Source of the DNA: Cucumis sativus
Lineage: Eukaryota > Streptophyta > Magnoliopsida > Cucurbitales > Cucurbitaceae
Assembly (NCBI RefSeq): GCF_000004075.3
Contig: NC_026660.2
Coordinates: 30,879,498-30,943,497, forward strand
Direction of reading: 5' to 3'
DNA length: 64,000 nt
Under the pieces are notes generated by a model that was not told the origin of the DNA, did no database searches, and saw only the letters and a list, made by a program, of their open reading frames with translations. Shown here one piece after another: positions 1 through 64,000 of the stretch. Numbering within the stretch: position 1 is the first letter of the stretch; every line of letters begins with the position of its first letter. A program made the translations under genes and the position numbers.

Positions 1-2740
1 ACCTATACTTTTTGGGGTGGGACTTCAGTTTTTAAGTGATGATAGATTTATGAACTTGTATAAGCACACATTTCATTATTTTGTTTGTAGGAAAAGATCA
101 TATCAAATCTTTAATTTTGAAAATAAGTTTCGCTAAACTAGTTCACAATTTGATAAAAGAGTTGGCATAACTAAATAGTAATTCACACTACATTATTTCT
201 AAGATTTTTGAGGTGCTAGAGTTATTTAATTCTCAAATTTCATAATTGTTCATACTAACAAAATAATTCATAAATTTGACTGTATAGAGTATTTTAGCAA
301 ATATGGAAATTGGAAAAAAAAAAAAAGTAGACTTATTTTTATAGGTTCCTATTTTTAAAAAAATATAAAATTACATGCATGTGATCCATAAACAACAAAA
401 CGTTTATATAGGCGTTATATTTGGATTTTGAAAATGAGTTGATTTTCTCTCAGTTCTAAACATGCATGGTCATTGTGATATATGCAGTGGTTAAAGTTTA
501 TAAAACAAAATTTCAAACTTAAAAACTTGACTCCTATTTTTATTTAAAAAGTATGGATATAGAGAAAGTCACAAAATAAAAATAAATTTAGAATAATAGA
601 TAATATATTAGGAGCGAAATAAGTTAAAGGTAAAGGATGGTAAGGGTTATTGGGATATATTGTATTTTTTTGGGGTGAGATTTATGTGCATGGGAGGTGA
701 AAATGGAATATCTGTGTTGATATGAAAGTAGATGAAGGTAGCATTCGCATATGGAGATTTTGATGAGTAGGCTTTCATGTGGGTGCCCCCAATTCATCAG
801 CCTTCTTTTTTCATAGTTTTCTTTGCTTTTCAATCACTACTCACTACTACGTACACACATTTTATATTTTCTTCCATGGATTATTCCTATTTTCCTCCAT
901 CTCTACTCAAATAATATAGGTATGTCTATGACTACTGAGATTGAATAAGGAATATAATTAATTAATATGCTTTATGTAGACCTCATATTTGCATTTCATA
1001 ATTTTTCTTCCATCGTTTAGATTTTACAAACACATTATATTTAGTTCTAATGGTTGAAACTCATTATTTTTTGCCCTATCACGCGTAGCCATAACATTCA
1101 TATATTAATAATCCAAGTAATGAAATGTTACTAATCGTAAGGACACGGCATTAATTTGTTACTGTATCAATAACCATGAAAATATTAGACAATTGTATAT
1201 TTAAAATAGATATATAAGTCTTAGTCTTTCCAACCAGTCGTCTTTGATTGCGAATTAATTCAAGTTTGAATATAATTATATGGGAATTTTTCCAAAATAC
1301 CAAAGAGTTAATAACTTGACAGCCATTAAAAAATGTTTTTTAAAAAACTTCAATTTTATACTAAAAAAAATGTCAATTCAAGCCACTAAACCAATTAATG
1401 AACAATCACATGATTACTATACTTACCAATTTCACTAATCTCTATCTGATGCTTTATTTCCCAATCAATTGTACTAATGATAATCAATTATGAAGCATAC
1501 AAATAGGATTTAGGAAAGACATTATAGCAGATTAGTGTAAGGCCTAGCTAATATACACAGTAATTCATATATATGTCTTAAATTAAGTGGCAGCTGAATT
1601 ATCCTAATTTCATGTGTTGAAGATAAGAGTTTATTGAATTATCTTGAGTTTGAGCACATTAATCAAAATGGTTATATATGTATCAGGTGTAGTTATAAAG
1701 CTAATTAACAAATAGAAACAAATAAAAAAAGCTAATTGATTATGCAATAATAAAAACAAAGAAGCAAAAAGCAATGAAGCATAAATTGATGATATATATA
1801 CTAATTATAAAATGGCCCTAAAAGCAAATTAAGAAAGTGATATTGAGGAGTTATACATATAGCATGCAAATGCAGCAGAAAAACAAAGTAAGGAAAGGAA
1901 GAGGAGTTGGAGATCACACAGACTATATAAATAATAATGAAGTAGGTAGGTAGCTGGGGTACGTCTTGGTGAAATGAAAGGAAAGGAAATGTATTAATAA
2001 TGGAAATATAAATAGAAATATATATATATATGTGATGGATATGGAAATTAATTGGGTAATTTAGTGGATGGAGAGGTTAAATATAAATTGACATAATTAT
2101 ATATGTTGTCCTGATGGAGCAAGAAGTTGTTCCAGGAATACCCCTTAATGCAACTCCAGTAATACGCACACACCACTACTGCCTCCAAATCTCCACCCCT
2201 TACTCTACTCTGCATCAATATATGTAAAACTTCAAATTAATTTAATTAAAACACACTTTCACCCTTGTTATTTAATTCTAATTATTTACTTATAATAACT
2301 ATTACTGCATTTCTACCTAAAACTGTAACCAAATCATAATAAATACCTCAAGCACATTAAAGCTTTTTATATTTTATTTTAACGCAAGAATAATCATCAA
2401 ACATTTTTAAAACTAAAATACGTAGAAGGAAGGAAAATATTTTACATTCTATCATTATACAACCTCGCTCAATGTATTGTGTTTAACCATAAATTGTCAC
2501 ATCAGAATATCATTTTTTTTTTATTAGAAAAAGGATTAGTGATTTGGTGTGTTTGTAGTTAAGTTAGAAAAGAGAAATAAAACCCTGTTTTGTGATTTAA
2601 ACTTGAATTGTATTTTGATTACTGTTTGAAAGGAAAAAAAAAAGAAAAGAGGAGAAAAGAAGGGAAAATGGGGTTTGACGTGAAAAGAAATGGAAAAATG
2701 GGTAGTAATTATAGAAGAAAAATAGAAAACGAATGGGGGA
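1..2740. other. Intergenic region 3' of the MADS-box gene
   Basis: AT-rich sequence with no convincing coding exon on either strand. The few open frames are short, rich in Ile/Leu/Lys and match no family I recognise. The right end next to 2740 must hold the 3' untranslated region of the minus-strand MADS gene. Short A and T runs and TATA-rich stretches are the only low-complexity structure seen. Confidence 0.7.
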
Positions 2741-2905
2741 TCAGTAAGTACCGTAGGTGGAAGAATGGAGGTTGATGTCCTGAAGATTTGGTTGAAAAGG
2801 CTGAAGGCGATAGGGAAGGAGGAAGGGCGGAGGAGGAGGGGAGGGATCAGATGGAAGCTGCTGCTGTACTGAAGCCAGCTGAAGGACGCAGCTGCTTGCC
2901 TGATC

Positions 2906-2938
<33 letters not shown>

Positions 2939-4363
2939 GTGGTAATCATGTTGAAGCTGAAGCTGAAGCTGTGGAGGATGAATATGATTATTATTTTTAT
3001 TACTATTTTCATTCATTTCAAGTAATCCATGAATATAACCAAACCACGACGACCCATCGTGATCATGATCACCAATATTTACAACCTCAACTGCCGCTGC
3101 CTGCGCCTGATCATCAGCAGCATTATCATGATTATCATGCGCCGCCCTCCTTCTCAGCCGCATCATCACTTCCTCGTCATCTTCTTCGCTTCTTCTTTTC
3201 TGCATCATCACCGCTGCTGCCATCTGCTGTTGCTGCTGCTCCTCCATCGCCATCTGCTCCTCTTTTATCTTTATTATTATTATTATTATTCATATTAACA
3301 ACCCTTTTCCTTTTTTTTTTTCTTTTTTTTTTTAATATGAATGTGATATAAATAAATAAATAAATAGAACAAAGTAATAACATATTTATTTAATTAATTA
3401 CCAGATGGTAAATCTGTTCATTTTCATCCTCCAGAATTTTCTCCTAATTAGTATCATCATGGAAATTAAAGGGAAAAATAAAAAACAGGTTATTAATGAA
3501 TTAAATTAACCATATAATTATAATTACTTATATGTATTTATGTTAAATTATAAGAATGAATGAAAATAAACAAGCAAAACCTTTCTTCGCAGATTGTCGA
3601 CTTGCTGCTGTAACAGCTCTGACTGCACCAAAAAACCAATAGAAAACCCTAATAAATATCTATGTATTTGTGTGTGTGTGTGTAAAGTGGAAGGTTGTAA
3701 AGTGGAAAATAATAATAATAATAATAATGCCTTTCGAGCACGAACTCTGTTGAGAGAGTTTTGGAGACGGTTCTCGATATCGTCGAGATCGCGAAGGTGA
3801 AAAGTGCTGAAATCGTCGGCTGTGTAGCGCTGCAAACTCAGCTGAAGATCGTCCGTTTCTTTTTTCATTGACCTTACTTGCCGCTCCAATTCCTCCTAAT
3901 TTATTTCAATGGATTGTTTAGTTTAATAGTACTGATAATAAATACGAGGAGATGACTAGAGATGAAATGAAATGAGATTATTTAATCAATTAAGAACTGT
4001 ACTACCGGATCGTTCATATTATGCTCTGGAATTCGACTCCCTATTGCAATCTGATATCTCCTGATGATTTGATCCATGCTGAGGATGTGCAGGCAGGAAG
4101 TGTGTAGAAGAAGTAGATATATATTAAATAATTAAAAAAGAAAAAAAACGAAGAAGAAGAAATAATAATGTATACCATGTTGTTTGAGTACAGTATTCGA
4201 ACAATTTGCCGTTACTGGAGAAGACGATGAGAGCGATCTGAGCATCACATAAAACAGAAAGTTCATGGGTCTTCTTGAACAGACCGCCTCTCCGCTTCGA
4301 GAATGTAACTTGCCTTGTCGTCCGATTCTCTATTCTCCTGATTGCGATTTTTCCTCTTCCCAT
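2741..4363 (-). CDS. TT16: B-sister MIKC-type MADS-box transcription factor (TT16/ABS-like)
   Basis: Predicted 342-residue MIKC protein. Exons (minus strand): 4363-4176, 4078-4006, 3895-3731, 3622-3581, 3443-3402, 3259-2741. Residues 1-60 are the MADS domain, starting [15 protein letters not shown] with SKRR and [12 protein letters not shown]. The K domain follows, with [12 protein letters not shown] near 143-156. The C-terminus has a VLQLAS motif and a PI-like motif ([12 protein letters not shown]), which place it in the B-sister clade with Arabidopsis TT16/ABS. That clade acts in ovule integument and endothelium identity and seed-coat pigmentation. The protein is about 90 residues longer than my memory of TT16 because of a Gln-, Asp- and His-rich tail, including a run of at least ten His. 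Introns 1, 2, 4 and 5 are GT-AG; intron 3 appears to be GC-AG. The start of the last exon could be 3256 instead of 3259. The clade assignment is from motifs, not a tree. Confidence 0.92.
2907..2937. repeat. GAT/ATC trinucleotide microsatellite inside the MADS last exon
   Basis: About ten GAT units on the plus strand. On the coding (minus) strand they are CAT codons for the poly-His run in the C-terminal tail of the B-sister protein, so length change here alters the protein in whole codons. Confidence 0.9.
3623..3730 (-). other. MADS-gene intron 3, GC-AG and stop-free
   Basis: Between the codons for VRARK and SELLQQQ lie 108 nucleotides. They begin GC (3730-3729) and end with a good acceptor (GTGCAG). 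No GT donor lies where the conserved K-domain junction needs one. The stretch is 36 codons with no in-frame stop, so retention would add 36 residues, Leu-rich at the start, inside the K domain. It also holds an AAT-type microsatellite (about 3707-3728) and a GT repeat (about 3671-3683). Confidence 0.75.
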
Positions 4364-7320
4364 TATGATATCTTAATTCTCTCCTACCCCCCCGCGCCTA
4401 AACTTTTTATATATATGTGTGTGTGTCCTTGGTAGCTAAAGGTTAAAGGTACGACACTACTACTACTACTACTACTACTGACCACAACTCAATAATTTAT
4501 TAGAGTAGGAAGGGTTTAGGGTTTGAATTGTTAATTATAATTAATAATTAATAATGAAAAATGAGTGAAAATTGAATGGATGAAATGTATATTGGAATTG
4601 GAAAGGCAAGAAGAATAATAATAAGAAGAAAAGTTAATAATAATAGGAATAATTAGAAAGAAAAAGTAGAAAGTATTTTAGCTAGAATGGTGTGACAGTT
4701 AACTACTCTCTGTGTGGTCTCTGCCTGTGGTGTGCTTTTATGGAATTTGCCAAATTGGGAAAACTCCCTATTTATTACCCTCATTTTCCTTTACCCCCTT
4801 TTTTAACCAATAAATTTAATTTCCTCTTCCCTCTTCCCTCTTCCCAGCTAGCTCACAACTCTACCAAGGCTCTAATCAAACCCAACCCCACACATATTAC
4901 TATTATACATAATAAACTTAATTAGTTAGGGTAAAATTAAAAAATACTGTATGATAGAAGAGGAGGGAATTAAGGGCCGAGGTGGGGGGCAAATTTGAAT
5001 AATATTAGCCATTAAGGGTGAGGTGGCAGCGAAAGAGAGAGAGAGAGGGAGGGAAAGGCAAATGAAAAGAGACACACAAACAGATCAGAGAACATCAAAG
5101 ACTAACTAAAAATGGAAAATGTGTAAATATGGAGGCAGTTTTACGTCAACTTCAACCCTCTTATTTTGGTCACCTGATACTCAGTTTTCACATGCCATCC
5201 TTTTTTTTTTTTTAACTTTCCTAAATTACACCCTACAACTTTCAATAACAATCAACCCCACTCAAACCCCTAATACCAAATGCAATATCTTCTCTGGCTC
5301 TCATCAACCAAAACAAAAAAATAAATTAAATATTTTTTAGAAACAAAATAATTCCAAAACTTTTAATTCTTCCAATTCACTTTGTTATTGAACTTCGAAA
5401 GTGATGACGATAAATAAAAATAACATTACATGATCCCTACTTGATTATTCTTCTAACAAATCAAGTCAATTCTTGTTTTAAATGGCCTAGCTAGCTTGTC
5501 CCAGTGCCCCATTGCACTGAATTTTGCTTGTTTTATTTATTGGAGTTTTGTTTAAAAAGAAAAGAAAAGAAAAAAACCCAGCTGTTAAGATTCTTTTTTT
5601 TTTTGCCAATATATTTTGAGAACAATCTGTTTATGGTAATAAATTAGTAATTATAGGCGTGCTTGGTAAAGGACCAATTTTATCTTCTCTTCTTTTGTAC
5701 GTTCACATTGTTTTGCGTGAAAAATCTCTTCCTCCTTTGAATTCCGCGTTTGTATTTTAAGGTCTATACCTTGACCGTTGAAATCTCTATCAAATTTGAG
5801 ATCATCAAAATCAGTACAATTATTAATTTATAAACAATGAGAATTGAAGTGTCAATTAACAATAGGGTCAATCACAACTTTTTGTTGTATAACTTATTCC
5901 ACAAGATTGAGGGTGCTTAGAAAATATATATACCATGCATGACGTGCAACCATTTTTTCAGTCATAGCTTTTACAACTTCCTCTGCTTATGCCATCAAAA
6001 GAAGGGATGTTCTTGGTTTACAGGTTGGATTAGATTGTTTTTTAGCCGCAACTCCGTTGTAAATTTATTCAACTCTAATAACCATTTCTTAAAGTTAAAT
6101 CCAACCCTACACCACCATAAAACGTTTGAAAAATAGTATCCATTTTTGTACCAATTCATAGCATGAAAAATAACATTCATAAGAAGCTTTCCTTGTCTCG
6201 AAAAAGGTGGTTGCATTCCTTCCATGTCATAAAAGAATCTCGCTTTTAATTAATAACAAAAGGGGAACACTTTAGAAGCTAGTTATCAAGGCAAGATATG
6301 TATATATAATATTCCAAAATTATATAAATAAGAGGAGAAGGGGTGCAAAGTTGAAACAGATTAAAAATACCTTCGGAAATGAAATGGCATAACCAGCGGT
6401 AAGCAAAATTATTTATAGAAATAAAGATAAATTTTGCTCTACAGAAATACAAATGTACGGAAGCCACGAAATTGGAGGGAGTGGGGAAGAAAAAGAAAGG
6501 AACTAAAATTCTATTTTGGCTGAATCTTCTCATCAAGTAAACCAATTGATATGTTCTTTTCTCTAAACACAACTACAATTAGGGCAGCAAAAACGTTGGC
6601 CTAGCCAGTACAAAACAAATATATGTTATGTGTTTCAGCAAAAGGGCAGAGGGGAAAAACTTCGTTGAAATATCTGAATCCCAAACTTTATACCTGTCCA
6701 GTACACAACAGAAATCATTAAGAGCATATTGCAAATAAAATGTGCCACATGATTCAGATGCAGTGAAACCAAATGATTCTATCACATTTGATTAATCAAG
6801 TTCATGTAGTCCTGATCAGGGGTTGAGAATACGAAGTGTACAATGTTTGCAAAAATTGAATATTTTACACAACTATGAAAATCTAATTGATTAGTTTTTA
6901 AACAGCATACGTGGGAACAAAAAGTCCCCAGAACTTTATGCAGTTCAAATTAATCGTAGGAAGGAAAACTCCCTACAAAACGATACGTAGTATGCTCTTC
7001 ATACAGTACGAGTAATAGAAACAAAAGTGCTAAAAAATTATGCAATACCAGTTCCTCTACACTACCGGCTACAAGTTCAGAAACATGCGTTATGGGTATA
7101 TGCTAACCTCAATTTTATTTCAAAAGTGCTTAAACATTTACTTACTAAGATCTATAAAAATTATTTAGGGTAAAGATTGTTCTTACAACATACCTTGATA
7201 TTTTAGTTGTACAAGGGAGAAGGCATAGGTTGAAAATTGACTCCTGGTATCCTGTTATTTACTCCTCAAATATGACACCCTTTATAAAAGAAAAACAATG
7301 GTCAATACACATTCACGCCA
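4364..7320. other. Intergenic: MADS promoter side and VPS54 3' flank
   Basis: The left end is the promoter of the minus-strand MADS gene. A TATA-like TATATATAAA on the minus strand lies at 4406-4415, about 45 bases before the start codon. There is a CTA repeat near 4459-4488, a near-CArG box (CCAAATTGGG, 4750-4759) and a GA-rich run near 5036-5050 that could bind BPC/GAGA factors. These sites are suggestions from motif only. The right end before 7321 holds the VPS54 3' untranslated region. No coding exon is supported. Confidence 0.5.
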
Positions 7321-10300
7321 TTATCCAGCTTCAGATCCGAATCTTTGTTCCAAGAATTCATCAAGTTGCCCCCAGTTTGGGATGTCGGGTTTACTCAAAT
7401 CGTCACAAGGCAAAGATCTTATGCAGCCAAGAATGTGCTTAACATCTCGAAGCAGCCTGGTACAATAGAAAAAACAGTGTCAGAACAAGAAGCATGTTGA
7501 AATAATGGTTCAGTGTAAGTAATATATGTGACAATGTCCGTGGTTCCTGAACGACAAGGGAGTATTACCTATCCTTTGCTTGTGGGGTGCTTATGTCTAA
7601 TCGTGAAAATGCTTCAGAAATTTGTAAATGGAAGATTTTGACCACTTGCCTGAAGATTACATTAAAGATAATTGTTAACTTCCAAATAGCAGAACGGCAA
7701 ACATTCTTTATTTGCAGACGGGCAGCGGCCATAGATATAGGAGTAGATCTGGATTAAAATTTAGAATCCATTCATTATAGTATGGCTTACCTAAATATTG
7801 CCTGAACATCCGCCTCATGTAAGGTTCGAGATAAGACACGTTGAAGGTAACCAACTTCCTGGATAATGGTGATTTCAAACCAAGTCGGTTGTAAATATGT
7901 AGAGAAACAACTCAAAAAGTACAATTAAATGGAAACAACATTCTAATCAAACTTGCGAGATGACTTGTGCTGTTTTGCATCAACCATATAAGATTTCACT
8001 TGTCATACACATCCTTACATGCACAGTGTTCAATTATGCAAAGCGCAAAAAAGGACTTCAATATTGAAAAAAATTATCACTCAACTTAACAAGGTACCAA
8101 GGACAGACAAAAACAACTAGCTAGAAGCAAATGCTTTACTTTAATGAATTAGTTTGCTTGATGAATAATATAGCTACCTTGGTAAGTGATCGAGCAAACT
8201 GACTGGGCTGAGGGTCAGAATCCTCGAGCCTATTCCAACTTTCAACAATTTGAGGCAGACCACGAAGATGTACTAATAACCTTTCCCTCATTATCTGGAC
8301 CAGCTTAGTATGAATTTCATCTCGGTGAACTTTGAAATCCTAAATTATTAAATAATTCAATAATTGGTACAAAAATGCATAACAAAGCAATTTTTATAAT
8401 CATAGATTTTATTGCAGAAATGGCAATAATACAGAATCTTGCAAGTGAAAACTGCAGAATATTCAAGAGTAGGAATATAACTAGGCAACTTCGCACTATA
8501 GTCAGCTAATTAGCATAATTCGCACAATCATTATATAAAAGAAGAAAATTATGAAAAGAAGAGAGAATACTTGAGCCACTCGATCAATCTCTGAGAGCAA
8601 CAGTGTCTTTCGCGCCTCAGGTACCTTGAGAAAAAGGATTCTCCTAATTTCTTGTTCAAGTCATAAAAAGAAGAAGAAAACGTCATATTCCGTTTAAATA
8701 TCTTGGGCACTATAATAATTCCAATTACCCCAAAGGTGTTCTCCCTTTATGAAAAAAATTGAAAGACTAGGAGAACTAAGGCTTGAAATGCAGTTTCCCG
8801 ATGTCTCAGGAATGTTATCCCGATGTTATGTAGCAGTTTTTGTTGGCTCTTTGGAATGTTATAGTAAATACTCTTTTATGGAGAGATGTAGTTTGAAAGA
8901 ACAATGTCCAAAAATGTAGCTCTTTTTGATAAAGCCAATTAGATCAGATCCAATTTTGGTTCTTCTTGAGAGAATTTATTTCCTCCCTTATAAGCACATA
9001 TTTTCCCAATTTCATATCATACATGTTTTTTTCTTCCTTCCTCATGAAAAACAATAATGATGAGAAAAATAGATTCGTTATATAAGAAGATTAAACAGAG
9101 AAAAGAAGATTGCTTTTTTGTTGAAGTAGGCGATGGAAACATAAAGGGTTGGGCAAAACATGGTTTCCCAGACATAAAGTTGATTGGCCTTAGCCCGTGA
9201 GATATAGGCTGCTAGACTAATAACAATAGGGAACTAAAGTTGAATCCTTCAAAATTTGTTAAACGTACCAGGAATAATGGCGAAGGTAAAACTGATAACT
9301 TGACTAGCCAAGGCCAAGTGTTTGGATGTGATAGACTTCAAACCAGACACCTAGAACAGCAATAAATTCAGTTTTCAGGAGAGTTACCAACCTAGCACTT
9401 GAAACTCATAGTTTCCATGGTAAGTATATTCAGCATAATTAACAAAGTGCTATGTGAATAATAAGATTTATAATATTCAAACAACTGCAAATTAAGATTA
9501 AAAAAAAGAAAAAAACCACATTATTTTCAATGATTTTTCTTTTAACAAGACAGAAAAATATTAAAATAGAAAGAGTAGGAGTGGGAAAATAAAATAAACA
9601 AAAAGAAGACCAATGGTTTAACATTCAATGCCCATGAACATGACATGTAAGTCCACGGATTCAAGGATTTCATATTTACAATCACAAGTAAGTTAGAAGC
9701 ACAGCATTAACTACGTTTATTGTGTCTAAATAAAAGACTATGAAGTACCTGCATAGCACCAGCTCCAAGTACAAGTTGACAAGTCCTTGTATTGAAAAAC
9801 TTGAGAATTTCCACAACACGATGTACAACTTCCGAAGATAGTGCTGGGAGAGAATTGTTCATGTCAATGTACTCCGACAACATCTTGAGCAAGATCAAAC
9901 CACTGGGAAATGAACCATTACAGAAGAAATCGTTTAGTGAGACCCCCAGCAATGAAGCTAACTAAAATTATAATAGGACGGTGTACATCAGCAGAAGGTA
10001 CCAAGAAAGAAAAAAACAGAACACAAAGTTCAATGCAAAAATGTGATGTCACAAGGAATAAAAAAGTTCAAAATAAAGAGAGAACAGATAACCATACAGG
10101 TCAAAGTCAGGGCCAATAAAATCAACCAATTTATTTAACAATGTTAGTGGAGGGAGCCATCTAATCCGAAATAAGTAAAAAGGAAAGAAGAAACTAACCA
10201 GTTTACCATATGATAACCAACGCCTTTGTATAGCAAAGTCTGAGAACTTGATTTTCCGCGCTCCTTCACATTAGTATTGCTAACTTGCATTGTAGGAATT

Positions 10301-13300
10301 GTGACATCAGCTTTACTCTTTTCAGTTGTATCTGCAGGAGTAGGCTTCACATGTTCAGAATTCCCCCCAGACAGGTCACTTGAATCAATTTGCTCAGAGT
10401 GTTGTTGAGCATTGTGTGAATCATCATTATTCGTAGCCACATCACCGTAGCTTCGATCCATATTATCCTGAGTAAGATCGGGTTTTTCAGAAAGCAGCTC
10501 TTGAGAACAAAGTGATTCAGCTATAGATTGAAATTCATCGGGAACATCCACTTCAACCCATGTTTCCTGATCAAGCACTGCCTTGATTTTTGTCATCTAC
10601 AATAACATAAATTAATGAACATGAATAATATTTAAGTTGGACAATAACTCTAAACAAATAAACAAATCAGAAACTTACACGAGACTCATGCTGATAATCA
10701 ACAAAAGCTTTGGCCTGGGACTGTAAAGTTCCACGAATGCTATATCCCAACCTTCCACCAATCTGTTAAGTTAGAAGAATAATAGAATTATGAATACTAC
10801 GATTAACTATAGATTTATATCCTTATATAAGTTCATATTCCAAATAAAGCTTCGATTACCTTTTCAGTGGCAGTAATAAAATCTTGTGTGATGTTGTATA
10901 TGCTTAAGAACTCTTGTAATCTCAACTTTGGATGAACAAGAATGCGAACACCAAGGAGTTTAGCCCATCTACCATGAGCAGCATCACAAGCAGCAAAAAC
11001 AGCTTCTGTATTTTCTCGCAATACATCAGCTCTGCTCACAATCAAATTACTTCAATAGTCGAGATTACAAATTAAATATTCACCAAGTGAACAGCAAACA
11101 TTTTTATCAGAAGAAAATAAAAGAGGAACAAAATTCTCAATAAATTTCTGAAAGTTCCATTAAGAATGATGCTTTGTAGCACCACACCCGATAGATTGGA
11201 CTTCTTTTCTGTTAGAGTTGAGATATGTATCTTCGCTGTTATCCACTCACAATGAAGATTGATTATGCAACAGGAAGTAGTACGAGAGCCCTAATTTTTA
11301 AATTTCTTTCTTTCTTGAGCTTTCTTGGACAATTATATACATACAACTACTTCGTTTATAGAAACAACGGTTTCTATTCAGAAAGAAAAAGGAAAGGCTA
11401 CAAGGACATACAAAAATCCAAGCCCATGAAAATCCCCACTAAAGAAAGGAGTTCCAGCTGAGTAAAATTGTTACATAGGATATAAGTACGTCGAAACCAA
11501 AGTCCACATAGAAACATGAAACCCCAGCAAGCAACAAACATCACTACGATCCATTTCTCAACCTCTAACCACTTTGTAGTTTGTTATTTCTCTTCCCCCA
11601 AAGGCCCCACAACAAAGCACACACCCCGCAAATCACAACCCATGATCATCGCTGTCCTAGGCTAAAACCTACGTTAATCTGAGAAATCTCTAAAAGACAG
11701 CTGAGGAAGAACTCCTGGTCGTCGCTCACTCTGTCTTCTTATAATTGTAAATGTGATAGTCTGATTGCTTTTGAGGAAAAGCCCTGTCCTTGGCTAAAAC
11801 CTATGTTGATTTGAGAAATCTTTATCCAAGGTCTAAATAATAAGTCATTTTAAGAATAATAATTAAGGATATAGCAACATTTTAAAAAAATTGCAAATAT
11901 AGCAAAACTATCGTTGATAGACTCGTATCGTCTATCACTAATAGACTAATATTTACAACATGGTCTATCAGTGATAAACTTCTATCATTGATAGAATTTG
12001 ACAAATTTTGCTATATTTGTAAATTTTTTTAAATGTTGCTATATACTTAATTATTTTGAATCTAATTACTAAATTTGCAACTATCCCTAAATAATATTTC
12101 CTTGTCAATCAGAGGAAGAGAGTGAGAGAGAGAGAGAGTAGATGCAACCACCCACACATCAAGTATGATATTTCATAATTAATTAACCTAAAGCTATCAA
12201 AACCAAGCAATACATAACCTGAAATTTCTAGACATGTTTGAAGGGTTTGCTGCATCATTTGCTTTTCCTTGTAAGGAAATAACCTTGGCAGCTACTCGCT
12301 GAGGTAAATGTGGAAGAAGCAAACCACCTTGATTATCAGTATCTTGAGCTGTACCAGCAGCTGCAGCACCACTAGCAATTGCAGCAGCAACGGAATCTGC
12401 AGCATAATGCCCATCAAGATTGCACATAATCCATTCAATAGACTTTTTCACTTCTGCAGCGCGCACCAAATGTACCTGCATTCACTAAATGAAAAGAGAT
12501 CATAATGCATCCGATAAAATTCCAGCAAGGAAAAACTTAGAGAGTAGTCTTAGAGTAAGAGATCTAGAAATATTACAATCTCGGTTATTCTGTTCAAGAG
12601 TGGTCTTTGCTTTTCAATATCTTTTGGGTGATTCATGATTGGATGATTGACGGGTTGGAGAGTAAAAGTTTTGGTGGGTGGGGAAAATACTTAGGAGATA
12701 TGCTAACTGCGTGCTGCTCTTTTGTGATGTGTTTTGAAAGAAAAAAATAGCAGGATATTTGAAGATAACTTTGCTTTTTTTTTATTCTTTTTGGGTCTTT
12801 GCACAAAATACAACGTCCTAGTAGTGCACAAATTATACCGGATTACCAGATTTATCCTCAACTTTCTTTTAACCTTAAGAAGCACTAACATTGCATTTAG
12901 TATTTTAATGATTTGGTAATATATTTTTTAAAAGAAAACAAAAGACTAATGCTCAAAATTACAAGAAGAGAAGAAGAAAAAGAACAATCGCACTATACGC
13001 ATCCACAACCCAATACAAATCAAAGATCAACCAAGAAAGATAAAAGTGCCAAATACAAATTGTCCTGTGGAGAGAGAACTTTTAAGCAAGAAAAATTACC
13101 CGTACAATCTTGAAAATGGCACTTAAAAGTTGAACGAAGCCTTCGGAAGACAGGCCCCTCAGTTTGCTTGCAAGTGAAGCACCTCCACCTGAGTCATAAA
13201 TTTATCGTAATATAGTGCACTTAAAAGAGAACATCAGTAAATCAAAGATGCATTAAAGAAACTTTTGAAGACTGAATGACACACAACTTCCTCGTGCTCA

Positions 13301-16300
13301 AATATATCTAATAACAAAAATATACATATATGTTTGTGTGAAAGAATATTTTACAATGAAAAAAGGAAATAAATCTGACAGAAGCTAAAGGACAATAGAT
13401 TTGTCATGACAATCTAAAGCTTAATTAGCCTATCACCTTATGATTTCATTCAGGCTGTTTGTTGGTTTCAATTGGACTTTTCCATGTAATCTTCTAAAAT
13501 TCATGATTTTCAATAAAATTGCCGATATCATGTAAGAAATACAGATAACATTATCTTATTACATATTAAAAAAGACTAATCAAACGTTAGTGTTGTACAA
13601 ACAGGTGAATATCAAGATTCAGCAACAACTCACCATCTGCATCCATCGTTCTCTCTCCAGGTGCAAAATCTGAGTCATGGGGCCTGATTAGAAGAACAGG
13701 AAGTAATTCTGCCACTGCATTCTTAATAGCAGTTTTCATATCAGCTGTAACTGCATCACGATATAACCTCAAGACAGAGGGAAGCTTGGCCTGGGAGAAA
13801 TCATTGTATGCATGCAATAAATTTGGTTCAGAATTGAATTGTCAATTAAACACATACACATTTTCTAACACGAAACAAACTTTTTAATAAGATTAGAAAA
13901 GATGCAAGGATAATGAGAGCAAGCTTCAAAACCAACGGTTAAATAACTCTACTGCCCATAATAATTCATATCAAAAACCACATTTAAAGACCAAGAGCAC
14001 ATAATCTTTAAACTGACCATAAGACAGATTTTCACAACAAACCCATTGCATAAACCTTGGTGAGGGGCAGGGGGAAAGAGAATTTTTAGTGTGAAATTTT
14101 GGGTAATCAGTTACTGACTGGCTTGTTACAATTAGCAAGATAAAATGACAAGGAAGTTGATAGTTATGGATCTTCATGTAGAAGGAACCAACGCCCAACA
14201 GAGAGGAAGGATCAAGAAACTATTCTTCAGCCAAAACAATGAAGTAGGAGAGAACTCACAGTCCTGAGCAATCCAATAACGATAGGAAGAAGGCGATCGC
14301 GGAAGTTGGAGGTTTCTTCCTCGTCCAACTTGACCTGCCACAGTTTGAAGTTCACGTGTTACATTTAACAAAATTATAGTCTTCAAATAATAAAAATAAA
14401 AGAAATACGATGAAAAGTAATTAGCTATTTAGTAATAAATAAAAAGGGCGAGGAAGGAAGAAGGCAGAGAATTGTTTAGATGGTTTAGGGCCTGAGTTAG
14501 TATACTATTTTTTGGATAAGAAACCTGAGTTTAGTATACTCAAGAGAGAGGAGGTTTCAAGTAGCTCTTACATGTTACATTTTATATTTCAATAGTATTC
14601 TAGTTCTATTTAGGTTATATCATAATCTACTATAGAAAAAATATATAGCAATCCTTCGGTTCAGCTATTTAGTAAAAGATAAACTTCAAGGCCTTCGATA
14701 CCAAAATTTACTTACTTCATCCTTTCCGTTCATTAAATTTGAAGCCCATGCTTTTGTTTCAGTTATAATTACGATATCTACATCTCCAGCATCGTGAATT
14801 GAGGCACGCATAAATTCTGCTGAAAGAATGCTACACCACAAGACTAAATGTTAGTAGTTTCTGGAGGGAATGCAAAAATATAATAAAAAAATGTATAGTG
14901 CATGCATAGCCACTCATTTTTTTTTAAAAAAAGGAAACATGCCTTTGTATTGATATAATGAAAGGAGACTAATGCCCAGGTACGATATTAAGATACTAGT
15001 CTAGGAGAACAAAACACGAGAAACGACAACCAAAACCTAAAACGACCAACAAAAATAACAACAATACATGCGAACATGCGTAAAACAACCAACAAAACAA
15101 GCCAAGAATAGAAAAATCTGGGTGAAAAAGGCTCTCCAGTTTAAGTAAAGATCTTGTTGTGAGGATAGTAAAGACAGAATGAACCCTTCAAGTCGCAAGC
15201 AAAATGTGAGAGACATGCTGAAACCTTTCAAACCAAAATCCACCTAGTGGAACTTTAACTAAACTGCACTGAATCTTTTCCTATCCAGACAGAATGAACC
15301 CTTCAAGTCGCAAGCAAAATGTGAGAGACATGCTGAAACCTTTCAAACCAAAATCCACCTAGTGGAACTTTAACTAAACTGCACTGCATCTTTTCCTATC
15401 CAGACAGAATGAACCCTTCAAGTCGCAAGCAAAATGTGAGAGACATGCTGAAACCTTTCAAACCAAAATCCACCTAGTGGAACTTTAACTAAACTGCACT
15501 GCATCTTTTCCTATCCACTTCAATACAGCTTGAAAAAAATAAAATGATTTTCAGAAGAGTGGAGGACTTGTAGTGTGTTCTTTGAATTATCAGTTAGATG
15601 TTACTCTTTTGGATTGAGGCTCTTTTTGCAGGTTTGGTATCCTTTTGTGCGGGTTATTTATTTCGTGTCCTTGTACATTCTTTCATATTTTTTAATCAAA
15701 GCTCGCTTTCTTAATAATAAAATGTCTAAAAGAATTAATGGAGATTCGAACCGATTAACTAGGAGTTTTTTTTTTAAAAAAAAAAAAAGGTCATGTTTGG
15801 TAATCATTGGTTTTTTGGTTTTGAAAACTAAGCCTTTAAACACTCATTCCAATTCTAACTTTATTTCTCTGTCACCGACATTTTGCTAGTGTTTTCAATA
15901 ACCAAGCCAAATTTTGAAAACTAATAAAAGCAATTTTTAGAAACTTGGTTTGGTTTTGTTTTTAAAGTAGGCAAAGAATTTAATTCTTAAAATCAAGAAA
16001 CATGCAAATCACGAAATGAAATTGGGAGGAATTAGGTTTAATTTTTTAAAAAACCGAAAACTAAAGGCGAAATGATTACTAAAAAGAGCCTAAATAAATT
16101 GTGATAAATCTTAAGATTTAGCTTAAAAACTAATTTGGCTTCAACAATCAAGAAATAAGTAATAATTGTTCGACAAGTTAAGCAAATTCTATGTATGCAC
16201 TTGAACCTGCTGATGTCAAAGAAACATAACAAAATTGTAGAGATTTTTCCATCAATAAAACAGAAAAAGAGAAAAATAAAAAAGGAAATGAAATCGACAG

Positions 16301-18847
16301 CCATTTCTACCAACATACGAAATGTAACTGTTTCCCTCAAGATTTAGGTCATTTGGAACATGCATGGGACTAAGTTTACTATGCTGAAGGTTAACGCTCG
16401 CAGTCTATGACATGGTTCAAAATGGAAAGCTGATAACAAAAATCATAGATCCTAGATGAGATTCCCCCAATTTTGTACAAAAGAAGTAACTGGATGTTTA
16501 TAAACGATTAATTCTTCTTTCCTAATTGTTTCTCACTTGTACGACAATAAATTAGAAATATTACCTGGTTATGGATTCAATTGATGCTGCTACGTGATCG
16601 CGTAGGTGGCGGAAGCAATGTAGACCAGCAAGTTCATCACCCTCCTAAAGCACATAAGAAACTGAACTAAGAAAAATTTACTCTGTTTTCAGATTAACCA
16701 AGAAAACTTTGGGTGATCTGAACCCATACATTAGCTTTTTGGAATAGAAATAAACTATATCAAACAAAAAGGTAAGCCAAGATTGTTGTTTCAGGGCAGA
16801 GTTAGAAACAATATCTCAATGAGTGTAGTAAACATATTACTCAGATATGTATAAAATCAGTACTAGTAGGAACAATAATTACAGATTATATTTTTTAAAT
16901 ATAATGTGTAGAATTTGGTATCTGGATCGTCTCTTTTTTGCTTTCTTACAAGGCTGATATCCACCTAGATTCTTGTATCTATTCCTCCATTGCTATTAAA
17001 TTTTATTTTATTTCTAATAATCAAAAGTTGAGAAATACTATTTCCTTATTGTCTTTTCCTTAAAAAAAAACACCAGAAACTTAATCGGAAGGCATTTACA
17101 AATAGAGGCAGTATAGACCATATCAACAAAACATTATCATCACTCTAAAATATGAATGGAACTTGTAAAGGACATTTTAACATTATAGATTAAAAAAATA
17201 AAAATTATCCAATCCATAGGATGAGAAAGTACCAGAAGATGTAGTAAATCATCAGTCACATCCAAAGCTCCAGCACAATCTGCTGATGCTACTAGCTGCA
17301 TGACAAAAGATCGACGATCACTACTAAATATGAATCCTATGGCCAATATCATACCTTTATAAAGAGGGAAGAGAAGTTCACAGTATATGCTTCCTCTTCG
17401 CAATCACAAGTCTTGTTCAAGGTTTATTAAATAAAAAAATATACTGATCTTTAGAAAGAATAAAAAGGGATAAATGTTACAATCGAAGGAAGCAAAAGCT
17501 TAAGATTCATCATGACTCAATCAGCGTCATTCTTCAGGAATTATTCCTGTTTCTATCTAACCAAACCTCCCACAAAACATCTGCAATAGAACTTAGCCAT
17601 AATTGGCTTTCTTTTAAAAGTCATGACAAAAGCAGAAAGCAGAATAGCGTGTACAGTCTCTCTCGGTAGCAAACCAACACACTTTGTCCATAATCTCATG
17701 CTAAAACCGAACTACACAAAAAGGTGTTCCAACAATTCTTAGTTTTTTTCTCACATGACACGCCAACTTGGAGAAAGACGGGCACAAAATTTTCATTGAA
17801 CTACTGAATAAGTCCCGAATACGTTAGCTTCCCACATCCAGAAGTACTAGCAAATTTCCATTCCTTATGAATTAGTAACAGCTACGAGATCGAATGCAGC
17901 CATAGGATCGTGCTCTAGAAGATTCAATTATAAGCAGTGAAGCCTTCGGATTAAAAGGTAGTAGCACGCATTGTGACGACAGCGGTGATTTCATATGACT
18001 TAATGCAACGAAAACAACTAATTACGCAAGAACTCAGAAAGGAAAGGCAGAGTACCAATTTAAGAGCGGAAATGGCCTGATTAACATATAAAATAAGCTT
18101 CAATTTCTGCTGAAGAGCCAACAAATTATTCCTGGTCGCATTCTGCTCCTGAATTTCTCGGGCAGAATCTACCAAATCAACATCCAAGAGCCGTATGGTC
18201 TCCTTTAATTGCCGTATCCGGCTACACCCCTCCACTATCTTGACATTTAAGTCTTGTAGCTGGCCCTGAGCCTCGAAGAAAGAATTAGAACGCAATGAAA
18301 TTTCCTTGACTAAATGCAACTCCACCACATCTAAATAATGCGAAAGCTTCTCTTGGAGCACCAAATTCTGCGAAACATTCAAAAAGGGGCATGCTGCACG
18401 GAATGTCGCCCCCTCCTCCAATGCGAAATCTTCTTTAAAGTAAAGCGCGGGAACCTCTCTCAAACAAGCCACAAGGGCCTCGCCCTGGCCACCAATGCTA
18501 TCCAAGCCACCATTCTCCTTGCTGGAATGGTTGCGTATGTCCTCAAATCGGTGGAAAGAATCGGAGATCAGGGCGGTGTAGTTGTTAAAATCGAATCGAG
18601 TAACTTCGGATGAGGCTATGGTGGAAGACAAAGGCATAAACTCAGGTGGGTTAACGGTGGAGGAAGAGGACCACCAGCCAACCCAGGAGGCATCGGATTT
18701 TCCAGCATGAGGGTTGTTGAGAATCGAAGACAAGCTCTGGCTGCTGGCATCGGAGGAGGAAGTAGTTCGACCAAGACTCGTTTGTCTAGTGACGATGGTG
18801 GAATAGTCAGTGGGGGACCTTCCCGATTGGGAAGGCTGGGAATCCAT
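7321..18847 (-). CDS. VPS54: VPS54, subunit of the GARP endosome-to-TGN tethering complex
   Basis: Eighteen exons encode 1014 residues: 18847-18056, 17295-17233, 16644-16565, 14830-14716, 14334-14260, 13790-13634, 13188-13100, 12475-12219, 11031-10860, 10762-10679, 10596-10199, 9902-9749, 9350-9269, 8650-8571, 8339-8178, 7858-7791, 7649-7569, 7456-7321. All introns are GT-AG and the frame closes throughout. The start is the ATG giving MDSQPSQSGRS; a TTG six bases earlier is not a likely start. The Ser-rich N-terminus is followed by a coiled-coil-rich part (about 165-265). The C-terminal Vps54 domain contains SEIDRVAQDFKVHRDEIH, and the protein ends IPNWGQLDEFLEQRFG. GARP (VPS51-54) tethers endosome-derived vesicles at the trans-Golgi network. 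Arabidopsis VPS54 is similar in length (about 1030). The introns hold most of the repeats in this part of the window. Confidence 0.95.
11370..11720 (-). mobile_element. Truncated LINE 3' fragment in VPS54 intron 8
   Basis: On the minus strand, 11622-11566 reads CALLWGLWGKRNN and then a stop. This matches the W-x-x-W-x-x-R-N-N motif near the C-terminus of plant LINE ORF2 after the zf-RVT domain. The 3' untranslated tail lies to the left, where a 'ctacaaggacatacaaaaatcc' type head resembles the other LINE tails here. The fragment is 5'-truncated and decayed. Confidence 0.55.
11843..12086. mobile_element. MITE, probably Mutator-like, in VPS54 intron 8
   Basis: About 45-base arms at 11858 onward and ending at 12055 are near-perfect inverted copies (aattaag-atatagcaacat ... 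gcaaatatagcaaa). The centre has short ctatcaatgatag-type palindromes. Identical 10-base direct repeats (ctaaataata) lie at 11833-11842 and 12087-12096, fitting the 9-10 bp target duplications of Mutator-like elements. It has no coding capacity. The outermost termini are diverged. Confidence 0.7.
12936..12970 (-). mobile_element. LINE-tail relic in VPS54 intron 7
   Basis: The short motif agactaatgctcaaa-tacaag (12943-12966) is shared with fragments at 14961 and 45965. It appears to be the 3' untranslated tail of the local LINE family, read on the minus strand. Only the tail is recognisable. Confidence 0.4.
14938..15172 (-). mobile_element. LINE 3' tail in VPS54 intron 3
   Basis: The head 'tgatataatgaaaggagact aatgcccagg' on the plus strand is the reverse complement of a LINE 3' untranslated end like that at 45960. 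The sequence then runs directly into the 115-bp tandem triplication, whose first unit may derive from this element. No intact reverse-transcriptase motif is visible. Confidence 0.5.
15173..15517. repeat. Three tandem copies of a 115-bp unit in VPS54 intron 3
   Basis: Units start at 15173, 15288 and 15403, each 115 bp. Copies 2 and 3 are identical as read, and copy 1 differs by one base (gaatc versus gcatc near the end). Such identity implies a very recent expansion, or an assembly artefact. Confidence 0.95.
15791..16090. mobile_element. hAT-like MITE in VPS54 intron 3
   Basis: The left end reads tcatgtttggtaatcatt. The right end, reverse-complemented, reads ggctctttttagtaatcatt. Internal arms (ttttggttttgaaaactaagcc; ccaagccaaattttgaaaac) form the inverted pattern of a MITE that I recall as common in cucurbit genomes. 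It has no coding capacity. Target duplications are not clear because A-runs flank the element. Confidence 0.55.
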
Positions 18848-20443
18848 GCTCAAAATCTTAGAATCATGAACTAATTAATGTAAAGATGACATTCAGTAGT
18901 GGAAAATGAAATCCAAGAGAAAAGACGATGGAGATCGAGGTGAAGTGTTTGGATTGAGATAGATCTCAAGAGATGAAGAAGAAGAAAACGAGAAGTTGAA
19001 GTGGCGGGCAAATGGGAGATTGGAAATGGCAATGGCAATGACAATGGTAGTCCGGTGATGTGCGTGGGGGGTAGATAGATAGATCTCGTTCTTCAGAATT
19101 GCTTTGCCTGTCCACCTCGACCTCCGTCTCCTCAACTTCCCGATTCCACACCCTTGATTAAACAATTCCGCATTGTAGCTTTATTAAATTATAATCCTAA
19201 CCAATTTTTAATAATCGGTTTCATTTCTCATACAAATACTACAAGTTCAAGCTAACCTACCTTTCTTTCCTATTCCACAAGGACTAAACCAAACACAAAC
19301 ATAGCATAAAATTAAATGCCAAAACCAAAATTAATTTCTCATATGGAAGTTTATATTACAAAAACCTTATGTTACTTCCGCCATTCAATCTAAGATATGT
19401 TTTAAATTTTTAACTATTACATATTTAATTGTTCTCGCAAAAGAAAAGAAAGACTAGTATACGTTCTAATTAATTACGTAGTACACATCCATTTAATTGG
19501 AATTTAAATATGTTGTTTGCCTTTAAAAAAAATGCCAAAACGTCATTTTTCTGAACTGATCGAATTTGGTTTATAATTTTAAATCTTTGATTTCAATCCT
19601 ATTTTCAATTCATCTTAAATTTAGTCCAAGTTTTTTTCTTTAGAAATTAGTTTAACATCAATAATAATTTGGTCTTCGATATTCTATATTTTGAATAATA
19701 TTCGATCACCCAACCTACCTAGCAATTAAGCAAATTTAACGTTTGAATAATTTTATTTTCTTCCAATGGATTCGATTTTTACAAATTATATCCTATTCCT
19801 AACTGTCACTATTCAAGCGCTAGTAGGACATGTGGGAAGCCAAAGGAAGATCAGAACTTTGTTGTTTTCACATGTAAAGAAAAGCATTTACTTATTTTCT
19901 ATAAATTATAGCAAAAAAAAAAAAAACTGTACTTCCTCCCCAACATTCCAATAATCAACCAAGATAGAAAATAGGACTACACAAGTTGAAGCCAAATCCA
20001 TGTGGAGAAAACTTATATGAAGGAGTCGTAAAAATCAAATCGTCATGGGCTCGGTTTAGGACTCCTTTAAAAGTAAATTCATGTGAAGTACAGCATAAAA
20101 AGTTATAATGATTTTGAATGATTAGGAAGATGTTTATAACAGGGAGATCTCTAACTTTTTGCCGTACAAATACAGAGATTGGTGTCTGTTAAGTGTTTAT
20201 GATAGGGCGATCTGACAACAAAGTGAATACTTATATCAAGCATATCCTAGGAATATATGCCGTGCACTACACTATCTCACAAATAAATTATACTAAGAAA
20301 TATGTTACAAAATCACCCGACCTATATAAGATAAGGTGAATAATTAAGAATCAGGGTTGGAAGGGAATGATGTAACTGAATGTATTAAATTACTTGTAGG
20401 AGAAAATTTTCTGTACAACTAAGCAGCATCTTCACTGCAAACG
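18848..20443. other. Intergenic: VPS54 promoter side and GCN5 3' flank
   Basis: Both neighbours are on the minus strand. 18848-19170 is GC-richer than the rest and contains GATAGATAGAT and purine-rich motifs, so it probably holds the VPS54 5' leader and core promoter. Short open frames there are not conserved in character. The remaining stretch to 20443 is AT-rich and shows no gene. 20350-20443 is presumably GCN5 3' untranslated region. Confidence 0.55.
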
Positions 20444-30802
<10,359 letters not shown>

Positions 30803-33354
30803 TGGAGAAAAAATGGGTGGTAACTGGAAGAATCGACTCCGTGTGAGAAGTAAGGTGAGGGGACACGAGTTTGATGAAGCTTGCTAGTTGGTAGGTGGGA
30901 CTTTATACTGCTCGACGACGCCTCCATCCTTCTTCGGTAGCGGCGGTGACCGTCACAAAGTATAAATTCACACAAATGCCCTCCGACTAATGTAATCGGT
31001 TCTTTCTTTTTACAATTTTTGGAAATTAAAGTTTATAATTATATATTATCTAAATCTAAAATTTAGAACAAGCCATTTTGGATTGTTTTGGTTGGTTCGG
31101 TTTAAAAAATTAGCCATTAATCCAACTCGAATATTCAAATATGTAGTGGAATATATTTTAGATGTTTAATATTTGTTAAGTATTGTTGTGTTAATGTTGT
31201 ACTTTATAGATATATTTTTTTATACGTGTAGATTTACTAGTATGATGTTATATCGTTTTTAAATTTAACAACAACAAAAAAACAGTTACTAAAAACTTTA
31301 ATAATTCAACTTATGTTTTCAAGTATGGTCACAAAATACATATCAACCCAACTCCACCAAAAACAATAGGTTGGTGAAGTTTACATGTACATGCACCGAG
31401 CGAGCGAACTATATTTAAAATTTACATATAATCAATTTCGTAGTGAAGTTTATTTCATTTGATGTTAACATTAGGGGGTCTTTTTATAATATATTTACAA
31501 AACAATCTCAATGAGAACAAAAAGCAGGGAATAAATACGATGAAAAATGAAGGTGCACCATGCGACACGTACAATTCTAACTAGTATCTCTTGAAATAAA
31601 CACACTCATTTGAAATATTGAATATATGTGGTGTCTGGTGATCCGTAATGAGATGAGTTGTATTGTAGTGTAATTTAAGACTCGTATATGAATTGAGCGT
31701 TTTGAGACCGATTGTAATATAAGACTCGTAATGTTTCAACGACTTTCAATCTAACTCCCTCTCTCTCGTTGTTTCATGCTTCATGGTTCGATTTTTGTTT
31801 ATTCTTCTCATACTCGTGTTTTAAAACAATTATCTTATCTACCATCTTTATTACATTAAAGTTATCCAACACATCACTTTCAACTCATCATTGGTTTGAC
31901 AAACTTTAGTAGGTTATTTATATGAACGTGTCAAATTCTTGTTGCCCTACCTGATGATAGTTTAAATTATAAGACAATGAACACTAACCTTTTTTTTACC
32001 TCACATAACAGCTAGAATACGTTTGATACTTTATTGATCTATTTCATTTACGTGTATTCTTTAAACTTTCGCATACATGTTTGTCTATATCCTTTTCAAA
32101 CATTTAAAGTAGGGCAAGTTCTCGCGTGACCTTATCACCAAGTAATTGCATTGAGAACAATGTTTTAAATATGGCTACAAGCGTGAGTGTGAGAGCTTGT
32201 TGGAGTAGGTCACGAACATGCAACCAATATCTTAAAGTTAGTTTTTATGTTAACCAACAAGTCAAGTCGATCAATTTTCTAGATTGATTACTATCGACAA
32301 TTAGTAAAGTTTATATCAAATGACCAACCAACAACAACTTCGTTTGGTTTTGGTAAAACTAATCAGGTTGTGCTTGAACTCCATTTTCAAATAACTAAAT
32401 ATAAAAAAAAAAGTTTTAAAAAATAACAACGAGCTTGACAACTACAACAAATGGTTTTTGAAAAAAAAAAACTCGTTTATAAAACAAGGTGTAAAATACA
32501 TTTAAAACTCTTTAGAAAAATTAATTTTAAGTATTTAGTGATTAGTCTCCTTAATTCGTACGAATCATTCAGATCACCCGTGTAATCATTCAGGTTGTGC
32601 GACCATCAAAAGATAATCACTATCCACTTTTGATCATCCTCAACAAACATGAAGTCACCATTTTTGGTTTCCAGCTAACAATCAACTTTAGTTTGTTATT
32701 TATTTATTTTTCAACCTTGTAGGCTAACTTCTGATCATTTTAAAAAAATATATTCAATGTTATATATCTTTACCTGAAAATTATCATATGATCATTTAAC
32801 AAAGTTCAATAAAAAGTAACCTAAAAGAACTAAATTTAAAACTCAGTAAAAGAACTGAACTAAAATTAAAGTAATACACCAAAATGGTATTTTAAGGTTT
32901 GTTTTATTTTTTAAAAGAATAAATTCCTTAATTTTAATTTCGTGCCATTCGTTATCCTCAGTATTATCTCCCTCCAAAACCGACCGCTCGATCCAGCCCT
33001 CTCTCCCATCTCCGCCGGTAGTTTAACTGAGGCCGGAAAAGCCCTACGCTCGCAGGGGCTTCTCACCTCACTCATCTCTCCACAGCAAAGTTCATCCCGT
33101 ACCAGTACGTTTCCTCCACTCTCTTATCTTTCTTCGTCGACATTTAATCGCGTATGAAGGAAAACGAAAGTACTTATTTCTGCGGAAACAAGGATCAATA
33201 GTTGATATTAACTGTTGCTATAACTTTGCCACTTTTGTTAGGTGTTTAGCGGTGATGTTATACGTAAGTGTTTCATGTGGAGTGAATTTTCATTACCAAA
33301 CTCTGTTTTTACAGAAAAAGAAGATTGAAGGGGTTTAAAGAATAATTGGGAGTG
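30803..33354. promoter_or_regulatory. Divergent intergenic region between GCN5 and the chloroplast-protein gene
   Basis: About 2.5 kb separates two divergently transcribed genes. The first 170 bases upstream of GCN5 are GC-richer and are likely its leader and core promoter. 33050-33350 contains pyrimidine-rich leader-like sequence for the plus-strand gene and perhaps a noncoding first exon. The middle (31000-32900) is AT-rich and I see no gene or clear element in it. Confidence 0.5.
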
Positions 33355-35055
33355 ATGTCTGCAACGCTGTTGTCTTATTGCAATCCAAGTCTAGTTTGTA
33401 ATTACGGGAGGATGGATTTGAAACGCATGGCTCTCGGACATTTACGGTCTTTTGGAAGGAGAAACAATGGCTATCGCAAGCTTACAGTCTTTGCTGTTAC
33501 TGAAGGTTCTGCAAAATCAAGCGAGTCTGAAGAAACAATTCCTTCTTGGGCCAAATTGGATTCAGAGGAGCCTCCACCTTGGGCAAAGGAAGAAGGCAAG
33601 GAAATTGGAACCCAACAGGGATTTCAGGTCCCTTTCTATGTTTACTTGCTTGCCTCATCTATCACTGCAATTGCTGCTGTAAGTTTCCCTTTAACTACAG
33701 TTTTTATTTTTTGGGATTTTTTATAGTTTTTTTTATGGTAACTGCTGCTGTGCTTCCAGTTTGCTCAGAATTTAATAGAAGCAAACGACGCCATTATCTC
33801 TTGTTAACACAATCGTTACATGAAATAAGGAGAAAACAACATCGTTAGAATTTTAACTTGTAGCGTTGTAATTTGATTTACTCCTGTTAAATCCCTACTG
33901 ACTATGGTCAAAAGAATCCATTCACGGCTTTTGCAGACTGGATTGTGAATAGAAGGAGCCTTTTTGTTTTTTTGGAAATATATGTCAACTTCTTGGAAAA
34001 CTGTGGCCTATTTGGGAACCATTTGTTTGATAGCAGTCTCTAGTTGTTCCTTTAGCCTCTGTCATATTTGTTAATATTCAGAATTAGGAGAGCGATGTGT
34101 TAAATTGGCAATCAACCTAAAGGTTATGATAAACTAAATTATACCAGTACTTTAGCACTTCACTTCTCTTACCTTCTAGGAGATTCCCATTCAACAATTG
34201 AAAATCCATATTTATTGGAGAGCAAATAGAGTTTGAACATAAGACCTTTTACTCTCATGTCTTATTAAGTTACCAATTAACTTCAACTCTTGTTATATAA
34301 AAAAAAGAAAGAAGAAAACTAAAGTTTTACTGTGTAATTTAATTATATCTATACCTCAACATGATTAAAAAATCATCTTAATGCAGTAAAGCGGTTGAGG
34401 TGATTGTATGTAATTAATTTATTTCTTCAACAATGTATGATCAGTTTTGGTGCTGTGGATACTAATCCTAATTGAAGCCGTTTGTATGTTTGTTGGAATG
34501 ACTTCCAAAATTGCAGATAGGTTCCGTATTTGAGTACGTGAACCAGAAGCCTGTCTTTGGAATTATAAATTCAGACAGCATATTGTATGCTCCATTGCTT
34601 GGGTTTTTCGCACTTACTGGCATTCCCACTGCTGTAAGTTCCTCTATCTCCAAGTTTTGACATTTGTGAAGGGATTATCACATATTTTCATAGCATGAAA
34701 TCATAAACATGACCTTTGGTGTGTCTCTAACGAGCATAAGTACGGAGTTTCCATCTTTCTGTGTTCTTTTGTTTGGGGAGAGGGGGATGATTGTAAAAAT
34801 GGAAAAATGAGACTTGGTGCGCTCTTCTATGAGTTGCATCAATTCTTAGCTAGAAACTCTGCACATAAGGAACTGTATTTTGTGTCAACTGCAAAGGAAG
34901 TAATAAGAAGAATGACAATACCTTTGCAAAAATACGAATTCTACTTACAAGGCTCTCTATCTAATTTCTCGAGACAGGCATTCCTTTGGTTCAAATCTGT
35001 TGAAGTTGCTAATAAGGAAGCTGAGGATCAGGACAGAAGGGATGGTTACTTGTAG
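33355..35055 (+). CDS. Predicted chloroplast two-helix membrane protein (DEAP2-like family)
   Basis: Three exons (33355-33678, 34517-34633, 34978-35055) encode 172 residues; all splice sites are GT-AG with phase 0. The first ~50 residues are basic, Ser/Leu-rich and acid-poor, like a chloroplast transit peptide. A Pro/Trp motif follows (IPSWAKLDSEEPPPWAKEE, 62-80). Two hydrophobic helices lie at about 92-113 and 131-151, and the tail is charged (EVANKEAEDQDRRDGYL). I recognise this as a small conserved plant thylakoid protein family. I think it is the one that includes DEAP2 (a photosystem II-affecting protein, At2g05310 from memory), but I hold that name loosely. A GTG/TTG-initiated extension upstream is unlikely; ATG at 33355 was chosen. 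Intron 1 contains a SINE-like piece. Confidence 0.85.
34200..34300 (-). mobile_element. tRNA-derived SINE-like fragment in the chloroplast-protein gene
   Basis: Read on the minus strand, a box-A-like aagttaattggtaactt (34282-34268 region) is followed by a box-B-like atgttcaaactc (34240-34229). Spacing fits a SINE head. The 3' body is undefined. Confidence 0.4.
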
Positions 35056-36391
35056 AATATTTATCTCTAACACGAATTTATTGTTCTTTGGAAGTAACAA
35101 TGCTGTCTCCCCCTTGTTTTCTGTATATTCTCTATGATCATGCTACTGTGCAACTGATGTTAATTAGACAGCTATTGCTGTTCAAGATTTTAAATTTCTA
35201 CATAAAGAATGTATATCATATATTGTTTTTATTTAAATTGTAGACTGGTTTCCTTGAGATGGATGAAATTAAGAAGCAAAGCAATGGAGCACAAGACCAA
35301 AACAAAAGAGCAAGCAAAAAATTGCAAAAGGGACAATTTTATAAAATATCTGGTAATAGTTGATTCGTTGAGATGGACCGGGACCTACCTCCTTCCAGAA
35401 TCCCTCCTACACCTTTAGAAATCTTCTTCTTTCTCTTTAGGCAAATGTTCGAAGCGTTAGCCAAGAAAAGTAGCTTCTCATACTCATGAGTATCTCCTTC
35501 ATTCATGGTATGAGGAGAAATCTTACTTTGAAGCCATCCCCACTCCTAAAGTTTGAACTATAAATTTCCAGATCTTAAAGAGAAAGTGATCCAATTGATT
35601 TGATGGATGTGTTTCTAGTTGGGATATGGGGATGCATGTTTATTGACTGAATGAAACTAATCTGATCGAATATTTGGACTTTTTTTTGGGGTTAATATTA
35701 ATATTTATCTTATTCTATGTGATTAAAAAAAAAGCCTCAATAATGGTGTGATAACAAATATCCCTGTGCCCATTAATTAATACTAAACTTCAATGTACTC
35801 AAAACTTTGTAGGAAAAAAAAAACACGAGAATTTTGCCGAAATTGTAAAAAGAACTTCGTCTAAAGAGAAAAGGTGCATATAGGAGATGGCTATACGACT
35901 ATTATAAAATTAGAAGAAGTAAAGTTTAGTGCTATTTGGAAATTTGGAATGCACCCAACTTTTCCTTGCTCTTATCCTTTCACTTTTTTTTTTCTTTTAA
36001 AATTTTCATTTAATGGTATTTTATTATTTCTAATGTTTATATTCCAAAACAATATTTTCCCTCGTTATATCTATTTCAATGTCTCTTACACGTTGCTATT
36101 TAAAGTAATTTTAATATGAGTTTATAAGAAAGAAAAATGATTTCTTAAATAAAAATCTATCCGTGAAAGAATAAAAAATGAAAACGACGTGGCAAAATGT
36201 ACTCAGGCCACGTGGGTAGGGTAAAATCAGGCCAGAATAGTTTTAGGGGTAAATTTTTAGAAGTGGAACGGTCCGTTACAATTCGTTTGGTAGGTTGTAT
36301 CTGTAAGTAAAGTTGTAGGATTTTGGTGCGCGAACTCAGATCATCGTTAACCCGCCATTGAACTTCTCTCTCTCTTTCTTCCCTCCGGCCA
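35056..36391. other. Intergenic between chloroplast-protein and glycosyltransferase genes
   Basis: 35056-35500 probably holds the 3' untranslated region of the upstream gene. 36300-36391 is a CT-rich leader for the glycosyltransferase. No other coding or RNA gene is seen between them. Confidence 0.5.
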
Positions 36392-36427
36392 ATGTCGTCT
36401 CCCTTCTTCTGCATTTTCTATCTCTAA
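36392..36427 (+). CDS. Upstream ORF (11 codons plus stop) in glycosyltransferase leader
   Basis: ATG at 36392 (context ccaATGTCG) encodes MSSPFFCIFYL and stops at 36427, six bases before the main start at 36434. It would be met first by scanning ribosomes if transcription starts upstream of 36392. The short gap makes efficient reinitiation at 36434 unlikely, so it could reduce translation. Function is inferred only. Confidence 0.4.
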   Translation: MSSPFFCIFYL

Positions 36428-36433
36428 AATAGA

Positions 36434-39400
36434 ATGCTGCGGAACCTTCATACACGGCGTCGCGGTTCCTATGGCGCCTGCTTTTGCGCCTTCGCCGCCG
36501 CTTTGCTGCTTCTATTTTCAGTCTCCCTTCTGTACACTCGCCTCTCTCGCTCTCAGTCACACACTCACTCTCCTCACATGTATCCTAAATCTCTAGGCAA
36601 CATTCTCGTCTCTGATTCAGATGATGATAGCGACATTGTTTTGGGAACTACTACCACCGACGAGGACAAGATCGATGAGCTCGATTTTGTGGATGAGGAC
36701 CTCCAATCTAGGGCTTCCGGCGATGAGGATTTGGGAGAGGATGAAGATCAATCTGATCAGGTCAGGGTTTCTGGATTTTATTTTGACCATGTTAGTGGGG
36801 CTATTAGGAAGGTCTTTGATAACAAACGTTCCATCGAAGATTGGTCTGATGACACTTCTGGTTTTCCTATCGGATTAGGTGAAGTGGATCGCAGTAAATC
36901 TGCGTTTGGCTCTGATGATGTACCGGTTGATGAAGAGGTGAGGAGGAAAGCAAGTGAAATGACTGGGATCGAGGACGCGCTTTTGTTGAAGGTGGGTGGA
37001 AGAGTTTCGCCCTTGAGAGATGGGTGGGGAGACTGGTTTGATAAAAAGGGCGACTTTTTGCGGAGGGATAGGATGTTTAAGTCCAACTGGGAAGTCCTCA
37101 ATCCACTGAACAATCCCCTTTTGCAAGATCCGGATGGTTTGGGTGTGGCCTCTCTAACTAGAGGTGATCGAATTGTTCAGAAGTGGTGGATCAACGAATT
37201 TAAAAGAGCTCCGTTTCTTGTTAACAAGCCATTGGGTGTTACACGGAAGGTCTTTAATACGGAAGTAGAAAATGGCAGTATGCATGCAAGCATCAAGAAG
37301 AGCGGGAGCCTAAGTGGTCAGACTGATATAAACTTCATGGACAATGGTAAGAAAACTGTAAATGAGATTGGGACTTCAGATGAACGCACTCGGAATAACC
37401 TTTCGAGGAAGAAAGTTATCAATTTTGATGAAGATTCGAGTTCCCGTTTTAGTGGCTATAGAACTTCAATATCTAGGAGTACTAAGAACGAGAAGAGTGG
37501 AGAAAGACGCACAGAAAAAGCTGATGTAGGGGATAAGCCGGTACTTACTAAGGGTGCAGGATTTAAACCAAAGGCTGTGCCTCATACTTTGACTAGTGTA
37601 TATGCAGATGGCAAGAGATGGGGTTATTATCCTGGCCTACATCCGCATCTGTCATTTTCTCGTTTTATGGATGCATTCTTCAAGAAAAATAAGTGCGAAA
37701 TGAGAGTTTTTATGGTTTGGAACTCACCTCCTTGGATGTTCGGGGTTCGGCATCAACGTGGGCTAGAGAGTGTGTTCTTGCATCATCAAAATGCATGTGT
37801 TGTTATTTTCTCGGAGACAATTGAGCTTGATTTCTTCAAAGATAACTTTGTGAAAAATGGGTAATTATCATATGAAAGTCTTGCAAATTCACACATATTT
37901 TATTTTTGTGATTAACTGCAATTTTTGTTCAACAGTTACAAAGTTGCGGTTGCTATGCCAAATCTTGATGAATTACTGAAGGATACACCAACCCATAAAT
38001 TTGCTTCCATCTGGTTTGAATGGAAAAAGACGGAGTTCTATTCCACTCACTACAGTGAGCTTGTACGTTTGGCTGCTTTATACAAGTAAACCTTCTCTCA
38101 CTATCTCTAAATTTTCATTTTTTCTATTAAGATATTTATGAATGCAACTTTTCAACTGTACAACATGGTTTGTGCGTCGTCTTTTTGTTTCTTGCCAAAT
38201 GACAAGGGGCTAGAAAAACATTAGGGGAGATCCTTATTCCAAATATTACTAGACGATATTTCATTTTGAAGGCTGCACAAGAGTCAATTACTTAATATTG
38301 TATAATATTTATCATTCTTAAGGGCTAAATATATGTGCTTATTTCTGATTCTAGGCTCACAAATATGTAAAAAAAATTGATTTCATGTTAGGATAAGAGC
38401 TACAAAAAGAGGTAGGCAAGGAGATGCTATGTCCACATTCTTCTTTTATAGGTTTCTTTACATGAAGCCAATTGTCAATGTTAAAAAGTTTGGACCATTT
38501 CTCAATTTATGCATGTCATCCATTTGCAGGTGCCATGTTAATCTTCTATATATTGTTTCAATTTGATCGGATGTCCCCGAAGGGACGAAGCCATTTGTCA
38601 ATGTTATTAGGTCATAATTAGAGGTGCTCTTCTACTTGTAACCCTCAACAAGAAAAGGCAAACTCACTACCATCATCCAATTTCCTTTTGTGAAAATCTA
38701 CATGTTTATGAGGGTTTTATATGTGTGTATATTTTTGTGCATTAAAGAGGGTGCGGTACCTGGGATTAATGCCTGCTAGGTTGGATCATAATGTTTAGAA
38801 GACAATTTCTCCGGGAAATAGGGCCAAGAACTACTTGAGTAAATTTTAGTGACATTTAAATGTAATCATCTTATTATGGCAAAGGCATGTCTGAATTTTG
38901 TACGGAGTTTTGATGGTGTATTTGATTTTTCTGATTAACTACATTACAAATTTGTTTCATTCTTCAGGTATGGTGGAATCTATCTTGATTCTGACATTGT
39001 AGTCTTGAAACCTCTATCCTCGCTTCACAATTCTGTTGGGATGGAGGATCAGCTTGCTGGAAGTTCTTTGAATGGGGCAGTCATGGCATTTAGAATGCAC
39101 AGGTATGTGGCAGTTTAAAAACGGGTATTGGTTCTCAGAAAATTCATATTCAGCTTAGGAATCGTCTATTTTATTTAAACAGAACGAAATTTTCTTTTCT
39201 GAAAACATAATGGCTGATAACATCTTTTGACTAGTCTAACTTGAATGAACATGTTTCTGGAAGGGAAAAAACATTTTATGATGTAGAAAAAAAGGAGAGA
39301 AAAAAAAAAAGAGTAAGAAACCCCGTTTACATTGAGAAAAATGAAAGGATATAAAAGGCATAAAGTATCAAGTCCCAATAAAAAATGAAGTTCGACCTTC

Positions 39401-41942
39401 ACTGAAAAAAATAGGAAAAGAAAGACTTCAATCCTATAAAACTGCCGATATCATAATTACAAAAAGGTCTAGAGGCTAACGGCCACAAAACCTCCTCATC
39501 GGGACTCTTGAGCTTTCTTTTAATTCCATTGTTTCTCTCAAGCCAAATAAACTTGCAAAGAAGCTTGCATACCAAAACACATTGCCCTTGATGCAAAAGC
39601 CCCTCCTCCAACATACAAAAAGTTAAAAGATCGAGAGATCGACACAAAATTGAAATAAATTTCCTGTAGAAAATAAATGTCTTCTAAGCTTTTGAACTAT
39701 GGAGGGTTTAGATAAAACTCCCACAATGTATATGAACAGAGGCCCTGAAATATAACATACGTTGTGGAACTCTAAAAGTCACAAAATAACTTTTTTCAAA
39801 ATTGTAGGCAGGTGACCAAACGTGCCCCAGCGTTTTGATGGTCCCCAAGGACAGACTAGAGGTGGTTTAGAACATGGGAGAGAAATTATAAATGTATTCG
39901 TTGATATCCTAGCAAACCTGCTGGGGCTGCATGAATGTGCAACTTTTTTTTCCTCTTTATCCTTGTCATTTGACCAAGTTGACAATAACAGCAATATTAA
40001 AGCAGCACTAACAATGATAGTTAATATATTGACTAATGTTTTCGTTGTATATAATTGTTGTCAGGTTATCTGTACAGTTTTGTTCATTAAAAATTTAGAT
40101 TCTTCTGTATTTACTTCCAGCAACTATCTTGTAAAAGTATTTGATAGGTTCCTTTATAAAGAAAATGTATTTGATAGGTTGGGGGAACTGTCAAGTGTTT
40201 CTCCACGTTGTCAAACACTTCACTAATCACTGAGCGGTACACGGTGACCACATTTGTCTTACTAATCTGATTACCTTGGATTCTTTTGTTGAGTTATAAG
40301 TTCTACTTTTCTGCAGCCCCTTTATAATGGAGTGTATGAAAGAATACTACTCAACTTATGATGATAGAAGCTTTAGATGGAATGGGGCTGAGCTCTTGAC
40401 AAGAGTTGCAAACAGGTTTTCCAGCGAAGTGCCTGCAGAACAGTTTGAGTTGACTGTGCAGCCATCTTTTGCATTTTTTCCCATTGCTTCACAAAATATC
40501 ACTAGGTAATTTCGGATTAAATTTGCTCGTGCATCTTATCCTTATATACGAATCTACATATTATTAGCATCCTGACTTCTGAGTCTGACATTATTCACAC
40601 ACACACACACACAAAGTCACATTTTAGTTAAAAGATAAAATGTACGAATACTTTCAAGGAATTGCCAAAACAGTGATTGGATTGATATGCATTTTTTTAG
40701 CAAACTGTAAGCCAGAATTGGCTGATCAGCCTACGAAAGTGTCAGCCAATTCGAGAGGGTTGAGTTTTCTTTATTCCGAACACTATGCCTTTTCCTTTCC
40801 ACTCCTTACTTACCTATTTATAGTAATAGGTTTTTTACCCTTCCTCACATGCATATTTACGATTGGAGGCAGACTTCTCACGTGAGGGAATTAGAAAGGA
40901 GAACAATCTAATAAAACCCTTTAGAATCTTGTACAAAGAAAGGCTACAAAGATAACAGAATTTCGAAGTACAATCCAGAAATTCTCCTTCTCGACGAAAA
41001 TACTCTGTTTCCGACCTAACATACTAAAGGATAGCCCACAACATTTTGCTCTGGAAGGTGGAATTAGAGGAATGGCTGTTGGATAAAAAATGACTTTCAC
41101 ATTGTTTTGGAGGGCACTTCTTACATTGAAACTTCCCTCTTCCCGTTTGTGTGAGTTCTCTCCGTCTGCAAATTAACACGTGAGGTCTGTCTATTCCATA
41201 TCTTCATAGCATAAATTAGAAATGAACATTTATCTATAATAATCTCACCCACCCCTGTTTTTCTTTTGAACTTCTTTCTCTGCTGTTTTTCTGGCGTCTG
41301 TAGAAGTAGAAGGCTCTTTTGTGACATCAATCACTCATTTTTCTTTTGCTTTCTCCCACACTGTCAATAGGCCCCAGGTGGCCTATTGGGTAATGCGAGA
41401 AGTGTTGAAGGAGGTTTACTTTTTCCCCAGGCCTCCACCGTTCATGTAGTTATTTTCTTGAAAATCTTACAGCCCAGCTGCCATGATTCGACAATTTGAT
41501 ATTAGTCGTGGAGATCGGATTCAACTCCTTAGGCACCTAGTTGCTTTCTTGGGGACATTTTGGAATCAAAGCAAAGTTATTCAAATAGGCACTTAATCTG
41601 TTCTTTCTCTAAACATGTTATGCAATCTAATAAGTTGAACTATCTGTTGTGGAACTTTGATTTAATTACTTGAACCATCTGTTGTGGAACTTTGCTTATT
41701 TCAGTTTAGATGATTTAACTTTTCGTTCTTGTGCAATCAACGATATTGCAAATAGATACTTTGCTGTACCAGTGGGTGCAACCGAAAAGGCTGAACATGA
41801 GTGCTTACTGAAGAAAATCTTGGAAGAGTCGGTGACATTTCATTTTTGGAACAGCCTGACATATTCACTCATTCCCGAGTCCGAGAGCCTTGTGAGCAGA
41901 CTCCTCCAACATACTTGTATCAAATGTTTAGATGTATTGTGA
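36434..41942 (+). CDS. Golgi alpha-1,4-glycosyltransferase-like protein with DXD motif (At4g19900 type)
   Basis: Five exons (36434-37860, 37936-38085, 38968-39102, 40317-40505, 41756-41942) encode 695 residues. A short basic N-terminus and one hydrophobic helix (about 14-36) give type II Golgi topology. Residues about 60-410 form an acidic, poorly conserved stem. The catalytic part contains [17 protein letters not shown] with the DXD at 533-535 (Gly_transf_sug family) and continues into an alpha-1,4-glycosyltransferase (Gb3-synthase-like) domain with NGAELLTRV and [12 protein letters not shown]. It matches the plant family of At4g19900. The sugar donor and acceptor are unknown. It is somewhat longer than the ~644 residues I recall for Arabidopsis, mainly in the stem. 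Introns 2-4 carry a U6 pseudogene, a LINE fragment and unclassified repeats. Confidence 0.92.
38464..38606 (-). pseudogene. Retroposed U6 snRNA pseudogene with target-site duplications
   Basis: On the minus strand 38586-38483 aligns from end to end with plant U6 snRNA: it starts GTCCCTTCGGGGACATCCG, has GAAGATTA-CATGG-ACCTGC in the centre, and ends GAGAAATGGTCC followed by a T-run. Substitutions are mostly C-to-T or G-to-A. The ACAGAGA box reads ATATAGA and the AGC triad reads AAC, so it cannot be functional. No USE or TATA precedes it. Twenty-base direct repeats with one mismatch lie at 38464-38483 and 38587-38606, abutting the U6 5' end, as expected for LINE-mediated insertion. It sits in intron 2 of the glycosyltransferase. 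Confidence 0.93.
39230..39670 (-). mobile_element. Truncated LINE 3' fragment in glycosyltransferase intron 3
   Basis: Minus-strand 39560-39516 reads [15 protein letters not shown], the W-x-E-R-N-N motif of LINE ORF2 C-termini; further down the frame is [14 protein letters not shown]. The A-rich plus-strand segment at 39280-39360 is the reverse of its 3' tail. It lies antisense to the host gene and is degenerate. Confidence 0.7.
40590..40615. repeat. AC dinucleotide microsatellite
   Basis: About nine CA units in intron 4 of the glycosyltransferase. Non-coding simple repeat. Confidence 0.9.
40880..41350 (-). mobile_element. Possible degenerate LINE-type repeat in glycosyltransferase intron 4
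   Basis: The segment 'cttgtacaaagaaaggctacaaagata' resembles the heads of the other LINE tails (compare 11390), and downstream sequence has the same pyrimidine-rich style. No decisive protein motif was found. Confidence 0.25.
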
Positions 41943-43157
41943 TTTTTTCTATCTAGACCACACCTAAAATATGCAGGAAATTTTCAAAGTATTTGAGCAT
42001 AGTTGATTGAGTTTTTGTATCTTAATAGTTAATAGTGTGGTTGGGGTGTCATAGGAATTCTATTTCTGGGATCCTCCTGCATTTTGGTGTATATCCATAT
42101 GAGGTAGCCCTTTGTTTCTCTATTTCTAACTCTGCCTGTAAATACATGTGCACATTTAACCATCTTTTGCTCTTATTTCCGTTATATATATAAACAAAAT
42201 TCAATACTCCAAGGATAAGAGTGTAATTTTTGTAATCATTTACCAAATTAAAATTGAACTCAAAGCTCATACATAAAGTAAAACAGTTTATAACTTAGGG
42301 GTTGTTTGACTCACTATCGGAAACATTTTAACTCCAATGGTAATCATTATTGAAGTTTCTATATGTCGTGGATCATAGTTGTCGAGAAACTTCAAAATTA
42401 GCAACTCTTACCCATCACTTCTCCGACACTTGGTAGCCTAAACACTCATCACTAAACTGAAACTACATTCAAAATTTAGGGTATAAAATATATAATAAAC
42501 CTGAACATAGTAGAGGATCGACATTTTCATTCATTTTTTTTTTTCAGTTTAAAACTGGTGGGTAAAAGAAGAACTCGTGGGTTAATGACTCCATATAAAC
42601 CTGTGTTTGTCCCAATAAATTTATGAGCCCTATCAAAAAACAAAAAAAAAAAAAAAATTGTCCATATTTACAACATGATCTAGCACAAACTTTATTATTT
42701 TATTATATTTATAATTTTTCAAAAATTGTTTTGGCAACTATCCTTGTTTATTTGCTAATTGAACTAAAACTTGGGATGGAAAAAGAAAATGGCGCCAATT
42801 GGATCAATTTCGCACGAACGGGGAAATAAAAGTGGTGGAGATTTATAATTTTGCAAATTACGATCTTCTTTTTACAAATTCCGCTTCGGGTTTTGTTTAT
42901 CGGTTTATGGGTGTTCGAGTAGTCCCTTCATCCAATTTTCTGTCTCGTTGTTTCAATTCAGAGTTCGTCGATGTTCGTCAAACCAATTAGTACTCAATCG
43001 ATACTTCTGCTATCTGCATGCTAACTGCTGAACATTCCTCGATACTAGTTGAAGAAGAAGAAGGACATTACTCATTCCCTTCCTCTCACCAGTGTGGTGC
43101 TCCGACCGCGTTGGAATTGGCTTATACTTTTGCTCTGGACCTGGGTATTGGTTAGAG
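41943..43157. promoter_or_regulatory. Intergenic: glycosyltransferase 3' flank and POLH promoter/leader
   Basis: 41943-42100 is probably 3' untranslated sequence. 42290-42500 has a repetitive, MITE-like look but no inverted ends that I can prove. An A-run lies at 42643-42657. GGCGCCAAT at 42791-42799 is one base off an E2F site, of interest before a DNA-repair gene but weak. 42980-43157 is a likely 5' leader. Confidence 0.4.
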
Positions 43158-46100
43158 ATGCCGGTAGCGAAGCCGGAATCATCAGATGTCAGAATCATCG
43201 CTCACGTAGATATGGACTGCTTCTACGTTCAAGGTTCCGATTCTCTTTCACAACTTGCTACGCTTCCATTCTGGAAGCTATTTTGAGATATTCCTTTTAA
43301 TTTCTACTTTCCCGCTCCAATGCAATCTTTCGAAACTACCATCAACTTTGAATTCCTGCGTGAGGGGACTTCGAAGTTCCTAATTTTGTTTTAAGGCTTC
43401 AAGAAGACCAACTTCGAAGCACAGTCTGAAATTGCTCTTTGTAAAATGAAATGCAAAATTTCCATCTAGAACACATTGGTTATTATTGAAGTATCGATTT
43501 AATATTACATTTATTTTAACCAATTAGCTAAAGTTCTCGAGTCTTGTGATTTAGTAAGGTGTCAGTGAGGGGTCCTGTGTTTGAATCTCTGTAATGTCAT
43601 TTTCTCATTACTAATATTGGTTTTCACTTGTTGGTCTTCTACGAATTTTTAAGCCCACAAGTGTGATGGTATCCAATTTTGGTTTGAGCGTTAAGATTCT
43701 TGATAAGGATTTATATGACAAGAAAATTTAGATTGCTGCTGCATAGCTTGTGATGAGGTGTTAGTGGGGTTCACGTATTCCTTTGGGCGCAAAGGTTAGC
43801 ATTAGTATCATGGATCTGTAGATTTCCTCATCCACTCTTGTGGAAATTAGTATTGTATGATCAGAAAAGTTTATGAAAAAATTTGTCTGTCACGTTATGC
43901 TTTTCATACTTTATTTCTGTTATCACGCTAGACAACATGTTTTTATGGTTGGTTGCAAAATCGTTTCTTTCTCTCAAGCGTTTTGTTAATTGATATTTCT
44001 GCAGTTGAGCAACGGAAGCAGCCGTGCTTAAGGGGCTTACCTACTGCTGTGGTTCAATATAACTCATGGAAAGGTGGTGGCTTGATTGCTGTTGGCTACG
44101 AGGCACGCAAGTTTGGTGTGAAGAGGTATAGACCCTTCTTCCTCTGAGTTATATTTTATTCTCTTAAAAAATCTGACAAGCTTCAGATCAATGCGAGGTG
44201 ATGAGGCAAAGAAAGTCTGCCCTCAAATTCAGCTAATTCAGGTTCCTGTAGCGCGTGGTAAAGCAGACCTCAAGACATATCGGGATGCAGGTTCAGAGGT
44301 CTGTAGTCCAGTTTGGGCATTAAGTCTTCTCTGTTAACAAGGAATGTTAACATTTGATGATGGAAAATTATTAAAATTGTAGGTTGTTCGTGTTCTTTCA
44401 AAGAAGGGAAGGTGTGAGAGAGCATCAATTGATGAAGTATATCTTGACCTTACTGATGCTGCTGAAGCAATGTTAGTTGAAACTCCTCCAGAGAGCATGG
44501 AGGCTATTGATGTCGAGGCTCTTAAATCACATGTCTTAGGTCTTGATCAAGAGGTCAAATACAATCTCTTAGATTTCTTCATTCTTTGATCTCCTGCTTA
44601 AGTCATGACTTAAATATGTAGTGACCTAAAACATGTAAATTTTTAGGCGCCAATTTGCACTATCATTTTGACCAAGGCTTATAACTAACAAAAATGTTAC
44701 AAAAAGAGCCTTATTTGGCACAAATACGTGATCAATCAAAATCATAGAATTTGTATCAGGGATACTTCCACTTCATGTACAATACACTGCTTCTTGGTTG
44801 TGTTTTAGTTGGAAATTCTCTTGTAACTATAGTCGTTCCATGATTGTGGAGTTAGTTTTTTTTGTGGGTGGTGGTTCCTCCTTTTCAGTTTTTGGAAAAC
44901 AGTTTTGGAACACCTTCACTTTCTGCTCTTTGAGAATGTTGCCTATGTTATGTCCATGACTTTGAGAACCTTCATTTTGAAAAAGGAAACTGATCCCTTG
45001 TTTCTATTAAACACGTATTTTTCCAAAAGATTTCTCCATTGAAAACTCTGCTCTCAACGTCTTCTGTGAATAAACCACCATAAACTGAAGGGGAATCTCT
45101 AAGACTCTAATAACTATTTCTTGCATGCATATCTTTTTTCCCTCTTCCTTTTAGCTTGCTACACTATCGTTTTCTTTTTCCATTTGTATCAATAAAATTC
45201 TAAGAAATTATATCTACTCCATAATGTTGGTAATATTAGCTATGCACTGGCCTGTTCATCAGCTACTATGTTATATTCAATATTGAAATTGGTTTTAAGT
45301 CAGGAACAAAGTGATGGCCAAGAATGTGTCAGGAAGTGGCTTACAAAGTGTGATTCAGATTATCGTGATAAGCTGTTAGCCTGTGGAACTCTCATTGTTG
45401 CTGAATTAAGGATGCAAGTGTTGAAAGAGACCGAGTTTACTTGTTCTGCTGGAATTGCTCATAATAAGGTAGGATGAATTTGTTTGTTCACACTGAATCC
45501 TATCTTTTATGCAATACTTTTTTTTTCTACTGATAAATATATTTTTAATTATATATGAGATTGTGAGCAGATGCTGGCTAAACTTGCTAGTGCCATGAAT
45601 AAACCTGCCCAACAAACTGTTGTGCCCCTCTCCTGTGTGAAAGGATTGCTTGATTCGCTGCCAATAAAAAAAATGTCAGTCTCCATATGTCATATCACAT
45701 ACTAACGTTATGTTTACATTTAATTTATCTGCGTCAATTTTGAAATTTTGTGGCAGGAAACAACTAGGTGGAAAGCTTGGGAGTTCTTTAGAAAGTGACC
45801 TTGGTGTGAACACTGTTGGAGATCTATTGAAATTTCCAGAGCAGAAGCTACAAGAACGTTATGGCATCAATACTGGGTATTTGATAACTGAATTCAATGT
45901 TTGATCTTTTTTCTTTGAAAAGGAGACAAGTCTCTGTATTATATATTAGTAAAAGAAATGAAGTGAGACTAATGCTCAAAGTACAAGAAAGTTATACAAG
46001 AATTGGGAGGCACAAGGATCGGAAGGTGTACCCAGGCATTTCAACTAGGTTGACATCCTCTTAGCAGTCTCATCAGATCCACCAAATAATCCAAATAAAA

Positions 46101-49100
46101 AAGAAACCAAGAGGTGACTGCCGATCAAAAATAAAATAAGCCACACTACAACATAAGAACAGACCAAAGGGACTGAATCCTACACAAAACCTTGCAAAAC
46201 AAAGACAAAATAAATACTTAAAAACATCCCTAAAAAAGACTGGAGCAAAAGCTCAGAAAACTACAATTAATAGATAGCAGAAAACAGTAGACAACGGGTA
46301 ATGTCTCTTATCTCTTTTTGAAAATCACTTTTGTTTGTTTGTTTGTTATTTCTTTTTTCGTGGGGGAGGGGGGATTGAGGGAAGTCTTGTCCCTAAACCC
46401 TAAACAGTGAACTACAATTAGAGGCTCGTAATAAAAGAATTTTACTTTTTCATTTTTTCTTGAAAATAATAACTTTACTTTTTTCTTTTGTTCAGTACTT
46501 GGTTATGGAATATTGCTAGAGGAAGCAGTGGGGAAGAAGTACAATGTCGCCTTCTTCCCAATAGCCATGGTTCTGGGAAGAGTTTTCCTGGGCCCCAAGC
46601 TCTGAGGACTATTGCTTCAGTAAGTTTGTCTATCAGTTTTTCATTTCATTTCATTTTCTTTATCAAGGGCAATGGACACCAGTGAGATCTATTTTCCCGT
46701 CATCACAGAGTTCCCATCATCATTCCCCCTTCTGCAGGTTCAGCACTGGCTAACTGAACTTTCTGAAGAACTGAGCGAGCGTCTTAGTTCTGATTTAGAT
46801 CAGAATAGGCGGATGGCTCACACCCTTACATTTCATGCTACTGCATACAGGGTATGTTTTTTGTCCTTTGACATGCTGTGAGATTCTGTCCCACGGCATG
46901 AATCAAGTATTAACAGGATGGATTGCTGCTCACTATGTACTGAAGTTTGATTATTCTTGGTGATGCAGTTGAGTGACTCAGATTCACATAAAAAGTTCCC
47001 ATCCAAGTCTTGTCCCTTGAGATATGGTGCTGCTAAAATTCAGGAAGATGCATTAAACTTATTTAAGGCTGGACTGCGGGATTATTTAGGTTCTTACAGA
47101 GCTAACATCCTGGGAGATTCAAACAATGGATGGAGAATAACTTCTCTTTCTGTCTCAGCAAGTAAAATTATGACCATACCATCTGTAAGTTTGAGCATAC
47201 CTGGCAACTAATTCTGTGGTCTGGTTATGTTTGATCACTAAAGGCTGTTTGTTTCACATGTTTTGGAATTAGTTTTGGCAAAAATATAAAAGAAATCATA
47301 ATTGTTTCATAGATGTTTACTTTATAAAACCTGGGTAATTATTACCCAAGGATAAAAATACTCCATGAAACATGAGATTTTATTGTCCTTCTTGAAGATG
47401 GAACATTTTTCTTTGAAAATGAATAGGAGAGAGAAAACACTCGTCAACTAATTTCAAGTGATTTGTATTATTATTAATTATATAATATAAATATTTTAAT
47501 TAATTAAAAAATATATTTAAACAGAATCTGTTAATTATTTTTTAAAATTTTTTATGAAAAGGATAATTTAAAGGTTAATAAACTATCTTGGTCTTGGGAC
47601 CGTTAAATTTAGTTTCATACTTTCAAATAGATCATAAATTAGTCTCTAGTGATAGTTTATGGTTAACTTTTCTAAAAAAGATTAGTTTTTGTTAGCCTTA
47701 GCTCTATGAAGTTTGGAAGGATTTTCACATTATGCGTTGTTAAAGGGAAATTATAGTTATTATTACTTTATCCAATTCAATACAAATAAACTTCACTAAC
47801 AATATTGGCTAATTTTAACGCATGGCTAAAATGGTAACAAAATAGCATCAACCTAATTTAAATTATTCTTGATATGAGCAAAACTGGCAAAACAACACAG
47901 ATATTTAACTCTCATATTAATTATTTTTCATATGCAAATACGGACACTCATCATATACCCTAGACATTCAATTCTTAAGTATTTAACTCCCAGATATTCC
48001 ATATGACATATCTAAACATATCTATACATATATATATCCTTATCCATCGAGAAACATTGTAAAGAATGTTTATTTTATTTTATTATTTTTTCAGTACAAG
48101 ATGCTGCGCTTTTGGCCCAAAGAACTTCCCAAGTTTTCTGTCTGACTTTGATAGGAAACTTCACTGATGATTGTTTAAATGTTTTAGCATCTTAACTCAT
48201 ACTGTTTTTACGGCCAGAATCTACTGTTGAACTATACTAGTTGATGTGTGTGGGAACCACTCGACTCTCGTAGTGATTAATCAGTTCTGTACATTGGGGC
48301 TATCTTTCTTTTAATCTGAACGTGCAGCCTTATGCTTGTGGTAGGGAATGTGTTCAATTACAAAATACCTGCATGTCCAGCATTCATCTTGCACGTCATC
48401 TGAGCAACCCCAGGATAATGATATACAAGAAACTGCTTTACATTCAGGTTCAAGAGTTAAAATATGTTTCCATCAATTTTGTGCCTCATGTTATTATAAT
48501 TAACGAGAACTTCCTGGTCACTTAGGTTGTACGAATTATTCAGTGATGGATTCAAATGAAGCTCATGATGAACGTACTGGAGAAGAAATGAAGATTGAGG
48601 ACGAGCATGATCGTTTAGGTTGTACAGACTATTCAGTGGACTTATGTGAGGCTTTTGATAAATCCACTGGAGAAGAAAAGGAGGAGAAAGCTACACATAG
48701 ATGCAATTTGGATGAAGAGGAGGGTGAAAGGGGTTCATGGAAAGATGAAGTCATGGTATGGGATAATCAATAATTCTTTTGCTAAATCTGTGTTCTTGTA
48801 ACATATTCTACAACTTCCATATCAAGTTGTTTTCAATATGATCTTTAAATGTTGTGGTAGCTTGACTGTTTGAAATCAATAATTTTCAAGTTCTACTTTT
48901 AGGTCCTCCAACTCCAAGGTTGCCCTTTCTTAGTTTCTGTGAACCAATTAAAGATATTATGAAAGACTAGGTATAACTGCAAATGAAGTATATATGACCA
49001 CTTTTCCTGTTTGCAAATTGTGTTGAGCAGTTTTGTATGTACTCAGATAAATTGTAATGAGCATATTTTAATTGCTACAAGATTGAATGATGAGTTGCTG

Positions 49101-50228
49101 AGCGCTTCCGTGGTTCATCTTTTCTGCTTGCTAAATCCTATGTTTCGATAATAGTTCTCAAGATTGATTGAAAAGTAATTTTAGTGAAAGGGCATTTCTT
49201 ATTTCTAATTTTCTTTGATTTCAGGATAGGTCTTGTTCTTCCAAAGAGTTGGAGAAAGATGGTATTGTCCTAGAAACAACCCAATTGCCTGTTGTCACAG
49301 GTATTTAATTCGTTTACTCCAAAGTATTTTCCTTTCCTTCCGGTTCTAATCTTAATACAGGCTAGTTTTACAGTAAGCAAGTTCTGTTCGGGCTCAAATG
49401 AAAGCGAGTTTCAAATAATTCCAATAGAAGAGCAGAAGTCCAAGAACACTAGAATTACATCTCCGCTGTGTATGAAAAGGAACAAATCAAAAGACAAGGT
49501 TTCAATGTATTTATTTTTCTATTTCATTTTGATTTCGTTGCCGTGGAGAGATTTTGATAAAGCATGGGAGTAAAAGAATTCAACGGATCGACGAAATTAT
49601 TTACAATTGTTTGGCCGCCCTATGGAATTCAAGAGCATAATGGTTGATTTTTAATGGGTGCCAGTTGGATACATAAATATTCTTTGGTAAAAAAAAAGGT
49701 CGATCTTTGTACATTTGCATTTTGAAAGAAAACATTGTTTTTGTATGCAAAAGGTTCTTATTTATCTGATTAGAGTTATCACATTTTGAAGATTTGTTGT
49801 TCTAATCCCTCAACATGTGGTGATGCCAGGGCACGGCTTCAATCTTGAGATTCTTTAAGCCTGATCTCTCTTCCGCATCAAGGAATCAGGAAGTTGCTGA
49901 AAGCATGCAAGATAACTCGCCATCTGCAGGTATTTTTCAAATATTTTGCCTTCTTTTATCCGCTTTTAATCAAATAAAGAAATATACCGACTTTATTTAT
50001 ATAGTGCCAGATGGTCACAGTAGTGAATTAAGATTGTCTGATCATGGGGCACAAGGAGGTGAAATATGGAATTATAAAGTTGACGAAATTGACATTTCAG
50101 TAATCGAAGAGTTGCCACCTGAAATTCAGAAAGAACTATGGTCTTGGCTTAGGCCTCACAAACGATCCAATACAGCAAATCGAGGTTCCACCATCGCTCG
50201 TTACTTTCTACCTTCCAAAAGCAGTTGA
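43158..50228 (+). CDS. POLH: DNA polymerase eta (Y-family translesion polymerase)
   Basis: Sixteen exons encode 726 residues: 43158-43233, 44005-44125, 44187-44298, 44383-44553, 45304-45468, 45571-45674, 45757-45876, 46496-46619, 46738-46851, 46969-47184, 48345-48447, 48526-48755, 49225-49300, 49374-49498, 49830-49929, 50005-50228. Catalytic residues are visible: D18 in HVDMDCFYVQ, and D120/E121 in RASIDEVYLDLTD. Finger, thumb and little-finger regions follow, with the family phrases AGIAHNKMLAKLAS and DSHKKFPSKSCPLRYG. The C-terminus has a ubiquitin-binding-motif-like DEIDISVIEELPPEIQKEL (679-697) and a PIP-like end (STIARYFLP, 714-722). The enzyme bypasses UV dimers in nuclear DNA. It is about 54 residues longer than Arabidopsis POLH (672), partly from a 31-residue duplication in exon 12. 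Exons 11-14 code the least conserved part and their borders are the least certain. Confidence 0.94.
43535..43620 (+). mobile_element. Possible SINE-like fragment in POLH intron 1
   Basis: A box-A-like gatttagtaaggtg and a box-B-like tgtttgaatctc, about 25-30 bases apart, recall a tRNA-derived SINE head. Both boxes have mismatches. Confidence 0.25.
45925..46300 (-). mobile_element. LINE 3' fragment in POLH intron 7
   Basis: Plus strand 45961-45988 has gagactaatgctcaaagtacaag, the reverse complement of the LINE 3' tail also seen at 12943 and 14961. The following 300 bases continue in the same style. It is antisense to POLH. No intact ORF2 motif is readable. Confidence 0.5.
48522..48711 (+). 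repeat. 93-bp in-frame tandem duplication in POLH exon 12
   Basis: The sequence from ttaggttgtac at 48522 recurs from 48615, offset 93 bases. Both copies share ttaggttgtac, tattcagtg and actggagaagaaa. In protein terms, GCTNYSVMDSNEAHDERTGE (476 on) is followed by GCTDYSVDLCEAFDKSTGEE (507 on). The first copy's ttag is the functional splice acceptor; the second copy carries the same ttag inside the exon. Confidence 0.88.
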
Positions 50229-51250
50229 CACTTTAGATATCATACTTGTAAATATGTAGTATCTTCATAATGATGCACATTTTAAAGGTTGGTTCTCTTT
50301 AGATGTTCTTTCGTTTCTTCGTCCTGAGATTGGAAATATTTGTCCAATGTAATTATTTATTTTGAGACAGGCATCTGGGTTTTTGTACAATTGGTTGTTA
50401 ATATTGGATAGTGTAGTAGTAGAATAAAAAAGAAATGTGAAAAGTTGAGTTTCGATGGATGGTAGAGGTGGATAAAATGGAAAACCAGAGGGACAGCGGT
50501 AAAACCAGAGTGGTATTTCATTCATTGTTCCCAAAGAGGTAAAATAATGAATACCGGTGGGCTGAGTCCACAGTTTCCTTTCAACACCTCCAATCCAATT
50601 TCTCCCTTTATTGCTGCCAACACCCCTTTCTACTTTCTTTATTTCTTCTTCATAATAACTCCCCATTTTATTCCTTACACCAATTTTCAATTCAAATTTT
50701 CAAAACACACGAAGTTTATTTATATAATTATTTCAAACCATAGGATAATTAAAGAAGTGACTGCGTTTTATTTAATGCTTTTCTTCTTTCTTTCAGAAAA
50801 TCAATGACCTGTTTCTTTTCTCTTGATTCCCTTTTAATTGTAACAATGTTGTTAAAATTGTGAATTCACGTGCAACAATTTAAAGTTTTGTAAGAATCCG
50901 AGCTTCAAATACTCAACCTTTACAGTATTTGTGAAATATAATTATATTTTTACTATGTTACTGCCTCGCTGAAATGAGAAATTAGGGCTAACATAGGTAG
51001 AAGATTAAGATAAAGACGATCTCTAATCACTGACTAAAAAAAGAAAATTGAATTTTATAAACCTAACTCATATTCGGAAAAGATTTGAAATCAAGACATT
51101 TTCAAAGGTAACTTTAGGGGGGAAATTCTATGGAATATTCTTCGTCCAATTACAATTAATTTTAGACTGAATATGGCAATAGTATGTATGAAGTTGAAGA
51201 CATGAAAACGGATTGTTAGGTTAAATGGGCATAATGGTAAATACGGAGGA
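50229..51250. other. Intergenic between POLH and the HAD-family gene
   Basis: POLH 3' untranslated region is expected to about 50450. The rest is AT-rich, with no supported coding exon or RNA gene. Confidence 0.5.
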
Positions 51251-53101
51251 GGAAAGGCGAAGAAACGGAAATGGCGAACAGAAGTTTACATGGAGAGTTC
51301 AGCCATTGGTTTTCTCAAACATGGGACAAAAGCTATGCGAAATCAAGCTCCCTCCACTTTATAAGAAGTATCCATACCTTTTCATACCTTAAATCTCATT
51401 ATATATATGTACATATATCTATCTTTCTCTCTCGCCTTGCCTTCTTCGTCATCAATTCAACCAGCGTCCTGCTGAAGTTTTTTTCCTTCCGATTACATTG
51501 TGATTTACATCGACCATTGCAAAATTTTCATCCCTTTGGCTTCTCGGTATGTTTTCCGACCATTTTATTCATACCCTGTAATCTTCTGTTGTTATGAAAT
51601 GCTGTGATTTTGATATCGAGCTCTTCTCCATGTTCTTGACTGAATCCGAGCTTTCTCTTTCTCCTTCTATTGGGAAATATTATTTGTATTCGTTTGATCA
51701 ATCAGACTGACAAATCATTGCAACATTGTCTGTCATTCTAGTGATCTGAATGTTGTTTTTTGCTTGTTTAATTTTCTGAAGAAAGTCAAACTTTGATTTT
51801 TTTCACATTTCTGATCGTTTTCATGAAGAAGATTATAAGTCGATGAAGAACATTTTGATGCTTCACGGTGTGTTCTCGACTCTGTTTGTAGCTCTGAAGT
51901 GAAGCTAACATGCCCTTCGTGTTCATTGATTAACAGAACCTTTGTTCACTCTGTTTCTGCAACTTTCTCTTTCTCGATATCTCCCCGTATTTTTGGCTAA
52001 ATATATCATAAAGTATCGTGTGTGGTTTTTCAATTTTGTTCCTGTTCTTTCTACATTAACCTTTTAAATTTCTTCAATTGAATCCTTGACGTGTAATTTG
52101 ATATGAATTGAAAAATAAGATGGTTGGTTTTGCCTATCTTTGTGTGTTAAAAAAAATGAAATACTTTTAAATTTTTACCTGCTACCCGAAACTCATCTCC
52201 TTTCTTCGATCGATTGAACTCTTTCCTTCCATCTCTCTAACCTCTCGATCTTCGAAGATCCCTCTGTTGCTCGCACTTATTCAGCCTCTCTCTCTTATTG
52301 CCTCAATGTCTCTCACATTTGGTCTTTTTCACTGTCTCTAACTCTGTCCTTTCTTATTTTGATTTGTTCAAATAATGGTCAGGGAAAAGAGGAAAAGTAG
52401 TAAAAATGGGTACTTTGACTGTTATGAACCTTTATAGGACTGTGTTGAGATACATTGACAAAGTAGGGAGTAAATAGAAAGTTCTTAAAAAGTGAAATGA
52501 AATTGAAAACTAAGGATTAATAATTTACACAAGACTTGGAGTTTTTCATTCTCAGTTAAACTGCTCTAAATTAATGGTCACTGATGTCGGCACCAAGAAG
52601 TTTAAAGGCTCAGTACTTTAGTTTTTTGTAACACCGCCCAGCAAGTTCAGTGCCATGCAGGTAAGCAAATAGAAACTAACTAGTAAGCTACAGTAGGAAC
52701 CTTAAAATATCGTTTTGTTGGTTGATTAAAGAGAATACTTGGAGATACTTTAAGTTGTGCATGAAGATCAAAGAGGAGATTCACAAACTACCTGGTATTG
52801 GAGTTTAAGAAAATTACAATTGACTCGCAGCATAGATATATATACTTGTCATTTATTTGCCTATCGGTCAAATTATATCTTTCCTTATTTCTTATCACTT
52901 AAGATGGTGCTTTTTGTCCGCTTGAACAGCTGTTGTGTATCGATAACCTAAGATTTTCATTTACTTAAATGCAGGGCTTATTGGTTAATGCAGTATCTGG
53001 CTGCTTGGTTGGAGTCTGTTGTTAGCTGGGCCAGATAAAATTCCATTACCAGCGATCGTTGATATCATTCAATTTGAGCCTGCAACGTTTTCTTAATTAA
53101 A
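51250..53101 (+). other. Probable 5' leader of the HAD gene, with a leader intron
   Basis: TATA-like tttataag near 51358 and tatatatat near 51398 precede a CT-rich stretch. A GT donor at 51547 (ctcg|gtatg) and an acceptor at 52974 (aaatgcag) would join a noncoding first exon (to 51546) to 52975-53101. A further small noncoding exon ending at 52660 (gcag|gtaagc) is possible. The 108-codon open frame at 51271-51597 looks like leader, not protein. Inferred only from splice signals. Confidence 0.45.
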
Positions 53102-55459
53102 ATGTCGCTCTTGTCAAAATTGCGCTGTATCACCATAGATGTTACTGGTACATTGTTAGCTTACAAAGGGGAACTAGGTGATTACTATTGCATGGCAGCC
53201 AAATCCGTGGGGTTGCCATGCCCTGATTACAGGCGTGTGCATGAGGGCTTTAAGTTCGCTTACAAGGAGATGGCAAAAAACTACCCATGTTTTGGATATG
53301 CAGCAAAAATGCCTAACATCATTTGGTGGAAAACCTGCGTTAGAGATTCCTTTATCAGGGTAAGAAATTGATATGGCTGTCTAGACATACATGCATGACA
53401 TGTAGATTCACAGATATACTCATCTACTGACGGATTTAGTATAGGCTCAGGGGACCCTAAACCCCTCAACTTTATGCTCTCTGTATTGCATACTAGGAAG
53501 CACAGATACTGACACGCGACATGGTGAAACGCCATTTTTTGGAAGAAAAAAAATATAGGACACGAAACGTCAATTTTTAGTAAAAAAAAGAATAAATATA
53601 TGTTATGCATATAAACATATTACATAACAAGGATTCCAATTAAAAACATCAAAATAACAAGTTTATAGCCATAATTTTTTTTTTCTAAAATAAAGATGAT
53701 GTTAACTCTCCTTGGACAAGTTCACGCGACCGTCAAGAGTGATGGGCGGCAACGGTGACCGGTGAGATGGTTAGGGCAGATTGGGTTGGTGGCCTGGTGG
53801 GGAGAATTGGAGAAGAGAGGGTGGAGTGCCTGAAACTTTTTCGTTTTAAGAGAATTTTTAAAAAATAAACCTAATAATTATTGCTATTGGGCGGGACTAA
53901 TGTGCCGTTTCTATGGGTCTTTTTTCTCTTGCCGTGTCGGGGGTGTGTCGGTCAGAAATTTGCCCAATACCGATACTTGGTCATCTTATGAGTGCTGGTG
54001 CTTCTTAGATTACATATACATAAGACACTAAATTAATACCAATTCCAAAAGTTAGCTTAGTGTTAATGTCTCCTAGCCCGAAGTCTCACTCCTTGCATTT
54101 CTGTTCAGATTGTTTTTATTAATCTATAAAGCCCCATCAATAAAAGTTCCATCCGCCATTGTACTCATCAAATATCAATATTGATTTTTTGCATAGCATG
54201 TAGTTAATAGTACTAGATTCATAGCAATCACGGTTTGTTAGAATTTTTCTCCCGCATTCTCTTCAAGCAGTTACATTTGTAAGCATTTTCTCTTCACTTT
54301 CTCTTCAAGCGATCACATTTGTCAGAATTCCCCCCTCCTCCCCCCCCCCCCCCCCCCCCCCCCTTGTTTTAAGGCATAGACGGTTTGAGTCAAACCTGTT
54401 GTTATATCATATGTTGAATGAGAGAAAGAAACATTAATTGCTGGCACAGAATTGAAAAAACCTGCAGACTACAATTTGCGTATCACTGGGAAATTTTTAT
54501 GACGTGAAAAATCTTGTTTTATTTTACCAATAGGCTGGATATGATTATGATGAAGAGACTTTTGAGAAGGTGTTTAGACGTATATATGCATCCTTTGGTT
54601 CATCTGCTCCTTATAAGGTGTTTGAGGATTCCCAACCATTCCTTAGATGGGTGCGTGAGCAAGGTCTTATGGTTGGCATTGTTAGTAATGCAGAGTACCG
54701 GTACCAGGATGTGATCCTTCCTGCCTTAGGCTTGAATCAGGTATGCCTTTCTTTTTCTTCTTTTTTGTGTTTACTGTAAATTTAGATTTTGGTCCTACGA
54801 TGGGATGGAGACAATTCCTCAAAAATATATTTTTATGTAAAATTCAAAGCACTCTTGAAAATGGCATTAATAAGGTGCTTTGGAAAGTCCTTTTAAGTGG
54901 TTTTATAAGTACTTTTAGAATTTTCAATGCCGTTACCATTTTCATTTGAAGGACTAACGATGTGATAAGATAGACGTGAACGCATTTGGCCCTAATATAT
55001 TTCTGTGGTTTACAAATGATCTTAGAATCTTTCCCTCTGATATTAGTATATTTTGTACAAGTACAACACTGAGTAGTGGGTAGGGGTACTCTTTTGAGTT
55101 TAAGAGTTTTACTCTTCCTGAATACACTAGAAAGATTTGCTGATGGATGCATATTGTGCTTAATGACTGTTCAGGGATCGGAATGGGACTTTGGTGTATT
55201 CTCAGGTCTTGAGGGTGTGGAGAAACCAGATCCTAGAATCTACGAGATTGCGATTGAGAGAGCTGGAAATATAGCACCTGAAGAAGCTCTCCACATTGGA
55301 GACAGCTTGCGAAAAGATTATATTCCTGCAAAGAGTGTGGGAATGCATGGTCTGTTGTTGGATAGATTTAAGACATCAGATGCTGAGGAATGGAGGAAAT
55401 CTGGGGCAGTGGTGCTTCCTGATCTGGTGGCTGCTCGAGAGTGGCTTCAGAATAACTGA
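53102..55459 (+). CDS. HAD-superfamily hydrolase-like protein (HDHD3 type)
   Basis: Three exons (53102-53359, 54534-54740, 55175-55459) encode 249 residues. HAD motifs are in order. Motif I is IDVTGTL (Asp 13), motif II VSNAEYR, motif III Lys in VEKPDPRIY, and motif IV HIGDSLRKDY. A cap insert follows motif I (GELGDYYCMAAK ... NIIWWKTCVRDSF). It belongs to the HDHD3-like family present in Arabidopsis as At1g14310 and relatives (from memory); the substrate is unknown. The usual second Asp of motif I (DxD) is Thr here. That residue is the acid/base of HAD phosphatases, so phosphatase activity may be weak or absent. No transit peptide is obvious. Confidence 0.9.
53494..54007. mobile_element. Possible TIR element in HAD-gene intron 1
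   Basis: The left end taggaagcac and the reverse complement of the right end taagaagcac match at 9 of 10 bases, enclosing about 514 bp with no coding capacity. Clear target-site duplications were not found, so the boundaries are tentative. Confidence 0.3.
54340..54363. repeat. 24-base poly-C tract in HAD-gene intron 1
   Basis: An uninterrupted run of 24 C follows the C/T-rich sequence ccccctcctc. Just upstream, a ctcttcaagc-type segment at 54259 recurs at 54301, a decayed 42-bp duplication. Long C runs are rare in this AT-rich region and are prone to assembly error. Confidence 0.9.
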
Positions 55460-56250
55460 TTTGTTATGTTAAAAACTTAAGATATGGGCCTCCAAAGTCA
55501 TATGCTATGATGAGGCTTCTCTACTTATAAAGAAAGAGAAAAAAAAAATGTATTGTTAATTTACATACAAGGACAATCTTGATTGAAATCATGCATCCAA
55601 GTGGATGAAGCATTAACAAAGTTGGCAAGAAATTGAGGAGAGTGAAATGTGAAATGTGAAATGTGAAATGGCTAACAAAAGAACATGAAAGTTCAACTTC
55701 ATGGCTGGCTTGCTGATTTTTGAAGACCTTGGGAAATGTTAACTACAGTTGATTTCTAAAGTACAACAGTTTTGAAAGAATTGTCATCATGTTTGGCCCA
55801 CTGAATTAGATTAGTAAACCTGGAGTTTATACGTTAGAATCGGTAAGTCAGTGTAGAGTTTCCTTAAAAAAGTTAAAAAGTTCAATTTGAGATATCTAAC
55901 TTAGAAAATAATTTTATATTATTTCTTTTGGTGTGTTTAACAAAGTAAGTACCTTTACTTAATACTTTTATAGAAAATCAAAAAGAAAAATAGGCAATTT
56001 TGAAAAAGAAAAGAAAAAGTAGTCAATATAGTTTGAGTTCGAAAAAGAAATTTCCGCCATCCTTCATTTATGTTACGAAAATGATATAAACCGTTTTTTG
56101 TTTCGACAATACGACAACGATCCCCTCCGTCATAACCACCGCTCGCCAGAGAGATCGCCACCTATCCTATTATTTCCACTCGCCAATGTACCCCACGGCT
56201 CTTCCCATCTTGCTTCACTCTTGTTTTCTTTCCATCTCTTATGAACACGG
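55460..56250. other. Intergenic between HAD gene and TAM41
   Basis: HAD-gene 3' untranslated region at the left, with a small tandem gtgaaat repeat near 55641-55670. No gene is seen. Confidence 0.5.
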
Positions 56251-56937
56251 TTCCACCTGAAGAACATTCAACTGCCCAAAGGAGGCTGGATTCTTACACT
56301 CACACTCTTTGTTTCACTTTAACATCCACCTCTTTTTTTTTTCTTTTTCTTTTTTTTTGTCTTGAGTGTGTATGCGTGTTAGTTTGACAAAATGCTTGCT
56401 GCAATTCTTCTATTGACGCTGATCTCTTCGATAATGTGGGGGGTTATCTGCTGAAGTTCTGAATTTGCCATCCAACTGTTTGACGAAATTCCCCTTTGAG
56501 TGCTGCATGGGTTTTGCGTATAAACATAGACTCAGACAGGCCTATTTTAAACGTAGTTAAGGCAAATACCTCTCTTTTTCTTTTTCTTTTTCCGGCCTGC
56601 TCCTTGGCTTTGAACTTTGAAGTGAGAGTTCGGGTGAGATATGTATATTCAACTCAAATATGTACTTTTTTACATATTAATCTGTGTTCAAGTGAATGTG
56701 CTGGATACATTACCTTTACTATCCCATTAATTATTCAATGGATTTTGTCTAGAAATTAATTTCAGTATTATGCTGAGTTATAGGAGTTTATTATGATTTC
56801 CGAAGTAAAATTTGATTTCTATGCTTAAGACGTTCTCAACCATATTTGTTTTGTAATACCTATCTCAATTACTAGCATTGCTAGCTTGTGTTATGACCTT
56901 GTATACAAACATGTATAGGCGGGAAGACGGAGACACC
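56250..56937 (+). other. Probable TAM41 leader with a noncoding intron
   Basis: A good donor (cgg|gtgaga, 56634) and an acceptor (tgtatag|gcggg, ending 56918) would remove 56634-56918 and leave a short noncoding piece before the start codon. ATGs at 56893 and 56911 would lie inside the intron. Inferred from splice signals only. Confidence 0.4.
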
Positions 56938-59402
56938 ATGAAGAATAAGGAAAACACGGAGCTTATTGCTTTCCTCAAAGAACTTCCTCCGGTAGAGTTC
57001 TGCTGCATATATGGTTCGACTCTGCATCCAAATAATCACGATAAGGTTTTATTTGGGTTTCCCTTCCTTTTCTCTATACATATACTATTTCATACTTGTA
57101 ACTGCAATTTTTTTTTTTTTTTTTTTTTAATTTGGATTAAAACTTTGGATCGGCAGTCAAAAATGGTTGACCTTATTCTTGGCGTATCTGATCCTCAAAA
57201 ATGGCACGAAAAGGTACAATCTGAAGAAGTCCTTACAGTTTTATTGTGCTTTATAACATGATTTGGGAATGCCTTATTTTACTAACTTATTTTATTCATC
57301 CTGCAACCCAGAATATTCGATTAAACAAAGACCACTATGCCTCATGGATGGTGTACCTTGGAGGGGGGAAACTGGTAATGCGGTTCTCGGTTCTGAATTT
57401 CCTTCTATCTCTGTCCTGGTGGTTACTTCTCTAATTGATTTGATTAGGTTACTAAAGTTGCAGATGCAATTGGTGTTGGAGTACATTTTAATCCTTACGT
57501 TATGTGGAACGATAAGGTATTTGAATGGGAAAAAAAAATTATTTTGATTTCCAACCTCAAAAAGCTTATGGTTTTTTTTAATCTGTACATACTAAACCTC
57601 ACTGCTATGAATTTTGTACAGATGCTTAAATATGGGGTTGCAAGGATGCATGATTTGATACAGGACATACAATATTGGAAGACATTCTACCTCAGTGGCC
57701 GTTTGCAAAAGCCGGTTTGTGTATCCTAGGAACTAGTATTTTGAAAAATAACTACTATTCTTATATTTTCAGGGAATAATTTGCTTGTCAGAAACTCAGA
57801 TAATATATTTTCCTCCTTAGACATCTAACTGATCTAACCCTCCTTAAAAACGGATAAACAAATATTTCGCAAGGATTTTTCATGAATGGGTGAAATACAA
57901 GTACTAAAAATAGTGAGAATTAAAGCGTCAGATGTAGATGTACCTTATGATTCGTTCTGGCTTCTTAAGAGAATCACATGTTCATAAGACATAAGCGTTC
58001 TTTAGAGATAATTTATCCTGATTTCTATTTTTCACTACTTCCAATCATGTAAATTAGGATTATTAATTCACGATTAAGAGATGTATTTAATTGGAATCGT
58101 GACTTTTTGTCTAAATTGAATTGTATAGATTCAAAGAGCTGCTCCTTCGCTCTCTCTATATAGCCTTAATTTGAGCAGTGAAAATGGATGGTCCAGTTGG
58201 GTTTTTCCCCGTTCTCTCTAAGGAATTTAAATTTTGTCGTTCAGGTTAATATACTAGTGGATTCCCTGGATGTTCAACAGCTTAACTCTGTTAATCTGAG
58301 GTCTGCAGTATCTGCAGCCCTCCTCCTTCTGCCACCCAAGTTTACTGAGGTTGTCTTCATTTTTATACTGCGCCCCTGTAATTTTTGAACTTACGGTTAC
58401 CTTTAATGTGTGCAGGTTGACTTGTATGCTAAAATATGTAGCCTTTCATATATGGGTGATTTGCGTATGCTTTTTGCAGAGGACAGAGATAAGGTACATA
58501 ACTATAAGTTAACCTGCTTAGGTTGTAGCAAAATAAGTGTAACTTTTAATTCTTAATAGCATTGGCTTACTTTATGCTTGCTTTATAATTATTATGTTGT
58601 AAATGTGTTGAAATATCATGTTTGCTTTACAGATAACGCTAGAAATATTCTATTAATTCTAAGACTAAACTGTATACATTCAGTTGTCAACATAGAATTT
58701 TATCATTTCACTACTTATTACTACTAGTTGACTCATGCTACAATGTGACGTTTCACCTTCCGCAGGTTAACAAAATAGTTCGAGGGCAGTTCCCGTTGTT
58801 CCAGTCAATGTACCGACCTTGTCTTGAACAGTACAAAACAAAAGAGTTGTTGCAATTCTCACCACGTGGAGATGATCAAGCAAATATTTCCCAGGTTTGT
58901 TGAAAATTAGTAGCTGTGTTAGATTGTTACTTCGCTATGGTTGTAAAAATAGAGGTAAACAGTAAAAATGTTATATACATTCAGATGGTTTATGTTTACT
59001 AAACATACCTTGTAAAACAGGATTGTGGGTTATCAGCAACCGAGTACTTAGTTTCATCATTACCAACGACGGTGTGGAACACATTGGGGTTAAGGCTTGG
59101 GGAGAAGAGAAGTTTGAGTGGACCTGGTACAGTTTCGTTTGATCACTGTACTGTTACTGTGAACTGACATCACATGATCCTAAAACATTTGTCTCTTTCA
59201 AAAAGGTAGAGTCACAGGCAGAAACCAAGTGTTGATCCAGTCGAGAAAAGAGGTAGCGGATTGCATGCAGAGGGTTCTGAGGCGAAAGGTGATGGTTTCA
59301 AGTGCAAGACAGGCGGTATCTGGTGTATTGGCTGTAGGCGGTGTTAAAGCTGCCAAGTATCTTGGAAGTAAAATGTGCAAGGCCTGGAGATCCTGGAGAT
59401 GA
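56938..59402 (+). CDS. TAM41: TAM41, mitochondrial phosphatidate cytidylyltransferase (CDP-DAG synthase)
   Basis: Ten exons encode 334 residues (family in Arabidopsis about 332): 56938-57045, 57157-57213, 57312-57374, 57448-57516, 57622-57714, 58245-58349, 58416-58493, 58766-58894, 59021-59126, 59206-59402. The start at 56938 (MKNKENTELIAFLKELPP) aligns with the family N-terminus. The nucleotidyltransferase core is visible: CIYGSTLHPN, then KMVDLILGV with the metal-binding Asp. HYASWMVYLGG, VGVHFNPYV and KYGVARMHDLIQDI follow; later FYLSGRLQKP and ICSLSYMGDLRM. The enzyme makes CDP-diacylglycerol at the inner mitochondrial membrane for cardiolipin synthesis. All introns are GT-AG. Confidence 0.94.
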
Positions 59403-62400
59403 AAGTGTAACTTCTCATAGCATGGGACCATTTTGGTATTGTTTTTGTTTCTAGTTTCGGGTTTCTTTTCAATTTTCAGTTTTCCCTGGTTTAAAAATGA
59501 TTTTTTTCAATTTATTTCTGATTTGAAATCTAAGCACATTAGTACATAGTACTAATGTAATCACCTCCGTCTCGATCTGATGTCGAAGAGTCGCATTCCA
59601 TCAACATCAAATATATTGAGTTATTTAAGATTTCACTTGAAAAGTCACCGCCATTAGACGAAAGGTAATATAGGTCTTTTTAATAATATGTAAGGGTTAA
59701 AAAGGATTCTCCCTACATCCTTTTTTTTTAATATAGTGGGGATGTATTGAGTCACCCAAAATTTTACTCAAAAAATCACATAATTGAGATAGAAGATATA
59801 GAGATAGTGAGATATTTATATATATTACCTAAAATTGTCTGATTGTATCGGTTTCTATCCAAAACTTTTAATTGATACACCAATTCAAAGTTGATGTTTA
59901 TATAAAGAGAATGCGATGGGCTCGTTTAATCTTTACCTTCACCCAACAAAGTCCCCCTGGTGGTTGGTGATAGTTGATAAAAGACATGAGCCTCAGTTTC
60001 AGCCGAAGGTGGAAGATGAGAAGCGCATGGGACTCAACAAAGAAATGGGCGTGGATAATTTTTTATTGGATTCGCATCTCCATGGTTCACATTTACACAT
60101 TTTTTTACTCTTGGTTTCTATAGTTTTGTGTACATCGACTCTTTTTTTTTTTTTTGGAAAAAACAAACCACCTGTTTTTTCCAAATACACATACCTACAA
60201 CACAAAATATTATTGAAAAAATATATAAGTTCAAGAGTATGTTAAACTTAAATAATTTAACCAGTTGCTTGACGAAAGTAATAATTATGATGTCCATATG
60301 ATGAAAGCAAGCATACTTCAAAAAGGAGTTTCATTGCGCTATACATTAAAATCAATTAAATCATATTGGAGTATATATATATATAGTTTAATGGTGTAGG
60401 GGTAGTGGCTTCAACCTTGGACCTTTAGAACAAAAGGGTAGTATCTTTAAACCCATTTGAGTTGGACTAATGTTGGAAAAATATAACTTTATTAAGTTGG
60501 TGTAATCAACCAACTAAAATTGATTTCAACCCATCAAACCATCTTAGATATTTACTACATTTATATTTTCCTATAATTTATATAAAAAAAATTATAGATA
60601 TTATGAATTAAAGAGTCATAATTACGATACATATTATCGTGGTTCAATAATCCAAATAGTTTTTAGATTTTTCGTTCTAGTCTAGATAATATAAAACTCT
60701 ATCAAATTATAGGATTTTTTAAAAAATATAGAACTAAAGTATTAAGGAATTGGAACTCTTGATTTGTAATGTAAGGTAATTAATATTTTTTTCTTTTTGC
60801 GAAAAACAAATATTGATAAAGGTTGATTGACATCATTATAGTTGAGCATCATTTTCTTCTCTCTTACCTCTCTACATTAAAATTGTAAATATGATTGTTA
60901 GGAAATGTTTTTGTGAAAATTGTATATCACTAACAAAAATATGATTTAAAATAAGATTTGTCGAAAAAAGTAGTGAGGATTTAGTTTGCGGTATTTAAAA
61001 ATGAGCACTCAAAGAAATATTAAAACCTTTCCGTTTTGAGTTAGAATGTTATAATAATAAGTTGTGGAATATTTTAAAAGTATAATATTATATTTAAAAG
61101 TGAAAAGATTCCAATAACGTACAATTCGTAATGATAAAAAAATATATAAATTTGATGAGTTAAGAAGGAGGTGAATTATAGTGGACAAAAAAAATGAATG
61201 GAAATGCATAAAAGGAATTAAATGATTAGTTTATCTTGAATATAATCATCTTGATGGCCATTTCTCCAATAATGAATTGATTAATTAATTGATGCAAAAA
61301 TGTATTTAATTGGATATGAAAAGAAACAGATTATGTGGTGGACCAACACCACATACACCACACATTCATCTAATAATTGCATTGTGGAAAAACTTTTTCC
61401 ACGTCTCTCTCTCTCTCTCCCATATCCCTCTTCTTATGCAATATATATCATTTCCATCTTTTTCAACGGTTCATCTTAAATACATCTTTTTTCTTTTTTT
61501 AATTTAATAAACAACATAATCATAAAACGCCAACTCCAAATTAAATAGAACACATGTCTCACACACATCATCCATATAACTCCTTAACATCAACCTACAA
61601 CCTACAACCTATAGAAAAAGCATGAAAATTTGAACGTTTTTTGTAAAGACTTTGAATATATCATCGAGATTTGTTTTAATAAATACAGGATGCATTGTGT
61701 AGTTAGTGATGTAGTGTGTGTGTGTATGTATTTCATAATTTTGGGGTGATGGTAATTATTTGATAATTGAAAGAAAGATAGTATGGACGACAAAAGGCGA
61801 AGATAAAGAGACAATATGTGATGGGATAGGAAGTGAGAGAAAGAGAAAGAGAAAGAGAAACTATCCATGGGGTTGCTCTTTATTATTGTTATTATTTGTT
61901 AAATAATAAAAATCATATATACTTTTACAATTAGAGGAAGATTTTTTAATTATTATTTTCTAAAAGGTTTAATTTTAATGCTCACTACCAAGTGACCAAT
62001 ATGATACATTATTAAATATGTAGTGTCTAATCATAAAGAAAAAAGGAACAAAATTAGATGTGTTGCAATACATACATACATACATACATACATACATAAT
62101 GAAATGAGAGAGAGGAGAGGAGAGGAGAGGAGAGGAGAGGAGAGCACCGAGAAAAATGGGGTATGGTGGAAATAAAATAATAAAATGGGTTATAAGGGTG
62201 TGCTACTTTTGGGGAGCAGATACAAAGGGGCCCTATTCTCCTCTCTATTTCCCATTCCCTCCTCCACCAATGACCAAACTTAATACTTAATGCCAATGGA
62301 GCCATCCATCTCCATCCCATCCACTTTCCTAAACCCTAACTAATCTCATCCTCCATTTACACCCTTTCATACCCAAATTCAATTCTCCTCACATCAAACT

Positions 62401-62589
62401 TTTAATCTTCTTTTTTTTTTCTACTCTCCAACTTTTAATCTTCTTTTTCTTTTATTTTCTTTTATTTTCTTTTATTTATAAAACCAAAAAAAGAATCACA
62501 CACACACACTCTCTCTCTCTCTTATTAGTTATTACTTTTTTTTTTTTATTTACTTATATTTTCTGGAATTTGGGACTCTCCAAACTTTC
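59403..62589. other. Intergenic between TAM41 and the NAL1-like gene
   Basis: Very AT-rich, with no supported gene. Simple repeats: CATA/TACA tetranucleotides at 62071-62099, a GAGAG pentanucleotide array at 62107-62144, and a CA run followed by a CT run at 62498-62522. The last two lie in the likely promoter of the NAL1-like gene. A stretch near 60388-60480 has a repeat-like look but could not be classified. Confidence 0.5.
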
Positions 62590-63461
62590 AATTTCAGAGA
62601 ATGAGAATGTTATCACTATCCACCATCACCATGGTTTCATATTTTCTTCTTCAACCTTTAATTGCAGAAATAAGTGACTTTTTCCCTTTGACAAAGTGAT
62701 TCTCATCTTCTGCATATTAATCTCCATAGGGATGATGCCAAATCTCTCTGCTACTGCTAGGGCATGAAAACCCTTCACTCCCACTCCTCCATCACTGCTG
62801 CTGATCGGTGAGTTCTTTTCTTTTTGTTTCACTTTTCCCAGTTCCCCTCATATTTCTTTACCTAATTCATTCATTTTCTCATCCTTTAAACTCTTTCTCA
62901 AATGGGTGTTTGCTGCCTGCATTTCCTGCCTCGCTTACATTCTCCACTCCCTCCCATTCTTCCCCGCCTCCTTCTAATTTTTAATTCTATTTCAAAACTC
63001 CTTTACTCATGGAAGCTTGAAGATTTCCCTATAGGTTTGTAAACACTACTAACCCAATTCCAACGTTTCTAATTACGATTTCGTTTCTCATCTTTTCTTT
63101 TACAGACTGTTTTATTAGACTCAGCCATTGTGAAAGTGGGCAACTTTGGGCTTCGCCTATTATCTTCTTTCTTGCATATGTTCATTTCTCAAATGTAATT
63201 CTGTAATGGTCTGCATTTTCCCTGACCGCATTTAGTTGAATTGGGAGGTTCAATTTGTTTGGATATTTGCACGCGGCATAGTTCTTTTTATACACGATTT
63301 CCCTTGTCTCTATGTTCTGTTACCACTGTTGAATGTATGCATCTGCAACGGGATCATCTTCTCTTTCTCTCTGTGCAATAACTTGAGTGGGATTTGATGC
63401 GGTGAATTTTCGTTTCTAAGAGGCCTTCGTTTTTCTCTCATAGTCATTGGAGAGCTGAAAG
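62590..63461 (+). promoter_or_regulatory. Leader of the NAL1-like gene with upstream ORFs and a leader intron
   Basis: Three upstream ORFs are visible: 62601-62699 (32 residues, MRMLSLSTITMVSYF on), 62732-62767 (MMPNLSATARA), and one from 62764. A donor at 62808 (gatcg|gtgag) and an acceptor ending 63443 (ctcatag) define a probable 636-nt leader intron. If spliced, the third upstream ORF joins 63444-63486 and overlaps the main ATG in another frame (28 residues). These features could restrain translation of the main protein. All of this is inferred from sequence alone. Confidence 0.45.
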
Positions 63462-63956
63462 ATGGACAGGACAAGACTGGATTTAACTTTTCATCATTCA
63501 GTATCAACACAATCGGAGGAATCTGCCTTGGACTTGGAAAGGAACTATTGCAGTCATCTTCATTTGCCTTCATCAAGTCCATCACCCAGCCAATGTTTTG
63601 CTCCGGGTAGTCAGCTGTCTGAGACCAATGCTGCTTATTTTTCATGGCCCACTTCCAGCCGTTTAAACGACGCTGCAGAAGATAGAGCAAACTATTTTGG
63701 GAACCTTCAGAAAGGGGTACTTCCTGAAATTCTGGGCCGGCTGCCCACTGGGCAGCGAGCTACTACTTTGCTTGAGCTAATGACCATAAGGGCATTCCAT
63801 AGCAAGATCTTGCGTCGTTTTAGCCTTGGAACTGCAATAGGATTCCGAATCCAGAAGGGTATGTTGACAGATATCCCTGCTATTATTGTCTTTGTTGCAC
63901 GCAAAGTTCACAGGCAGTGGCTCAGTGATGTTCAATGTCTACCTGCTGCACTTGAG
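63462..63956 (+). CDS. NAL1-like protein with trypsin-like fold, first coding exon (partial gene)
   Basis: The exon encodes 165 residues, MDRTRLDLTFHHSVSTQ onward, and ends at a GT donor (CTTGAG|gttgg, 63957). The remainder lies beyond the window. After a Ser-rich N-terminus, LPEILGRLPTGQRATTLLEL, TIRAFHSKILRRFSLGTAIG and VFVARKVHRQWLSDVQCLPA are characteristic of the NARROW LEAF 1 family (Arabidopsis At5g45030 and At2g35155 from memory). NAL1 influences leaf width, auxin transport and growth in rice and has a serine-protease-like domain. The catalytic region is not in this window, so activity cannot be judged. Confidence 0.9.
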
Positions 63957-64000
63957 GTTGGAAGCTCAACATATCGAGTTTTTTTCAATTTTTTTTTTTT

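Follow-up and report, generated by a model that had tools for sequence, protein, structure and literature searches.

A probable U6 snRNA retropseudogene in a predicted glycosyltransferase intron of Cucumis sativus, and its mostly 3'-truncated relatives

The 64 kb stretch of Cucumis sativus DNA analysed in the current study (the window) carries part of a glycosyltransferase gene on its plus strand, in which an exon at nt 38968–39102 follows a predicted GT...AG intron (nt 38086–38967). The intron was placed between two frames, ending in ...AALYK and beginning with YGGIYLDSD..., which join across it, while the end of the downstream exon was taken from a GT; a match to Gly_transf_sug (PF04488, E 4e-06) falls within nt 38939–39118. 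On the minus strand, at nt 38484–38586, lies a U6 snRNA sequence with base 1 at nt 38586 and the terminal T-run on the low-coordinate side, so placed that it would sit antisense within the intron, as an earlier, sequence-only reading of the region had proposed. At gathering thresholds no other Rfam match occurs in the window (RF00026, 81.6 bits, gathering score 44). That reading had called the sequence full-length and had named an alignment to less than half of U6 as evidence against itself; the match covers all 105 model positions (1–105).

The U6 sequence is bracketed by the only pair of direct repeats detected between nt 38300 and 38800. The repeats are 20 nt long and identical at 19 positions (95%), one copy lying beside the 5' end of U6 (nt 38587–38606) and its partner, at the 3' end, marking the insertion site (nt 38464–38483). 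The 5'-side repeat stops exactly at U6 base 1, and the 3'-side repeat begins within the T-run with an overlap of 1 nt, the fifth T at nt 38483 being common to both. These are the 20-base repeats with a single difference described earlier. Significance of target-site duplications (TSDs) was judged against mismatched flank pairs, of which there were 2448 for U6, and none of these reaches the score of 18 obtained here (99.9% quantile, 14). The nick on the primer strand reads TGTT/ATTA, or TGTTA/TTAG if the longest TSD is taken, an ambiguity of 1 nt. The copy ends in the natural U-run and has no A tail, although two untemplated A's at the end of the U6 RNA would go unnoticed, since the target itself reads AA at this point. 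At the junction the overlap between U6 and target is 1 nt, which is the level expected by chance.

The surroundings of this U6 copy occur twice in the genome. A 1201 bp segment around it is present in two places on contig C6, with 100% identity and in opposite orientation (twin locus L010). Four of five mirrored 500-bp samples also match, at 99.6–100% (window positions of about 27.0, 30.0, 45.0 and 55.0 kb), while the sample meant for 63 kb has no match. The window from about nt 26996 to 55504 thus corresponds to an inverted copy at C6:31096611–31125110, at the end of chromosome 6, which is either a recent segmental duplication or an assembly error. L010 was considered as a second insertion and ruled out, because the inverted duplicate is 100% identical over the 1201 bp.

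Compared with U6 gene L001, the window copy shows 14 differences in 104 nt. C>T and G>A changes account for 8 of these, and four of six CpGs have disappeared. Among the altered positions, ACAGAGA has become ATATAGA, TTAGCATGG has become TTAACATGG, and AGC now reads AAC; the first and last of these are the ACAGAGA box and the AGC triad, both of which the sequence-only reading had described as broken. The bases of the 5' stem-loop, GTCCCTTCGGGGAC, are unaltered. Upstream, no USE is present (the best candidate, at -56, has 5 mismatches in 11) and nothing resembles a TATA-like run with fewer than 3 mismatches in 7. When the 1201-base segment is used as a query, the U6 genes match bases 584–689 only, that is, the RNA part and none of the flanks. 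As far as can be read from its letters, the window copy is inactivated, having lost both its promoter and its conserved boxes. The same bias is found when substitutions from 45 non-gene loci are pooled, with C>T and G>A together making up 246 of 392 and the reverse transitions 39. The earlier attribution of the decay mainly to C-to-T and G-to-A changes, as expected from loss of methylated cytosines, therefore holds for the copy and for the set.

The genome searched comprises 226.6 Mb in 88 contigs (C6, 31.1 Mb). The U6 model finds at least 48 places among the best candidates scored, and a DNA search adds three short ones, giving at least 51 loci. Four of these are genes with a promoter, one is the relic of a gene and one the duplicate of the window copy, which leaves 45 other U6-like loci. 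The four genes are identical across 103 nt and have a TATA-like run as well as a USE at -66 with 0–1 mismatches. No other locus has so few mismatches to the USE (2 in the relic L022, at least 4 in all others). The TATA-like run is a poor discriminator, several promoter-less loci also carrying one with 1 mismatch. The relic (C4:18940546–18940654) lies about 0.8 kb from gene L004 and retains a decayed USE at -67 and a TATA-like run but no TSD; it is probably a dead gene rather than a retrocopy.

For the TSD counts, L010 was removed and L022 included, leaving 46 non-gene loci. Significant TSDs are present in 28 of these at p<0.05, where 2.3 are expected, and in 22 at p<0.01; an alternative scan with other windows gives 26 and 21, respectively. 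None was found in the four genes or the relic (0/5). The remaining 18 of the 46 loci show no significant TSD, and these include the fairly well preserved L006, L017, L049 and L050. One of the 28, L029, is the tandem neighbour of L016 and shares its 3' end and target, and it was left out of the set of independent events (n = 27). At L016, 1500–1700 (C3:28270065–28270262), two diverged U6 copies stand head to tail, each ending ...CACAAATC and each followed by the same target, and behind them is a further remnant consisting of CAAATC plus target. This arrangement reflects either duplication in tandem or the repeated use of a single insertion site.

The TSDs of the 27 events are 11–32 nt in length. 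By manual count from TSD position, 22 of the U6 inserts begin no more than about 5 nt from base 1, the 5'-truncated ones being L008, L042, L044, L046 and L048. The 3' ends are far more variable: eight lie at base 98 or beyond, and 19 at or before base 93 (37, 68, 69, 70, 73, 73, 75, 80, 81, 81, four times 83, 87, 87, 89, 90 and 93). In 18 of these 19 truncated events the 3' end falls between bases 68 and 93, and in none of the 27 between 38 and 67, a range in which the copies would be short and harder to detect. LINE copies are classically 5'-truncated, whereas these U6 copies mostly keep their 5' end and vary at the 3' end, where copying starts. L014 is the only truncated event in which a separate A run, of 12 A, lies between U6 (base 93) and the TSD; in L033 an A run is also present in the target copy. 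An internal 3' end with the TSD directly after it and no A tail is thus the commonest form (18/27). A bare T-run end is found in the window copy alone, L019 ending in T's followed by A's. In L031 (C5:19668711–19668816) the last U6 bases, AAATGGTCCAAA, occur twice in succession ahead of the TSD, as though the reverse transcriptase had slipped or begun anew.

At the 3' junctions, U6 and target share more bases than expected. The mean is 1.89 for the 27 events relative to 0.81 (sd 0.20) when targets are shuffled among events, with eight gapped junctions counted as zero, and none of 5000 simulations reaches it. The truncated events taken alone (n = 19) give 1.79 versus 0.70 (0/5000). Ten of the 27 junctions have no shared base. 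Selection of loci on TSD score may raise the apparent overlap at the junctions; when overlapping bases no longer count towards the score, a smaller excess persists (1.58 versus 0.78, 4/5000, n = 24). The target preference is slight. The first base of the TSD is A in 17 of 27 events (63%, p 0.0009) and the second in 15 (56%, p 0.0096), relative to a background of 32%, while T before the cut is barely raised (37% at -1 and 44% at -2, background 33%); the window copy, with its ambiguity of 1 nt, reads TGTT/A where an L1-type cut on the primer strand would read TTTT/A. The excess at the junctions fits pairing of a nicked end with short stretches inside U6, and the endonuclease motif is weak.

A possible source of the enzymes is present in the genome. 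The zf-RVT domain has at least 150 matches, from 1685 candidates, and among the matches listed 14 have the same score. The 3' parts of seven of these were examined: six show 95.6–98.4% identity to the remaining one across about 680 nt, and each of the seven ends in poly(A). One copy contains an open frame of 1219 aa with Exo_endo_phos, RVT_1 and zf-RVT domains. The family is represented by loci L097–L103 (3' parts) and by L098 together with L104. The genome therefore contains a poly(A) LINE that was active recently and encodes an endonuclease and a reverse transcriptase, and a LINE of this resident type would have mobilised U6. The dead LINE copy that had been suspected nearer to the U6 sequence, at nt 39230–39670, was not confirmed. 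It contains a 94-aa frame with no Pfam match; a protein search with it returns only itself and its duplicate, a DNA search with the whole stretch returns that stretch, its duplicate and three weak pieces (71–87% identity), and tblastn with the LINE ORF of this genome gives nothing better than E 6.8 here. It may be a very old LINE remnant.

The window copy is, with high confidence, a processed U6 snRNA pseudogene, now dead, that was retroposed by LINE machinery. Retroposition by target-primed reverse transcription is consistent with the TSDs at both exact ends, the missing promoter, the decay and the 26 further independent U6 events with TSDs, and LINE-type reverse transcription of a pol III RNA, as first suggested from the window alone, is well supported by them. 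In this process a LINE endonuclease would nick the intronic target, and the freed 3' end would prime reverse transcription on U6 RNA, at or just beyond the terminal U-run. The cDNA would extend to U6 base 1, and repair of the staggered cut would leave the TSD of 19–20 nt. The order of nicking given here is presumed. U6 copies with TSDs that arose in this way would number at least 27 in the genome. In most events reverse transcription would start inside U6, often at a point where it agrees with the target in a few bases, producing copies that are 3'-truncated and have no tail; the template would be intact U6 rather than cut RNA. The ends of the resident LINE are a counter-point to this model, as they are poly(A), yet in just one of the 19 truncated U6 events (L014) does a separate A run precede the TSD.

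Other origins for the window copy were considered. That it is a living variant of the U6 gene is scarcely credible, as the full length and the conserved 5' stem-loop bases are set against a missing USE and TATA-like run, the altered ACAGAGA and AGC, and 14 differences from four genes that are identical to one another. Copying or movement of a U6 gene as DNA, followed by promoter loss and decay, has possible parallels in this genome: L022, with its decayed USE, its position near L004 and no TSD, resembles such a case, and the twin L010 is itself a DNA-level inverted duplicate. For the window copy it is nevertheless very improbable, given TSDs placed exactly at both ends of the RNA and similarity to the genes that stops at the limits of the transcribed part (bases 584–689 of 1201).

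Two further alternatives accept retroposition and differ in how copying began. The direct joining of T-run and TSD in the window copy would suit a LINE able to recognise a U-run at the 3' end of its template, and Ohshima, in a passage on p-SINE and Au-like SINEs, suggests such partner LINEs for these T-ended plant elements (PMC3747384). This is improbable here, though less so than a DNA-level origin: the bare T-run is seen in 1 of 27 events, L019 has A's after its T's, 19 of the 27 end internally, and the seven LINE copies examined end in poly(A). For the truncated copies, the template may instead have been U6 RNA that had already been cut at its 3' side. Recurrence of 3' ends between bases 68 and 93 in 18 of 19 events speaks for this, as does L014, in which 12 A after base 93 are what an adenylated cut RNA would give. 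With no A run of their own in the other 18, and with the excess of shared bases at these 19 junctions (1.79 versus 0.70, 0/5000), a cut template is judged unlikely, although it is the most plausible of the alternatives, and priming inside intact U6 by a nicked target end is preferred.

Other spliceosomal RNAs were searched as well, with 23 matches to U2, 20 to U1, 13 to U5 and 7 to U4, counts that are not comparable with those for U6, as scoring against the whole model penalises 3' truncation more heavily in longer RNAs. The upstream sequence of 13 U2 loci reads N, leaving ten with readable flanks, and three of these (L053, L072 and L074) have TSDs at p<0.01, a level judged against only 110 null pairs. 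Their inserts measure 84, 34 and 49 nt, respectively, and are thus 3'-truncated; with these copies the process seen for U6 extends to U2. Twelve of the U5 matches are gene-like, having a USE with 0–1 mismatches, and the thirteenth has neither USE nor TSD.

The window copy itself is ordinary, a new case of a known kind, and the set to which it belongs is more useful than the single copy. U6 retrocopies mark past LINE activity, and they flag loci that should not be mistaken for genes, for example when U6 promoters are chosen for genome editing. What should interest a specialist most is mammal-like tailless retroposition of U6 in a dicot. We consider it likely, with some reservation, that L1-type LINEs of plants resemble therian L1 in priming reverse transcription within structured nuclear RNAs, and that in one small dicot genome this has happened repeatedly with U6. 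If true, relaxed L1-clade enzymes of two kingdoms would share tailless retroposition as a general property, and the trait would not be mainly therian.

Among plants, a survey of Arabidopsis snRNAs lists 13 U6 copies, nine of them likely active (PMC545797), and no title or abstract opening in the open-licence literature searched has plant snRNA or U6 retropseudogenes as its topic. Dicot genomes contain L1-like mRNA retrocopies, which share TSDs and LINE-like hallmarks with the copies described here; the cases presented in that source are a handful, come from mRNA templates and have a poly(A) tail as a hallmark, unlike the U6 set (PMC4838847). The p-SINE and Au-like SINEs, as described by Ohshima, resemble the window copy in deriving from a pol III RNA and in having a T-run beside the TSD, whereas the other TSD-bearing U6 copies have no bare T-run end (PMC3747384).

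Mammals provide the best-known parallels. The snRNA copies described by Doucet et al. (2015; PMC4476161) have TSDs, are in many cases 3'-truncated and tail-less, show complementarity at the 3' junction, in line with the excess of shared bases in the U6 set, and lie at L1-like sites. That set is mostly human and includes U6-L1 and poly(A) classes, while the plant set consists of 27 TSD-bearing events with one A-tailed copy and a weak target motif. Tailless retropseudogenes, as the class is named by Noll et al. (2015; PMC5322556), who also cite Schmitz et al. (2004), were reported there from therians and the anole lizard, with internal priming by a relaxed L1 taken as their source; the plant examples given there are eight U2 copies, all from maize, a scarcity read as a possible extra restriction on the retroposition of random RNAs. 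The rate in Cucumis sativus, 19 TSD-bearing 3'-truncated U6 events in 227 Mb or about 84 per Gb, may be set beside the 194 (human) and 34 (mouse) per Gb given in the same source for 5S, as a rough yardstick only, since both RNA and filters differ. The consensus TT/WAAAAWWX stated for the tailless class is stronger than the A-rich start found here. Like that class, the U6 set is mostly 5'-complete and 3'-truncated, with TSDs and an excess of bases shared with the target at the junction. The window copy, being full length to the U-run, lacks the internal 3' truncation by which the class is defined and is not a member, but most of its TSD-bearing sisters are tailless retropseudogenes, and the U6 set as a whole represents this mammalian pattern in a dicot.
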